A stretch of DNA of 34,746 nucleotides, from the IMG/VR virus record IMGVR_UViG_3300023179_006682, positions 1 through 34,746 of that record; one strand, given 5' to 3'. A program made the translations under genes and the position numbers. How positions within the stretch are numbered: the first letter of the stretch is position 1; the number at the start of each line of letters is the position of its first letter. Positions 1 through 34,746 of this stretch are shown piece by piece. The notes under the pieces were generated by a model. That model saw nothing but the letters and a program-made list of their open reading frames with translations, was not told where the DNA came from and searched no databases. This stretch comes from a virus.

Positions 1-1
1 A

Positions 2-271
2 GGATTTGAAATTCAAATTCGACCGCGTAGTGGTTTAGCATTAAAACATGGTGTAACCGTATTAAATACGCCTGGAACTATTGATTCTGATTATCGAGGT
101 GAAATTGGTGTTATTTTAATCAATCATAGCAATATGGTTGTAGAATTTGCACAAGGAGAACGAATAGCACAAATCGTATTGGCTCGAGTAGAACAAATTC
201 AATGGCAATTAACTGATTCATTATCAACAACAAAACGAGGACAACAAGGCTTTGGTTCAACAGGTAAATAA
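2..271 (+). CDS. dut: dUTPase (deoxyuridine triphosphatase), 3' part only
   Basis: The reading frame is open from the window edge and lacks its 5' end. It shows the C-terminal motifs of trimeric dUTPases: PRSGLA (motif 2), [10 protein letters not shown] with the Asp and Tyr that bind the nucleotide (motif 3), GERIAQIV (motif 4) and the glycine-rich tail [10 protein letters not shown] (motif 5) that closes over the active site. The family hydrolyses dUTP to dUMP and pyrophosphate, keeping uracil out of DNA and supplying dUMP. A thymidylate synthase that would use dUMP lies at the other end of the window. The stop is one base before the clamp-loader ATG. The visible part has all the key residues and no frameshift. 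Confidence 0.93.
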
Positions 272-272
272 C

Positions 273-1199
273 ATGATAACAAAACAAGAAAATACACTTT
301 GGGTAGAATCATTTCGACCAGACACATTAGAAGGATACATAGGAAATGAACACATTATTGAAAAAGTTAAAATATTTATTGCAAATGGCGACGTTCCGCA
401 TCTATTATTTTATGGATCAGCTGGAACAGGCAAAACAACGTTGGCGAAAATAATTGCAAACAGCGTAGATGCAGATTTAATGTATATCAATGCATCTGAT
501 GAAAATTCGGTGGATGCCGTACGAGATAAAATTAAGCGTTATGCATCTACGGTTGGATTTCGTCGTTGGAAAATCATTATTTTAGATGAGGCGGATTATT
601 TGACGCCAAATGCCCAAGCTGCTCTTCGTAACCTAATGGAGACATACAGCAAAACAACACGTTTTATTTTAACATGTAATTATGTTGAAAAAATTATTGA
701 TCCAATTCAATCTCGTTGTCAAACATTTGCTATTACGCCACCAAATAAATCAGATGTTGCAAAACGATTGGTTGCAGTATTAAATGAAAAGGGTGTTACG
801 TATGACATCAAAGATATTGCTGCAATTATTAATGCATCATATCCAGATATTCGTCGTGCAATTAATGCAGCACAGGCATCAGTTGTTAATAACACGTTGC
901 AATTAGATAAAGCAAGTGCAATACAAGCAAATTACATGACCGAAATATTGGAGATTCTTAAAATGTCAAAAGATAAAAAAGCATCGTTCACAAAAATTCG
1001 GCAAGTAATTGCTGACAGCAAAGTACGAGACTTTACTGGATTGTATACATTTTTATATGATAATTTAGATGATTTTGCACATGGTCATGTTGCCCCATGC
1101 ATTTTAATCATAGCAGAAGCACAATTCAAAGATGCAAATGTAGTAGACAAAGAAATCAACATTATGGCAATGTTTGTAAATTTATTAGGAGAATTATGA
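273..1199 (+). CDS. Sliding-clamp loader ATPase subunit (RFC small subunit / T4 gp44-like)
   Basis: This is a 308-residue AAA+ ATPase of the replication factor C type. Walker A (GSAGTGKT) is at residues 48-55, the DEAD Walker B box at 105-108, a sensor-1 segment (FILTCNY) near 131-137 and the SRC arginine-finger motif at 147-149. The N-terminal W-x-E-x-FRP segment is the RFC start signature. It would load the sliding clamp onto primer-template ends for the phage polymerase. A longer reading frame starts upstream inside dut, but the ATG at 273, one base after the dut stop, gives the normal family N-terminus. The 3' end overlaps the next gene by ATGA. A probable partner subunit follows at 1633. 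Confidence 0.93.
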   Translation: MITKQENTLWVESFRPDTLEGYIGNEHIIEKVKIFIANGDVPHLLFYGSAGTGKTTLAKIIANSVDADLMYINASDENSVDAVRDKIKRYASTVGFRRWKIIILDEADYLTPNAQAALRNLMETYSKTTRFILTCNYVEKIIDPIQSRCQTFAITPPNKSDVAKRLVAVLNEKGVTYDIKDIAAIINASYPDIRRAINAAQASVVNNTLQLDKASAIQANYMTEILEILKMSKDKKASFTKIRQVIADSKVRDFTGLYTFLYDNLDDFAHGHVAPCILIIAEAQFKDANVVDKEINIMAMFVNLLGEL

Positions 1200-1414
1200 G
1201 TAGTTTAAATGTTAATATTGGTCCGCAAGATATGCAACCAATTTCATGCAAAGAATGCAACGGATTGTATTTTCGTCAAGTAATGGCAATCAACAAAGTA
1301 AGCAAATTTTTAACTGGTGCAGATAAAGACACAATGGTACCTATTCCCGTATTCAGATGCGATGATTGCGGATACGTTCCAGAAGAATTTCAACCCGTTA
1401 AAGTTAAAAAGTAA
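1196..1414 (+). CDS. Small zinc-ribbon protein of unknown function
   Basis: A 72-residue protein with two CxxC pairs (C18/C21 and C55/C58), spaced as in a zinc ribbon with a long loop. The second pair sits in RCDDCGYVP, typical of a treble-clef or ribbon knuckle. The start overlaps the clamp-loader stop (ATGA), and an AGGAG just upstream in the clamp-loader coding sequence could serve as ribosome-binding site. Its place between the two probable clamp-loader genes suggests co-expression with replication proteins. No specific function can be assigned. A longer frame starting at 1097 lies inside the clamp-loader gene and is not the likely start. Confidence 0.8.
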   Translation: MSSLNVNIGPQDMQPISCKECNGLYFRQVMAINKVSKFLTGADKDTMVPIPVFRCDDCGYVPEEFQPVKVKK

Positions 1415-1629
1415 TGTCTGCACCATACCATAAAGATTTAGTTACGATTGTATTTAAAACATCGGACCGAAGCAATGCACGAACAAAAATTAAAACGTTT
1501 CGCAACAAATCAATTGATGATATTTTAAGTGCAAAACATGTAACGGGAATACCAGATACGGCTGTTATTTTAGAAGCAGGAATGGGTGAATATTTAGAAC
1601 AACAATATCGTAAAAAATATAATTTATAA
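1414..1629 (+). CDS. Small protein of unknown function
   Basis: A 71-residue protein whose ATG shares a base with the stop of the zinc-ribbon gene (TAATG), so the two are probably translationally coupled. It is basic in the first half (TSDRSNARTKIKTFRNK) and acidic/aliphatic later. No catalytic motif, signal peptide or membrane segment is visible. It ends three bases before the next gene. Codon use and overlap style match the neighbours, which supports it being real. I do not recognise the family. Confidence 0.72.
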   Translation: MSAPYHKDLVTIVFKTSDRSNARTKIKTFRNKSIDDILSAKHVTGIPDTAVILEAGMGEYLEQQYRKKYNL

Positions 1630-1632
1630 TAA

Positions 1633-2082
1633 ATGGCAGAAGAAAAAAAAGCAGCAACAATTTTTGATTTAATCGGTGGGGTAACTGATAAAAAACGAGA
1701 ATGGAAAAAATGGTCAGAAACTGATCAAAAGAAATTTTCTACATTCATCGTTAACCGTTGGTTGTCAATGCGCATGGAGTTAACGGAATTGATCAATGAA
1801 TTACAAATGTATACTATTGGACAATTACGTCCACAAGAAACTTATAAATTGTATCATGATCTTTTGCCTACCAATAAAAGTTTTGCAAAATACATCAAAG
1901 GCAAATCGGAAGATACGTATGATAAAGAATTGATTGCACAATTTGCAGAACATTATCAAACAAGTTGTTCGGAAGCTGCGGATTATTTAGATTTAATGGA
2001 TAGAATACAATGTGAAAGAATATTAACCATGTATGGATATAGTGAATCAGACAAAAAACGTATGTTAAAAGGTATCAAATGA
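1633..2082 (+). CDS. Probable small clamp-loader subunit (T4 gp62-like)
   Basis: A 149-residue, mostly alpha-helical protein without an ATPase motif. T4 gp62 is a small non-ATPase subunit that completes the clamp loader with gp44 and is encoded directly after it. Here the gene follows the ATPase subunit with only two small genes between. The C-terminal part (HYQTSCSEAADYLDLM, then a helix ending MLKGIK) has the same pattern as the gp62 region with YQVNTNDAINY. The sequence match is weak and position carries much of the weight. It could instead be an unrelated helical replication accessory protein. It is the last + strand gene before a converging pair of - strand genes. Confidence 0.62.
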   Translation: MAEEKKAATIFDLIGGVTDKKREWKKWSETDQKKFSTFIVNRWLSMRMELTELINELQMYTIGQLRPQETYKLYHDLLPTNKSFAKYIKGKSEDTYDKELIAQFAEHYQTSCSEAADYLDLMDRIQCERILTMYGYSESDKKRMLKGIK

Positions 2083-2198
2083 GTGTAATAAATACGCAAT
2101 CACATTAAAACTAAAGATTTAATTGATATTTCTCTTTGAGAACAAGAACATCGATATTTAATATCATATGATTTTATAGATTAATTAATTTTATTAGA

Positions 2199-2762
2199 TC
2201 AATGTGGTTTTTTAGAAGATTTCCAATATTTATAAAAATATTGTTTCAATCTATAACTACCACCTTCAATTGTAATATTTCCAGCTGATTTTCCATCATC
2301 GGTTGTTTTGAGTATTGTTACGAGCTTGTGATTTTCAGCCGGCGCATTCCATGTTTTCATTGCAGCAACTTGTCCATCAGCCCGAGTTTCAAAATTTTTT
2401 GAACAACATGAACCGGCAGTAACTAATCCTATCCAAGCTTTTCCATCTGTACTCTTATTAATTGTTACCTCCCAACTAGTTGTTTTCGTTGTTTTATTAA
2501 TAGTAGCTGTAACGTTTGTTACATCTGGATTATAACCTGCATCATATACTTTTTTAAGTTCGGCATTAACTTTTGTTAACATTCCGCCAACAACTACTCC
2601 GCCTGTAGATTGAAATGCATGACTTTTATCACCATTATCACCTCTAAAACTGCCGTTTACTACAATTGGAAATATCATAGGTTGTATTGATACTACAGAT
2701 TGAAACCCTTTTCTTTTATCGGGCGTTGTTATTTGTTCAATTAGTTGTTTTAATCGTATCAT
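2199..2762 (-). CDS. Putative internal head protein with capsid-targeting-like tag, paralogue A
   Basis: A 187-residue protein beginning MIRLKQLIEQ, a basic/hydrophobic tag with a possible LIE|Q cleavage site. The rest is a predicted beta-rich domain sharing many segments with the next - strand gene: FPIVV near the start, HAF, VGGM, KVNA, YNAGYNPD-like, TINKSTDG and a closing FYKY. It has a Cys pair (SCCS) that the paralogue lacks. With its neighbour it is the only gene on the - strand, and it converges on the clamp-loader operon. No enzymatic motif was found. Known internal head proteins of T4 are injected with DNA; that role is inferred here from the tag only. Confidence 0.78.
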   Translation of the reverse strand: MIRLKQLIEQITTPDKRKGFQSVVSIQPMIFPIVVNGSFRGDNGDKSHAFQSTGGVVVGGMLTKVNAELKKVYDAGYNPDVTNVTATINKTTKTTSWEVTINKSTDGKAWIGLVTAGSCCSKNFETRADGQVAAMKTWNAPAENHKLVTILKTTDDGKSAGNITIEGGSYRLKQYFYKYWKSSKKPH

Positions 2763-2787
2763 ATTAATAAATATTTAATCAATTGGA
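2741..2787 (-). repeat. 47-bp direct repeat, copy 1 (leader plus first codons)
   Basis: These 47 bases are identical to 3342-3388. On the - strand the repeat holds an AT-rich leader with ATATTTAT, the ATG, and about the first seven codons (MIRLKQL) of the tagged gene. The bodies of the two genes are clearly diverged, so the identity is confined to the control region and tag. Confidence 0.93.
2767..2774 (-). promoter_or_regulatory. ATATTTAT element 4 nt before the start codon
   Basis: Read on the - strand the sequence is ATATTTATTAATATG, with the ATG being the start of paralogue A. The same element and spacing occurs before the genes starting at 3363 (-), 22844 (+) and 26058 (+). There is no Shine-Dalgarno sequence. 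It may be a promoter box giving a very short or absent leader, or an AU-rich translation-initiation element. Confidence 0.5.
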
Positions 2788-2826
2788 GTTTATCAAATAA
2801 TTTATATAATATTTAAGTCAAACTAT

Positions 2827-3363
2827 TTAGCGTTTTGGTTTTTCGTTTAATGTATATTTATAAAACAATTGATTGACTTGGCAACCTGAAATTTTTCCGT
2901 CTTTGTTATATTCATAATCGTGCACAAGCACCATTTTATCAACAGTACCGCGGTTTGCAATTGCTTTTGATTTTTTACATTCACCTATACTTGCATGCCC
3001 ATGTTGTGTACTAACATTGTTAAAAACCCAAACTCCGCGTCCACCATGTCCTCTACTATATAATCCAACCCATGCATTGCCATCCGTACTTTTATTTATC
3101 GTAACAGACCAGTTAACGGTATAATCTGTTCCATTTTTTGTAATCTTTACGTTTATATTAGCAATATCCGGATTATAACCCGCATTATATACTTCAATAA
3201 GTTTTGCATTTACTTTATTATTCATCCCACCGACGGGTATACCATGAGTATCATTAAATGCATGCAATCTATCACAATTTCCAGTTGTTGACTGATATGT
3301 CCCAGATACTACAATTGGAAATGATAATGTATCTTCGATTATTAGTTGTTTTAATCGTATCAT
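2827..3363 (-). CDS. Putative internal head protein with capsid-targeting-like tag, paralogue B
   Basis: A 178-residue paralogue of the neighbouring - strand gene, starting MIRLKQLIIEDT with a possible LIIE|D cleavage site. Shared blocks with paralogue A include FPIVV, HAF, VGGM, KVNAKL, YNAGYNPD, the WSVTINKSTDG region and FYKY near the end; the segment after about residue 110 is divergent. Without the tag the protein is rich in Gly, Asn, Thr and Val and is probably a small beta domain. No active site is recognisable. The start is fixed by the tag and by the ATATTTAT element 4 nt upstream. The pair most likely arose by tandem duplication. Confidence 0.78.
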   Translation of the reverse strand: MIRLKQLIIEDTLSFPIVVSGTYQSTTGNCDRLHAFNDTHGIPVGGMNNKVNAKLIEVYNAGYNPDIANINVKITKNGTDYTVNWSVTINKSTDGNAWVGLYSRGHGGRGVWVFNNVSTQHGHASIGECKKSKAIANRGTVDKMVLVHDYEYNKDGKISGCQVNQLFYKYTLNEKPKR

Positions 3364-3388
3364 ATTAATAAATATTTAATCAATTGGA
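3342..3388 (-). repeat. 47-bp direct repeat, copy 2 (leader plus first codons)
   Basis: Identical over 47 bases to 2741-2787. It covers the - strand leader with ATATTTAT, the start codon and roughly the first seven codons of paralogue B. The two copies are 601 bases apart, one per gene. Confidence 0.93.
3368..3375 (-). promoter_or_regulatory. ATATTTAT element 4 nt before the start codon
   Basis: On the - strand it reads ATATTTATTAATATG into the start of paralogue B, as for paralogue A. Only 54 bases separate this start from the divergent + strand gene at 3418, so the + strand promoter must overlap this interval. Confidence 0.5.
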
Positions 3389-3417
3389 TTTTAACAAATG
3401 ATTTCATATATTATGAT

Positions 3418-4371
3418 ATGAAAGATAGTTACATCAATCCCGTATATAAACTAGCAATACGAGATGCAGAATCTGTTCCTAGAAAAATATCTTATTCACA
3501 ATGGTCAATGTATGAACGTTGTCCCCTTTCTTGGAAACTTGCATACATTGATGGTTTAGCTCCATTCCAAGCATCAATCGAAACCGTATTTGGTACAGCA
3601 TTTCATGAAACATTTCAACATTTCTTAACCGTAATGTATACGGAATCTGTTAAAAAAGCAGAATCGTTAAACCTTCGTTCCATATTGCAAAGCAAACTTC
3701 GCGATGAATATACTCGATGTGTGCAAGAAATGGGAGGTCAACATTTTTCTAATCCATTGCAATTAGCAGAATATTTAGAAGATGGTGCTGCTATTTTGCA
3801 ATGGTTTTTGAAACGACGCGCACAATACTTTTCAAGCAAAGATTGGGAATTGGTTGGCATTGAAATTGAATTATGTCACCCTGCGTCAAACAAGAATCCT
3901 TCAGTATATTGGTATGGGTTTATTGATGTTGTTATGCTGCATGTTCCTACCAATACGTTTAAATTGTTTGACATTAAAACATCTCGTAATGGATGGAATA
4001 AATCAGCCAAATCGGATGCAATGAAAGCTGCACAATTAGTGGCATATAAAAATTATTTTTCAGAACAATTTGGTGTTCCACGAGAAAACATTGATATTGA
4101 ATTTTTCATTGTTAAACGCAAGATTGTTGAAGAATCAATGTTTCCGCAAAAACGCATTCAAAATCACAAACCGTCTGCAGGTTCAGTAACACAAAAGAAA
4201 ATACAACGTCAAATTGATGCATTTGTTGATGCATGTTTTGATCAAGCAGGAAATAAAAATGCAAACAGAAACTATGTAGCCGTTGCTGGTAAAGGTGCTA
4301 CAAATTGCAAATATTGTCCATTCAAAACTGATTATGAACGATGTCCAAAAGATGCTAGGATTCGTGAATAA
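3418..4371 (+). CDS. PD-(D/E)XK nuclease with Cas4/AddB-like Fe-S signature
   Basis: A 317-residue protein of the RecB/Cas4-like nuclease superfamily. It starts with the hallmark ISYSQWSMYERCPLSWK (C35), followed by GTAFHETF. The nuclease core shows GFIDVV (D170), LFDIKTS (D185, K187) and QLVAY (Q206, Y210), matching PD-(D/E)XK plus the QxxxY motif. The C-terminus has CKYC and a further Cys (C297, C300, C309). With C35 these four would bind a 4Fe-4S staple as in AddB and Cas4. It is expected to cut or resect DNA in recombination, repair or host DNA breakdown. No helicase domain is attached. It is transcribed divergently from the - strand pair. Confidence 0.85.
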   Translation: MKDSYINPVYKLAIRDAESVPRKISYSQWSMYERCPLSWKLAYIDGLAPFQASIETVFGTAFHETFQHFLTVMYTESVKKAESLNLRSILQSKLRDEYTRCVQEMGGQHFSNPLQLAEYLEDGAAILQWFLKRRAQYFSSKDWELVGIEIELCHPASNKNPSVYWYGFIDVVMLHVPTNTFKLFDIKTSRNGWNKSAKSDAMKAAQLVAYKNYFSEQFGVPRENIDIEFFIVKRKIVEESMFPQKRIQNHKPSAGSVTQKKIQRQIDAFVDACFDQAGNKNANRNYVAVAGKGATNCKYCPFKTDYERCPKDARIRE

Positions 4372-4389
4372 AATTTATTATAATAAGTT

Positions 4390-4608
4390 ATGATTAAATG
4401 GACACATAAACATGTATATGTATATGAATTTACATTAAATAATCATGAATCGTGGCCTGGTACAAAAACATGCACAATGCAATACAGTTTGTGCACAAAT
4501 ATCGATGGTCCTGAACACAAAGAAAATCGAAAATTATTAGAACAAATGCTTCGTTTAGTTTACAAGCATTATCCAAAAGGTGTTAAATTTGTACGAGAAA
4601 AAACATGA
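4390..4608 (+). CDS. Small protein of unknown function
   Basis: A 72-residue protein with an aromatic N-terminal half (WTHKHVYVYEF) and a basic C-terminal helix ending FVREKT. It has two Cys but no metal-binding spacing. It lies 18 bases after the nuclease gene and overlaps the following gene by four bases (ATGA), so it is probably in the same operon. No family is recognised. Confidence 0.7.
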   Translation: MIKWTHKHVYVYEFTLNNHESWPGTKTCTMQYSLCTNIDGPEHKENRKLLEQMLRLVYKHYPKGVKFVREKT

Positions 4609-5009
4609 AACGAATTGCAATTATTGGAAACACAGATTGGCAAAACAAAAGAAAAATACAAGAAACATTGCAATTGGCAAAAAAGAAATTTGGAGATGAT
4701 GTAGTTGTAGTTGGAGCCGGCGGCAATGAAGGAGCAAATAGTATGGTTAGGAAATATGCATTAGAATTTGGATTGCATTATGAAGAATATAATCCTTCAT
4801 TTTCAGGACATAACATGTATTCGGCAATGCCCGAATCATATTACGGAAAACCATATCATTTTTCACAACTTCATCATCGCATGAAACTTATTGCAGAACG
4901 ATGTGATTACATGATGATTTTAAACAATCACACACAATTGGATCCGGTGCTACAAACTGCATGGACTCGCACTAAAAAATTAAATAAACCGGTGGTTATA
5001 TTAGGCTGA
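4605..5009 (+). CDS. SLOG / DUF2493-like Rossmann protein
   Basis: A 134-residue Rossmann-like protein. It has an initial beta strand RIAIIGNTDW, a central VVVVGAGGNEGANSM loop typical of SLOG/DUF2493 nucleotide-binding folds, a conserved middle (ALEFGLHYEEYNP), YGKPYHF, an HHRMKLIAE helix and a last strand KPVVILG. Members of this superfamily are thought to bind nucleotide or ADP-ribose-type ligands; some act in phage-host conflict, but the ligand here is unknown. It starts within the stop of the gene before it. A clear non-coding gap follows before the glycan island. Confidence 0.72.
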   Translation: MKRIAIIGNTDWQNKRKIQETLQLAKKKFGDDVVVVGAGGNEGANSMVRKYALEFGLHYEEYNPSFSGHNMYSAMPESYYGKPYHFSQLHHRMKLIAERCDYMMILNNHTQLDPVLQTAWTRTKKLNKPVVILG

Positions 5010-5012
5010 AAC

Positions 5013-5020
5013 ATATTTAT
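5013..5020 (+). promoter_or_regulatory. ATATTTAT element heading the glycan island
   Basis: It sits in the 32-base gap between the SLOG-like gene and the first glycosyltransferase, 21 nt before that ATG. It is followed by AAAGGAG (5032-5038), a strong ribosome-binding site, though only about 3 nt from the ATG. It probably starts transcription of the island. Assigned by similarity to the other ATATTTAT sites. Confidence 0.45.
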
Positions 5021-5041
5021 ATAAAAGTTATAAAGGAGTAA

Positions 5042-6538
5042 ATGGAGTTACCAAAGTTAAGAAAAATCGACCCAAACAAACCCAAAAAAAAGAAAATTTT
5101 ATTGTTAGCAGACGATTTTCGATTGCCATCGGGTATCGGAACAATCAGTCGAGAAATTATTTTTAACACTGTGCATCATTATGATTGGGTGCAATTGGGC
5201 GGAGCATTAAAACATCCAGAAGCTGGTCAAGCATTTGATTTGTCTGCACAAGTTGCACAAGAAACAGGCATACCGGATGCTTCAGTTAAAATAATTCCAT
5301 GGAACGGATATGGTGATCGAAACATCGTCATGGCCATCATAAACAATGAACGCCCCGATGCAATATTTCATTTTACTGATCCTAGATATTGGACATGGTT
5401 GTATGCTATTGAACATGAAATTAAAACAACGTATAATATTCCTATTGTATACTATTCAATTTGGGATGATTTGCCGTATCCAATGTGGAATGCTTCATAT
5501 TACGCAAGTTGTGATTTAATTATGGGCATTAGCAAACAATCTGACAATATTCATCGCGAAGTACTTACACAAAATGGATTTGATATTGTAGATTATGATG
5601 CTGATGTTTGTACTGCAAACATAAAATGGAATCAAATTATTACAGGATTTGTACCGCATGGACTAAATCATAACACGTTTAAACCATTATCACAAGATGA
5701 TGCCATATACAAACAAATGCATGAACATATCAAAATTAAAAATGATGTTGATTTTGTAGTATTTTGGAACAATCGAAACATACGAAGAAAACAACCAGGC
5801 GATGTAATATTGGCATTCAAAACATTTGTTGACACGTTGCCAACTGATAAAAAAAATCAAGTTGCACTTTTAATGCACACGCAAATTGTTGATGAAAATG
5901 GTACAGATTTGCGTGCAATTTATAAAGCATTGGCTCCGGATTGCAAAATATTATTTTCAGAACAAAAATTATCTCATCAAGAATTAAATGCAATGTATAA
6001 TGTTGCTGATGTTGTAGTTAATATTGGTAGCAATGAAGGATGGGGACTAAGTTCAACCGAAGCAATGTTAGCAGGAGTACCTATCATTAACAATGTAACT
6101 GGTGGATTACAAGATCAATGTGGTTTTGTTGATGAAAATGATGAATGGATACGATTTAACGGAGAATTTTCAACAAATCATACAGGTAAATATAAAAATC
6201 ATGGTGTTTGGGTAAAACCAGTATTTCCAAGTAATCGATCTTTACAAGGTTCTCCTGCTACGCCATATATTTTTGATGATCGAGTTCGTTTTGAAGATGT
6301 TGCAGATGCAATTCGATATTGGTATGACACTCCAGAAACACTTCGTGAATCCATGGGACAGACAGGCAGAGAGTGGTGTTTGAAAAATGGGTTAACTGCT
6401 CAACAAATGGGGCAAAAAATGATTTCAATGATTGATTATTTATTTGAATTTAAACCACAAATGCGAGCAAGATATACATTGAATAAAGTTACAACAAAAA
6501 AATACGAAAAAACAGGAATAGTATGCGATCAGTTATAA
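5042..6538 (+). CDS. Glycosyltransferase, GT4-like (GT-B fold)
   Basis: A 498-residue GT-B protein. After a basic start (PKKKKILLL) comes the N-terminal Rossmann half with PSGIGTISREI, as in GT4 enzymes. The C-terminal half carries FWNNRNIRRKQPG and NEGWGLSSTEAMLAGVP, the EX7E-type nucleotide-sugar motif of GT4 enzymes. It should transfer a sugar from a nucleotide donor; neither sugar nor acceptor can be read. No signal peptide or membrane segment is present, so it acts in the cytoplasm. It is the first gene of the island and has the clearest ribosome-binding site there. It overlaps the next gene by 16 bases. Confidence 0.85.
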   Translation: MELPKLRKIDPNKPKKKKILLLADDFRLPSGIGTISREIIFNTVHHYDWVQLGGALKHPEAGQAFDLSAQVAQETGIPDASVKIIPWNGYGDRNIVMAIINNERPDAIFHFTDPRYWTWLYAIEHEIKTTYNIPIVYYSIWDDLPYPMWNASYYASCDLIMGISKQSDNIHREVLTQNGFDIVDYDADVCTANIKWNQIITGFVPHGLNHNTFKPLSQDDAIYKQMHEHIKIKNDVDFVVFWNNRNIRRKQPGDVILAFKTFVDTLPTDKKNQVALLMHTQIVDENGTDLRAIYKALAPDCKILFSEQKLSHQELNAMYNVADVVVNIGSNEGWGLSSTEAMLAGVPIINNVTGGLQDQCGFVDENDEWIRFNGEFSTNHTGKYKNHGVWVKPVFPSNRSLQGSPATPYIFDDRVRFEDVADAIRYWYDTPETLRESMGQTGREWCLKNGLTAQQMGQKMISMIDYLFEFKPQMRARYTLNKVTTKKYEKTGIVCDQL

Positions 6539-7761
6539 TAGCATCTCCGGTAGCTACGCAATCAGGGTATGGCCACCATGCACGTGAGATTATTGCAAAT
6601 TTTATAGAACAACAAGGAAATGAATGGGACATTAAATTAGTTTCATTGCCATGGGGACATACTCCATTTACTTATCCAATTCCATTAGATTGGAATCAAC
6701 GCATTATTCCATTACCATTAACATCACAGCCAGATGTTTGGGTGCAAATAACGGTACCTAATGAATTTCAAGCAGTTGGTAAATACAACATTGGAGTAAC
6801 TGCAGGAACTGAAGGAGATATATGTCCAGAAGCATGGATTGATAATTTAAATGCAATGCAATTGGTTATTGTTCCAAGTGAATTTACCAAACAGGTATTT
6901 GTTAATACATCACAAAAACACAATAAACCAATAACAACTCGCATTGAAGTAATTCCTGAATATTTTGATGATCAAATTTACAACAATAAAGTAAATGGTC
7001 AATTGACAATATTGGATCAAATTCCAGAATCATTTGCATTTTTATCAGTAGGACATTGGTTGCAAGGACAAGCTGGAGAAGACCGAAAAAATATCAGTGG
7101 CGTAGTTCATTGTTTTTTTAATACATATAAAAATCAAAAAGATGCACCCGCACTTGTACTTAAAACAAGTGGTGCTACATATTCCGTAATGGATCGCATG
7201 GAAATTGAATCAAAAATAAATCAAATACGAGATATGTTTGATACTGAAAAACTTCCAAATATATATTTGTTGCATGGCGATTTAACGGATGAAGAAATGA
7301 ATCTTCTTTATAATCATCCAAAAGTTAAAGCCATGTTGTCATTTACAAAAGCAGAAGGCTTCGGCCGACCATTGCTAGAATTTTCAACTACCGGTAAACC
7401 AATTATTGCTCCGCATTATTCGGGTCAAGCAGATTTCTTGAAAAAAGATTTTATTTGTGCATTACCGGGTGGATTAACAGAAATTCACCCATCGGCTCGC
7501 AATGAATTTTTAATAAAAGAAGCTAAATGGTTTACTCCTGATTATACATACGCTGGTAAAATGCTGAAAGAAATGCAAAAGAATTATAAAAAGTGGCAAG
7601 AATTAGCAAAACGTCAACGTTATTTTGTAAATTCAACATTTACTAAAACTGCAGTAGCATCAATATATGAAAACATATTAAATTTAGTAAATGAAAATTT
7701 ACAAGCAATTCCAAAACCAGTTGAATTGAAATTGCCATCATTAAAAAAAATTGAAGCATGA
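6523..7761 (+). CDS. Glycosyltransferase, GT4-like (GT-B fold)
   Basis: A 412-residue GT-B glycosyltransferase. The N-terminus (SPVATQSGYGHHARE) has the glycine loop of the acceptor domain. The C-terminal half has VGHWLQ followed by ISGVV, and later EGFGRPLLEFSTTGKPIIA, which is the donor-binding EX7E motif. A conserved VPSEFTKQVF segment sits between the domains, as in GT4 proteins. It overlaps the previous GT and the next one (ATGA), so the three are probably translated together. Donor and acceptor are unknown. Confidence 0.85.
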   Translation: MRSVIIASPVATQSGYGHHAREIIANFIEQQGNEWDIKLVSLPWGHTPFTYPIPLDWNQRIIPLPLTSQPDVWVQITVPNEFQAVGKYNIGVTAGTEGDICPEAWIDNLNAMQLVIVPSEFTKQVFVNTSQKHNKPITTRIEVIPEYFDDQIYNNKVNGQLTILDQIPESFAFLSVGHWLQGQAGEDRKNISGVVHCFFNTYKNQKDAPALVLKTSGATYSVMDRMEIESKINQIRDMFDTEKLPNIYLLHGDLTDEEMNLLYNHPKVKAMLSFTKAEGFGRPLLEFSTTGKPIIAPHYSGQADFLKKDFICALPGGLTEIHPSARNEFLIKEAKWFTPDYTYAGKMLKEMQKNYKKWQELAKRQRYFVNSTFTKTAVASIYENILNLVNENLQAIPKPVELKLPSLKKIEA

Positions 7762-8387
7762 AAATAAGTTATGCTATTACGGTTTGCAATGAGTTTATAG
7801 AAATTCAGCGACTGTTAAATTTTTTATTGAAACATAAACGGCAACAAGATGAAATTGTAGTACTAATGGATACTACAAAAGCCGATTCTAAATTGATATC
7901 AACGTTACGACTTTTTGAAAGTCATAACATGGATCATATGGTAGTTTGGCCTGCAGAGTTTCAAGGACATTTTGCCGATTGGAAAAACAAATTAACTAGT
8001 TTTTGCAAAGGCGATTACATTTTTCAAATTGATGCGGATGAAATTCTGAATGAAAATTTAATTGATATTTTACCTGCAATGCTAAAAGAAAACAATGAGA
8101 TTGATGTTTTTTTAGTACCGCGCATAAACACGGTAGAAGGTTTAACGGCTGAGCATGTTGCTAAATGGCGATGGAATGTGAACGCCGAAGGTTGGGTTAA
8201 TTGGCCTGATTATCAATGGCGCATATGGAAAAACAAACCAGAAATTATGTGGATAAACAAAGTGCACGAACGTTTGGACGGTTTCAAAACTTACACAACA
8301 ATGCCAGATGCAAAACAGTTTGCACTCTATCACCCCAAAACAATTGAACGACAAGAAAAACAAAACGCTTATTACGATACGTTATGA
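7758..8387 (+). CDS. Glycosyltransferase family 2-like protein
   Basis: A 209-residue GT-A protein. It starts with ISYAITVCNE, the first strand of GT2 enzymes, and has a metal-binding DxD motif in FQIDADE (D92, D94). After that come a WPDYQWRIWK region and VHERLDG, as in the WaaE/KdtX-type subset of GT2. It is short for the family but has the complete core. It overlaps its neighbours on both sides by four bases. Cytoplasmic; specific sugar unknown. Confidence 0.82.
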   Translation: MKISYAITVCNEFIEIQRLLNFLLKHKRQQDEIVVLMDTTKADSKLISTLRLFESHNMDHMVVWPAEFQGHFADWKNKLTSFCKGDYIFQIDADEILNENLIDILPAMLKENNEIDVFLVPRINTVEGLTAEHVAKWRWNVNAEGWVNWPDYQWRIWKNKPEIMWINKVHERLDGFKTYTTMPDAKQFALYHPKTIERQEKQNAYYDTL

Positions 8388-8542
8388 AAAAACAAGAAAC
8401 ATATGTAGATTTAGAACGAAGTGCATTACAGCAAAAAATTCAAAATGATATCATACGTGATATAAAACAATTAATTAAACAATACCCAAATGATAAAGAA
8501 TTGGGTGCTGCTATACGAGCATATTTTATTGAAAGTAAATAA
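8384..8542 (+). CDS. Small helical protein of unknown function
   Basis: A 52-residue gene starting in the stop of the GT2 gene (ATGA) and ending in the ATG of the next one (TAATG). The product is highly helical and charged (ALQQKIQNDIIRDIKQLI), with no Cys and no membrane segment. The tight coupling on both sides supports it being a real gene. No family is recognised. Confidence 0.68.
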   Translation: MKKQETYVDLERSALQQKIQNDIIRDIKQLIKQYPNDKELGAAIRAYFIESK

Positions 8543-9378
8543 TGATAACACATTGTATTTCTACATATAACAATCTTCCGTATTTAATACTAGCAATTCA
8601 GTCGGTAAGAAAAAATAGTTATTTTAAAGATGCGCCATTCATAATACATGCAGAAAATTGTACAGATGGTACTAATGAATGGTTGCTTGAAAATCGTGAT
8701 AAATACAATCTAACTCTATTAATTGAACCAAACAACGAAACGGTACGGGGTATTGGCGGCGGAATGAATATATGCGCAGACCATGTTGAGACGGAATATA
8801 TTAATTTTTTACATTCAGATTTTTATGTTGCAAAAAATTGGGATATTGAACTTTTAAAAGTTCATGAACAATATCCAGCAGAAAAGCTTTGGGTCAATTC
8901 TTTTAGGATTGAACCTAATATGTTTAATTCTCCAACTAGATATGGAACGCATTTAGTAGAATTAGATATGTTCGGCGCATATCATCACGATTTTCAAATT
9001 GAACAGTTTGAACAATGGGCTATAGAATTTTCCAATCAAAACAAAGAATATCAAATTCCTAAGGGGGAGGGCGTTTCTGGATTAGTTAAAAAATTAGTAT
9101 GGGACGAAATAGGCGGAAATGATGCATTATTTGCTCCTACATCTTGGGATGATCATGATTTGTTTTTACGCATGTTACAAAATGATGTGCGATTCATATT
9201 ACCCGCGTCATCAATTGTTTGGCATTTTGGTGCTCGTGGGTCACATCGTTTAGAAGAAAATAACGGACAATCTTCAGAACGTCAAAGAAAAGCTGAGGCT
9301 GAGAATTTTAGAAAATGGTTTTCAAAATGGGGACGTATGCCGCAATTTGACGAATATGGAATGATTAAAAAGTTTTGA
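8542..9378 (+). CDS. Glycosyltransferase family 2-like protein
   Basis: A 278-residue GT-A protein. HCISTYNNLPYLILAIQS is the GT2 start, HAENCTDGTNEWL the nucleotide-binding part, and LHSDFYV (H91, D93) takes the place of DxD. Later, TSWDDHDLFLRM and VWHFGARGS match the catalytic-base and His regions. It looks paralogous to the gene at 16877, which has the same order of HADMM, a D-rich segment and YHLTGRGAGS. The partner sugar is unknown. It starts in the stop of the preceding small gene. Confidence 0.82.
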   Translation: MITHCISTYNNLPYLILAIQSVRKNSYFKDAPFIIHAENCTDGTNEWLLENRDKYNLTLLIEPNNETVRGIGGGMNICADHVETEYINFLHSDFYVAKNWDIELLKVHEQYPAEKLWVNSFRIEPNMFNSPTRYGTHLVELDMFGAYHHDFQIEQFEQWAIEFSNQNKEYQIPKGEGVSGLVKKLVWDEIGGNDALFAPTSWDDHDLFLRMLQNDVRFILPASSIVWHFGARGSHRLEENNGQSSERQRKAEAENFRKWFSKWGRMPQFDEYGMIKKF

Positions 9379-9379
9379 T

Positions 9380-10471
9380 ATGAAAGTGCTAATCGTAGCT
9401 ACAGATATGCGTAGTTTCTTAGATTTAAAAAATGTTGTTATTGAATTAAGAAATCAACAAATAGATTATTTCTTTTTATACAGTCAACATCCAATTAGAC
9501 AGTTTCCATCACATAACTTAAATGCATTTTCATATGATACCAATGTTAAAATAGAAACTGCTGCATATGATTCAAAAACATTAGGCATATCTTTACCATT
9601 TGTGCCAGATTTATTATTGATAACTAACGAAAACTGGGAACCGGAAAAACATATACTATGGGAGTTTAAACAAGTTGGTTCGATTATTGCATGCGTTGAA
9701 AATACAACTTGGTTAGTTGGGACAATTAAATCTAGATTGGAAATGTTATCTAGAATGAGTTTTCCTACAAATTGCATTGATATCTTTTTTGAAAATTCCA
9801 ATTGGAGTTTAGAAACAAAGAAATTATGCGGATGGCATAATTTTAAATCAGTTGTTGTTGGCAATCCGAAATATGATAATCTGCAAATACAATCTACTGC
9901 AAATGATGGCATTTTGATTTTCGGAACCATGGAAAAGGAATCTAAAATACGAATCCATGATATCTTACGGCGTTTAAATAAATTTGATCAAAAAATATAT
10001 TATAGACCGCATCCGGGAGAATCCATTGATAACTTTGAATATAATAATATTGAATTGATTACGGATTCGTTGGAAGTTCCGCAAATTGCAGCAAATACTA
10101 AAGTTCATTTATCTAATATCAGTATATCTGCATATTATTCTACAATTTATAATAAACAATACATTTCAATTGATGAATTTATTGGTCGCAATGATGATTT
10201 AGAATTAGATTTTTTTAAAAGATCTGAATATGACTTTTGGGCACCAATTATCAAAGTTAATTCTTGGAATGATTTTGTTTCAAAGATAGGAACCGATCGA
10301 ATTGATATTTTACAACAACGATATGCAGATTTAAAACAATGTGTTGTACAATATCATAATGATTTGGATATTAATAACATTAAACACAATGTGTTAGATT
10401 CAAAATTATTTAATGAATATTCAGATAGTGATGCATCAATGCGCATAGTAAATTACATAAAAAATATATGA
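9380..10471 (+). CDS. GT-B-like protein (CDP-glycerol transferase / epimerase-like), function unclear
   Basis: A 363-residue protein with two Rossmann-like halves. Recognisable points are VLIVATDMRSF at the start, VVVGNPKYDNL at the domain junction, FGTMEKES, and YYRPHPGES in the second half. The RPHPGE motif is shared by CDP-glycerol glycerophosphotransferases, some capsule polysaccharide transferases and UDP-GlcNAc 2-epimerase-fold enzymes. Upstream of a NeuB-like gene, a NeuC-like 2-epimerase would be attractive, but the sequence does not decide between these. It overlaps the following HAD gene by four bases. Confidence 0.55.
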   Translation: MKVLIVATDMRSFLDLKNVVIELRNQQIDYFFLYSQHPIRQFPSHNLNAFSYDTNVKIETAAYDSKTLGISLPFVPDLLLITNENWEPEKHILWEFKQVGSIIACVENTTWLVGTIKSRLEMLSRMSFPTNCIDIFFENSNWSLETKKLCGWHNFKSVVVGNPKYDNLQIQSTANDGILIFGTMEKESKIRIHDILRRLNKFDQKIYYRPHPGESIDNFEYNNIELITDSLEVPQIAANTKVHLSNISISAYYSTIYNKQYISIDEFIGRNDDLELDFFKRSEYDFWAPIIKVNSWNDFVSKIGTDRIDILQQRYADLKQCVVQYHNDLDINNIKHNVLDSKLFNEYSDSDASMRIVNYIKNI

Positions 10472-10761
10472 ATATATACGTAGATATAGACGAAACAATT
10501 TGTAATTATCAAGGAGAACGCAGATACGATTTAGCAGTTCCTATCTTGGAAAATATTGAAAAAATCAATATATTATATGAAGAAGGACATGAAATTACAT
10601 ATTGGACTGCGCGCGGTTCGGTTACAGGAATAGATTGGTTTGATATAACTAAAACGCAATTAGACATTTGGGGATGTAAATATCATAAACTTATTACAGG
10701 TCAAAAACCTGCATATGATTTATTAATATGTGATAAAACGAAAAGGATAGAAGAAATATGA
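10468..10761 (+). CDS. HAD-superfamily phosphatase, small
   Basis: A 97-residue minimal HAD phosphatase. The nucleophile motif is YVDIDETI (D6, D8), motif II is the T in YWTARGS, and the conserved Lys and acidic motif are in KPAYDLLICDK. This type, with WTARGS and a WGCKYHKL-like segment, is common in surface polysaccharide clusters. It could remove phosphate from a sugar phosphate, for example after the NeuB-type step that follows, but the substrate is not shown. It overlaps both neighbours by four bases. Confidence 0.8.
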   Translation: MNIYVDIDETICNYQGERRYDLAVPILENIEKINILYEEGHEITYWTARGSVTGIDWFDITKTQLDIWGCKYHKLITGQKPAYDLLICDKTKRIEEI

Positions 10762-11588
10762 AACAAACTTATATTATTGCTGAAATTGGAATCAATCATA
10801 ATGGTGATTTAAATATAGCAAAACGATTGATTGACATTGCAGCATTATCTGGGTGTGATGCAGTTAAATTCCAAAAACGAAATCCAGATGTATGTGTTCC
10901 AGAACATCAAAAAAATGTTATGCGCGATACGCCATGGGGAACTATGACATACTTAGAATACAAATATCGAGTTGAATTTGAAAAAGAAGAATATGATGAA
11001 ATTGATCGATATTGTATAGAAAAAGGAATTAAGTGGTCAGCATCGCCATGGGATATGGATTCATTGGAATTTTTAATGCAATATAATCTTCCATTTATAA
11101 AATTACCATCAGCAATGTTAACTAATAATGAATTAGTAGAAGCATGTGCTAAATCTGGTAAAAAATTAATATTATCTACGGGAATGAGTACGGAAGAAGA
11201 AATTGATGTAGCTGTTGCATTGATCTATAAACATACAGAAAATTTTGCGATATTGCATTGTAATTCAACGTATCCTGCACCAATTGCAGAATTGAACCTA
11301 AGTACCATCGCAACACTTAAAAATAAGTATAAGTGCGAAGTAGGATATTCTGGACATGAATTTAGAATTGGTACAACGGTTGCTGCAGTTTATTTGGGAG
11401 CTACAATATTGGAACGACATATTACATTAGATAGAACAATGTGGGGTACGGATCATTTATCATCAGTAGAACCACAAGGTTTAATTAAATTAGTAAAAGG
11501 TGTACGCGAATTAGAAGAAGCATTTGGCGACGGCATAATACGAGTAACGGAATCAGAGAAACCAATTAGAACTAAATTACGAGGATAA
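10758..11588 (+). CDS. NeuB-like nonulosonate (sialic/pseudaminic acid) synthase lacking the SAF domain
   Basis: A 276-residue TIM-barrel protein of the NeuB family, which condenses phosphoenolpyruvate with an N-acetylated hexosamine to make a nine-carbon acid. Signatures: IAEIGINHNGD at the start, DAVKFQKR, the long WGTMTYLEYK loop, and LERHITLDR ending WGTDH (H221, H233). NeuB/PseI proteins are usually about 340 residues, with a C-terminal antifreeze-like (SAF) domain that covers the active site of the partner subunit. Here the protein ends just after SEKPIRTKLRG, the point where SAF would begin. The next gene starts directly after the stop and the frame is clean, so this is not an obvious recent truncation. 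Confidence 0.88.
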   Translation: MKQTYIIAEIGINHNGDLNIAKRLIDIAALSGCDAVKFQKRNPDVCVPEHQKNVMRDTPWGTMTYLEYKYRVEFEKEEYDEIDRYCIEKGIKWSASPWDMDSLEFLMQYNLPFIKLPSAMLTNNELVEACAKSGKKLILSTGMSTEEEIDVAVALIYKHTENFAILHCNSTYPAPIAELNLSTIATLKNKYKCEVGYSGHEFRIGTTVAAVYLGATILERHITLDRTMWGTDHLSSVEPQGLIKLVKGVRELEEAFGDGIIRVTESEKPIRTKLRG

Positions 11589-12563
11589 ATGAATTTCGAT
11601 AATAAAACTATATTAATAACCGGAGGTACTGGGTCATTAGGAAAATCACTAATTAAACGTTTAAAACAATTTAATTGTAGATTAATTGTATATAGTAGAG
11701 ATGAAGGAAAACAAGCGTTAGAATTTGGACAAGATGATACAATTATCAAGATTATCGGAGATATAAGAGATTTCGATAAATTAAATGTAACATTGCGTAA
11801 ACATAAACCGGATTATATTATACATACAGCAGCTTTAAAGCGTATTGATGATATGGAATTTCATCCAGATGAATGTGTAAAAACAAACATCAACGGATCG
11901 GAAAATGTAGCACGTGCAGCATTGGAAAATGGAGTTAAAAAATGTATTTTAGTGTCTACAGATAAAGCGTGTCAGCCAGTTAATGTATATGGGTCTAGTA
12001 AATTTATTGCAGAACGCATATTTACTAATTATGATTACAATTCGTCATCGACTATATTTGCATCAGTTCGATATGGAAATGTAATTGCATCGCGAGGTTC
12101 ATTTATTCCACTTTGGATGGATATGATACAACGAGATCAAATACTTCGAGTTACGTCAGAATCAATGACTAGATTTTTATTTACATTGAATGATGCCGTA
12201 GATACCGTTTTGGGTGCGTTAGAACATGCCGTTGGCGGAGAGGTATTCGTACCCCAGATTAATTCATATACATTGCCTACGTGCATCGATGCATTGGGAC
12301 AAATGCTAAACAAACAACCAGTTACGGAATTGATGGGACTTCGTCCCGGAGAAAAATTGCATGAAGATATGCTAGCAATTACCGAATTGCCATTTACGTA
12401 TCAAGTTCCTGGAATTAATTTATTACAAATACGTCCACAATATACTAACAAACAACATCAAGATTTTGCAAAGTATGTTGGCCCCGAATTTAATTCTGCA
12501 CTATGGGTTAAGGAAGATATTGATGAATTAGTCAAATTAATAAACAACGGGTTATCTTGTTAA
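11589..12563 (+). CDS. UDP-sugar 4,6-dehydratase, PseB/CapD-like (short-chain dehydrogenase)
   Basis: A 324-residue extended SDR protein. The NAD(P) loop is TGGTGSLG (residues 11-18), followed by GDIRD and AALKRIDDMEFHP, characteristic of the PseB/FlaA1/CapD group. VSTDKA holds the catalytic acidic/Lys pair and YGSSK (Y134, K138) the YxxxK pair. RPGEKLHEDML near residue 255 is also typical. Such enzymes convert UDP-GlcNAc to a 4-keto-6-deoxy sugar, the first step to pseudaminic and related acids. It has no membrane segments, so it resembles the soluble PseB form. It starts immediately after the NeuB stop. Confidence 0.87.
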   Translation: MNFDNKTILITGGTGSLGKSLIKRLKQFNCRLIVYSRDEGKQALEFGQDDTIIKIIGDIRDFDKLNVTLRKHKPDYIIHTAALKRIDDMEFHPDECVKTNINGSENVARAALENGVKKCILVSTDKACQPVNVYGSSKFIAERIFTNYDYNSSSTIFASVRYGNVIASRGSFIPLWMDMIQRDQILRVTSESMTRFLFTLNDAVDTVLGALEHAVGGEVFVPQINSYTLPTCIDALGQMLNKQPVTELMGLRPGEKLHEDMLAITELPFTYQVPGINLLQIRPQYTNKQHQDFAKYVGPEFNSALWVKEDIDELVKLINNGLSC

Positions 12564-12570
12564 GGAATAT

Positions 12571-13902
12571 ATGAAAGTAACGCATTTAAATGGTGCATGC
12601 GAAATCATTGAATCATATGGTGTTAAAATTTTAACAGACCCATGGTTAGTTGATGGAGAATATTATGGATCCTGGTATATGTATCCGCCATTAACAAATT
12701 TTGATTTTGATTCATTAAATGATGTTGATTATATTTACATCTCACATATTCATCCAGATCATTTAAGCAAATTAACATTAGAAAAATTAAATACTAACAT
12801 TCCGGTATTAATTCATAAATTTCCTACACCGTTTCTTAAATCAAACATCGAACGATTAGGATTTACTGTTATTGAACTAGAATCAAATGTTCGAACTCAT
12901 TTAAAAAATGATGTTTATATTAATATCATTCCAACTGGATATTGTAATCCGGTTCATTGTTCAAAAATTTTTGGTTGTAGTAAAATAGAAACTAATTTTG
13001 CATCTACAATTGTAGATACATTATGTGTTATTGACGATAACGAATATGTGTTATTAAATGTTAATGATTGTCCATATCCTGTTGCCAAATTTGCAATTGA
13101 TAATATATTAAAATCATATAATAAAATTGATTTTTTAATTACAGGATATACAGGAGCAAGTGCATATCCGCAATGTTTTTCTAATTATTCTAATGAAGAA
13201 AAATTATTAAAAGTGGCGCAACAAAAACAATATTATTTCGATTCTGGATTGAGTTTTATAACACATTGTAACCCAGAACATTTTATGTTACATGCTGGCA
13301 CTTATATATTAGCTGGGCCGTTAGTGGAATTAGAACCATATCGTGCAATAAATGACATAAAAGATACTAATGATGCATATAACGCATTACAAACAACATC
13401 TAACGGGATATTATTGAATTCATATGAATCTTTTGATTTAGTAACCAAACAACAATCAAATCCATATATACATTTTACGGAACAAAACAGAACTTCATAT
13501 ATCAATGATATTTTAATACATAAAACATATTCATTCGAAGATGATGTACCTACCGATGTATATGAATTAACAAAATTATGTATTGATTCTTATAAACGAT
13601 TTGAAAATAAGCGAAAAGAATTAAATTTACATAATGATACTATAATCTATATTGAATTAGACAATGTAAACTTTGCAAAAATATCATTTAATGGAAATGG
13701 AATTGAATTTGTAAAATCTATAGATAAAACAACCCCGTACTTATTATTATCAGTACCGACAAAATTATTAAAACGTATATTATTAGGACCTAAATATGCA
13801 CATTGGAATAATGCAGAAATTGGCAGTTTCATAACATATTATAGATCTCCAGATGTATACAATCGAGAAATTTATTATTGTTTAAATTATTTTCATATAT
13901 GA
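12571..13902 (+). CDS. CMP-Neu5Ac hydroxylase (CMAH)-like metallo-beta-lactamase-fold protein without a Rieske domain
   Basis: A 443-residue protein whose whole length resembles the part of CMAH after its N-terminal Rieske domain. Markers in order: ILTDPWL near residue 20; DYIYISHIHPDHLS with HxHxDH at 59-64; LLNVNDCPYP in the middle; TGYTGASAYPQCF, comparable to the FAGGASGFPMTF of animal CMAH; AGTYILAGP; a KDTNDAYNAL segment; and a C-terminus with a SPDVYNREIYYCLNYFHI pattern like the CMAH end. CMAH adds a hydroxyl to CMP-sialic acid, using the Rieske iron-sulphur cluster. No Rieske motif (CxH...CxxH) is present here or in the adjacent genes, so the reaction is uncertain. It overlaps the cytidylyltransferase gene. 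Confidence 0.82.
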   Translation: MKVTHLNGACEIIESYGVKILTDPWLVDGEYYGSWYMYPPLTNFDFDSLNDVDYIYISHIHPDHLSKLTLEKLNTNIPVLIHKFPTPFLKSNIERLGFTVIELESNVRTHLKNDVYINIIPTGYCNPVHCSKIFGCSKIETNFASTIVDTLCVIDDNEYVLLNVNDCPYPVAKFAIDNILKSYNKIDFLITGYTGASAYPQCFSNYSNEEKLLKVAQQKQYYFDSGLSFITHCNPEHFMLHAGTYILAGPLVELEPYRAINDIKDTNDAYNALQTTSNGILLNSYESFDLVTKQQSNPYIHFTEQNRTSYINDILIHKTYSFEDDVPTDVYELTKLCIDSYKRFENKRKELNLHNDTIIYIELDNVNFAKISFNGNGIEFVKSIDKTTPYLLLSVPTKLLKRILLGPKYAHWNNAEIGSFITYYRSPDVYNREIYYCLNYFHI

Positions 13903-14573
13903 AACAACTACAAGACATATGTATATTAGTCCAAGCAAGAATGGGCTCACAACGAGTACCAGGCAAAATGCTTCGTTCTTTTGCTGATACAACATTAATG
14001 GATATTTTATTTGAAAAATTATCTAAGTCAACAATTATTCCCAAATCAAACGTTTATTTTTCAGCATATGAAGATGAATTAAAAGAAGTAGGTAAAAAAC
14101 ATGGTATTAATATATTCCATCGTTCAAAAGATTCGGCATTTGCTGAAACTGATATGAAATTGATTTATGAGTGGCACGATAAACTTCCATTTAAATATGT
14201 TGTATTGATTAGTGCATGTAATCCATTGTTAACGATTGAAACAATTGATGCATTTATTAAATCATTTGTTGAATCAGATAAAGAAGGTGCATTTGCTGTT
14301 TTTGAAAAGAAAACATATTATTGGGATAAACATGGAAATGCTATTACTGATTGGGCTGGTGCCAATATCATGAATACCAAATTTGTTGAACCAATCTATG
14401 AAGCAGCACATTGTTTATATGCTAGTAGATTAGATATTATCAAAGATGGATGTTGGATGGATACAAACACTCCACCTTGTCCAGAATTATATACAATGAA
14501 TGAATTTGAAGCATTTGATATTGATTATGAATGGCAATTTCAATTAGGCGAATATTTATATAAAAGGTTATGA
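13899..14573 (+). CDS. Acylneuraminate (nonulosonate) cytidylyltransferase-like, NeuA/SpsF type
   Basis: A 224-residue nucleotidyltransferase. ILVQARMGSQRVPGKML is the signature that binds CTP in CMP-sialate and CMP-KDO synthetases, particularly in the SpsF subset. Further in are LISACNPLL, in place of the LQ-T/S-PLR segment, and a C-terminal FEAFDIDYEWQF, where the DID acidic pair would bind Mg2+. It should activate a nine-carbon acid as its CMP derivative. The ATG at 13899 overlaps the CMAH-like stop (ATGA); a longer frame from 13878 starts within that gene. The gene pair fits a joint role in CMP-sugar metabolism. Confidence 0.82.
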   Translation: MKQLQDICILVQARMGSQRVPGKMLRSFADTTLMDILFEKLSKSTIIPKSNVYFSAYEDELKEVGKKHGINIFHRSKDSAFAETDMKLIYEWHDKLPFKYVVLISACNPLLTIETIDAFIKSFVESDKEGAFAVFEKKTYYWDKHGNAITDWAGANIMNTKFVEPIYEAAHCLYASRLDIIKDGCWMDTNTPPCPELYTMNEFEAFDIDYEWQFQLGEYLYKRL

Positions 14574-15295
14574 TAAAATTTTTAGATACAAAATCTAACA
14601 CGTTATCCGAAGATATTTTTCAAAAAAAATTTACAGGAAAACGAATATTAGTTATAGGATCAGGCCCATCGGTACAATTTGTAAACTGGAAAAATATTGA
14701 TGTAGATCATATAGTTACTACTACATTTTTTTATTTAAATGACACGATTAGAAATTTAACAAACATTACTCATATAACGTTATCAGAAATTGTAGATTTT
14801 GATGATTATCGATTACATGAATTTTTTGAAAATAATCCAGAATGTACAATTGCATTAGAACCAAAATTCGGCCGTCCTTTCTATACTACAGATACATATA
14901 AAAAATTCGAAGAAAGATATCGAGAACGTTTAATATATTATAATACTAAAATTGACAAACAAGAAGGAGCTGGTGGTAGATTAGCATTTTTTGTAATGTC
15001 ATTTGCACCAGCAGAATTGTATTATGTAGGTATAGACGGCCATGCCCCGGTGCGAGAAAAATCTCCAAACAATTCTTTTCGTACAAATTTAATCGATGGT
15101 GATAATGGATTACATTCATATGAAAAATTCGTAGATTCACATTACACGATGGCAACTGCATTATATGAACAAACATTACAAAATGGTTGTAAATTATATA
15201 ACTTAGGTGAAGGATTTGAATTCAATTGTTCTACGCCTTATAGTTTAAAATATTATCCATTACCACCTGATATTAAAAAGAAGATTACATTATGA
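14570..15295 (+). CDS. DUF115 / sialyltransferase-like protein, possible nonulosonate transferase
   Basis: A 241-residue protein starting with a Rossmann-type segment KRILVIGSGPSVQFVNW. The GSGPS loop near the N-terminus followed by a TTTFFYLND strand resembles both DUF115 (found in Maf flagellin nonulosonate transferases) and family 42 sialyltransferases. Other marks are ALEPKFGRPF, LYYVGIDGHAP and a closing LYNLGEGFEF. Given that a CMP-nonulosonate synthetase overlaps it upstream, it may be the transferase using that donor. This is inference: I cannot fix the family by eye. Confidence 0.55.
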   Translation: MIKFLDTKSNTLSEDIFQKKFTGKRILVIGSGPSVQFVNWKNIDVDHIVTTTFFYLNDTIRNLTNITHITLSEIVDFDDYRLHEFFENNPECTIALEPKFGRPFYTTDTYKKFEERYRERLIYYNTKIDKQEGAGGRLAFFVMSFAPAELYYVGIDGHAPVREKSPNNSFRTNLIDGDNGLHSYEKFVDSHYTMATALYEQTLQNGCKLYNLGEGFEFNCSTPYSLKYYPLPPDIKKKITL

Positions 15296-16200
15296 ATAAC
15301 ATTGAATGGTTTAGTTGGCCAGATCCCAGGGCAGTAACAAAAGGCGCAGTTGATAGTAGTATAAAAAATTTAACAATGTACAGTGATGCGTATCAAAAAC
15401 GTAAACAACAGTATCCCGATTACACCCCATCTCAAGAAGCTATTGATATAGCTACGCAGATTGAAAAGCATGGACATTATAAAATAGAAAATTTTTTAAA
15501 TATCGATCAAATTGATGCAATTAATAAACGAGTTGATGAAATTTTAGAAAATGCAAATCATCCATATAATCAAAATAAAATTTCAGAAAACGAAGCACGG
15601 CATACTAAACCATTTATTCAATGTTTGCAACCATTAGTTTCTGCTACAGAAATTCATCCATTTGTATTTAATGATTTGATAATAGATATTGCGGGAGCAT
15701 ATATGGATTGTTATCCTGCATTTGGCACTTGCAATTTGCGTAGGTCATATGTTAATGATTTACCTGAAACGGGAACACAAACATATCATGTAGATCCTAA
15801 CTCTCCTAGATTTTTAAAATTTTTTATTTATCTAAATGATGTTGATGAAGATGGGGGTCCGTTTTGTTATATTGAAGGAACGCATCAAAGAAAATTTTGG
15901 TTGAATGGACAAAGCTTTAATCAAATGTATAATTGGCCAACTGATATAATAAATCAAATACATGAAGGACAACATGAAGTAAAATACCTTACTGCTAAAA
16001 AAGGTGACTTACTCATAGCTGACACAAATGGTTGGCATCGTGGAACTAAACCATTTTCGCAAAACAGAACAATGTTAACATTAGATTACGTGTGCCACGT
16101 AGAAGAATGGCGAGATAGTAGATTTGATTTTAAACAATCAGATTTTGATAAATTAGATGATAAATACAAACCACTTTGTGATTTTTTAAAATTAATTTAA
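15292..16200 (+). CDS. Phytanoyl-CoA dioxygenase (PhyH)-like Fe(II)/2-oxoglutarate oxygenase
   Basis: A 302-residue protein with a complete facial triad of the PhyH family. H166 and D168 lie in TYHVDPN, the distal H249 is in TNGWHRGTKP, and R259 in SQNRTM would hold 2-oxoglutarate. The jelly-roll core contains FFIYLNDVDEDGGPFCYIEG, a classical PhyH stretch. It would hydroxylate or otherwise oxidise a small molecule or glycan; no substrate is evident. In this cluster it may tailor the sugar, and might stand in for the oxygenation that the CMAH-like protein without a Rieske domain could not perform. Overlaps the upstream gene by ATGA. Confidence 0.87.
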   Translation: MNNIEWFSWPDPRAVTKGAVDSSIKNLTMYSDAYQKRKQQYPDYTPSQEAIDIATQIEKHGHYKIENFLNIDQIDAINKRVDEILENANHPYNQNKISENEARHTKPFIQCLQPLVSATEIHPFVFNDLIIDIAGAYMDCYPAFGTCNLRRSYVNDLPETGTQTYHVDPNSPRFLKFFIYLNDVDEDGGPFCYIEGTHQRKFWLNGQSFNQMYNWPTDIINQIHEGQHEVKYLTAKKGDLLIADTNGWHRGTKPFSQNRTMLTLDYVCHVEEWRDSRFDFKQSDFDKLDDKYKPLCDFLKLI

Positions 16201-16212
16201 TAGGATATATAC

Positions 16213-16875
16213 ATGAAAACAAATAAAAAAATTTATGACGAACTAGGAGAAGGAAAACATTTTTTATTAACTGATTATACAGAAAATTATGAATTATACG
16301 TAGAAAATCAAAAAATATTAAATGCTAGAAAATTTAATTCTACTTGTAACGATCATGATCAAATTTTTTCTTTAATTAAAAATGAAGTATTAATGCGAAA
16401 TCCAAATCCAACATTTGGATTATGTCATGGTGTACGATCTGGATTAGAAAATAAAACATTGGGCGAAAAGCTTAATTGCAAAGTTATTGGTACTGAAATT
16501 GGAGATAAATTCGGCTATCCAGATATTACAATTCAATGGGATATGCACGATATTAAAGAAGAATGGATTGGTGCGTGTGACGTGATATATTCTAATTCAT
16601 TTGATCACACTTATGATCCAATACATTGTTTAAATCAATGGGCTAAAACATTAAAGCCTACGGGAATTATTGTATTACAACATGGTTATCGAGGCGGACA
16701 TTATATACCAGAATTAGTTCCTAATAAAAAATATTCTCCAGGAGATCCATTTAATGCTCCTATATCAGTTTATCATGAAATTTGTGATAAATATACGCCA
16801 TTACGGATAACAGCTGTTAAAAATTGGTATGGAAATGATGCCGAATTACATTTAATTATAGAATTAAAAAAATAA
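16213..16875 (+). CDS. Class I SAM-dependent methyltransferase
   Basis: A 220-residue Rossmann methyltransferase. The first glycine-rich segment is atypical (FGLCHGVRSGLE); VIGTEIG is the acidic strand that binds the SAM ribose. DVIYSNSFDHTYDP is motif IV and LNQWAKTLKPTGIIVLQHG is the post-methyl strand typical of sugar or lipid methyltransferases. It may add a methyl group to the glycan built by the neighbours. It starts 12 bases after the PhyH gene without a clear ribosome-binding site and is followed at one base by the next GT. Confidence 0.77.
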   Translation: MKTNKKIYDELGEGKHFLLTDYTENYELYVENQKILNARKFNSTCNDHDQIFSLIKNEVLMRNPNPTFGLCHGVRSGLENKTLGEKLNCKVIGTEIGDKFGYPDITIQWDMHDIKEEWIGACDVIYSNSFDHTYDPIHCLNQWAKTLKPTGIIVLQHGYRGGHYIPELVPNKKYSPGDPFNAPISVYHEICDKYTPLRITAVKNWYGNDAELHLIIELKK

Positions 16876-16876
16876 T

Positions 16877-18079
16877 ATGGATAAAATAACATTTTGTATA
16901 CCTAGTAAATCTAATTTACGTTATCTTAAAACATGTATCCCATCTATTCGAGAAAATGCATCGCGCGATGACCATGATATTTTTATATTTGTCGATTTAG
17001 ATGAAGATGGTACGATTGATTGGTTAGAACAGGTAAAGGATGAATATAATTTAAAGTATTTTGTTAATCCAATGTTAGGCAAAAAACTGTTTGGAATTGG
17101 CAAAGCATATGATTATTGTATTGAACAATCTACTACGGACATATTCATGATATTTCATGCTGATATGATGTTGGGTAAAGATGCCGATTTAAAAGCATTT
17201 GAACACCTTAAACCTCAGACTGTAGTTTGTTCAACTCGAATAGAACCTCCTATTCATCCTAATGGCGGAGAAAAAATTCTAATAGATTTCGGAATGTGGC
17301 CAGAAGAATTTAAACGAGACGAATTCAATCAATATGTAAAACAACATTTAGATGACAACAACATTACGCATGGTATATTTGCACCATGGATGATGTATAA
17401 AACAGATTTCCTAATATTAGGTGGTCATGACCCAATATTACATTCTTGCAGAGAAGATTCTGACGTATTTAATCGAATGAAATTAGCTGGATATGAATTT
17501 ATTCAGCCGTGGAATTCGTTGGTTTATCATTTAACCGGCCGCGGAGCGGGTAGTTTCGATGGAGATGCAGAACGTCATGCAAAATGGAAAGCAGATATGG
17601 ATCGTTCAACAAAAGAATTTATTCGTAAATGGGGTTCAAATATACGACATAGTTCATTGATGGAACCAATTGTTCTTCCAAAATATAACATAGCATTTAT
17701 ACTTAAAAATTGTAACATGCAACTTATAGAACTTTTAGAACCATGGTGTGATAAAACATATATTGATGGGGAAGTAGATCACGTTACTAATTCAATATTG
17801 AATCATGTATCGGAATTTAAAGAAAAACAACAGGTAAACACATCATATGACTTAAACAAACGGGTATTGAATTTACATCTAAATAATCCGCTTTCTGAAA
17901 ATAATATTGTTGTAGAAATCGATGGTAAACAATTTACTCAACAAGATTTTGATGTTATACAAAATTTATCGGCAATTATACAAGACTCTGGAGAACTTGG
18001 TACATTTATGTTGGGTAACTTAAAAATTACAATTGTTTCTATGCAAACGTATGAAAAAGATTTAATTAAAATAAATTGA
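16877..18079 (+). CDS. Glycosyltransferase family 2-like protein with C-terminal extension
   Basis: A 400-residue protein. The first 260 residues or so form a GT-A domain: ITFCIPSKSNLRYLKTCI, FVDLDEDGT, then MIFHADMM (H94, D96) and YHLTGRGAGSFDGDAERH. The remaining 140 residues are not part of a standard GT2 core and show no motif I know. It looks paralogous to the 8542 gene. As last member of the island it is followed by a short gap and an ATATTTAT element, where the lysis region begins. Confidence 0.82.
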   Translation: MDKITFCIPSKSNLRYLKTCIPSIRENASRDDHDIFIFVDLDEDGTIDWLEQVKDEYNLKYFVNPMLGKKLFGIGKAYDYCIEQSTTDIFMIFHADMMLGKDADLKAFEHLKPQTVVCSTRIEPPIHPNGGEKILIDFGMWPEEFKRDEFNQYVKQHLDDNNITHGIFAPWMMYKTDFLILGGHDPILHSCREDSDVFNRMKLAGYEFIQPWNSLVYHLTGRGAGSFDGDAERHAKWKADMDRSTKEFIRKWGSNIRHSSLMEPIVLPKYNIAFILKNCNMQLIELLEPWCDKTYIDGEVDHVTNSILNHVSEFKEKQQVNTSYDLNKRVLNLHLNNPLSENNIVVEIDGKQFTQQDFDVIQNLSAIIQDSGELGTFMLGNLKITIVSMQTYEKDLIKIN

Positions 18080-18083
18080 TAAC

Positions 18084-18091
18084 ATATTTAT
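18084..18091 (+). promoter_or_regulatory. ATATTTAT element 2 nt before the start codon
   Basis: The sequence CATATTTATCTATG leads directly into the ATG at 18094. It lies in the 14-base gap after the glycosyltransferase stop and precedes the lysis genes. No Shine-Dalgarno sequence is present. Same element as upstream of the tagged genes, with a shorter spacing. Confidence 0.45.
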
Positions 18092-18093
18092 CT

Positions 18094-18390
18094 ATGAAAC
18101 AATTGTTATCAAACATAAGGAATACATTGAAGAAAACCAAAACATTTTTTCAACGCATGTTATCAGATGCTCGTTCAGGTGATATTTCATCTAAACGCGT
18201 GATTGGTTTTGTTGGATTTGTCTCTTTGCTTATCATAATGTTTGTTAACGCACTTTATTCAAAATCCATTGCACCTACAGAATATTTAGTTGATGCAATT
18301 AAGTATATTGTTATTGCTGCCATGTTTGGGACCGTAGCGGATAAATTTTCAAATCATGCAAAAAAACAAGATGACGAACCAACTGTATGA
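18094..18390 (+). CDS. Small two-span membrane protein, lysis-associated
   Basis: A 98-residue protein. A basic N-terminal part (MKQLLSNIRNTLKKTKTF) is followed by two hydrophobic spans, VIGFVGFVSLLIIMFVNALY and YIVIAAMFGTVADKF, and a charged tail (NHAKKQDDE). Placed directly before a holin and an amidase, it may be a second holin, a holin antagonist or a structural membrane protein. The frame could be read from 18076 but the ATG at 18094 follows the promoter-like element and is preferred. Function not assigned. Confidence 0.72.
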   Translation: MKQLLSNIRNTLKKTKTFFQRMLSDARSGDISSKRVIGFVGFVSLLIIMFVNALYSKSIAPTEYLVDAIKYIVIAAMFGTVADKFSNHAKKQDDEPTV

Positions 18391-18397
18391 AAAAGGT

Positions 18398-18820
18398 ATG
18401 AGTAGAATGAAAACAGGAATATTAATGTCTGTAGCAACAACAGTATCATTTCTTTGCACGTATATGTTCAATTTAACTATGGCTAATGCTGAACAATATT
18501 TAGCAATAATAGCAACCGTAGGATTAGATGGGCTGTTTGGCATCATAGCCGGAACGCGCCGAGAAGGATTTAAAACATTTAAAGCAATTAAAGTTTTAAT
18601 TACTGCCATCGTTTGGATTGTATTTTTAACGGCACTATTAGTTATAGAACGAGGATTTCCAGGAACATCTTGGTTAAGTGAAACCATTATTTTTCCATTC
18701 ATATTTTTTCAAATTGTTAGTGCATTGAAAAATGCATCGATGGCAGGATTTATTGAAGGTAAATTACTAGTAGAAATTTTAAATAAAATTGACCTACATA
18801 AAGGTACAAGAAAAAATTAA
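18398..18820 (+). CDS. Holin (phage holin family, several membrane spans)
   Basis: About 140 residues with four hydrophobic stretches: MSVATTVSFLCTYMFNL, YLAIIATVGLDGLFGIIAG, LITAIVWIVFLTALLVI and IIFPFIFFQIVSAL. The central LDGLFGIIAGTRREGFKT and the terminal SALKNASMAGFIEGKLLVEIL match the pattern of holin_4-type phage holins, where D-G-I-A-x-K and a later N-A/I segment recur. It would permeabilise the inner membrane to time lysis. Possible starts are ATGs at 18356, 18371, 18398 and 18407; I chose 18398, the first after the previous stop, though 18407 has a better-spaced AAGG. Confidence 0.75.
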   Translation: MSRMKTGILMSVATTVSFLCTYMFNLTMANAEQYLAIIATVGLDGLFGIIAGTRREGFKTFKAIKVLITAIVWIVFLTALLVIERGFPGTSWLSETIIFPFIFFQIVSALKNASMAGFIEGKLLVEILNKIDLHKGTRKN

Positions 18821-18837
18821 TAAAAAAGGATTAAGTT

Positions 18838-19515
18838 ATGAGTTTAGACGTATCAAAAATTAAACAAGTTCCATTACCAGAAACGCAATATATTAAAGAA
18901 GAAACAGAAAAACATCAAATCGTATTGCACCATACGGCTGGAAATTCATCTGCTCCAGGAACAATCAAAATGTGGGCTAATGATGATAGAGGACGAATTG
19001 CAACTTGCGTTGTTATTTCTGGAAAAGGTCAATCAAAAGATACATATGATGGAGAAATTTGTCAAGCATTTTCATCTAAACATTGGGCATATCATTTAGG
19101 AATCAAAACAGAAGTATTTAAATCAAAAGGATTGCCACAAATTGCAATTGATAAACATGCAATTGGTATTGAAATTTGTAGTTGGGGGCCATTGGAAAAA
19201 CGTGGTGATAAATTTTATAACTATGTAGATCGAGAAATGCCTGCAGATCAAGTAACTAAATTAGAAACTCCTTATAAAGGACATACATATTATCATCGTT
19301 ACACAGATGCACAGATTGAATCAGTAAAAAATCTTTTATTGTATTGGCGAGATATACATGGTATCAATTTAACATATCACGAAGATGATATGTGGACAGT
19401 ATCAACTCGTGCATTGAAAGGTGAAAATGGATTGTATACTCACAATTCATATCGCAAAGATAAAACGGATATTCATCCATGTCCTCGCATGATTGCAATG
19501 CTAAAATCATTGTGA
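18838..19515 (+). CDS. N-acetylmuramoyl-L-alanine amidase (endolysin, Amidase_2 type)
   Basis: A 225-residue peptidoglycan amidase. IVLHHTAGNSS (H31/H32) is the first zinc-binding segment, and DIHPCPRM near 211-218 the final one. Between them are AIGIEICSWG and YHRYTDAQIESV, as in phage lysozymes of the T7 type. It has no signal peptide, so release through the holin is expected. The ribosome-binding site AAAGGA (18825-18830) is well spaced. No separate cell-wall-binding domain is present. Order of membrane protein, holin and amidase forms a lysis cassette. Confidence 0.9.
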   Translation: MSLDVSKIKQVPLPETQYIKEETEKHQIVLHHTAGNSSAPGTIKMWANDDRGRIATCVVISGKGQSKDTYDGEICQAFSSKHWAYHLGIKTEVFKSKGLPQIAIDKHAIGIEICSWGPLEKRGDKFYNYVDREMPADQVTKLETPYKGHTYYHRYTDAQIESVKNLLLYWRDIHGINLTYHEDDMWTVSTRALKGENGLYTHNSYRKDKTDIHPCPRMIAMLKSL

Positions 19516-19544
19516 TACTCATACGCATTGTTTTGTAATCATCA

Positions 19545-19552
19545 ATATTTAT
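19545..19552 (+). promoter_or_regulatory. ATATTTAT element upstream of the nucleotidyltransferase gene
   Basis: It lies in the 42-base gap after the amidase stop, 5 nt before the ATG at 19558. No Shine-Dalgarno sequence is visible. Same octamer as at other gene starts in the window. Confidence 0.42.
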
Positions 19553-19557
19553 ATGAA

Positions 19558-20595
19558 ATGCTGAACGAATACGAAACACAACATCAACTTAATACAAAAC
19601 TTTGGACGGCAGATCAACGGCTGCCCAATAAAATTCGCAATGGATTTTTAAAAATTGCTACAAAATTTCATGATTTTTTAGAAATTGATGCACCCGTTTT
19701 AGATGTTATTTTGATTGGAAGCAATGCAAACTATAATTGGACGGAACATAGTGATATAGATTTGCATGTTGTAATAAATTATTTGCATGTTGGCAGCAAT
19801 TTATATTTAGTTGAAAAATATCTACAAGCCAAAAAAAGTGTTTGGAATTCAAAATATCCGTTAACATTTAAAGGCATAAACATTGAATTGTATGCACAAG
19901 ACGTAAATGAAAATTTGCATGCTTCGGTTGGCGTATTTTCTGTAATGAAAAATAAATGGATACGCAAACCTTCGGCTGATTTAATTTCAATTGATGATGA
20001 TTTAATCCAACAAAAGGCTGCTCCATATGAATATGAAATTGAAAAAATTTCTGCAACCGATCCTGAAGCAGAAACAAAAATCAAACGATTGCTAATTAAA
20101 CTTAGAAATTTGCGACAAGCTGGTCTTGATGCGGCAGGTGAATATTCCTTAGAAAACTTAGCATTTAAATATCTTCGAAATAAGGGATTACTTGATCGAT
20201 TAAAAGACATGTTAAAACAAATAACAATGAATAACATGATAATAGATGAAACCGCTGCGGATTCTTTAGCACAACATGTTAACAAACAAAAAACACTTAC
20301 TGAAACGGATTGGAATATGTTGATGAAAAAAATGAATGCAGTTGAAGATTCTCAAGGACAATGGTCACACCCGGGCCGATGCACCATGATACCAGGCAAT
20401 TCCATAACAATGCGCAATGTACCATTCAAAGTATTAGGAATTGATGATACAGGTCATATGCAATTGATGCATCCGGAACAAGAATATACATATCCAGGCA
20501 AACGCGTATTTGAAATTCCACATACTGCGCAGTGGCAAACGTTTATGATACAATTATTAAATAAAATACAAAATGGGAGCAAATATGCAAAGTAA
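19558..20595 (+). CDS. Pol-beta-superfamily nucleotidyltransferase-like protein
   Basis: A 345-residue protein. ILIGSNANYNWTEHSDIDLHVV (near 51-72) has the GS motif (G54, S55) and the catalytic DxD (D66, D68) of the Pol-beta nucleotidyltransferase fold. A third acidic residue may be in KGINIELYAQD. A helical region around 180-260 follows, and a C-terminal domain (from about 285) starts SHPGRCTMIPGN. Similar proteins occur in many large phages, as far as I know without a defined substrate. The N-terminus MLNEYE is short but ends in an (L)xE site, so it may belong with the tagged proteins. The start at 19558 is the first ATG in frame. Confidence 0.75.
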   Translation: MLNEYETQHQLNTKLWTADQRLPNKIRNGFLKIATKFHDFLEIDAPVLDVILIGSNANYNWTEHSDIDLHVVINYLHVGSNLYLVEKYLQAKKSVWNSKYPLTFKGINIELYAQDVNENLHASVGVFSVMKNKWIRKPSADLISIDDDLIQQKAAPYEYEIEKISATDPEAETKIKRLLIKLRNLRQAGLDAAGEYSLENLAFKYLRNKGLLDRLKDMLKQITMNNMIIDETAADSLAQHVNKQKTLTETDWNMLMKKMNAVEDSQGQWSHPGRCTMIPGNSITMRNVPFKVLGIDDTGHMQLMHPEQEYTYPGKRVFEIPHTAQWQTFMIQLLNKIQNGSKYAK

Positions 20596-20782
20596 AGGAT
20601 TGGGTGATGACATTAAACGCATCACTAGTGCAACTGGTTTAGATAAATTAGCAAAACGCATTGCACAACTTTTAGATGAAGATTGTGGTTGTGATGAACG
20701 TCAAGAATGGCTCAATGAAAAAACAAAAAATTGGTCAAGATATAAAAAGAAAAACAAGGACATAAATGGCAACAATAAGTAA
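20585..20782 (+). CDS. Small conserved phage protein with DCGC motif
   Basis: A 65-residue protein with the form SKGLGDDIKRITSATGLDKL, then LDEDCGCDERQEWLN and a lysine-rich tail. This pattern of a GLGD start and a CGC-R-x-x-LN end is familiar to me from small proteins near tail-fibre genes of phages; its function is not known. The ATG at 20585 follows GGGAGC at a suitable distance and is preferred over 20573. It overlaps the nucleotidyltransferase gene and the following fibre gene. Confidence 0.72.
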   Translation: MQSKGLGDDIKRITSATGLDKLAKRIAQLLDEDCGCDERQEWLNEKTKNWSRYKKKNKDINGNNK

Positions 20783-21515
20783 AATCGGAATTACTGTAGG
20801 AGGAACAATACAGCCGACACATGTAACAAATATTATTGATGCATTGGATGGGACTAGTAATGATGATATCACAATTAAAGGTACAATAGCTACAGGCCTG
20901 GGTACATCGGCAGCTGCAGTTAATTCCCATGCAGAAGGACTTGCTGCTTCTGCTTTGGGACCACATTCACACGCAGAAGGACGTAGTACAACTGCTAATG
21001 GCATAGGATCTCATGCAGAAGGAGATGCTACAACTGCAACGGGAGGGTTTTCCCATGCAGAAGGAGATACTACAACTGCAACGGGAGATTATTCCCATGC
21101 AGAAGGTACTTATACGCAATCTACTGGTTATGCATCTCATGCAGAAGGAAATGCTACAATTGCAACGGGAGATTGTTCCCATGCAGAAGGAAATAATGCG
21201 ATCGCATTAGGATTTGGTTCTCATGCAGAAGGAAATAATACAATAGCATCTGGATCATATCAACATGTTCAAGGTCAATTTAATACCCATGGAGATACAA
21301 AATCATTAATGATTGTTGGAAATGGTTTAGATAATTTATTACGTAAAGATGCATTTAAAGTAACAATGTCTGGATCAATTGTATTACCAACTACACAATC
21401 TGCAGCGCCAACTTGGACAGGCACCGATGGTGAAATGATATTTGCAACGATATCGGGAGATCATAGATTTTATGTATGGATGTCGGGGGCATGGAGAAGT
21501 GGTTCTCTTGCATAG
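20766..21515 (+). CDS. Fibre/adhesin-like protein with YadA-type head repeats
   Basis: A 249-residue protein. Residues 54-165 are eight consecutive 14-residue repeats of the type SHAEGxxTxAxGxx, which form the left-handed beta-roll of YadA-like trimeric adhesins and are common in phage fibres. After the repeats come a QHVQGQFNTHGD transition, a short beta domain, and an end DHRFYVWMSGAWRSGSLA resembling phage fibre termini. The protein is probably a trimeric fibre or decoration that contacts the host surface. It overlaps the preceding small gene by 17 bases. Confidence 0.8.
   Translation: MATISKIGITVGGTIQPTHVTNIIDALDGTSNDDITIKGTIATGLGTSAAAVNSHAEGLAASALGPHSHAEGRSTTANGIGSHAEGDATTATGGFSHAEGDTTTATGDYSHAEGTYTQSTGYASHAEGNATIATGDCSHAEGNNAIALGFGSHAEGNNTIASGSYQHVQGQFNTHGDTKSLMIVGNGLDNLLRKDAFKVTMSGSIVLPTTQSAAPTWTGTDGEMIFATISGDHRFYVWMSGAWRSGSLA
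20925..21260 (+). repeat. Eight in-frame 42-bp tandem repeats (YadA-like beta-roll)
   Basis: Each unit encodes SHAEG plus nine variable residues. At DNA level TCYCATGCAGAAGG recurs every 42 bases, with the rest diverging. Such in-frame tandem repeats can gain or lose units by recombination, altering fibre length without a frameshift. Confidence 0.9.
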
Positions 21516-21517
21516 AT

Positions 21518-21525
21518 ATATTTAT
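21518..21525 (+). promoter_or_regulatory. ATATTTAT element before the small membrane protein gene
   Basis: It directly follows the fibre stop codon, in the sequence GATATATTTATATAAA, and is 17 nt before the ATG at 21543. An AAAGGAAAA ribosome-binding site lies between them. Confidence 0.42.
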
Positions 21526-21542
21526 ATAAAAAAAGGAAAACA

Positions 21543-21710
21543 ATGAAATTAACACGAGAACAAGTACTTGGTATTATTCGTCACACTTTAACATTTGTAG
21601 GTGGTATACTAGTAACTAAAGGATTGATTGACGAAACGGCTGTAACAGAAATTATCGGCGGCGTTGTTACATTAACCGGAACCATATGGTCTGTTATTGC
21701 AAAGGCTTAA
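21543..21710 (+). CDS. Small membrane protein, holin-like
   Basis: A 55-residue protein: MKLTREQVLGIIRHTLTFVG, then a hydrophobic GGILVTKGLIDE, and a second hydrophobic stretch IIGGVVTLTGTIWSVIAKA. The layout resembles very small phage holin-like proteins with a REQVLGIIRH start (the Pam3-gp28-like type). The ribosome-binding site AAGGAAAA is well placed. It might be an accessory holin or a structural membrane protein; the main holin candidate is 3 kb upstream. It stops one base before the next ATG. Confidence 0.7.
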   Translation: MKLTREQVLGIIRHTLTFVGGILVTKGLIDETAVTEIIGGVVTLTGTIWSVIAKA

Positions 21711-21711
21711 C

Positions 21712-22188
21712 ATGAAACGACTTAACGAATGTGGTTGTGGCTGCGGCGGCGCTAAAGATTCGTGTGCTGACAACAACAATCATTACATGTTTTTTGGTAA
21801 TTTGAAAACTATCAAAAAATATGTAGATGCCATGTTGCAAATGGATCCTGCACATGTACAAAAAATATTGAACAATGGGCATGATTGGGCTGCAGATCAC
21901 ATTGCAACCTCAAAAGATGATATCCAAGAAGTTGGAGATTTCTTGATGAATGAAATGCAAGATACTGCATCACAACCAGGATTTTCAGGAGATACATCAC
22001 AACCACAATTCGTTCCGGTTGGATTTAAAAATCAACTCAAACAAGCAATGCATGAAACAATACGCAAAGTTGAAGATGGTTGGGCAGTTTATCCTAAAAA
22101 AGGCGGAAAGCGTTTAGGCACGCATAAAACACGTAAGGCAGCACTTAAACAATTAGCTGCAATTGAAATATCAAAACATAGAAAATAA
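21712..22188 (+). CDS. Cys-rich N-terminus protein with phage-type C-terminal KKGGKRLG module
   Basis: A 158-residue protein. The first residues MKRLNECGCGCGG include a (R)LNE site, a weak match to the tag seen in neighbouring genes, and then a Cys/Gly cluster. The middle is helical (KTIKKYVDAMLQMDP, then HDWAADHIATSKDDIQEV). The C-terminus DGWAVYPKKGGKRLGTHKTRKAALKQLAAIE is a basic module I know from many phage proteins, where it often ends a longer virion-associated protein; its function is not established. The start at 21712 follows the previous stop at one base. Confidence 0.72.
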   Translation: MKRLNECGCGCGGAKDSCADNNNHYMFFGNLKTIKKYVDAMLQMDPAHVQKILNNGHDWAADHIATSKDDIQEVGDFLMNEMQDTASQPGFSGDTSQPQFVPVGFKNQLKQAMHETIRKVEDGWAVYPKKGGKRLGTHKTRKAALKQLAAIEISKHRK

Positions 22189-22193
22189 GTTAT

Positions 22194-22832
22194 ATGGCAT
22201 ATTTAAATGCTAATATACCGACAATTACATGTTTCATACGAAATGAATTCATGTTTAATCACGAACAAGGCCATGGCGATTTTACTGCAGCCGATGTACA
22301 TTCGGTAGCATCTATACAAAAACGAACCCCGCTATTTGAAGCATTCTTAGAAAATGGTGTCAATTGGACTAGAAGACCAATACACGCATTTTGTTGGAAG
22401 AAGGATGCAGAAACATTGCCATTAACTGAACATGTATATTGGGATTGTTTTTCGCATTACATAGATGTACAGATAAGAGAACGTATGTCCGGTTTACGTG
22501 CAGATTTAATTTCAATCACCGGAGTTAAACGAAAAGGCACGTACATGTTTACTTTAGATTGGGCACATGAAAATCGTAACATGTTAGATACAAACTTTTC
22601 AGAAACACCGGAGCACAAATGTGGTCATGTATTCAAAATGGATAATGGCAATTATTTTATTTATCCTAATAACAGAATCATATGGATGGATAATGCTTGG
22701 ACGTTTAATCGCATTGATAAAAATCCTGGATATAAAATTGATATGACAGTATACAGTGTTGAAGGCCGAGGTGGATTTGAAACGGATTATTCTTATATAA
22801 CCGAATTCAAACAAGATAAACAACCAAAGTAA
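22194..22832 (+). CDS. Conserved phage protein of unknown function
   Basis: A 212-residue protein starting AYLNANIPTITCFIRNEF, with later marks GHGDFTAADVHSVASI, IHAFCWKKDAE, LDWAHENRNMLDT, PEHKCGHVFKMDNGNY and PNNRIIWMD. I recognise this as a protein conserved in many unrelated large phages, without known function. It contains several His and Cys residues but no classical metal-binding motif. It starts five bases after the previous gene, and its stop codon runs into the ATATTTAT element. Confidence 0.78.
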   Translation: MAYLNANIPTITCFIRNEFMFNHEQGHGDFTAADVHSVASIQKRTPLFEAFLENGVNWTRRPIHAFCWKKDAETLPLTEHVYWDCFSHYIDVQIRERMSGLRADLISITGVKRKGTYMFTLDWAHENRNMLDTNFSETPEHKCGHVFKMDNGNYFIYPNNRIIWMDNAWTFNRIDKNPGYKIDMTVYSVEGRGGFETDYSYITEFKQDKQPK

Positions 22833-22839
22833 TATTTAT
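22832..22839 (+). promoter_or_regulatory. ATATTTAT element 4 nt before the start codon
   Basis: The sequence ATATTTATTAATATG leads into the tagged gene at 22844. It is the same sequence and spacing as for the two - strand genes. The first base overlaps the previous gene's TAA. Confidence 0.5.
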
Positions 22840-22843
22840 TAAT

Positions 22844-23182
22844 ATGAAACTACGTAATTTACTTTTTGAAGCAAAAGAAGAAAAGAAAGAAACTTTTGAA
22901 ACATTTGCTGATACGCGAGAAGCTGGTGCAGAAAAAATTGCCGATACGGCTCACAAGAAAGGCGGATTAGCTTTACTTACTTGGCATCATTTTAAAGTTA
23001 AATTACCATATTACAAACGAGCCGCTGCTGGCCGATTTGATTTAGATAAAGCAAAACGAGAATTTGATGCTACATATAAACGCATATCCACTTCAATGAC
23101 ACAAATTGAATTTCAACGAGAGGTTGGTCGGTTAGAAGTTTTAGGTGAATTGATTATTCGAGAAGAACAAGGAAAGCGATGA
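22844..23182 (+). CDS. Conserved phage protein with capsid-targeting-like tag
   Basis: A 112-residue protein starting MKLRNLLFEAKEE, a tag with an LLFE|A cleavage site close to the T4 gp21 consensus. The rest is helical and basic: FADTREAGAEKIADTA, KKGGLALLTWHHFKVKLPYY, and VGRLEVLGELIIRE at the end. The middle segment with LTxxHFKVKLPYYK recurs in many large phages, to my knowledge as an uncharacterised family. It is likely a small DNA-binding or head protein. It is the first of three tagged genes with ATGA overlaps. Confidence 0.78.
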   Translation: MKLRNLLFEAKEEKKETFETFADTREAGAEKIADTAHKKGGLALLTWHHFKVKLPYYKRAAAGRFDLDKAKREFDATYKRISTSMTQIEFQREVGRLEVLGELIIREEQGKR

Positions 23183-23583
23183 TACGATTAGTTGATTTGT
23201 TATCAGAAGATCTTCGCCGTTGGGTGAAAGAAAAATGGACAGATCAACATGGACGACCTTGTGGTAATGCCGAAACCAAAGGAGTTAAAAAGTGTCGACC
23301 TTCTCGACGAGTATCAAAAGACACACCTAAAACATGGAGTTCATTTGATAAAAAAGAAAAGAAAAAATTGGTTGCACAAAAGCGACGAGTTGGTATGGGT
23401 AAACGTACTCCTAAGGCAGAAGGTGCAATTGAAGAAAAAAAGACAGCAAAACGAGATGCATGCTACTACAAAGTAAAAGCTCGATATACTCGCGATGGGG
23501 GAACATGGCCATCTGCTTACGGATCATTAGCACTTGCTGCATGCAGAAAAAAAGGTGCAAAGAATTGGGGTAAGAAATCATGA
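23179..23583 (+). CDS. DUF5872-family protein with capsid-targeting-like tag
   Basis: A 134-residue, very basic protein starting MIRLVDLLSEDL (LLSE|D site). It has WVKEKWTDQHGRPCGN, VKKCRPSRRV, RRVGMGKRTPKAEG, DACYYKVKARY and ACRKKGAKNWGKKS, which correspond to the conserved blocks of DUF5872 as I remember them. The function of that domain is unknown; the conserved Cys residues suggest metal binding and the charge suggests DNA or RNA. A remnant of a second copy of its 3' end lies at 24383-24436. It overlaps both neighbours by four bases. Confidence 0.8.
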   Translation: MIRLVDLLSEDLRRWVKEKWTDQHGRPCGNAETKGVKKCRPSRRVSKDTPKTWSSFDKKEKKKLVAQKRRVGMGKRTPKAEGAIEEKKTAKRDACYYKVKARYTRDGGTWPSAYGSLALAACRKKGAKNWGKKS

Positions 23584-24368
23584 TATCATTAAAATTATTA
23601 CTCGAGCAATTGAAAGACAACTGGGGACGTCCAGAAACATCCATGTGGTACGGATTCAACCCGGATACGAAACGATATGAAGCAGGACCTAATAAAGGTA
23701 AAACTGCAAAACAAGTTAGAAAACAAATGACGGCAAAAGCAGAAGCTTTGGCTTACCAACCAAAAACGAGTAAAGCCACACCATGGCCAATCCAAGTAAA
23801 TTATTATGCTCCTAAAGATACAACGTTTTTTACAGGTCATATCGCATGTAGGTCCGTTTTAGAACCTCAATATCAGGTAAATGCATGGCCATTACAGCTG
23901 AATTTTATTGATATATTACTCGGCGGAAAAAAAACTAAAAACTTTTGGAATAAACCAATGACAGGTAAAAACCTTCCTGACAAACCAAGCAACGCACAAA
24001 TAATTTATATTTATCTGACAAATCGAGAGTATGATACATTCAAAAAAATAACACCGGCTTTAAATTTAAAACTTAGGGAAAAAACAGATAAATTGGCACA
24101 GTCAGTTAAAAGTTCCAAACAAGCAATACAACATTACAATATTTTGACACAAAATTGTGCTGATGGTGTTGAACTGGCGTTAGGTTCTAAAGTTGAAAAA
24201 TGGACCACTACTAAAAAAATTATAGCTGGTGGACTTTATTTATTTAGTCCAATTTTATCACTTGCAGGCGCAGCCTTTAATGAATTTTTTGATCCAACAT
24301 TTCCTCATGATGCATTCATGAATTTAAAAAAGGTTTACAAAGGTAGAATAACATATGCTATTAAGTAA
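23580..24368 (+). CDS. Putative permuted NlpC/P60-like cysteine peptidase with capsid-targeting-like tag and membrane segment
   Basis: A 262-residue protein starting MISLKLLLEQ (LLLE|Q site). Residues 85-92 (TGHIACRS) hold a His, and NILTQNCADGVELAL (N192, C193) an NC motif. His first and NC later is the order of permuted papain-fold proteins such as LRAT or DUF4105-type. The C-terminal part contains a hydrophobic segment, IIAGGLYLFSPILSLAGAAF (about 214-233), that could enter a membrane. I infer a hydrolase or acyl-transfer enzyme packaged in the head, possibly acting at the host envelope. Which His is catalytic cannot be fixed by eye, and the fold assignment is tentative. Confidence 0.55.
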   Translation: MISLKLLLEQLKDNWGRPETSMWYGFNPDTKRYEAGPNKGKTAKQVRKQMTAKAEALAYQPKTSKATPWPIQVNYYAPKDTTFFTGHIACRSVLEPQYQVNAWPLQLNFIDILLGGKKTKNFWNKPMTGKNLPDKPSNAQIIYIYLTNREYDTFKKITPALNLKLREKTDKLAQSVKSSKQAIQHYNILTQNCADGVELALGSKVEKWTTTKKIIAGGLYLFSPILSLAGAAFNEFFDPTFPHDAFMNLKKVYKGRITYAIK

Positions 24369-24382
24369 TATAAAACAACTAA

Positions 24383-24436
24383 TTAAACTATGCAGCTTGT
24401 AGAAAAAAAAGTGCAAAAAATTGGGGTAAGAAATAA
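24383..24436 (+). pseudogene. Remnant of the 3' end of a second DUF5872 gene
   Basis: In frame the segment reads NYAACRKKSAKNWGKK and stop, against AACRKKGAKNWGKKS in the gene ending at 23583. At DNA level the two copies share about 40 nearly identical bases. There is a stop immediately upstream and no start, so this is a broken fragment. Just before it, 24371-24387 resembles the coding sequence of the KQLI tag in another frame. It is the only content of the gap from 24369 to 24484, apart from AT-rich sequence. Confidence 0.75.
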
Positions 24437-24484
24437 TATACATTGTATATTTTGAATTTTATATATTTTTAATTATATTAAGTT

Positions 24485-24685
24485 ATGAATCAGAATTTCA
24501 TAGAACAATTGTTTATCGATTCCATTAACATCATGGCAACTGGTGAATGGGAATGGCCAAACACGTGGGACAAACAACGACGTTTGCGATTTTTAAATGA
24601 ATCATTACATTATGCCACAGAACGAGAATTATATGAACAATGTGCAATTATCCGCGATGTCAAAGAAGCAGTCAACGAAATCTAA
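24485..24685 (+). CDS. Small protein with UVR-motif-like C-terminus
   Basis: A 66-residue protein. The end, ESLHYATERELYEQCAIIRDVKEAV, resembles the UVR helical hairpin of UvrB/UvrC and McsA, where acidic-aromatic helices end in A-x-x-RD. Similar short proteins occur in phages. The UVR motif mediates protein contacts. The start follows an AT-rich stretch without a clear ribosome-binding site. It overlaps the ClpS-like gene by 29 bases. Confidence 0.65.
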   Translation: MNQNFIEQLFIDSINIMATGEWEWPNTWDKQRRLRFLNESLHYATERELYEQCAIIRDVKEAVNEI

Positions 24686-24932
24686 ACGAGGCAAGTATCA
24701 AGTTACGTTGCACAATGACAATCACAATACGTTTGATCACGTTGTTTATTGTTTGGTTGACGCGTGCGGACACAATGAAATGCAAGCTCATCAGTGTGCG
24801 TTGATTGTGCACAATGCCGGGCGATGTGTTGTATTTATTGATTGTTATGAAGATTGTGAATCAGTTCATGAATATTTTTTGAAAAACAAATTAAAATCAA
24901 CATTGGAAAAACATGTTAAGAAAAATTCATAA
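24657..24932 (+). CDS. ClpS-like adaptor of the Clp protease
   Basis: A 91-residue protein. KYQVTLHNDNHNTFDHVVYCL corresponds to the first strand and helix of ClpS, with N20 and D21 at the positions that bind the N-terminal amine of substrates; the third acidic residue is Asn (N22) here. ALIVHNAGRCVV (H52) matches the LAVHxxGxA segment, and the KSTLEKH end matches the C-terminal strand CTLEKA. ClpS hands N-degron substrates to ClpAP or ClpCP. The basic N-terminal extension is short. The likely start is ATG 24657, inside the preceding gene; an upstream ATG at 24597 would add 20 non-family residues. Confidence 0.82.
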   Translation: MSKKQSTKSKRGKYQVTLHNDNHNTFDHVVYCLVDACGHNEMQAHQCALIVHNAGRCVVFIDCYEDCESVHEYFLKNKLKSTLEKHVKKNS

Positions 24933-25113
24933 CGCCATACTTCGTTTTCGCATTGCAATACTTCATGCTACATATCATCGCAACATGCGACGCATGGAAT
25001 TGGCACGTAAAAAATTAGATGTCGTAGCATTTAAAACATATGCATACCGTGCAGAAGATGCATGGCGCAAATTAGTTATATTATCTGAAAAAACAAAACA
25101 ATCAAATGGGTAA
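24913..25113 (+). CDS. Small basic protein of unknown function
   Basis: A 66-residue, Arg- and Lys-rich helical protein (RRMELARKKLDVVAFKTYAYRAEDAWRKL, in two helices). It overlaps the ClpS-like gene by 20 bases and the next gene by eight. No motif is recognised. The overlaps on both sides and the codon use, similar to its neighbours, support it being expressed. Confidence 0.62.
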   Translation: MLRKIHNAILRFRIAILHATYHRNMRRMELARKKLDVVAFKTYAYRAEDAWRKLVILSEKTKQSNG

Positions 25114-25492
25114 AAAATCAGCACACACCGGAATGTCCCCCAAGGACCGATCAGCAATGATCATGGATAAATTTATTTCCAAAAACATGAAACGAGAAGC
25201 ACAACAACCGTTTCAAACAGGTATACGAAAAGATCCAAACGTTCCAATTCATATGTGGCCGTTGCAAGATCAAATTACTTATTGGGAGAATCGTACAGAT
25301 GCAGATCGATTTGTAGATAAGTATCCAATATATTCATTTTGGATTACAGAAGTAAGAAAATTGTCCAAAGTTCATCCTACATTCTTTGATGCAAAAATTA
25401 ACAAATTGCAAGATTTAGTTACGGAAATGTATGATAACAAAACGTTTCCGCGAGATGCAGTTAATATTCTGCAGAAACATGGAGTATATTGA
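25106..25492 (+). CDS. Protein of unknown function
   Basis: A 128-residue protein with a basic start (MGKKSAHTG), then KDRSAMIMDKFISKNMKREA and a Trp-containing middle (IHMWPLQDQITYWENRTDAD, FWITEVRKL). It is largely helical and has no catalytic motif, Cys pair or membrane segment. It overlaps both neighbours, ending in TGATG with the HNH gene. I do not recognise the family. Confidence 0.7.
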   Translation: MGKKSAHTGMSPKDRSAMIMDKFISKNMKREAQQPFQTGIRKDPNVPIHMWPLQDQITYWENRTDADRFVDKYPIYSFWITEVRKLSKVHPTFFDAKINKLQDLVTEMYDNKTFPRDAVNILQKHGVY

Positions 25493-26046
25493 TGCAAGAA
25501 AAGCAATACAAATACGTTTACGGCATTGGTAAAACTGCATTGGATATTCCAGAAAGCGAAATACGCTATGCAATGGAAAATACAAAATCTAATGCCGAAG
25601 CAGCTCGTTTCCTTAAAATATCATTTACTACTTATAAAAAGTATGCTCGAATGTATGAGGATCGAGACACCGGAAAAACATTGTATGAACTTCACAAAAA
25701 TCAATTTGGAATTGGAATACCAAAAGATGTTTGCAAAGCCAACAAAGGTATATATTCAATTGACAATATATTAACGGGTAAGCATCCTAATTATCCTACT
25801 TGGAAGCTACGCAATCGATTGTTAGCATTAGCAATATTTCCAGAACAATGCAACAGCTGCGGTTATGCAGAACGCAGAATAACCGATGATACAGTTCCTT
25901 TACTTTTAGACCATCTAGATGGCGATGACTCAAATCATTGCATTGAAAACTTGCAAATGCTTTGCATAAATTGTTACTATCAACAAACAGGAAATCCTTT
26001 TAATCAAGACAAAGAACGTTATTGGAATTACAATCTGCTTGAATGA
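25492..26046 (+). CDS. HNH endonuclease with helix-turn-helix N-terminus
   Basis: A 184-residue protein. Residues 33-55 (SNAEAARFLKISFTTYKKYARMY) form a helix-turn-helix. The C-terminal half is an HNH module: C120/C123 (CNSC), LLLDHLDGDDSNH (D140, H141) , N153 in IENLQMLCINC, and C158/C161 as second zinc pair. It has the build of a free-standing homing-type HNH nuclease, which cuts DNA and spreads its own gene. It could also be a phage nuclease with another role. The ATG at 25492 overlaps the previous stop; the ORF could start one codon earlier at TTG. Confidence 0.82.
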   Translation: MQEKQYKYVYGIGKTALDIPESEIRYAMENTKSNAEAARFLKISFTTYKKYARMYEDRDTGKTLYELHKNQFGIGIPKDVCKANKGIYSIDNILTGKHPNYPTWKLRNRLLALAIFPEQCNSCGYAERRITDDTVPLLLDHLDGDDSNHCIENLQMLCINCYYQQTGNPFNQDKERYWNYNLLE

Positions 26047-26053
26047 TATTTAT
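26046..26053 (+). promoter_or_regulatory. ATATTTAT element 4 nt before the start codon
   Basis: The sequence ATATTTATTATTATG leads into the tagged gene at 26058, with the same spacing as for the genes at 2762 (-), 3363 (-) and 22844. It overlaps the stop of the HNH gene by one base. Confidence 0.5.
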
Positions 26054-26057
26054 TATT

Positions 26058-26807
26058 ATGATATCCATGAAGCGTTTATTTTTAGAAGGTCGTTATGATT
26101 CTTTAGTTACAAAGTTATCAAATACACTTTTAGCAATAATCAAAGACAGTTACACGGCAACGCAAACAGAATCAGGAAAGTTTGGTGGAAAGAAAATATA
26201 TTACACCAAATCTGAAACGGTACCTTCTATCGAAGATGATACACAACAGCCGGTTGTGTATTTTGAAGAAGTTGAAAATACAACTATTCCGGTAGAATTT
26301 TATTTGCAATTAAAAATACAATGGATTGAAGGATTAAATGATTTGCATTATGGCGGAGATGCATACAATGATTCAAAACGAGATTCAGCTGAGCCTCCAC
26401 TGATTGAAGTTAGATTGCAAATTGATCCTGCAGAATATCCGCGCGTGTTGAGTGAAATTGCAATGAATTTGCGAGATACATTGCGCCATGAAATTGAACA
26501 TGTAACGCAAAGTGGGTGGAATACAATTGATGGTAAATATATACCGTCGGATCAAAGTCTTCGCAATCGCATTGAAGCTGGCAATTTGCCCGCAGCACGT
26601 TATTTTACGTTGCCTAAAGAAATTCCAGCAATGCTTCAAGGATTGTATTTTAAGGCAAAAAAAAGCAAACAATCATTCAAAATGGTAATTGACGAATATT
26701 TATCTATGTGGGTAAATAATGGTACTATATCTGCACAAGAAAAAGAAAACATTTTAAACACTTGGCGAACATATCTTCCTAAACTAGGAATACGACAGGA
26801 AATGTAA
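26058..26807 (+). CDS. Putative zinc metallopeptidase (HExxH) with capsid-targeting-like tag
   Basis: A 249-residue protein starting MISMKRLFLEGRYDS, a tag with a possible FLE|G cleavage site. HEIEH at residues 144-148 (in LRDTLRHEIEHVTQSGW) is a zinc-peptidase motif, and a Glu 40 residues later (E188 in LPKEIPAML) could be the third ligand. The region before it is predicted beta-rich. I know similar LRHELxHxxQ proteins from large phages, where they are annotated at most as putative metallopeptidases. If packaged, it could act on a host target immediately after entry. The start 26058 is chosen for the tag; ATG 26043 would overlap the HNH gene. Confidence 0.68.
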   Translation: MISMKRLFLEGRYDSLVTKLSNTLLAIIKDSYTATQTESGKFGGKKIYYTKSETVPSIEDDTQQPVVYFEEVENTTIPVEFYLQLKIQWIEGLNDLHYGGDAYNDSKRDSAEPPLIEVRLQIDPAEYPRVLSEIAMNLRDTLRHEIEHVTQSGWNTIDGKYIPSDQSLRNRIEAGNLPAARYFTLPKEIPAMLQGLYFKAKKSKQSFKMVIDEYLSMWVNNGTISAQEKENILNTWRTYLPKLGIRQEM

Positions 26808-28645
26808 TGATTAAATTGAAACGACTTTTAGAGACGCAACTAATCAAAGAAGCATTACCTTTAGATATGGCCCGTAACTATGTTAGCATCAAGCGAAATC
26901 CAGAAATTACACAACGATTAGATTCCATATTAGATGCAATCAAACAACGTCCAGATGCAAAATCATCGCGTAGAGGTGATAGAATTGCGGTAAAGTTTGA
27001 AAGCAAAGAAACAATATATGATCCAAGCCAAGATAGATTATCTCATCAAATCAGAAATTTTTATCCAGTTTTAAAACGATACGTAACAGCTGCTAATTTG
27101 TATTCTCAGCGAGAAAATTTTGATACGTTTGAACTGCCAAATGTGGATCAAATCATATACGGCCAACCAAAGGATGCATATGGTCGCACTACTAAAATGT
27201 CTAAATTCATTGCGGCTGTAATCGCACAATCAGACGTAAAATTTAAACTAACTACATTGGAACCATATGTTGAAACTGATGCAAAGGGAAAAAGAATGCT
27301 TGTTGGTACCGGCGGCAGCCGACCATGGGAAGAAATTGTTGCACAAATAAAACAAGAAGCTAAAAAGAAAATAGATGACATCTTAAAACTTTACGATGAA
27401 ATTCCAGAAATTAAGCAAGCTCGAGAAAACAAAGTAAAAACATTTTACATTGTGTTTTCAAAACATGCATATGATGTTGCCGGAATGAGTACGAATCGTG
27501 GTTGGACTAGTTGCATGAATTTATATTCGGGCATCAATAAACACTACATACAATATGATGTTGAAAATGGTACCATGGTTGCATATTTAGTTGCAAATGA
27601 TGATTTAAACATAACACGTCCCATTGCTCGAGTTGCAATTAAACCGTTTGTCAATACCGATGATGCAACCGATGTATTTTATGAACCAGAAGAACGTGTA
27701 TATGGTACGCCACCGCATACATTTTTAGAAGCTGTTAACAACATTGTAAATGCAGCACAACCCGGAAAAACGGGACGATTCAAAATGGTTGATACATTGT
27801 ATTGTGATTCGAAACGACATGTTACTAAATATGGTACGGACAACATTGAACAATTGGTTGCTAACATGTTAAAGCGTAAGCAAGTAGCTACAACGACGGA
27901 TGAAGTATATTACATACTAGATAATTATGGAACATATACCCCTAGGGGAGGCACATTGAATTTTGTAGATGCAGATAAATTGTATGTTGATGCTCCTGCA
28001 GGCGATGTTGATTTCGGGCTACCCATATCAAATAACAATCCTACATATTGTCCCATACAATTTAAACGCATTGATACATTGCGAATTACCAATTTAACTA
28101 GTTTTGAAAATTTTCCAGAATCATGTCATACTTTGGTATTGCGAGATCCAAACGTTAAGAATTTTCAAGGATGCCCAACTTCATTTGATACAATTTATCT
28201 TAATGGTGGTGATTTTACTGATTTTTCAGGTATACGTAGTGTCTCAAGTCTTGTATTAAAACCAGGTATAGAGTCAAATACAACTATTCGATCTTTTCGA
28301 GGGTTGCCAGCAAGCATTACTGAAATTGAATGTTTCAATAGCGACGTAGATGTTGAAATGGAGTTACAAGACTTAATACAACAAGTAAAACCATTGAATC
28401 TACAAAAATTAAGTTTGCCGCAGCTAATCATAAACATTAACAATACTTCTAAACTTAGAATATCATTTAATGAAGCAGTCAAAAAAACTTTATCAACACT
28501 AGAAAATCCAACGTCACAAACTATGGAAGTAGTAGCATATTTCATGACATTGCAGCAAATACTCAATGATTTGCCATCATTGCAAGAAATTTGTAACATA
28601 CATCGAGATGACATACAAAACAAAATTGATGCTTTGTTGCGATAA
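26807..28645 (+). CDS. Large protein with capsid-targeting-like tag and LRR-like C-terminus
   Basis: A 612-residue protein starting MIKLKRLLETQLIKEALPLD. It has two possible cleavage sites, LLE|T and IKE|A; the second is the better T4-type site. Residues 215-290 contain a conserved-looking block (FSKHAYDVAGMSTNRGWTSCMNL, then GTMVAYLVANDDLNI and ARVAIKPF) that I recall from other large phages without function. From about 410 to 530 the sequence takes an LRR-like form with short repeats (IDTLRITNLTSFENFP, CHTLVLRDPNVKNFQG, SLVLKPGI). The remaining end is helical. The start overlaps the previous stop (TAATG). It is the largest tagged protein in the window. Confidence 0.7.
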   Translation: MIKLKRLLETQLIKEALPLDMARNYVSIKRNPEITQRLDSILDAIKQRPDAKSSRRGDRIAVKFESKETIYDPSQDRLSHQIRNFYPVLKRYVTAANLYSQRENFDTFELPNVDQIIYGQPKDAYGRTTKMSKFIAAVIAQSDVKFKLTTLEPYVETDAKGKRMLVGTGGSRPWEEIVAQIKQEAKKKIDDILKLYDEIPEIKQARENKVKTFYIVFSKHAYDVAGMSTNRGWTSCMNLYSGINKHYIQYDVENGTMVAYLVANDDLNITRPIARVAIKPFVNTDDATDVFYEPEERVYGTPPHTFLEAVNNIVNAAQPGKTGRFKMVDTLYCDSKRHVTKYGTDNIEQLVANMLKRKQVATTTDEVYYILDNYGTYTPRGGTLNFVDADKLYVDAPAGDVDFGLPISNNNPTYCPIQFKRIDTLRITNLTSFENFPESCHTLVLRDPNVKNFQGCPTSFDTIYLNGGDFTDFSGIRSVSSLVLKPGIESNTTIRSFRGLPASITEIECFNSDVDVEMELQDLIQQVKPLNLQKLSLPQLIININNTSKLRISFNEAVKKTLSTLENPTSQTMEVVAYFMTLQQILNDLPSLQEICNIHRDDIQNKIDALLR

Positions 28646-28646
28646 C

Positions 28647-28654
28647 ATATTTAT
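28647..28654 (+). promoter_or_regulatory. ATATTTAT element before the 28670 gene
   Basis: It follows the stop of the large tagged gene and lies 15 nt before the ATG at 28670. GAGGAAA, a good ribosome-binding site, lies between. This shows that the octamer also occurs with an ordinary leader. Confidence 0.43.
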
Positions 28655-28669
28655 AAGTGAGGAAACAAA

Positions 28670-29035
28670 ATGACACTTTATGAAAATCAAATACCAGTAG
28701 CAGAAAGATATTGTTCTGAATGCTTAATTGAAACAATCATGGCTGCAGATAAAAATCCAGAATATGTAACCATCAAGCAATCTAGAATGAATGAAGCTGA
28801 ATATCATGGACGCAAAGTACAATTGGGCAAACCAATGCGTGGTGATGTAAAGAAGTTTAAAGTTTACGTTAAAAATGCCAAAGGCAACGTTGTAAAGGTT
28901 AACTTTGGTGATCCTAATATGAGAATACACAAAAGCAATCCTGCACGTAGACGTTCTTTTAGAGCGCGACATCATTGTGATACTAATCCAGGGCCACATT
29001 GGAAAGCAAGATATTGGTCTTGTAGAAATTGGTAA
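28670..29035 (+). CDS. Conserved basic phage protein of unknown function
   Basis: A 121-residue protein. The second half, EAEYHGRKVQLGKPMRGD followed by VKKFKVYVKNAKGNVVKV, then FGDPNMRIHKSNPARRRSF, RARHHCDTNPGPHWKARYW and SCRNW, is a module I know as widely conserved in large phages, sometimes attached to prohead proteins. Its function is unknown. The Cys and His residues in HHCD and WSCRNW may bind a metal. The ribosome-binding site GAGGAAA is well placed. A separate function from head assembly cannot be excluded. Confidence 0.78.
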   Translation: MTLYENQIPVAERYCSECLIETIMAADKNPEYVTIKQSRMNEAEYHGRKVQLGKPMRGDVKKFKVYVKNAKGNVVKVNFGDPNMRIHKSNPARRRSFRARHHCDTNPGPHWKARYWSCRNW

Positions 29036-29057
29036 TTTGTAATTGATTTTATATATT

Positions 29058-29177
29058 ATGAACATGGAAAAGATTGAAGTAACAATGCAGGAAATTTGGC
29101 AGGCGACTCGTCCAATCGTTCAACGCAGCAAAAAATCTTACACCCGCAAGAAAAAACATAAAAAACAAGAAGAATAG
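29058..29177 (+). CDS. Small basic protein of unknown function
   Basis: A 39-residue protein with a MQEIWQATRPIVQRSKK core and a lysine-rich end (SYTRKKKHKKQEE). Short proteins of this kind, with a W-x-x-x-x-P segment before a K-x-Y-x-RKK tail, are common between phage genes. A related segment (KQEIWEGVR) appears in the partial gene at the right edge. The ATG lies in an AT-rich stretch without a clear ribosome-binding site. Confidence 0.55.
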   Translation: MNMEKIEVTMQEIWQATRPIVQRSKKSYTRKKKHKKQEE

Positions 29178-29189
29178 GTTGGAAGATAA

Positions 29190-29223
29190 CTCTTTATTTC
29201 ATATTATTTAGAAAAATAAAGAG
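29190..29223 (+). promoter_or_regulatory. Leader hairpin upstream of the AAA+ gene
   Basis: CTCTTTATTT (29190-29199) pairs perfectly with AAATAAAGAG (29214-29223) around a 14-base loop, and the ATG is 3 nt after the stem. The only purine-rich segment that might bind the ribosome lies inside the stem. The leader from 29193 to 29226 matches 30446-30479 in 32 of 34 bases. It may be an operator, a translation-control hairpin or a promoter. Confidence 0.6.
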
Positions 29224-29226
29224 CAT

Positions 29227-30378
29227 ATGAAAAAGAAAGTAATTGGAGTACCAGCCGTAGTAAATGGCAAACAAATTATTGTAGATCCGAATGGCAATGA
29301 TATCAGTTCATTGTTTCGATCAATCATGATTAAACATGCACACGATAATGATGAAGCGTTAGTGTTTGATGAAGAAACGGGTCGATCTAAACGCATAAGT
29401 ATATCAGACGTAGAATTAGAATTTGCACCAAGTAATCTAGAACCAGAAATGCCACAAACACCAACAGAAGCCGATCCGGTAATGCATCTAATCCAAAATG
29501 CACATAAAATTAAACCCGCAACGTTAGAAATGTCTGACATCAAATGGAAGTATTTGGTACGGTCAGCAGTGCGTGGTAAAAACATCATGATGGTTGGCCC
29601 TGCAGGATGTGGTAAGACGCAAGCCGCAAAAGATCTTCCCAAAGCAACCAATCGTCCTTTCTTTTATTTTAACTTGGGTGCAACTCAAGATCCTCGCGCA
29701 ACATTGATTGGCAATACACATTTCAAAGATGGTCAGACATCATTTGATGAATCTGCATTTGTTAAAGCAATTCAAACAGAGAATGCCGTTGTATTGCTAG
29801 ATGAGTTGTCCCGTGCGCATCCTGAAGCATGGAACATCTTAATGACAGTATTGGATGAGGGTCAAAGGTATCTGCGATTGGATGAAGATATCAATTCTCC
29901 TACCATCCGTGTTGCATCTGGTGTATCATTTATTGCAACGGCAAACATTGGTACCGAATATACATCTACAAGAGTATTGGACCGAGCATTAATGGATCGA
30001 TTCGAAATCATTGAGGTTGATATTCTTTCTTTGTCCCAAGAAGAAGATTTATTGACTAAACGATTCCCAACGGTATCCAAGGCATTGATTCATTCAGTAG
30101 CTGATATTGCAGATGCAACCCGTAAAGAATGGAGGTCAGAAGAAGGTAAATTGACTACCATGATATCCACTCGTATGACGGTGCGCGTATGTGAATTGTT
30201 GGCAGATGGGTTTTCTTTGTCAGAGGCAGCCGAAGTTGCAATTCTTCCATTCTTTGATGCATCAGGTGGTACGGATTCTGAAAGAACCTTTGTCAAGCAA
30301 ATCATTCAGAAACATATGGCAACTGAAATGAAAGACATTTTCAATACAGGAAATGATATAAAAGACTCGGTATTTTAA
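29227..30378 (+). CDS. MoxR/CobS-like AAA+ ATPase
   Basis: A 383-residue protein. Walker A is GPAGCGKT (124-131), Walker B VVLLDELSRAHPE (D192, E193), sensor 1 FIATANIGTEY, and LMDRFEIIEVD is the arginine-finger region. The order and spacing follow the MoxR/CobS branch. The first 100 residues are variable. In cells CobS with CobT inserts cobalt in a corrin ring, and MoxR ATPases with VWA partners act as chaperones. A VWA protein with matching leader follows at 30478. Both genes are seen together in many large phages; the role there is not known to me. Confidence 0.86.
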   Translation: MKKKVIGVPAVVNGKQIIVDPNGNDISSLFRSIMIKHAHDNDEALVFDEETGRSKRISISDVELEFAPSNLEPEMPQTPTEADPVMHLIQNAHKIKPATLEMSDIKWKYLVRSAVRGKNIMMVGPAGCGKTQAAKDLPKATNRPFFYFNLGATQDPRATLIGNTHFKDGQTSFDESAFVKAIQTENAVVLLDELSRAHPEAWNILMTVLDEGQRYLRLDEDINSPTIRVASGVSFIATANIGTEYTSTRVLDRALMDRFEIIEVDILSLSQEEDLLTKRFPTVSKALIHSVADIADATRKEWRSEEGKLTTMISTRMTVRVCELLADGFSLSEAAEVAILPFFDASGGTDSERTFVKQIIQKHMATEMKDIFNTGNDIKDSVF

Positions 30379-30392
30379 TTTTTCATAGCTCG

Positions 30393-30422
30393 AAAGAGGC
30401 GGCAGAAATGTCGCCTTTTTTT
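30393..30422 (+). terminator. Rho-independent terminator
   Basis: AGGCGGCA (30397-30404) pairs with TGTCGCCT (30409-30416), with one G-T pair, around a GAAA tetraloop, and is followed by a run of seven T. Flanking A and T bases extend the stem. It is the strongest terminator in the window and separates the ATPase and VWA genes. Confidence 0.92.
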
Positions 30423-30442
30423 GCATAATGGTTGGAAACTGA

Positions 30443-30480
30443 ATATTTATTTCATATTATATAGAAAAATAAAAAGCATG
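30443..30480 (+). promoter_or_regulatory. Leader of the VWA gene, with ATATTTAT and near-copy of the ATPase leader
   Basis: ATATTTAT is at 30443-30450. From 30446 to 30479 the sequence matches the leader of the AAA+ gene in 32 of 34 bases. The hairpin is shortened: TTTATTT (30446-30452) pairs with AAATAAA (30467-30473). As a terminator lies just upstream, this leader probably includes or directly follows a promoter. Confidence 0.6.
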
Positions 30481-32511
30481 AGTATATTAGGCAAATTTGA
30501 TGGCAAAAGATATTTTTCCAATTCAGCATCTAGCTTTTGGTTGAATGAAAATTTTGATACAAACTTTAAACGTAGTGCTGGCATTGATTACACCAAATTG
30601 GCTGCAACGCAACGTGCTATTGCTAATTTTGTTAACATTGTTACCGGTAAAACAATTCCCGTAATATTTCAGTCTGCAGATTCTAGTTATACCGATGGCC
30701 AATCCGTTGTTATTGGTACCAAACTTGATGACAAGAATTTTGATTCGGCAGTTGGATTGGCATTGCATGAAGGTTCGCATATTGCATTGACTGATTTTGA
30801 TATGTTTAAAGGTGGTGTATTGTCCAACAGCAAAATGGCAAAAATTATTCAACTCAATGGATATGATCCTGAGATGAACATGTCACATAAAGATTTTGCA
30901 ATCATCAAAGATTTATTGAATTGGATTGAAGATCGCCGCATTGACTTTCATATCTATACAACCGCACCCGGTTATCGTATGTATTATGAAGCCATGTATG
31001 ACAAATATTTCAATGATAAAATTATTGATAAAGCTCTGCGCGAAAATGAAAAGACCGAAGAGTCTTGGGATGATTACATGTTTCATGTTATCAATTTAAC
31101 TAATCCTAATCGCAAATTACAAGCCTTAAAGGCACTGCAAGATATTTGGAATGTAATTGATTTGCGAAACATTCAACGACTTAAATCAACCGAAGATGCA
31201 TTGTTAGTTGCATGCAAAGTATATAAACTTATCAAAGATGCTGTTGCAGAAGACGAACAACAAACAACTCGACAAGATGACTTTGCGGCGGATGGCGATG
31301 GTGGTAATGCCAACGACGATAATGTTGGTGGTGATGATGGTGGTGATGACAACGACGATGGCAGCACATCGGCAAATTCAGGCAACAATGCAACTTCTAA
31401 TTCTTCACTTTCTCCGGCGGAACGACAAAAATTAGATACAGCAATTGAACGACAACGAGATTTTCTTAGTGGTAACAATAAAAAGACGGGTAAATTGACT
31501 AAAACGCAATCAAACATTGTTAATGCAGTTCGCGATTCGGGTACAGAGGTTCGTCAAGTTGCAACAGATGAATCCGGTACCGCTGATTTTGTTGATACGA
31601 TTGTTATAAAAAAATTGACTCCAGGCATTATTGCATCAATGCCGCACATGTTTGAATCATTTGCTGAAGATTTCATATCAGGTACTTGCAAGCTTGATGA
31701 TAAATCTCATAAATCTAATTCAATATTGAATAATGATAAAGCAGTTACGCGCGGCATCATCCTTGGTAAAATGCTAGGTAGAAAATTGCAACTTAGAAAT
31801 GCAGATCGCACTTTGAAAACTACAAGATTGCAAGCAGGTAAAATTGACCGAAGATTGGTTGCACAGTTAGGATTTGATAATGCAAATGTATTTCATCGCA
31901 TTGTTACGGACCGTTATAAAAATTATTTTATTCATATTTCAATTGATGCATCAGGCTCAATGTCTGGTAGTAAGTTTAGTAATTCAATTACATCGGCAGT
32001 AGCAGTAGCACAAGCCGCAGCAATGACGACGGGAATTCGAGTACAAATTTCGCTTCGAGGAACTGATAGTACCATTGGTGGTAAAGAAAGAGCAGTAACG
32101 ATATATGCATATGATTCGGCTCATGACAAACTAAGCAAGATCCGAAACTATTTCAAATATCTAAGTGTATTTGGATGTACTCCAGAAGGCATTGCATTTA
32201 AGAGTATTGAACAAGATATCAAACGAGATGCTAAAGGTGATGAATGTATCTTTGTTAATTATTCAGATGGATTTCCAACCAATGTTTCGGGTTGTGCATA
32301 TAGTTACGATGGCGTAGGATTTACAAGACGCGTAATTAATGGGTTCCGCGAATTGGGCATTAACATTGTTAGTTATTTTATTTCAGATTCATGCAACGAA
32401 TCAGAAACATTTCGCAGAATGTATGGGATTGATTCAAAATTTATTGATCCACGTAACATGAATGATGTAGCTCGAACTTTGAATTCAAAATTCTTGGAAA
32501 TGGCACGATAA
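30478..32511 (+). CDS. CobT-like VWA-domain protein
   Basis: A 677-residue protein. Residues 97-101 are HEGSH, in GLALHEGSHIALTDFD, a metal-binding-like motif found in phage relatives. Residues about 270-310 form an acidic low-complexity linker rich in Asp, Gly and Asn, as in CobT. The C-terminal VWA domain carries a MIDAS DASGSMSGS starting at D490. The preceding gene is the matching ATPase. The start at 30478 is fixed by its leader; an upstream frame start at 30421 lies in the terminator. A chaperone or metal-insertion role is possible, but neither is shown. Confidence 0.86.
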   Translation: MSILGKFDGKRYFSNSASSFWLNENFDTNFKRSAGIDYTKLAATQRAIANFVNIVTGKTIPVIFQSADSSYTDGQSVVIGTKLDDKNFDSAVGLALHEGSHIALTDFDMFKGGVLSNSKMAKIIQLNGYDPEMNMSHKDFAIIKDLLNWIEDRRIDFHIYTTAPGYRMYYEAMYDKYFNDKIIDKALRENEKTEESWDDYMFHVINLTNPNRKLQALKALQDIWNVIDLRNIQRLKSTEDALLVACKVYKLIKDAVAEDEQQTTRQDDFAADGDGGNANDDNVGGDDGGDDNDDGSTSANSGNNATSNSSLSPAERQKLDTAIERQRDFLSGNNKKTGKLTKTQSNIVNAVRDSGTEVRQVATDESGTADFVDTIVIKKLTPGIIASMPHMFESFAEDFISGTCKLDDKSHKSNSILNNDKAVTRGIILGKMLGRKLQLRNADRTLKTTRLQAGKIDRRLVAQLGFDNANVFHRIVTDRYKNYFIHISIDASGSMSGSKFSNSITSAVAVAQAAAMTTGIRVQISLRGTDSTIGGKERAVTIYAYDSAHDKLSKIRNYFKYLSVFGCTPEGIAFKSIEQDIKRDAKGDECIFVNYSDGFPTNVSGCAYSYDGVGFTRRVINGFRELGINIVSYFISDSCNESETFRRMYGIDSKFIDPRNMNDVARTLNSKFLEMAR

Positions 32512-32527
32512 ATCAATATATTAATAT

Positions 32528-32767
32528 ATGAATTTATTAAAATCATTATATCAACACGGCGATGCAATGTACATTGTGATACAAAAAAAACCTATATCTC
32601 GATTTGCAAAAAAAATAGGTGATGAACCTGATATGGAATATGTTAAATTGTACATGGAATGGATACAAGCAGACCATGTATTGCGATCGGATACACATTT
32701 TTTATTTTGCGAAACCGTGCAAGAAACTGAATATGAAATGATTGATGATACAAATAATATAAAATAA
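32528..32767 (+). CDS. Small protein of unknown function
   Basis: A 79-residue protein with a mixed beta start (MYIVIQKKPISRFAKKIGDE) and an acidic end (EYEMIDDTNNIK). It has one Cys and three aromatic residues in the central part. It is preceded by ATATATTAAT, a divergent form of the ATATTTAT leader, directly before the ATG. One base separates it from the next gene. No family recognised. Confidence 0.65.
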   Translation: MNLLKSLYQHGDAMYIVIQKKPISRFAKKIGDEPDMEYVKLYMEWIQADHVLRSDTHFLFCETVQETEYEMIDDTNNIK

Positions 32768-32768
32768 T

Positions 32769-33011
32769 ATGGAACATTTAACACAACAATTAACAGCAAA
32801 ACAGATATACGATAACTATATCAATCATCCTACAACAGAGGATACTTTCAGATTATTTTACGCGCGAAAACTTGATGATGTTGTAGAATTAAAAGCTCAA
32901 CAATTTCAGTCAAAAGACGAGGATTACTGTATCTCTTTATTAGAATCAATAATGGATCAAGAAGATTTTCTTGGATGGCCGTTTGGCAATAAAGTCTCTA
33001 AATCAAAATAA
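32769..33011 (+). CDS. Small protein of unknown function
   Basis: An 80-residue acidic, helical protein (TEDTFRLFYARKLDDVVELK, then EDYCISLLESIMDQEDF) with a basic end (FGNKVSKSK). No known motif or membrane segment. It ends one base before the thymidylate synthase ATG, so the two are likely co-transcribed. Confidence 0.65.
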   Translation: MEHLTQQLTAKQIYDNYINHPTTEDTFRLFYARKLDDVVELKAQQFQSKDEDYCISLLESIMDQEDFLGWPFGNKVSKSK

Positions 33012-33012
33012 C

Positions 33013-34077
33013 ATGGAACGCGATTACCTAAGACTGCTGCATGATGTTTTGCATAACGGCCAACAAAAGGATACTAGAAACGGAAAGACACGTTCGGTAT
33101 TCGGAAGACAAATACGTCATAAGATGAGTGAAGGATTTCCATTACTTACTACAAAGAAAATGCCATTCCGAGTAATAGCAACCGAGCTAATGTGGTTTTT
33201 ACGCGGAGATACCAACATCAAGTTTCTAGTTGATAACGGTTGTAATATCTGGACCGGTGATGCTTATAAAAATTATTCAAACAAAGTCCAACCTTGGGAA
33301 CCACATTTGGATGAAAAAATGTTTGTAGATAGAATTAAAACCGATGATGAGTTTGCTAAGAAGTGGGGTGATTTAGGACCAATTTATGGAGCACAGTGGC
33401 GCAAATGGGATGGTATAGACCAAATACAAGAACTAATCACTACTCTTAAAACAAACCCAGATTCCAGACGTATGTTAGTTTCTGCGTGGAATGTAAATTA
33501 TTTAGATGAAATGGTCCTTCCACCTTGTCATTATGGATTTCAAGTTTATACAAGAGAGTTGAGTTCAGAAGAAAGGTTGAGAATGTACAAAGGAGATCTT
33601 TTAGATGCCTTTGGAGAAACAAAGTCTCATGATGAATTGAGTGTTCAAGATTTAGATAAGCTTAATATTCCAAAACGGGCAATCTCTCTAATGTGGAATC
33701 AACGTTCAGTAGATACATTCTTAGGTTTACCATTCAATATTGCTTCTTATGGATTGTTACTTGAAATAATTGCTAAAGCAGTTAATATGGTTCCTGATGA
33801 ATTGATTGGAAATTTAGGTGATGTGCATTTATATGAAAATCATACGGAACAGGCTCGTGAACAATTGCGAAGAGAACTAATGCCATTACCAAAATTAAAC
33901 ATCAACACAGAATTTTGGCCTTATGAAGGTGGTTCTTGCGGTGAAGGTCCTTTAGATGCTGTAGCAGTGTTTAATGGGTTTAGTAATGATAGCTTTTGTA
34001 AGTGCTTGTTAGAGGAAGATTTACAATTGTACAACTACGATTCACACCCAACAATTAAAGCACCTTTATCGAATTAG
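33013..34077 (+). CDS. thyA: Thymidylate synthase (ThyA type)
   Basis: A 354-residue ThyA-type enzyme that methylates dUMP to dTMP with methylene-tetrahydrofolate. Seen: FPLLTTKKMPFRVIATEL and WFLRGDTN early, LGPIYGAQWRKW, RRMLVSAWN with the phosphate-binding Arg pair, the catalytic Cys in LPPCHYGF (C172), then LMWNQRSVDTFLGLPFNIASY and GDVHLYENH. It is longer than the about 264 residues of E. coli because of an insert after CHYGFQVYTREL (about 180-220), as in many phages, and a longer C-terminal region. A frame start at 32971 lies in the preceding gene; the ATG at 33013 gives the expected N-terminus. Confidence 0.95.
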   Translation: MERDYLRLLHDVLHNGQQKDTRNGKTRSVFGRQIRHKMSEGFPLLTTKKMPFRVIATELMWFLRGDTNIKFLVDNGCNIWTGDAYKNYSNKVQPWEPHLDEKMFVDRIKTDDEFAKKWGDLGPIYGAQWRKWDGIDQIQELITTLKTNPDSRRMLVSAWNVNYLDEMVLPPCHYGFQVYTRELSSEERLRMYKGDLLDAFGETKSHDELSVQDLDKLNIPKRAISLMWNQRSVDTFLGLPFNIASYGLLLEIIAKAVNMVPDELIGNLGDVHLYENHTEQAREQLRRELMPLPKLNINTEFWPYEGGSCGEGPLDAVAVFNGFSNDSFCKCLLEEDLQLYNYDSHPTIKAPLSN

Positions 34078-34079
34078 TT

Positions 34080-34328
34080 ATGAAAAAATATCTCATCATA
34101 GGACTTGCTGCATTCGTTTTAGAAACAGCATCTACCATGTACATTGCAACAGTAGCAGATCGTAGTATTGCAATGATATTTTGGGCATTCATTGGACCCT
34201 TTTTAGGCCTACCATTTGTAGGATATATGGTTGAATCAAAAACATGGCCCGATCGATTCAAAATGGCATTTGCTTCTAGTATAGGATATGTATTGGGTGC
34301 AATAACAGTTTACGCAGGAAACATATGA
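34080..34328 (+). CDS. Small membrane protein
   Basis: An 82-residue hydrophobic protein with about three possible spans: YLIIGLAAFVLETASTMYIA, MIFWAFIGPFLGLPFVGYMV and FASSIGYVLGAITVYAG. A basic segment (ESKTWPDRFK) separates the second and third. No transport or enzyme motif is seen. It starts two bases after thyA and overlaps the GNAT gene by four bases. Confidence 0.72.
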   Translation: MKKYLIIGLAAFVLETASTMYIATVADRSIAMIFWAFIGPFLGLPFVGYMVESKTWPDRFKMAFASSIGYVLGAITVYAGNI

Positions 34329-34660
34329 CAACAGATGATATCAAAATAGTACATCTCAAAAGCAATGCACAACGACTTGAAACATGGATTGCAATGATTA
34401 ACGGTGAGATTGTAGGACATATCTACATGGAACGAGAAGATGACAGCAAAATCAAATTCCTTGATGCTTGGGTACATGAAGAACATCGACGCAAAGGAAT
34501 ATACAGAACACTATGGGAAACGCGTTGGAACTATGCTCAAGCTCGCTACAAAGGATACAAAGTTTATGCTTGGTGTAAACCTGCATCTTTGCCATTGTTG
34601 TTGGAAAAAGGCTTTGATACCGGAGAAACGTGCACATACGTAGAAAAAATTATAGAATGA
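34325..34660 (+). CDS. GNAT-family N-acetyltransferase
   Basis: A 111-residue protein. WIAMINGEIVGHIYMER is the central beta hairpin of GNAT folds, and AWVHEEHRRKGIYRTLWE is motif A, in which R-R-K-G-I-Y replaces the usual R/Q-x-x-G-x-G/A for binding the acetyl-CoA pyrophosphate. The end, SLPLLLEKGFDTGE, is motif B. It would acetylate an amine of a protein or small molecule. It overlaps both neighbours by four bases. Confidence 0.83.
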   Translation: MTTDDIKIVHLKSNAQRLETWIAMINGEIVGHIYMEREDDSKIKFLDAWVHEEHRRKGIYRTLWETRWNYAQARYKGYKVYAWCKPASLPLLLEKGFDTGETCTYVEKIIE

Positions 34661-34746
34661 AACCTACAAAAAAACCACATCGTTTTAAGCGAATCTATAA
34701 AGAATACAAAACAGCTACTAAACAAGAAATTTGGGAAGGTGTTAGA
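34657..34746 (+). CDS. Small basic protein, truncated by the window edge
   Basis: Thirty residues are visible, starting in the GNAT stop (ATGA). The sequence is basic (MKPTKKPHRFKRIYKEYK), then ATKQEIWEGVR. The QEIW segment recalls the small protein at 29058. The rest lies outside the window. Confidence 0.6.
   Translation, partial: MKPTKKPHRFKRIYKEYKTATKQEIWEGVR

Follow-up and report, generated by a model that had tools for sequence, protein, structure and literature searches.

Genes A and B of an uncultured, T4-like phage in all likelihood encode cargo proteins of a T4-type internal head protein system, and the block of identical DNA at their starts can with the same good confidence be attributed to local recombination. 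The packaging, cleavage and injection of the products, as well as the promoter activity of the block, are what we infer from sequence. The DNA that was analysed, called the window in the following, is a 34,746-base IMG/VR virus record with T4-like genes, a single metagenomic contig that was analysed as assembled. The observations on which this reading is built are the repeat itself, the tag family to which it belongs, a protease gene in related phages, a discordance between the histories of blocks and bodies, and the exchange of cargo with junctions in the tag.

Two paralogues behind an identical block

Gene A (2199..2762, minus strand) codes for 187 amino acids and gene B (2827..3363, minus strand) for 178. 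The two are real paralogues, and their proteins are only 49% identical over 121 aligned residues, in agreement with the divergence of the bodies described in the original prediction. The 47-bp identity reported between bases 2741-2787 and 3342-3388 is exact, and the neighbouring base (2740/3341) extends it to 48 bp. The repeat thus occupies 2740..2787 before gene A and 3341..3388 before gene B, both on the minus strand, and consists of native site flank, leader, ATG and codons 2-7. An ungapped match of 61/64 positions (95%) connects 2740-2803 with 3341-3404, with the two repeat flanks differing at three positions. The copies are arranged in tandem, in the same orientation and with a 601-bp spacing. 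In the 5' to 3' direction, the block is made up of the site flank, the element ATATTTAT, TAAT, ATG and ATACGATTAAAACAACTAAT, which encodes IRLKQL and contributes two further bases. The leader and the MIRLKQL codons are covered as had been stated, and the repeat runs on to the second base of codon 8 (Ile). In steps of 10 nt, all positions agree (10/10) from -20 to +19 relative to the ATG; identity falls after +20 and is at chance level from about +30.

A chance origin of the identity is excluded, because the 13 leader bases outside the ATATTTATTAAT element would agree by chance with a probability of about 7e-8 (summed squared base frequencies of 0.28 per position), and because the probability that the same codons for IRLKQL were used independently is 0.007. 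Other exact direct repeats of at least 18 bp occur in the window only in an array of 42-nt protein repeats at 20.9-21.3 kb. The array (20925-21284) comprises eight tandem units within the gene at 20766-21515 (SHAEG repeats). A second leader repeat, of 50 bp and 86% identity, is found at 29177-29226 and 30430-30479, where the copies precede an AAA ATPase gene (29227) and a gene at about 30480 (ORF 30421-32511).

The A/B bodies had no hit in Pfam, no match at E<0.001 in a Foldseek comparison with the PDB, and a best Z of 3.4, within background, in VIA-align. The sole PHROG hit of gene A was weak (E 0.0077). One viral relative of the A/B body was found, and its function is unassigned. A search of isolated phages with gene B as the query gave no match. 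The gene B product is predicted to contain an alpha/beta domain after a low-confidence tag.

The tag family and the upstream element

The T4 prohead protease cuts after L/I-X-E, the first 10 residues of T4 IPIII suffice to send proteins into the head, and the tag has been proposed as a way to incorporate varied proteins (PMC9026906). By the same rule, the gene A tag MIRLKQLIE (2736..2762, minus strand) has a predicted prohead-protease site between L-I-E and Q, and the gene B tag MIRLKQLIIE (3334..3363, minus strand) has one between I-I-E and D. MIRLKQL together with the Glu probably represents a capsid-targeting propeptide of the T4 type, with a site for the prohead protease, (L/I)-x-E. A propeptide ending in L/I-X-E is present in A, B and five other genes of the window. 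Tagged genes on its plus strand encode MKLRNLLFEAK (22844..23182, with a ATATTTATTAAT leader directly before the ATG), MIRLVDLLSED in front of a DUF5872 body (23179..23583), MISLKLLLEQ (23580..24368), MISMKRLFLEGRYDSL (26058..26807, with the leader ATATTTATTATT and a HEIEH motif in the body) and MIKLKRLLETQ (26807..28645, 612 aa).

The scan of viral contigs with AATATTTATTAATATGAT returned 88 places, most of them at ORF starts, and many of the ORF proteins begin in a MIxLKxLLxE-like fashion and have unrelated continuations. In 17 records of related phages, among them the isolate Flavobacterium phage immuto, the tag pattern, a regular expression that partly builds in L/I-x-E, was found at 104 of 1092 gene starts, compared with 34 of 4713 internal Met positions (p=2e-48). 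In the related Flavobacterium-type T4-like phages, a tag of this kind opens about 10% of the genes. With near-duplicates among the records removed, single linkage sorts 109 tagged genes into 58 cargo families, an approximate count. The tag consensus is MI[K/R]LKxLLxE. The Glu is residue 8-10 of the tag, and P3, two residues ahead of the Glu, is L or I in 104 of the 109 tags, as the search pattern partly imposes. One propeptide type is hence found in front of unrelated mature parts, both across these families and in contig L166, in which a similar block precedes two unrelated cargos. Two recognised cargo types are peptidoglycan enzymes, namely a glucosaminidase (L186) and an M23 peptidase with a tail lysozyme (L012).

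A gp21-like protease is encoded by the relatives with a head module, most of which also have gp23, and by immuto, which has a gp20/gp21/gp23 head module; the window is a 34.7 kb fragment without head genes. The second part of the block would be a capsid-targeting propeptide, M-I-[K/R]-L-K-x-L-[L/I]-x-E, which is about 10 residues long and is cut after the Glu by a gp21-type prohead protease. The tagged proteins would be packaged, cut and ejected into the host.

The ATATTTAT element, a candidate late promoter, is located 4 nt upstream of the start codon both in gene A (2767..2774, minus strand) and in gene B (3368..3375, minus strand). The pattern ATATTTATNNNNNNNNATG was also searched and had no match, the actual spacing being 4 nt. 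Upstream of ORFs, ATATTTAT was counted 214 times on the sense strand versus 12 times on the antisense strand, and its spacing to the ATG is bimodal, with peaks at 4-5 nt and 14-24 nt. Such strand-specific placement before ORFs at short preferred spacings is the pattern that would be expected of a leaderless late promoter. In the isolate immuto, ATATTTAT precedes genes annotated as terminase, tail sheath and tail tube. Judging from its placement, the element is probably a late promoter. As the first part of the block, it would be so near to the ATG that the mRNA is leaderless or nearly so, and the same is predicted for the other genes with closely spaced ATATTTAT. A spacing of 2-9 nt was found for 36 of the 46 tagged genes with the element, versus 60 of 186 untagged ones (p=2e-8). 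ATATTTAT is also present before many untagged genes, and is therefore not tied to packaging.

The use of ATATTTAT and of short spacing by untagged genes would also suit a tag that acts as a host-targeting or translation-enhancing N-terminus instead of a packaging signal. We consider this rather improbable. The L/I-x-E motif at 8-10 residues is as in T4 propeptides (PMC9026906), and T4 Alt, which starts with MELITELFDE, has the same layout. A short hydrophobic, MxxxxLL-like segment (e.g. MSTINQLLE, MSISNLLQ) is likewise found at the N-terminus of several of the group's major capsid proteins. Finally, the GRYDSL body, which follows MISMKRLFLE in the window, is found in immuto inside a larger protein directly after VMAE, which at this same border may serve as a protease site.

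A variable locus and the origin of block identity

Genes A and B lie in a variable locus that is bordered by the gene for the clamp-loader A subunit (1633..2082, plus strand) and a divergent PD-(D/E)XK exonuclease gene (3418..4371, plus strand). A search for both flanking genes retrieved 123 contigs with 71 distinct alleles, and the gap between clamp loader and exonuclease varies among the alleles from 29 to 3582 bp. The cargo differs among close relatives and the flanking genes are conserved, as is typical of a hypervariable internal-protein locus. In L173 and L174, which are the closest relatives (exonuclease 96-98% identical), the site is without cargo, and TTTGTTAAAATCCAA, the flank, is directly followed by ATATCGATGTTC. 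The window has these two flanks on either side of B and A, and a further copy of the flank, differing at three positions, stands before A. Since this flank is present at the empty site, the repeat is composed of native site flank, leader and tag. Tagged cargos would be gained, lost and exchanged at this locus.

Two further observations concern the locus. Bases 2079-2160 of the window hold the remnant of a gene of about 71 amino acids (MSVNTQSHYKGKDSLYKF...) that in relatives normally follows the clamp loader, with its middle deleted beside the cargo insertion. In some phages (L175, L196, L239, L251), genes that by eye resemble HNH endonucleases are present in the locus, and these could drive exchange.

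A tree of the bodies places gene A beside L169 and L172 (support 100/99), the relatives with A-type cargo, and a tree uniting A and B, the latter with B-type relatives in L165, L166 and L167, as one clade is rejected (AU p=5e-5). The split between the bodies is therefore older than the split between these phages. The bodies group by type across phages, whereas the blocks group by phage: between A and B, the 40-nt leader is 93% and the initial 24-nt coding stretch 96% identical, and the B-type gene of L166 and the A-type gene of L169 agree in 40/40 leader positions and likewise in 96% of that coding stretch. In the B-type homologues of L165 and L167, the leader and tag DNA is different. The same orientation, the 601-bp spacing and the common site flank would all be expected from a very recent tandem duplication of one whole gene, with bodies that diversified fast and a block that remained unchanged for lack of time. 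The body tree, with A nearer to L169/L172 than to B, largely refutes this scenario, which we regard as extremely unlikely.

Cargo is exchanged with junctions inside the tag, and the suggestion that cargo changes behind a constant block is in this respect borne out. Contigs L166 and L169 are 97% identical through the exonuclease gene to 24 nt into the tag, and then differ. Within L166, two unrelated cargos (one of 439 aa, the other B-type, with no BLAST similarity between them) follow blocks that are 88-92% alike, and identity falls to chance at +30. At another place in the window, that of the gene at 23580, the sequence matches the relative G010 at 87% until 20 nt inside the tag; the cargos are unrelated, and the match resumes (85%) from about 24467. 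Several other pairs differ in cargo but are homologous over 130-320 bp upstream, and their homology breaks off in the interval from -15 to +30 relative to the ATG. The 3'-terminal part of the DUF5872 gene (23535-23581) recurs with 87% identity at 24391-24437, beyond the cargo gene at 23580-24368, and a short direct duplication thus brackets this cargo as well.

Strong selection at the DNA level on the whole block, one of the two causes of its identity originally envisaged, is not supported. Purifying selection would keep leader and tag identical and make recombination unnecessary, and the ATATTTATTAAT part of the leader is indeed conserved between phages: among 11 orthologues of the GRYDSL family, the last 12 leader bases are 86% identical. 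The tag DNA of this family, however, diverges as fast as the body (58% versus 61% for the next 30 codons), and DNA-level constraint on the tag was rejected there. Equal divergence of tag and body is what the original prediction had set as its refutation, and this applies to the selection half of the idea. Moreover, the B-type genes of L165 and L167 differ in leader and tag DNA, part of the identical stretch is site flank, which occurs even where a cargo gene is lacking, and not one of 303 within-genome pairs of tagged genes with different cargo has a common run of 25 bp. Selection as the sole cause is thus largely refuted, and we consider it very unlikely. In the family of the gene at 22844, the tag is more conserved than the fast-evolving body (66% versus 49% of nucleotides), and the constraint there is therefore on the peptide pattern.

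The other cause envisaged, homogenisation by gene conversion, is not supported as a genome-wide process; locally, it is one of two possible routes. Together with the absence of common 25-bp runs, the codon agreement of tagged genes, which is not in excess within genomes (0.513, versus 0.503 between genomes), led us to reject genome-wide conversion of tags. Homogenisation is local, at one variable locus, and local recombination explains the block identity, whereas selection on tag DNA does not. The second block, together with the native site flank, would have been copied or brought in by recombination beside the first, next to bodies that would be old, separate types. This may have happened through gene conversion of the block or by the arrival of a body behind a block already in place; the sequence of events at 2.2-3.4 kb is read from one metagenomic contig.

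The origin of the window as a metagenomic contig raises the question of an assembly artefact, in which reads of two strains, one with A and one with B, were joined through the common block. An exact search of viral contigs with the 30-nt leader of the window found no second contig with the arrangement; a search with the leader of L166 and L169 returned only these two contigs, and an exact search of bacterial genomes with leader and tag returned none. However, the point at which the end of B meets the flank of A lies outside the exact repeat, and three positions distinguish the two flanks. The independent contig L166 also has two tagged genes and common blocks at the locus, and the layout is the same in T4. 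An artefact is thus highly improbable.

Relation to T4 and immuto, and implications

The arrangement is a variant of the internal-protein system of T4, from which it is set apart by its tag consensus, a much larger repertoire and the fusion of a promoter-like element. T4 IPI, IPII and IPIII also have a short N-terminal propeptide ending in L/I-x-E, unrelated mature parts and genes in a hotspot (PMC9026906, PMC12373910). Ip1-3 have nothing in common except the N-terminal leader, and block different GmrSD restriction enzymes (PMC12373910). As in the window, a perfect DNA run spans start codon and tag in the tandem T4 genes ipII and ipIII, which encode capsid-targeted proteins with unrelated bodies: it measures 47 bp and covers ribosome-binding site, ATG and tag. 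The tag sequence MKTYQEFIAE of T4 IPII/IPIII was not matched; the consensus here differs from it, and its layout is closer to that of T4 Alt. Similarity also extends to alt and its partial copy alt.-1, tandem copies with an N-terminal tag that are identical for 28 bp from the ATG. In T4, however, the second copy is a broken remnant, whereas A and B are two intact genes with bodies of different types. Other differences from T4 are the far greater number of tagged genes (about 10% of gene starts in the 17 records), the expression signal, which here is often located 4-5 nt before the ATG without a ribosome-binding site, and the host, which is probably a Bacteroidota species and not E. coli.

Flavobacterium phage vB_FspM_immuto (Immutovirus) resembles the phage of the window in having ATATTTAT before late genes and several tagged genes. 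Among the isolates in the collection, it alone encodes a GRYDSL cargo homologue (34% identity), which, unlike in the window, is fused behind other domains. Its gp088 (NC_055915, 107131-109854), annotated only as NMN adenylyltransferase, is polyprotein-like, with NadR-like and metalloprotease-like parts and a possible prohead-protease site between them. No virion proteome was found in the literature on immuto that was consulted.

The idea of a movable cassette survives in so far as a candidate expression signal and a packaging-type tag are joined in one block, behind which cargo is exchanged; selection on the DNA and genome-wide homogenisation are not part of it. Tentatively, and with more doubt than confidence, the block of about 50 bp, with late promoter, leaderless start codon and capsid-targeting tag, may be seen as a plug-in unit that serves as a homology handle for the capture and exchange of injected effector genes. 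If so, any ORF landing behind the block would at once be expressed late and packaged. The signature of ATATTTAT, an ATG within 4-8 nt and MIxLKxLLxE may delineate the probable injected-protein repertoire of an uncultured phage group from DNA alone, and the recombination at the tag offers a base-resolution view of how such a repertoire changes. Because the T4 internal proteins are anti-restriction factors (PMC12373910), the tagged cargos make good candidates for proteins with which phages of Bacteroidota counter defence and take over the host.
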